From positions 1-10,951 of the forward strand of contig QMZP01000012.1 in NCBI GenBank assembly GCA_003663225.1: DNA of 10,951 bases, in the 5' to 3' direction. This DNA is from Candidatus Aenigmatarchaeota archaeon (GTDB lineage: Archaea > Aenigmatarchaeota > Aenigmatarchaeia > QMZP01). Below are positions 1-10,951 of the stretch, one piece after another. A model generated the notes under the pieces. The model worked only from the letters and a program-made list of their open reading frames with translations, did no database searches and was not told the DNA's origin. Each line of letters begins with the position of its first letter. Position 1 is the first letter of the stretch. Position numbers and translations under genes: made by a program.

Positions 1-2108
1 ACTGAAGCGATTTCGAATGGGACCAAATTCGGGAAGAACTGGCGGGTCAGCGGCAGAATCTGCGGCAGCGTCACACCAAGCGCCGTCGTTGTCGTGGCTG
101 CTTCCATCACGCGGTGCTTCGTGCAGGCCTCCAGATATTCGGGGTAGTTCTCCTCGTAGTTCGCAAGGACATCCTCGAAGACTTTGCGCATACGGCCTTC
201 GAGACCTTCAAGCAGAGCGGCCTTGACTTCGGCCACCGTTTCAGGCCGCTCAGCAATTTCGCCCGTGGCCGGATGCACCCACAGGTCGCGATAATGGCGC
301 TTCCGGCGCTCCTCGGTGATGATGCCCACACCGGCATACTCAACCCTCTTCGCCAGAAGCACCTTCTCAACAAGCGGCTTGAATTCCTCGAAGACCTTGT
401 CAACTTCTTCCTTCGAGGATGCCCGCTCGACGGCCTGCACGATAGGCGCACGCACGTTCTCTTCAAGGTCTTTCAGTTCGGCTTCAATGCGCTGCCGCTT
501 GTAGGCCGCCAGTTCCGCAGCCTTCAAGGCCGCGTCCACAACCTCAGTGGCCTTAGCAGCAACCTTCTCTTCAAGCTGCTTGGCGATTTCATCAACGTTT
601 ATCTGGGGCTCAGGCTGGGTAGCCTGTTCCTGAGCCTGCTCTTGAGCCTGTGCCTGTTCAGCCTGCTTAGCAACCTTCTCTTCAGCCATCGCCTCACCGC
701 CGGGGTCTCCACCCCGGCTCGCTTCTTGTATGGAGTTTTCAGTCTGGCGGTCTTCGTGCTCAAATTCAACTTTCAAAGTCTGAGTCTCTGCGGCACCTCG
801 CAATACTATGTCAACTGCATCCCACACATAATTCTCTACAACTTCATAGCCCAAATCTTTGCCGTCTTTATCCTTGGCAGGCCGGAGTTCGCCATACCCA
901 CGCAGTGACCATTCTGTGTTAACGCCATGCTTCCACAGCGTGATGATTTCCTTACCGGCCTGCGTGGGCACGACTTCGCCTTCAACAACGATGTTATTGC
1001 CCCTCAGGCCTGCCGCTGTGAATTTTACAGCAATGTCAAGGACTGAACCACTGCTGAACAAGCTTGGATGGTCGGCCAAACCGACAAACTTCCCTGCCTT
1101 GATAAGCTCGTTTACGCGAGGCAGGTTCCTGACGATTTCCTTCTTCGGATAGAGCCGGTTGTTCTTATTGACCTTATTGACCTGGCCGACGATGGCCTTA
1201 AACCGAACCCGGCCTTCATCAGCTTCCTGCAGCTCAAGAACTTGCCCTTCAAACGAGTCAATAAGCTCAACGCGATTGTCAGACTTGAATATCTGTGCCT
1301 TTTCTTCGGCCTCAGCGATAATAAGCCTGCGGAAGTCCTCAAACTCTTCGGGCACTTCAAGCTGCTGGGCCTGAATAGCTATGCTTTCGCACTCTTCGTA
1401 GGTGCCCGCTTTCAGCAGTGCTTGGGCAAGAGACTGAAGATCAGAAGGCACCAGTTCGTCTTTGGGTTTCTTATAGCCGTAGTAGCCATACTTGCCGAAA
1501 TACGGGCACTTGTATTCCTTGGCATACTTGCAGTTCTTGGCTGCTTCAGGCGGCCCCTCACCTTTCTTGGGCGGATAGCCATAACCCTTGGCAGCCGCTG
1601 GACACTTCTCTTCGTCGCCCGCATACGGGCACTTACCCTTCAGTTTGCCGTAATCAACCTTCTTGGCTTCTTCGGCTCCCTGCATCGGTGTACCACACTC
1701 CGGGCACTTGAATTGATTGCATGGCGTGCCCCGTTCGTGTTTCATTTTATAGCCACATTTGGGACAGACGCAATATTCCACGCCGCCATCGCCCTTCTTG
1801 GGCTTACCGGCCCCTTGGCCTGTCCCACACCGGCCATCAGCATCCTGTTCTTCTTTGCGCAGCAGCCTGTTTGTCATGGTATCCAATGCGTCCACCTCAT
1901 TATGTTTAATGCCTCGCTTGAGAAATTCTTTCACAACAAGCAAATGCCTGTCAAGTATCCCACGGCAAGTCATATGTTCACTTTTGTTCGCCATGTCGCG
2001 TTCACACTTCAGGTTGACCCACCAGCTATGCAAGCGCCGGTGAATACTGCGCAATTCTTCATCCGGCGCTTTGGCAACGTTTTGTGGTGTAATCTCAGCG
2101 TATTTCAT
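1..2108 (-). CDS. Prohead protease - scaffold - major capsid polyprotein (3'-partial)
   Basis: The frame is open from ATG 2108 to the window edge (702 codons, no stop). Residues 10-75 form a helical domain with a LHRRLH-like pattern (IHRRLHSWW). Residues 113-142 are a zinc ribbon (CPKCG, CPECG). Residues 149-214 are a Cys/Tyr/Gly-rich region with two KCPY repeats. Residues 280-450 match T4 gp21-type prohead proteases: NNRLYPKKEI (316-325), GLADHP with probable catalytic His347, and WSLRGYGE with probable catalytic Ser401. Residues 474-640 are Gln/Glu/Lys-rich and helical, as expected for scaffold. Residues 670-702 resemble the N-terminus of mature T4 gp23 (PLTRQFFPNLVPFEIAS). In T4 these are separate genes 21, 22 and 23. 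The protease would cleave scaffold and shell during head maturation. No clear Shine-Dalgarno precedes ATG 2108, which follows the previous stop by three bases, so translational coupling is likely. The protease call is strong; the capsid call rests on about 33 residues. Confidence 0.85.
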   Translation of the reverse strand, partial: MKYAEITPQNVAKAPDEELRSIHRRLHSWWVNLKCERDMANKSEHMTCRGILDRHLLVVKEFLKRGIKHNEVDALDTMTNRLLRKEEQDADGRCGTGQGAGKPKKGDGGVEYCVCPKCGYKMKHERGTPCNQFKCPECGTPMQGAEEAKKVDYGKLKGKCPYAGDEEKCPAAAKGYGYPPKKGEGPPEAAKNCKYAKEYKCPYFGKYGYYGYKKPKDELVPSDLQSLAQALLKAGTYEECESIAIQAQQLEVPEEFEDFRRLIIAEAEEKAQIFKSDNRVELIDSFEGQVLELQEADEGRVRFKAIVGQVNKVNKNNRLYPKKEIVRNLPRVNELIKAGKFVGLADHPSLFSSGSVLDIAVKFTAAGLRGNNIVVEGEVVPTQAGKEIITLWKHGVNTEWSLRGYGELRPAKDKDGKDLGYEVVENYVWDAVDIVLRGAAETQTLKVEFEHEDRQTENSIQEASRGGDPGGEAMAEEKVAKQAEQAQAQEQAQEQATQPEPQINVDEIAKQLEEKVAAKATEVVDAALKAAELAAYKRQRIEAELKDLEENVRAPIVQAVERASSKEEVDKVFEEFKPLVEKVLLAKRVEYAGVGIITEERRKRHYRDLWVHPATGEIAERPETVAEVKAALLEGLEGRMRKVFEDVLANYEENYPEYLEACTKHRVMEAATTTTALGVTLPQILPLTRQFFPNLVPFEIAS
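621..665 (-). repeat. Gln/Ala/Glu low-complexity repeat in scaffold
   Basis: Codons 482-496 encode QAEQAQAQEQAQEQA through repeated CAG-GCT-type codons. Such low-complexity, soluble, helical composition is usual at the start of phage scaffold domains. A 16-base word (plus strand AGCAACCTTCTCTTCA) also occurs on either side, at 558-573 and 669-684, which suggests local duplication of an EEKVA-coding unit. Confidence 0.6.
690..699 (-). promoter_or_regulatory. Internal ribosome binding site at protease/scaffold junction
   Basis: On the minus strand the ten bases CGGTGAGGCG precede an in-frame ATG at 689-687 (Met474 of the polyprotein). GGTGAGG is Shine-Dalgarno-like but only 2-3 bases from the ATG. 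The following residues, MAEEKVAKQAEQ, begin the scaffold-like part. Separate translation of scaffold plus capsid from here is an inference, by analogy with nested scaffold starts such as lambda C/Nu3. Confidence 0.4.
700..717 (-). promoter_or_regulatory. RNA hairpin with GGAG loop before internal scaffold start
   Basis: The transcript reads CCGGGGT-GGAG-ACCCCGG: a perfect 7-bp GC-rich stem with a four-base GGAG loop, ten bases upstream of the internal ATG at 689. There is no U tract, so it is not an intrinsic terminator. It lies in the codons joining protease to scaffold (residues 464-470). It may set the ratio of full-length to internally started product; that role is inferred. Confidence 0.5.
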
Positions 2109-2111
2109 GGC

Positions 2112-2300
2112 TTACAGCATATGTTCAATCAGCCTTTCGCAGGCCATTCTGGCAACTTTGAAGTCGCGTTCGGTATCATAACCGAGTTCCCGAAGTGTCT
2201 TCTCAATTGCAGGCCAATGCATTGCCACAAGCTCAGATGCTGCCTTTTTCTCGGCTTTTTGCCGCAGTTTCCTGAGAAGCAGTTTCTCAAAGAAGCCCAT
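2112..2300 (-). CDS. Small basic helical protein (62 aa), unknown function
   Basis: I do not recognise this gene. The protein is 62 residues, mostly helical and Lys/Arg-rich at its N-terminus (MGFFEKLLLRKLRQKAEKKA), with a more mixed second half ending ACERLIEHML. ATG 2300 is chosen because GAGGGGG (2317-2311) lies ten bases upstream; a start at 2339 would add 13 residues read from the Shine-Dalgarno region itself. It begins one base after the stop of the membrane protein gene, and its TAA is followed after only three bases by the ATG of the polyprotein, in the same frame. Its place between portal and protease matches the T4 prohead core genes 67 and 68, so a minor core role is possible but only positional. 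Confidence 0.6.
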   Translation of the reverse strand: MGFFEKLLLRKLRQKAEKKAASELVAMHWPAIEKTLRELGYDTERDFKVARMACERLIEHML

Positions 2301-2301
2301 T

Positions 2302-2655
2302 TTACACTCGCCCCCTCGACCATTCGTATGCCATGCCAAGCAAACCTACTGAGGCCATACCGGCCCAGAGCACAGCAGCCGTGTCACCATAAGTCAAAAG
2401 TATGACAACAAAAGCCACGCCGAACGTCAGCACGCTTAGCACCGCATAGGCAATATTGAGATATTTCATGTCCACCGGATAGGGCAAGCTCGCTTTATGA
2501 AGTGCCACAAGCACCATGGCAAGCCACGCCGCTGCCACTATGCCATAAGCTATGACGCCCCAAACACCACAGACCTTCTCCGTTGTAGCCCAAACCGAAC
2601 CGAGAGCCCACAGGAAGGCCCCGATGACGAGCACCAAATAAATCTTAAGCCGCAT
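2302..2655 (-). CDS. Four-helix membrane protein (117 aa)
   Basis: This is a very hydrophobic 117-residue protein with four likely membrane segments, at about residues 4-23, 29-51, 65-88 and 90-109. The tail is short and charged (YEWSRGRV). It has no recognisable catalytic motif. Small multi-spanning proteins in phage late operons are often holins, but four segments and no clear holin motif leave this open; it could also be a membrane or superinfection-exclusion factor. The start is supported by AGGAGG (2670-2665) nine bases before the ATG. The stop is one base from the next start, so the two small genes are probably co-translated. Confidence 0.7.
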   Translation of the reverse strand: MRLKIYLVLVIGAFLWALGSVWATTEKVCGVWGVIAYGIVAAAWLAMVLVALHKASLPYPVDMKYLNIAYAVLSVLTFGVAFVVILLTYGDTAAVLWAGMASVGLLGMAYEWSRGRV

Positions 2656-2664
2656 TCCTTATCG

Positions 2665-2690
2665 CCTCCTCTGGCAACCTTCCGTTGCCA
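2665..2690 (-). promoter_or_regulatory. Hairpin plus strong Shine-Dalgarno before the membrane protein
   Basis: The transcript has TGGCAAC-GGAAG-GTTGCCA (2690-2672), a perfect 7-bp stem with a five-base loop, and AGGAGG begins two bases after it (2670-2665). It sits in the 51-base gap after the ligase-fusion stop. No U run follows on the minus strand. The plus strand has a short ATTTTA after it, but no plus-strand gene exists to terminate. It could be a processing or translational control element; the function is inferred. Confidence 0.45.
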
Positions 2691-2706
2691 ATTTTATGAC
2701 AAAAGC

Positions 2707-5700
2707 TTAGCTGAAGTCCACCCTTGGTTCGTCGAAGAATGGTTCAACTTTGTCCTCCCAGTTGACGGGCAATAGGTCCTTGAGCTTGGTCTTAGCAAGA
2801 GCTTCACAGGCCAGCGGATTCCAAACAATCCAGCCACGTTCCTGCTTGGCCTTTTCTTCTTCCTTTTCTTTGTTGTGCGTGAGGATGTAGGGCGTCTGGT
2901 CTTTAGGCCGACGACCAAGCCATGTCCACTGCCCCTGCAGGTTGACCTTCGTCCAGATATAACGGCCACTCAATTTCTTGTTCCTCTCGAATATCAAGAA
3001 CACTTCGTGGAAGTCGTGCTTCTGGACGCCAAGGATGGCCTGGCCTTTGTCCACGAGGTAGAAGACAGCAGCCGTGTTCTTTGTGGCCCCCACATCACCA
3101 GGCGGCGACCATTCATATTCGCCCCAGTCAACCAGCGTAAGCCAGCCATAGGGCTGGAAGTATTTGAGGGCAGCAGGCCATTGTTCGGCCCCCTCGATAA
3201 ACTTCTCTTCGCCGAGTTCTTCTATGTGCTTCGGGTCGTCCATGAACTGTAATGCACTGCCCACCACAGCCTGCGTGATGCCCAGCAGAAATTCACGCTT
3301 GGGCGGGGCTTCGATGCGCAAATCACCGTGACAATTACCACGCTGCACTATACGCTTAAGGTCGGCCACTTCAATCTCGCCGGGGAATTTCTTATCGAGG
3401 GCCTGATTGATGATGCTACTGACTTCGCCGGGCTTAGCAGCCCGAACCTTCTGCTTGAGCTCTTCCACAGGGATAGTCAACGTTGCCAGGCCAAATTCCT
3501 TCCAGACCTTCTCGGCCTCTTCGCCACCCTGCAAAAGTATCTTCTGCACACGCTTAACCGTATCGGGCATCATGATGCCCCGAACATGATGCTGATAGCA
3601 GAACTTGTTGGGCTCGTCGTCCTGTTCAACTTCCTGGCCGTCTATCTCAAACCAGAAGCGCGAGAGCACATCATCATCGCCGCCCTCGCCGCCTTCATCA
3701 TCTTTGCCCTTCTCCGGTGGGATTTCTTTGTCAGTTACCTCTACAATCTCGCCAACTGTTGCCTGTTCATCTGAATCAGCAGGAGCCGGTTCAACTTCCT
3801 CGGCCTTCCTTGTGCCGTACTTAGCCAGCTTCTTAGCGAACTCCACAGAGTCGGGTTCTTTCTCTTCGGGCTGGATGTTCATCACTCGCGGCTTTTCCCA
3901 AGAGATGTGTTCCTTGCCATCATCACCTTCCCAGACATTTATATTGTCAACCATGACAGAGATAATTTCGCCAAGCTTGGCCGGACGTTCCATCTCCACA
4001 GCATAAGTTGAACCATATGCATATTCACCCTTCTCACGCCTCGGCCAACCAGGAGCCATCTCCCATTCATTTTCTGTTTCGAGGTCTTTGTCGGTGACTT
4101 TGCGCTCAGCTTCAATGGCTTGGTAGCCACCGGGTGCTTTCAAGGCACAGCGATACTGATACGTGTTGTCTTTTCCGGCAATTTTGCGGCGACCTATGAC
4201 TAAAGTGTGGATTTCTTTTCGAGTTTTGCACTTCGCCATGTAGACAGTGCCGCCGTCCAACTCGTAAGTCATCGTATCAAGCTTGCACACCATGCCCTCG
4301 CTGAACGAGAAAGAGGAGGCCCAATTCCAGTGTTTGTAGAAGGTCTCCTTGCTATCGGCCACACGATTGGGGATGAGAATGAGTCGCTTCTTAACCTCTG
4401 CGCTGGCCTTGCTGAAAAGTTCCTTGAGGCGCTTAAACCGTTCTTGATAGGGCTGCTCGTGTATGTCTTCGCCGTCTACATAAACAAGATCAAAGATGAA
4501 CCAGCGAATGTCTTCGTTGCTCAAATCTCGCTTGCCGCCCCAGATAGCAGCCATGTCCTTGCGAGGAATGACCTTGCCATTCTTATACCAGACGATTTCG
4601 CCGTCAAAAACGATGCTATCTACGTCAGCGTCTTCGCACCATTGCTTCATCGCTTTAACAAGCTGGCCGAGATACTGGCTGCGGTCACGGGCACGGTCTT
4701 CTGTGAAGATACGAACTTGCTCGCCGCCAGCCCAAACATGCCCCTCGCAGTGCGTACCATCGATCTTGGCTTGGCAGTAAATCTTATGGCCCTCTTCAAT
4801 GAAGCGCTTGGCCCAGAATTCCCAAATCTCATCAATAGAGAAAAACTCTCGGCCATGATAGGAAGCACCTGGCTTCAGTAGCTTGAAGAACTGCCCCGGC
4901 TTAATGGCCTGGGCTTCATATACGAACCAGAAGGGCCGCTGCAGGTCTATGCGCTCATAGCGCCATTTGATGACATAGGTGCCTTCTTCAAGTTCAAGCA
5001 AATCATCGGGCGTCAGGATGATTTCATAGGGCACGACCTTCACCGGTTCGGGGTAGTCATATTTTTGCATTAGGGCAAGGCGGTGCTGGAGAGGCATGTT
5101 CCAGGCCTGGGCGTCCTCATGGTAAAGAAGTTCACAAATCCAGAAGTTTTCCCCATCCCATACGCCTTCCCAGATGGCAACCTGTGGTTCATCCATGCGC
5201 CAGAAGGCCAGGGCGAAGTTGCTCACCGAGGGGTTGTCTTCTACCACTTCACCTTCGTTATTGAAGACAACGATTTTCTCGCCAATCTTGTGAATCTGGT
5301 AACGTTCACCACGGATAAGATGCTGGGCCACCACGGGGAATTTGAATGTCCCTACGCGACGCCATGGGCCAATTCTGACGAATTCCCCCGGCCTGACGAC
5401 GCCATCGGGGTGGATAAGCTGCCTTTCAGGCCGCCGGATTAGCACAACGTCATAAACAGGCACATAGTCTCCATGCGGGCCAGATTCATCATGCACCAGA
5501 TGGATGGGGGCGCCGAGAACCTGTTCAAGCTTGCCTGATACGGCGTCCAGCAGTTCCCAGGCCCCTTCACTGCGGACGAGAAGGTCTATATCATGGTAGT
5601 CTGTGCGTTTAACGGAAGAGCCGATTTGAAGGACAGCCTGCTTGGCGACGGACACAGCCAGAGGGAATTTATGCCACAGGTCATCCGGCTGCTCGTCCAG

Positions 5701-5826
5701 TTCATCAATGCTTATGTGGCCCAAGTCAAAGATGTCCATGAGCAGCCGGGCAAGCTCATGCAGTTCTTTATCCTGCTTTTCATGGGCTTCATCGTGTAGC
5801 TGCTGTATCCGCTCCAGCAGGCTCAT
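2707..5826 (-). CDS. Nucleotidyltransferase - ATP-dependent DNA ligase - phosphoesterase-like fusion
   Basis: This is a 1039-residue multidomain enzyme. Residues 60-130 carry a pol-beta/MNT nucleotidyltransferase signature: GSS at 69-71, DID (Asp79, Asp81) and YDVVLI (Asp126). Residues 155-260 resemble a ligase adenylation domain that has lost its lysine. Residues 350-540 hold a full DNA ligase set: motif I KIDG (Lys354), motif III FDGE, motif IIIa FIFDLVYVDGEDI, motif IV EGMVCK and motif V KCK; an OB-like region runs to about 660. An acidic low-complexity linker spans 675-721. The C-terminal part resembles the LigD 3'-phosphoesterase domain: CYQHH (744-748), HGDLRIE (833-839), then KLSGRYIWTKV. 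It would join nicked or broken DNA ends after cleaning them. ATG 5826 is preferred over 5853 because AGGAGGG (5844-5838) precedes it; the gene overlaps the portal end. The ligase call is firm; the phosphoesterase call is tentative. Confidence 0.85.
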   Translation of the reverse strand: MSLLERIQQLHDEAHEKQDKELHELARLLMDIFDLGHISIDELDEQPDDLWHKFPLAVSVAKQAVLQIGSSVKRTDYHDIDLLVRSEGAWELLDAVSGKLEQVLGAPIHLVHDESGPHGDYVPVYDVVLIRRPERQLIHPDGVVRPGEFVRIGPWRRVGTFKFPVVAQHLIRGERYQIHKIGEKIVVFNNEGEVVEDNPSVSNFALAFWRMDEPQVAIWEGVWDGENFWICELLYHEDAQAWNMPLQHRLALMQKYDYPEPVKVVPYEIILTPDDLLELEEGTYVIKWRYERIDLQRPFWFVYEAQAIKPGQFFKLLKPGASYHGREFFSIDEIWEFWAKRFIEEGHKIYCQAKIDGTHCEGHVWAGGEQVRIFTEDRARDRSQYLGQLVKAMKQWCEDADVDSIVFDGEIVWYKNGKVIPRKDMAAIWGGKRDLSNEDIRWFIFDLVYVDGEDIHEQPYQERFKRLKELFSKASAEVKKRLILIPNRVADSKETFYKHWNWASSFSFSEGMVCKLDTMTYELDGGTVYMAKCKTRKEIHTLVIGRRKIAGKDNTYQYRCALKAPGGYQAIEAERKVTDKDLETENEWEMAPGWPRREKGEYAYGSTYAVEMERPAKLGEIISVMVDNINVWEGDDGKEHISWEKPRVMNIQPEEKEPDSVEFAKKLAKYGTRKAEEVEPAPADSDEQATVGEIVEVTDKEIPPEKGKDDEGGEGGDDDVLSRFWFEIDGQEVEQDDEPNKFCYQHHVRGIMMPDTVKRVQKILLQGGEEAEKVWKEFGLATLTIPVEELKQKVRAAKPGEVSSIINQALDKKFPGEIEVADLKRIVQRGNCHGDLRIEAPPKREFLLGITQAVVGSALQFMDDPKHIEELGEEKFIEGAEQWPAALKYFQPYGWLTLVDWGEYEWSPPGDVGATKNTAAVFYLVDKGQAILGVQKHDFHEVFLIFERNKKLSGRYIWTKVNLQGQWTWLGRRPKDQTPYILTHNKEKEEEKAKQERGWIVWNPLACEALAKTKLKDLLPVNWEDKVEPFFDEPRVDFS
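3565..3580. repeat. 16-bp perfect palindrome inside the ligase-fusion gene
   Basis: GGGCATCATGATGCCC is its own reverse complement. It encodes RGIMMP, immediately after the CYQHH motif, at the point where an insertion of about 85 residues separates the two halves of the phosphoesterase-like signature. It may be chance. Confidence 0.35.
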
Positions 5827-7291
5827 ATTCCTTCTCGCCCTCCTCTTCTTCATCGGGCTTGAGTTGCATTAAAGCATAGTCTATCCATTTCTCCAGGCCT
5901 TCGGTAGAGATTTTGCCACCTGTGGCCTGGAGCCACCTTTCCAGGTCGTCACGGCTGAGATGGAGGGCAGACCGGCCAATCACTTCAGCGGGTATGCCAA
6001 GCTTGGCCCAGACCATAGCCACATTTGCACGGATGGCATCAACCTGTGCCGACCGCTTGGTTGCTATCGGGCTGACCACGGGGAATATCATCTCATATTT
6101 GGCCTCCAGTGGATTGATGCCCTTCAGAAGAAGCTGAAGGTCGAATATCTGGCGAAGGCCGTGGGCATAAGCCATCTGCACATGACGGATAAGATACGCG
6201 AAGCTTTCTTGGGCTTCTTCGGAAGCCTTATCCACGAAGCTACGTTGCCCGACGCGCATGTTCAGGTATTCAAGCGGCACATTGAGGGCACAAATCAGTC
6301 GCCTCAAGTCCAGGTAGATGTCGTCAAGGTCGGTAAGATAGGGATTGTCTGCAGGTAGGTTCTCAACATCGCCATCAACAAACTTGCCGTCCGGCGTATA
6401 AAGTCGAGGCAGATAGTAATCCGTATCTACATTGGTGGGCGAACTCTGACCGACCATACGGAAGCCAGCAGAAGTGCTGTCGTAAGTAACCGTTGTGTCC
6501 ACGTCCATTTGTTCACGATACGAGTCAATCTTCCGGCGGACTTCATCGTAGTTGAGCTGTATGGGCACGGGGATTTTATGCACGCGCTGAGGATAGGCAC
6601 GAGTCAGACGGGCGATGGCGAGGCCGTCTTCTTTGGCCCGCAGGCGCTTCCATATGCCTGTGGCACATGCCAGTATAGGTTCGGCATAGGGCAGGCCCGA
6701 CTGCTTGCCAAAAGCAAAGTGAACAATCTGATACGGCCAGAAAGCTGCCAGAAGTTGGCCGGTATCACTATATTGCTCGTAAGCTGCTTCGCCGGTGAGG
6801 TTATACTGCATAACTTGCTTGGGGTCGCCTTTCTTCAGGTTGCCGTATTCATCCACATTGACCTGAATCTGGTAGCTATAGGGGAACTGCTTGAGCCGGA
6901 CGATTTCATTGTCCTCATTCAAGATAATCTCGCAGAACGTATTGCCATGCAACACCATGTCACGAACTATTTGAAAACTCTGCCATTGGAGCTGGGTATT
7001 CTGGAGCAGAGGCATTAGCACTTCAAGCTCTTCATCAGGGCCACGAAGGTCAAACCCCATCACATCGCCTTCGGGGAACATTGTAGCAAACCGTGCTATT
7101 ATATCGAGGGCACGGGCCACTATCGGCTCTTCGCTGTCCATATCGGTGAGGTCTTTCCAGATGGCTTGGCGGCTGTAGAAACGAACCCACGGCAACTCGG
7201 TCTGTTGATACTTGATGCCGACCTCAACACTCCGAGGTTTTTCTTTCTCCTTTTTCTTGAATAGCTGAGCAATACGGCGAAGGATTTCCAT
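5789..7291 (-). CDS. Portal protein, T4 gp20-like
   Basis: The product is 500 residues, a usual size for T4-type portals. Such proteins form the dodecameric ring at one head vertex through which DNA is packaged. Supporting segments are EEPIVARALDIIARFAT (54-70), the DMVLHGNTFCEI region (111-122), NVDTDYYLPR (287-296), the DLDDIYLDLRRLICALNVPLEYL region (321-343), and a helical C-terminal region ending in an acidic tail (479-490). The pattern of a DxDYFYLPR-like strand followed by a dD..Y...KLY.AL.VP segment is typical of gp20 relatives. The ATG shares one base with the TGA of the large terminase (TGATG), with GGAGG about 11 bases upstream, so coupling is likely. The C-terminal codons overlap the start of the ligase fusion by 38 bases. 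Confidence 0.9.
   Translation of the reverse strand: MEILRRIAQLFKKKEKEKPRSVEVGIKYQQTELPWVRFYSRQAIWKDLTDMDSEEPIVARALDIIARFATMFPEGDVMGFDLRGPDEELEVLMPLLQNTQLQWQSFQIVRDMVLHGNTFCEIILNEDNEIVRLKQFPYSYQIQVNVDEYGNLKKGDPKQVMQYNLTGEAAYEQYSDTGQLLAAFWPYQIVHFAFGKQSGLPYAEPILACATGIWKRLRAKEDGLAIARLTRAYPQRVHKIPVPIQLNYDEVRRKIDSYREQMDVDTTVTYDSTSAGFRMVGQSSPTNVDTDYYLPRLYTPDGKFVDGDVENLPADNPYLTDLDDIYLDLRRLICALNVPLEYLNMRVGQRSFVDKASEEAQESFAYLIRHVQMAYAHGLRQIFDLQLLLKGINPLEAKYEMIFPVVSPIATKRSAQVDAIRANVAMVWAKLGIPAEVIGRSALHLSRDDLERWLQATGGKISTEGLEKWIDYALMQLKPDEEEEGEKEYEPAGADTAATR
5838..5844 (-). promoter_or_regulatory. Ribosome binding site deciding the ligase-fusion start
   Basis: AGGAGGG lies 11 bases before ATG 5826, and GAAGG lies 3 bases before it. 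The upstream alternative ATG at 5853 has no Shine-Dalgarno, and its first nine codons (MKKRRARRN) are simply this purine-rich site read as protein. The site lies within the last codons of the portal gene, so the two genes are probably translationally coupled. Confidence 0.6.
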
Positions 7292-8820
7292 CAGAGTCTT
7301 CGCCTCCGTTTGGCCGCCACTATCGGCACTTCACCAAAAGTCATTGACGTGGTGGCCGCTGTATCTGCAAGCCACATCGCCATAATAATATCAGAAGTTT
7401 GTCCATAAGGAAACTCCCGCATTTCCTTTAGCCACTGGCATACTACGCAAGTCGGGTCGTCGGCATGATGCAAACACTGTTTGCGTGGGATAATCCACAT
7501 GCGATTTGCCATTTCAGCGTGAAGGCGAGGCAGGCCTTCATCGGGCGACCATTTCTGGCTGCCGGTGAATTGGCCCTTAACCGTAATCGGTTCGTTTTGT
7601 GCTATCACTCGTATCAAATCCACAAGGGCAGCCTGGTAACTGTTATTCTCCACAAGCACAAGCTGAGGTTTATACCGACGCCACAGGGCAACTATCCGAC
7701 GGGCAAGTTCTTCCGGCCCCATCTTGTCGCGGACGATTTCAACAGGCACCCTTACACCCTGCGGCGAAACAGCAATAACAAATATCACGCTATACGAGCC
7801 TTCCTTGCCAAGCGAAGCAGCAGGGTCTACGCCGATGTAAACCGGCCAGCTCTCTTCCCAACCTTCACCAAGCGCAATGTCGGTGCGTATGCATTTTTCG
7901 ATGTTCTCTTCGCTGAAGTAATCAGTTTTCCGCAACATACCCTGCAGCATAAATTGCTGGGCAAAGGCCACGGGGCTTTCCTTGCGCTTCTGTTCAAGCT
8001 TTTCAAGCGACCAGCGTTCCGGCCAGAGAGGCCGGGGATTGCCATCCTCATCATAGATGATGGCGGGTTTCTCCCACTTATACCAGCGCTCATTCTGGGC
8101 GTATTCCACGTAAATGTCCGGCGGGTCCCAAGACCAGTAAGTGCCTATCATGATGGCCCGGCCATTCTCATAAAGCGTATTCATCCAGTCGTTTTCAACA
8201 ATATACTGAATCTTGGGTATCATGCGGGGCTGTGTGGCAAAGCGAGCGCCTATGATGTCGTCGAAAATGATGATATGGGCACGACGGCCAGTTCCCGACG
8301 CCGTAACACTAAAAGCCTGCAACGTCGGGTCTTTAATGCCGAGGGCGGCATCCCGCTTGACTGTAAGCTTGTGCTTGGTCTCCTCAGCTTCCTCATCGAG
8401 TTCTATGTGTGGGAACACCTCTCGATAGTGTGGATTCTCCAAGATGTTGCGTTTGATTTGCAGAAAAATATCAATGGCAAGCTCATCGTCCCCGCACACG
8501 TATTTAATGCTAATGTTGGGGTTCTTGCCAATCATGTAGAGCAAAAAACAGACGATTGTCTGGGTTTTGCCATGCAAACGGGGGGCTATGATGAGGAGCC
8601 TGTCTATTGAGGGATTAAGGAGAAGCTGAAACCACTCTTTCTGGTGTTCGGGGACTTTCCAAGGGCGGCCCTGCTCATCCCGCATTACATACTCTGCAAA
8701 AGCAACTATATCCTCGCGGGCCTGCTGGATTTTGGCAAAACGAAGGGCTTCCTCAATCTGAGATAGCTGCTTCGCTATCTCCTCTGGGGACGGATTCAGA
8801 TTCGGCAATGAATTCGGCAT
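7291..8820 (-). CDS. terL: Terminase large subunit (packaging ATPase and nuclease)
   Basis: This 509-residue protein has a complete two-domain terminase. The ATPase has a Walker A at 80-86 (PRLHGKT) and a Walker B at 183-188 (IIIFDD). The RNase H-like nuclease has acidic residues at Asp332 (IGVDPA), Glu391 (LVENNS) and Asp477 (SDIIMAMW). It translocates DNA into the prohead through the portal and cuts it at the end of packaging. Before the third nuclease acid is a Cys/His cluster, C449-H451-H452-C458-C461, that could bind zinc. The C-terminus is basic (KRRRRL). The start follows GAGG with a six-base spacer. The first 23 codons overlap the end of the small terminase gene, a common terminase arrangement. 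Adjacent TerS and portal genes support the call. Confidence 0.95.
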   Translation of the reverse strand: MPNSLPNLNPSPEEIAKQLSQIEEALRFAKIQQAREDIVAFAEYVMRDEQGRPWKVPEHQKEWFQLLLNPSIDRLLIIAPRLHGKTQTIVCFLLYMIGKNPNISIKYVCGDDELAIDIFLQIKRNILENPHYREVFPHIELDEEAEETKHKLTVKRDAALGIKDPTLQAFSVTASGTGRRAHIIIFDDIIGARFATQPRMIPKIQYIVENDWMNTLYENGRAIMIGTYWSWDPPDIYVEYAQNERWYKWEKPAIIYDEDGNPRPLWPERWSLEKLEQKRKESPVAFAQQFMLQGMLRKTDYFSEENIEKCIRTDIALGEGWEESWPVYIGVDPAASLGKEGSYSVIFVIAVSPQGVRVPVEIVRDKMGPEELARRIVALWRRYKPQLVLVENNSYQAALVDLIRVIAQNEPITVKGQFTGSQKWSPDEGLPRLHAEMANRMWIIPRKQCLHHADDPTCVVCQWLKEMREFPYGQTSDIIMAMWLADTAATTSMTFGEVPIVAAKRRRRL

Positions 8821-9388
8821 CTATGGCCTCAGTTCCTGTTTGCTGAGTGGCACGCAGCAGACTCTGCAGTTCTTCAAGTTTTTGAACAACTTCCTGCCGA
8901 ACCTCCGGCGGTGCCTGCTGCAGTATCTGCACGTAGAAGTTAATTGATTGGGCAGGCTTTGTCAAATCATGAGTCTCCTCGGCTATAAGTCTGTAGGCTT
9001 TCATGAGGGTATCGGCAATCTTGGCCGCAATCCGGATGGCCTCCATTCTCTGCTTGGGCGTTGACCATTCTTCGCCAAGCAATTCATCGAGGGCATCCTC
9101 AAGACGGGCAGCTATCTCGTCAACTTTTTGAACTCGCAAGGGCTTGGCCGCCCGCTCAATCTTACTCATCAGTTCCTGTGCTTTCTCGTGGGCATACTTG
9201 ATTATCTCTTGGCGATACTTTTTGCGTAGGGTGCGAACCCTGCGTTCGGTCAAATTCCAGCCTATCTCACGGGCCAAATCAACTATCTCGCCTGCCTCTC
9301 GGCCTTCGGCGGCCCAGCGGATGAATAGTTGCTTGCGGCGTTCTTCTTCATCTAATGGATGTATTGCTTTAACAGGCGTCCCTTCCAT
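8753..9388 (-). CDS. Probable terminase small subunit (211 aa)
   Basis: The protein is almost entirely helical. Residues 18-62 look like a helix-turn-helix (FIRWAAEGREAGEIVDLARE, then LTERRVRTLRKKYRQEI). Two long charged helices follow (about 65-140), then an oligomerisation-type segment (PPEVRQEVVQKLEELQSLL) and an acidic flexible tail. Small terminases bind the packaging site and assemble as rings that regulate TerL; fold, size and location directly upstream of and overlapping terL all fit. I cannot assign it to a named TerS family, so the call is mainly context. The start codon has only a weak close Shine-Dalgarno (GAAG); a stronger GGAGGAG lies 14 bases upstream in a hairpin. The start overlaps the preceding gene by 37 bases. 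Confidence 0.75.
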   Translation of the reverse strand: MEGTPVKAIHPLDEEERRKQLFIRWAAEGREAGEIVDLAREIGWNLTERRVRTLRKKYRQEIIKYAHEKAQELMSKIERAAKPLRVQKVDEIAARLEDALDELLGEEWSTPKQRMEAIRIAAKIADTLMKAYRLIAEETHDLTKPAQSINFYVQILQQAPPEVRQEVVQKLEELQSLLRATQQTGTEAIDAEFIAESESVPRGDSEAAISD

Positions 9389-10023
9389 CTTCGTTTGGGC
9401 AACTCCTCCGGTGAGTTGATTATCTTCTTGCCCAATCTTACAGCATGGGCAAATTCCACGAGAACCCCAGGGCTGATACCGGCTATCAAAACAACATCGC
9501 AGAGATTAAGCAACCACAGGTCGGCCTCCAAGAAGACTTCCTCATCAAGCCGTCCTTTGGTTCGCTGGTCGAATTCATGAAACATCAAATGGACTGGCAC
9601 GGGAATGTGGCCGCGCTTCATTACTTCAATAGCTATCTTCTTTACCTGCTCGATGTTGGCCTCCGGATTGTCGGAATAAGGATGGCTGATGTAGACCAGC
9701 AAAGGGATGTCACTGCCCCTGCCCAGCAAGTAAGCACGCCCAAATAATCCAGCCAGCTTCAGTTTGGCATCCTCGCCGGAACGCAGTTGCTCCATAAGCG
9801 AGATATTCACACCATCTGCTGCTTCTTCTACAACCTCAACCCAACCCCGATACTTTTCTCCTGCTATCCAGTTGCCAATGCCATACTGTCTCTGGCCTTT
9901 GAGATAGCGTTCAAAACAATCCTGTGCTTCTTTGGCCGAGAAACCCAAGGCGGAATACAAGGAATGAAATGCCGAAGACAAAAAATCCGTGAATGCCCGC
10001 AGCTTGGACTTCTTGCTGAGCAT
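9352..10023 (-). CDS. DUF4406 / nucleoside 2-deoxyribosyltransferase-like protein
   Basis: The product is 223 residues. Residues 107-205 carry the DUF4406/deoxyribosyltransferase pattern: LLVYISHPY (108-116), a helix and RGHIPVPVH, EADLWLLNLCDVVLIAG (166-182), then SPGVLVEFAHAVRLGKKI with Glu190 as the likely nucleophile position. Known relatives cleave or exchange the N-glycosidic bond of deoxynucleosides or nucleotides; many phage copies are uncharacterised. Residues 38-105 have a YGIGNWIAGEKY segment and WVEVVEEAAD, reminiscent of all-alpha (MazG-like) NTP pyrophosphohydrolases, but the metal-binding acids are incomplete. ATG 10023 is chosen because AAGGAGG lies ten bases upstream; a start at 10065 would add 14 residues without such a site. 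The gene end overlaps the small terminase. A nucleotide metabolism role is the best reading, with substrate unknown. Confidence 0.7.
   Translation of the reverse strand: MLSKKSKLRAFTDFLSSAFHSLYSALGFSAKEAQDCFERYLKGQRQYGIGNWIAGEKYRGWVEVVEEAADGVNISLMEQLRSGEDAKLKLAGLFGRAYLLGRGSDIPLLVYISHPYSDNPEANIEQVKKIAIEVMKRGHIPVPVHLMFHEFDQRTKGRLDEEVFLEADLWLLNLCDVVLIAGISPGVLVEFAHAVRLGKKIINSPEELPKRRWKGRLLKQYIH
9400..9418 (-). promoter_or_regulatory. Hairpin holding the upstream Shine-Dalgarno of the small terminase
   Basis: The transcript reads CAACTC-ACCGGAG-GAGTTG: a 6-bp stem with a seven-base loop. It contains GGAGGAG partly in the loop and partly in the stem, 14 bases before the small terminase ATG. It also codes for the C-terminus of the preceding protein. 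Partial masking of the ribosome site is plausible but inferred. Confidence 0.35.
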
Positions 10024-10033
10024 CCAATCGAGG

Positions 10034-10040
10034 CCTCCTT
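10034..10040 (-). promoter_or_regulatory. Ribosome binding site for the DUF4406-like gene
   Basis: AAGGAGG, ten bases before ATG 10023, overlaps the last base of the upstream gene's TAA (10042-10040). It is the best Shine-Dalgarno in this part of the window and decides the start against the longer alternative at 10065. Confidence 0.65.
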
Positions 10041-10414
10041 TACAGCAAACTCGCCTCAACAACAAAACTTCCGGCCAGCAAACACAAACTCAAGCCATCA
10101 GGAAAAATATCATCACCGCTCGCTATAACAAGCCACATCTCAAAGTTGTATTCCCCGGCCTCGATAGAAGAAGTCTCAAACCGGATAGTAAACTCGCCAG
10201 TTGCAGCCGAGTCCATATCGCTGGACGCTAATTCTTGAGACACGATTTCATTGCCACTGTCATCCTTGACAATGAACTTAACTGTGGCATTGCTCAAATC
10301 CCACGGGTCGCCATTCAAGTAAAGCTTGAACGGCTGATAAAAGGTCGCCCCCTTGCGGATGACGTAAGTTTCTTCAATCGGCAACTTTGAGAAGCTATAT
10401 TCTGTCAGTGCCAT
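10040..10414 (-). CDS. Small Ig-like / BppU-type beta-sandwich protein (124 aa)
   Basis: The protein is predominantly beta strand. It begins with a short leader and KGATFYQPFKLYLNG, then DLSNATVKFIVKDDSGNEIV, GEFTIRFETSSIEAGEYNFEMWLV (residues 72-95) and a last strand GSFVVEAS. This alternation (permitted-input strand, a D-L-[ST]-x-A-T-V-x-F-x-V strand, then an aGeYnfe strand) is what is seen in BppU-like N-terminal domains of phage baseplate or tail-associated proteins. A structural or host-recognition role is likely but not proven. ATG 10414 overlaps the upstream TGA by one base (TGATG); GTG 10417 is an alternative. No strong Shine-Dalgarno is evident, so it is probably translated by coupling. 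Confidence 0.65.
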   Translation of the reverse strand: MALTEYSFSKLPIEETYVIRKGATFYQPFKLYLNGDPWDLSNATVKFIVKDDSGNEIVSQELASSDMDSAATGEFTIRFETSSIEAGEYNFEMWLVIASGDDIFPDGLSLCLLAGSFVVEASLL

Positions 10415-10950
10415 CACTTAACGCCCAGCTCTCTCCGGCTGGTCTTGATTCGAATCTCACACTTCTCGGTCGTCACAGAAATGTTACTTCGGGGAGCCGA
10501 AAAGTTCAAGGATTGTGGGGCAGGCCTGGTAAGTGGCTCAAGATTAACCAGCACCCAGTCGAGCAACGGTGTCTCTGACTGGAGTGTATCCTGCTTGGGT
10601 GCCAGTGTGAAACGGACAACATTTGGACCGCCGATTACATAATTAAGCCCTGTAATCGGTGGTTGTACTCCATTAGAATCGCTTGCCACCACATGCCAAC
10701 TCGCTCTACTGTATACCTCAACCTTCGTGACGTACCCGTAGCTTGGACCAAACGTCCCAGACCAGTCAATGGACGTGAGCCGCATCAAATCGTCCGGCTG
10801 ATACTGTAGCGTAACGGAACCAGCTTCGTAGCGGTGGGGTGTGAATTCTCCGCCATGTAGCGGCCTTTCTGCAATAACAAGGGCATCGAAGTGATATGCT
10901 CCACCCGCGCTGTCGGTCCAGATTTCCGTGCGGTGCGATGCAGGTTCTAA
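10414..10950 (-). CDS. Beta-rich structural protein, 5'-partial
   Basis: The frame is open from the window edge to TGA 10416-10414, giving 178 residues; the true start lies outside. It could begin at TTG 10788 or ATG 10785, but the upstream codons read as normal protein (AYHFDALVIAERP, GGEFTPHRYEAGSVTLQY), so a longer gene is more likely. The sequence is rich in Gly, Ser, Thr, Tyr and Trp with short strands (SYGYVTKVEVYSRASWHVV, NVVRFTLAPKQD, LLDWVLVNLEPL), as in carbohydrate-binding or tail/baseplate domains. I do not recognise a specific family. It is co-directional with, and overlaps by one base, the BppU-type gene. Confidence 0.65.
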   Translation of the reverse strand, partial: LEPASHRTEIWTDSAGGAYHFDALVIAERPLHGGEFTPHRYEAGSVTLQYQPDDLMRLTSIDWSGTFGPSYGYVTKVEVYSRASWHVVASDSNGVQPPITGLNYVIGGPNVVRFTLAPKQDTLQSETPLLDWVLVNLEPLTRPAPQSLNFSAPRSNISVTTEKCEIRIKTSRRELGVK

Positions 10951-10951
10951 C

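Follow-up and report, generated by a model that had tools for sequence, protein, structure and literature searches.

A single polypeptide encoded in the head operon of a virus fragment from uncultured archaea joins a pol-beta-type nucleotidyltransferase (NTase), an ATP-dependent DNA ligase and a LigD-type 3'-phosphoesterase-like (PE) domain, and the occurrence of this trio in the capsid cluster of many virus fragments suggests a DNA repair kit that travels with the viral particle. Computational comparison reveals the homologies of the domains, conserved active-site residues, conservation of the trio itself, its location in the head module and, in some relatives, its fusion to the prohead protease.

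Domain organisation and genomic context

The features of the window, i.e. the whole stretch of 10,951 nucleotides analysed, are the following:

3..2108, minus strand: S77-type prohead protease (PF03420, E 2.4e-6; phrog_207, E 1.5e-21; phrog_138, E 0.011), the ORF running off the window
2112..2339, minus strand: 75-aa ORF, no significant family
2302..2655, minus strand: 117-aa ORF without a family, judged hydrophobic by eye
2707..5853, minus strand: protein with NTase, ligase and PE, 1048 aa (1039 aa from the likelier start at 5826); an 86-kb virus contig holds a copy with 98% identity
5356..5655, minus strand: pol-beta-superfamily nucleotidyltransferase domain (GSS, DID, VYDVV), residues 67-166, own family HMM
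4894..5355, minus strand: stretch from NTase to ligase (residues 167-320)
3796..4893, minus strand: ATP-dependent DNA ligase, all motifs present, residues 321-686 (PF01068, E 8.6e-19)
2827..3612, minus strand: LigD-type 3'-phosphoesterase-like domain, residues 748-1009
5789..7291, minus strand: T4-like portal protein (PF07230, E 2.6e-19)
7291..8820, minus strand: terminase large subunit, TerL (phrog_38, E 1.2e-69)
8753..9388, minus strand: ORF in the small-terminase position (position only, no significant family match)

The NTase-ligase-PE ORF is uninterrupted. Position 5826 corresponds to its second methionine (residue 10) and, since a GGAGG lies just upstream of this codon, is the likelier start. 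The motifs that the earlier note had read in a single ORF, namely the NTase carboxylates (GSS, DID, YDV), a complete ligase and CYQHH/HGDLRIE, could all be located in this frame: GSS at 78-80, D88-x-D90 and the aspartate of VYDVV at 135 for the NTase, K363 (KIDG), FDGE at 416-419, FDLV from 454, SEGMVCK from 518 and AKCK from 540 for the ligase, and CYQHH at 752-756 and CHGDLRIE from 841 in the C-terminal part, where about 75 additional residues separate the two motifs. The description of the enzyme as four-part is not supported: the claimed second ligase-like region (residues ~167-320) holds no KxDG, matches no Pfam model and, when compared with the ligase profile by hhalign, aligns over 10 linker columns with a probability of 20.5%, so that this assignment was dropped. 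Stretches comparable to residues 167-320 are found at loci L012 and L140.

An assembly artefact is ruled out by the 98% identical fusion in the separate 86-kb contig, by the virus ANMV-1 and by the family loci. The earlier note had held that relatives encoding the parts as separate genes would point to such an artefact; split neighbouring genes do occur (e.g. L012), but they reflect gene splitting inside one conserved cluster and are no sign of faulty assembly. Compared with 100 relatives, the window protein gave 26 matches which, excluding the window itself, are confined to parts of the ligase.

Regarding the surroundings, the proposed place between portal and prohead protease is borne out by the T4-like portal and S77 protease neighbours (PF07230, PF03420, phrog_207), and the NTase-ligase-PE ORF starts within the end of the portal gene. 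The NTase-ligase-PE protein and the protease are separate polypeptides in the window virus. The protease ORF (987 aa in its full-length version at L003) holds the start of the major head protein at its C-end and a paired-helix (LHH) module at its N-terminus. This module matches Pfam Pyr_excise below the cut-off in 3 of 8 members (best E 2.5e-4) and nothing in the PDB; its identification as a glycosylase was not adopted.

The three domains

The window ligase matches PF01068 beyond chance. Its AlphaFold model has a pLDDT mostly of 70-92 across residues 341-680, and in a Foldseek search with this model the top matches are DNA ligases of archaea and human (3rr5 at E 2.5e-17). Among family members, the motif I lysine is kept in 55/57 and the motif IV glutamate in 57/58, while the motif I aspartate is kept in 49/57 and lost in the other 8, as in the variants KFGG (L041) and KYNG (L039 and L014). 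In NCBIfam, the region scores highest against the NHEJ ligase domain TIGR02779, at 62.3 bits and far under the cut-off of 227.75. A scan with the ligase alignment (A11), which found 7 loci in 497 stretches, was left out of the census presented below.

As for the C-terminal domain, the claimed homology to the LigD/archaeal phosphoesterases stood, but the full canonical active site did not. The homology requires a family profile, as the PE stretch of the window alone matches no Pfam model. More precisely, the two best matches of the family profile A6 among 177,635 PDB sequences are the PE structures of archaea, 3p4h (E 4.6e-5) and 3p43 (E 5.9e-4), and A6 aligned by hhalign with nine sequences of cellular PEs reached a probability of 97.3% (E 1.8e-11). 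At E<=0.01, 20 of the 52 PE proteins are matched by Pfam LigD_N, the best of them at 3.1e-9. The AlphaFold model of the domain, whose mean pLDDT of 61.5 is no proof of fold, has 3p43 as its top Foldseek match (E 0.041). Of two other profiles searched against the PDB, A2 gave zero matches, and A8 two designed repeat proteins (E 4.3e-5 and 5.1e-5) that were discounted, since their scores add up four repeats, the single domains having E-values of at least 76.

Within the active site, H42 (64/65), H48 (65/65), D50 (65/65) and Arg52 (63/65) are retained, whereas the His84 position is a histidine in 2/76 and the Tyr88 position a tyrosine in 1/79, with tryptophan in 76/79. According to the part consulted of a review, point mutants of His84 and Tyr88 of the P. 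aeruginosa PE are inactive (PMC8656161). Since both residues are replaced in nearly all members, PE activity is here only predicted. The viral domains also show new conserved positions, K-P-W and QK..HE, and in a tree 64 viral rows are separated from 9 cellular rows by a branch of 2.59 with 100/100 support. The host MAG itself encodes a canonical cellular PE (139-aa frame, G000:C105), and a PE scores over the cut-off in 37 of 156 genomes of the host phylum.

The NTase of the window matches its own family HMM, of which it is a training member, at E 2e-33; searched alone, the stretch matched no Pfam model, and NTP_transf_2 was found in 1 of 7 members (E 0.0024). Up to E 10, profile A13 gives 54 PDB matches, every one a family X polymerase, with a best E of just 0.088, and the AlphaFold model of this part, under pLDDT 50, is no proof of fold. 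The loop has its first glycine in 55/55 and G or S at the second position in 44/55, and the DxD motif its first aspartate in 55/56 and its second in 54/56. The third carboxylate, D135 in the window, is an aspartate in 26/54.

Distribution of the trio

The census rests on the PE domain as sole query, which yielded 76 virus loci, 59 of them non-redundant, and 0 matches in the reversed-sequence control. NTase and ligase are both found in the PE ORF or close by at 60/76 loci (48/59 non-redundant), and all three domains lie on one polypeptide at 33/76, while the ligase HMM finds no ligase at 11/76. A portal lies at most 4 kb upstream in 25 of the 41 loci with enough sequence, and Pfam recovers 3 clear and 2 weak further portals from 10 of the 16 loci missed before; the portals next to which this head position is kept belong to different families. 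At 11/76 loci, the PE is fused to an XkdF prohead protease in the same ORF. Some members carry additional domains, among which a D12 adenine methyltransferase, a PNK3P phosphatase and a metallo-beta-lactamase.

In genome contigs, profile A4 found 0 relatives in 18 stretches and profile A10 found 3 in 28; across the phylum, A4 matched 5 of 156 genomes, the match in G088 overlapping its cellular PE and that in G067 being weak. In phage records, tblastn returned 118 records for the L039 protein and 18 for the L013 protein; among the matches listed (30 of 118 and 18 of 18, respectively), all but ANMV-1 cover the ligase, XkdF or phosphatase part only. Finally, the search for Ku (PF02735) that the earlier note had proposed found none in 34 genomes or records, some of which may be fragments, and the LigD primase-type polymerase (TIGR02778, E<=0.001) was likewise found in 0/34, Bacillus subtilis being positive in both cases.

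Relation to known systems

LigD likewise carries an ATP-dependent ligase, a 3'-PE and a nucleotide-adding domain on one chain. However, it uses a primase-type polymerase together with Ku and possesses the PE His84 and Tyr88, whereas the viral family has a pol-beta-type NTase, no Ku found, a PE lacking both residues, and a gene situated in a virus head operon. A LigD-like assembly of ligase and PE in which a pol-beta-type NTase replaces the primase-type polymerase, in the order NTase-ligase-PE, is supported, as had been claimed. The standalone archaeal 3'-phosphoesterases (3p4h, 3p43; PF13298) share the PE fold and the metal-ligand motifs with the viral domain, but only the latter is fused or linked to a ligase and an NTase.

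A viral counterpart is the 'ATP-dependent DNA ligase' of ANMV-1 (AJP62006.1), which shows the same domain order directly after the portal, but is 27% identical, lacks the long NTase-ligase region and has an extra PE-like C-end (by eye); the word 'ligase' is absent from the main text of the ANMV-1 paper (PMC4372165). Polyvalent phage proteins also gather many enzymatic domains on one chain in the head context of portal-terminase viruses (PMC5512222), and disparate enzymatic domains in one chain were found here in that same context. In the portion of that article covered, these proteins include Pol-beta NTases and 2H domains, 'ligase' occurs three times and designates RNA ligases only, which its authors never saw together with 2H domains, no DNA ligase or LigD PE is mentioned, and the injection of multi-domain proteins from the virion is already an accepted concept (PMC5512222). 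In mycobacteriophages, NHEJ is predicted to act in closing the genome into a circle after injection, and in Omega and Corndog a virus-encoded NHEJ component (Ku) has been linked to this circularisation, according to the part of the source consulted (PMC3706429); those phages supply Ku, whereas here no Ku was found and the virus supplies its own ligase and end-processing domains. Among titles and abstract openings, with most subscription journals and bioRxiv preprints outside the scope, no description of the NTase-ligase-PE trio was met.

Proposed role and alternatives

We propose, with the chances about evenly balanced, that the protein is a virus-encoded machine for healing and sealing DNA ends which is produced along with the head, probably travels in the virion and acts on the genome as it enters. 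We infer catalysis, a DNA rather than RNA substrate, encapsidation, ejection and circularisation as follows. The PE-like domain, through a metal-bound His-His-Asp, would clean blocked 3' ends, the NTase would add nucleotides or fill in, and the ligase would seal 5'-phosphate/3'-OH nicks or joined ends. Its production between portal and prohead protease, and its presence inside the protease polypeptide in some relatives, make it most likely that the protein would be shut into the prohead, set free during maturation and ejected together with the genome. In the absence of Ku, incoming linear DNA could then be repaired or circularised ahead of attack by host nucleases. The earlier note had suggested action on packaged or injected ends, including those made by the terminase; the context favours this, given the PE-XkdF fusions and two long virus records that hold a separate ligase ORF elsewhere (547 and 582 aa).

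The protein could also act late, at the packaging motor in the infected cell, sealing nicks in concatemers and cleaning ends so that portal and terminase receive intact DNA, and not be injected. The head-module location fits this too, the ligase is the sole PF01068 match in the 86-kb contig, and T4-type protease sites, counted with what we take to be the T4 gp21-type cleavage consensus, are at chance level in the window protein (3 found versus 2.07 expected, P 0.364). Nevertheless, such a role would leave unexplained the PE within the prohead protease polypeptide at 11/76 loci and the DNA methyltransferase domains of some members, and we consider it rather unlikely.

Repair of RNA (tRNA), in which a CCA-like or end-adding NTase, the PE and its partners as healers of 3'/cyclic phosphates, and the ligase would rejoin RNA cut by host anti-viral nucleases, finds an echo in the L013 chain with its additional PNK3P phosphatase and 2H phosphoesterase (PF13563, E 6.1e-7), and in matches of RNA_ligase to 2/52 members (best 3.6e-7) and of mRNA_cap to 4/52. 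It appears improbable, however, as DNA_ligase_A_M matches 19 of the 52 PE-family proteins (best E 3.2e-27), the ligase model is closest to archaeal and human DNA ligases, and the similarity of the NTase profile is to family X DNA polymerases. A plain replicative ligase with accessory end-processing domains, lying by chance in the head operon, would agree with the single PF01068 match of the 86-kb contig and with the number of PF01068 matches per virus record (one in 25 of 32, none in 4, two in 3, the third two-match record, G166, being one ligase divided over neighbouring ORFs). There is little likelihood of this, considering the location kept beside portals of different families, the prohead protease fusion and the two records with another ligase. 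Lastly, decayed domains that persist in an internal head protein with a structural or DNA-binding function would accommodate the replaced PE His84/Tyr88, the variable third NTase aspartate and the motif I losses, including KFGG and KYNG, but are very improbable in view of the nearly invariant ligase lysine and motif IV glutamate, PE metal ligands and NTase DxD.

Returning to the end-healing machine carried in the virion, a wider and more tentative proposal, to which we lend somewhat less than even credence, is that the heads of tailed viruses, at least archaeal ones, contain a Ku-independent end-joining machine that evolved separately from LigD out of a pol-beta-type NTase, a DNA ligase and a rewired archaeal PE, and that, released by the protease and ejected with the genome, would heal this genome and close it at entry. 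The rewired active site of the phosphoesterase poses a biochemical question of its own. If the proposal is true, the fate of injected archaeal virus DNA becomes directly testable, there would be an end-joining route without Ku and a reason for a LigD-type domain being kept in virus head operons, and viruses would bring a repair kit in the particle, being thereby independent of the host for the repair and closure of their genome on entry.

Gene layout of the window and spread of the enzyme

The metagenome-assembled genome (MAG) that holds the window, G000, amounts to 942 kb and is 63% complete, the window being its G000:C12:1-10951. Those window genes that match a family are all viral in type and lie on the minus strand. 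Features of the window discussed here are the following:

Terminase large subunit, minus strand
T4-like portal, minus strand
2707-5853, minus strand, 1048-aa protein: nucleotidyltransferase (NTase), ligase and LigD/archaeal 3'-phosphoesterase-like domain (PE)
S77 prohead protease, minus strand
1869-2108, minus strand, paired-helix module on the protease protein
9352-10065, minus strand, nucleoside 2-deoxyribosyltransferase-like gene (DUF7768, E 6e-13; phrog_355, E 1.2e-16), immediately upstream of the terminase genes

The 1048-aa protein lies between portal and prohead protease, where the earlier note had placed it. The end of the portal gene contains its start, GGAGG lies immediately 5' of 5826, and 5826 is a likelier start than the upstream one. 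The protease gene, preceded by two small ORFs, runs on into the major head protein; the two seemingly form a single 987-aa polypeptide in virus locus L003 (4524-7487), of which window 3-2108 is the truncated counterpart. The L003 polypeptide also carries a cysteine-rich stretch C-terminal to its helical module. On another contig of the MAG, G000:C126 1857-3311 shows 85-86% identity to a related virus, so that at least two pieces of such a virus are in the bin.

A copy of the window protein, 98% identical, adjoins portal and protease in an 86-kb IMG/VR contig, which upholds the single-ORF fusion against an assembly artefact. Besides, a census of IMG/VR with the PE profile A10 gave 76 loci from 161 pattern matches, reduced to 59 non-redundant ones by dropping near copies, recognised by the 6-mer containment of their PE ORFs. 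Partners were sought with HMMs built here, inside the PE ORF itself and up to 6 kb upstream and 3 kb downstream of it; the ligase and NTase training sets drew on 3/76 census contigs (L013, L012 and genome G154), and 9,177 reversed ORFs gave 0 matches to any of six HMMs. Both NTase and ligase were found in the PE ORF or nearby in 60/76 loci (48/59 non-redundant), and the whole trio within a single ORF in 33/76 (22/59). The ligase HMM had no match in 11/76 loci, three of which (L106, L129, L132) sit at contig ends; in L132, a ligase is present at the far end of its 73-kb record. Some ligase ORFs show split ligase matches, and intein-splicing and LAGLIDADG domains occur in 3/52 and 5/52 PE-bearing ORFs, respectively (these observations together covering A12 members and L100, L121, L133 and L135); inteins may explain the split matches.

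Among 50,697 phage records searched by tblastn, the window protein matched one, the L048 protein six and the L071 PE domain one, the PE region being matched only in ANMV-1 (L004). The ANMV-1 'DNA ligase' comprises NTase, ligase and PE, and its gene comes after the portal. The portal gene itself (L004 1913-3193) is annotated 'MutT-like phage hydrolase', a label to be rejected given its matches to PF06381 (E 3.2e-22) and phrog_146 (E 2e-30). As to hosts, the G154 contig is QMZU01000001.1 (100% match), named Candidatus Aenigmatarchaeota; G154 being listed in the class of G000, the latter probably belongs to this phylum too. Two further loci belong to MAGs named Archaeoglobales and Thermoprotei, and L011 may be bacterial.

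Identification of the domains

The identification of the ligase and of the PE-like domain is near certain. The ligase of the window protein matches PF01068 (E 8.6e-19), and the predicted structure of residues 1-710, good mainly over 341-680, retrieves archaeal and human DNA ligases first with Foldseek (best E 2.5e-17). The window PE stretch alone has no match in Pfam, nor had an early PE profile in PDB. A profile of six related viral PE domains that excludes the window (A6) ranks two archaeal LigD 3'-phosphoesterases first in PDB, 3p4h (E 4.6e-5) and 3p43 (E 5.9e-4), and aligns with nine cellular PE sequences at 97.3% (hhalign, E 1.8e-11), compared to 88.7% (E 2.6e-6) for the window-led alignment A4. 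Foldseek on the window PE model, itself of low confidence (pLDDT 61.5), places 3p43 at rank 1 (E 0.041) and 3p4h at rank 3 (E 0.13), and Pfam LigD_N matches 20/52 family members at E<=0.01.

The NTase likely belongs to the pol-beta superfamily, as the earlier note had proposed, judging from its motif and from the common direction of all matches rather than from one score of individual significance. The DxD and the loop's first glycine hardly vary across the family, and each of the 54 PDB matches (up to E 10) of the 35-row profile A13 is a family X polymerase (pol beta, TdT and related ones, or pol lambda), the best E being only 0.088. The top two PDB matches of an earlier 7-row profile, A8, were discarded as repeat-protein artefacts.

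Active sites

Residues were counted in HMM-aligned rows from the 59 loci and seven others, L012 and L123 being the same virus counted twice. In the ligase, motif I keeps Lys in 55/57 and Asp in 49/57 rows, motif III Glu in 52/57, and motif IV Glu in 57/58 and Lys in 55/58. The PE keeps Gln40 (58/65), His42 (64/65), His48 (65/65), Asp50 (65/65) and Arg52 (63/65). According to a review, His42, His48 and Asp50 are manganese ligands, while Arg52, His84 and Tyr88 hold a phosphate mimic and mutants of the last two are inactive (PMC8656161). Since the metal ligands are kept, the viral PE should, from its sequence, bind metal. His84 itself is kept in 2/76 rows, its place being taken by Gln in 31 and by Glu in 21, and Trp stands at the Tyr88 position in 76/79; we infer that other residues substitute for His84 and Tyr88, or that specificity differs. 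Further common viral residues are Lys (60/75), Pro (65/77), Lys (59/81), His (50/81) and Glu (72/81). In a 73-row PE tree, one branch of length 2.59 (support 100/100) splits the 9 cellular from the 64 viral sequences.

Association with head genes

Chained phmmer (1e-6) detects a portal within 4 kb upstream in 25 of the 41 non-redundant loci with at least 2 kb of upstream sequence. For 10 of the 16 misses, Pfam on upstream ORFs gives three clear portals (L070; L089, E 2.9e-9; L099, E 2.3e-8, the latter two below the curated cut-off), two weak ones (L092, L090) and five without any. Of the 51 loci with enough room downstream, 30 have a major head protein there, and 46/59 have some head or packaging neighbour. 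The portal family varies between loci while the trio remains with head genes. In 11/76 loci, the PE-bearing ORF ends in an XkdF prohead protease (Pfam S78_2 in L011, L037, L039 and L041, E 3.7e-24 to 2.5e-31). L011 5916-9131 joins a ferritin-like domain (PF00210, E 1.4e-12), a PE-like domain and the XkdF protease in one chain with no ligase match.

A paired-helix module of 55-75 aa (LH..xH ... H..VV.E..RRGI.H) also recurs in head-module proteins; in relatives it either belongs to the enzyme protein or makes up a small ORF:

L013 5971-6384 and 7254-7466, paired-helix module
L012 2861-3058, paired-helix module
L048 9551-9733, paired-helix module
L037, L039 and L041, paired-helix module

With 8 training rows, it was limited to head-module ORFs among 2,942 ORFs, most loci scanned being head regions and the 86-kb virus the sole record covered whole. 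It matches Pfam Pyr_excise weakly, and could be a head-targeting tag.

Relation to LigD and proposed mechanism

The viral trio shares three chemistries with LigD, namely 3'-end healing (PE), nucleotide addition (NTase) and sealing (ligase), whereas the LigD polymerase is of primase type. The earlier view of a LigD-like assembly with a pol-beta-type enzyme instead is supported. The TIGR02778 polymerase is found in 0/34 genomes or records; the Ku search suggested alongside likewise gave 0/34. LigD chemistry and polyvalent proteins are already known themes: polyvalent proteins are proposed to be carried in the head and to act on the genome as it enters (PMC5512222), and phage Ku is proposed in genome circularisation of mycobacteriophages (PMC3706429). 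Titles and opening lines of abstracts in the literature searched contain no description of the trio combination, its spread, the protease fusion or the altered PE.

In the proposed mechanism, the trio protein would travel in the head and then act on the entering genome, where the PE would heal 3' ends, the NTase would add nucleotides and the ligase would seal the healed ends. Carriage and action on entry fit with the trio staying with head genes though portal families differ, with the joining of PE to prohead protease in several viruses, and with the coexistence of the trio with a second ligase ORF elsewhere in records G175 and G183 (547 and 582 aa). On the other hand, protease sites are at chance level, the PE residues are replaced, and the window virus has no other PF01068 match. 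The chances of this mechanism as a whole appear evenly balanced.

Some members carry extra domains: D12 adenine methyltransferase, another methyltransferase, PNK3P phosphatase, 2H phosphoesterase or metallo-beta-lactamase. L013 6387-11285, with portal upstream and head protein downstream, encodes a 1632-aa chain of PNK3P phosphatase, NTase, ligase, 2H phosphoesterase and PE, with, by eye, a second degenerate PE-like C-terminal end. In L041 4524-9143 and L048 7838-11527, D12 adenine DNA methyltransferase domains share a single chain with NTase, ligase and PE, a fusion which suggests that the entering DNA would be protected as well as repaired.
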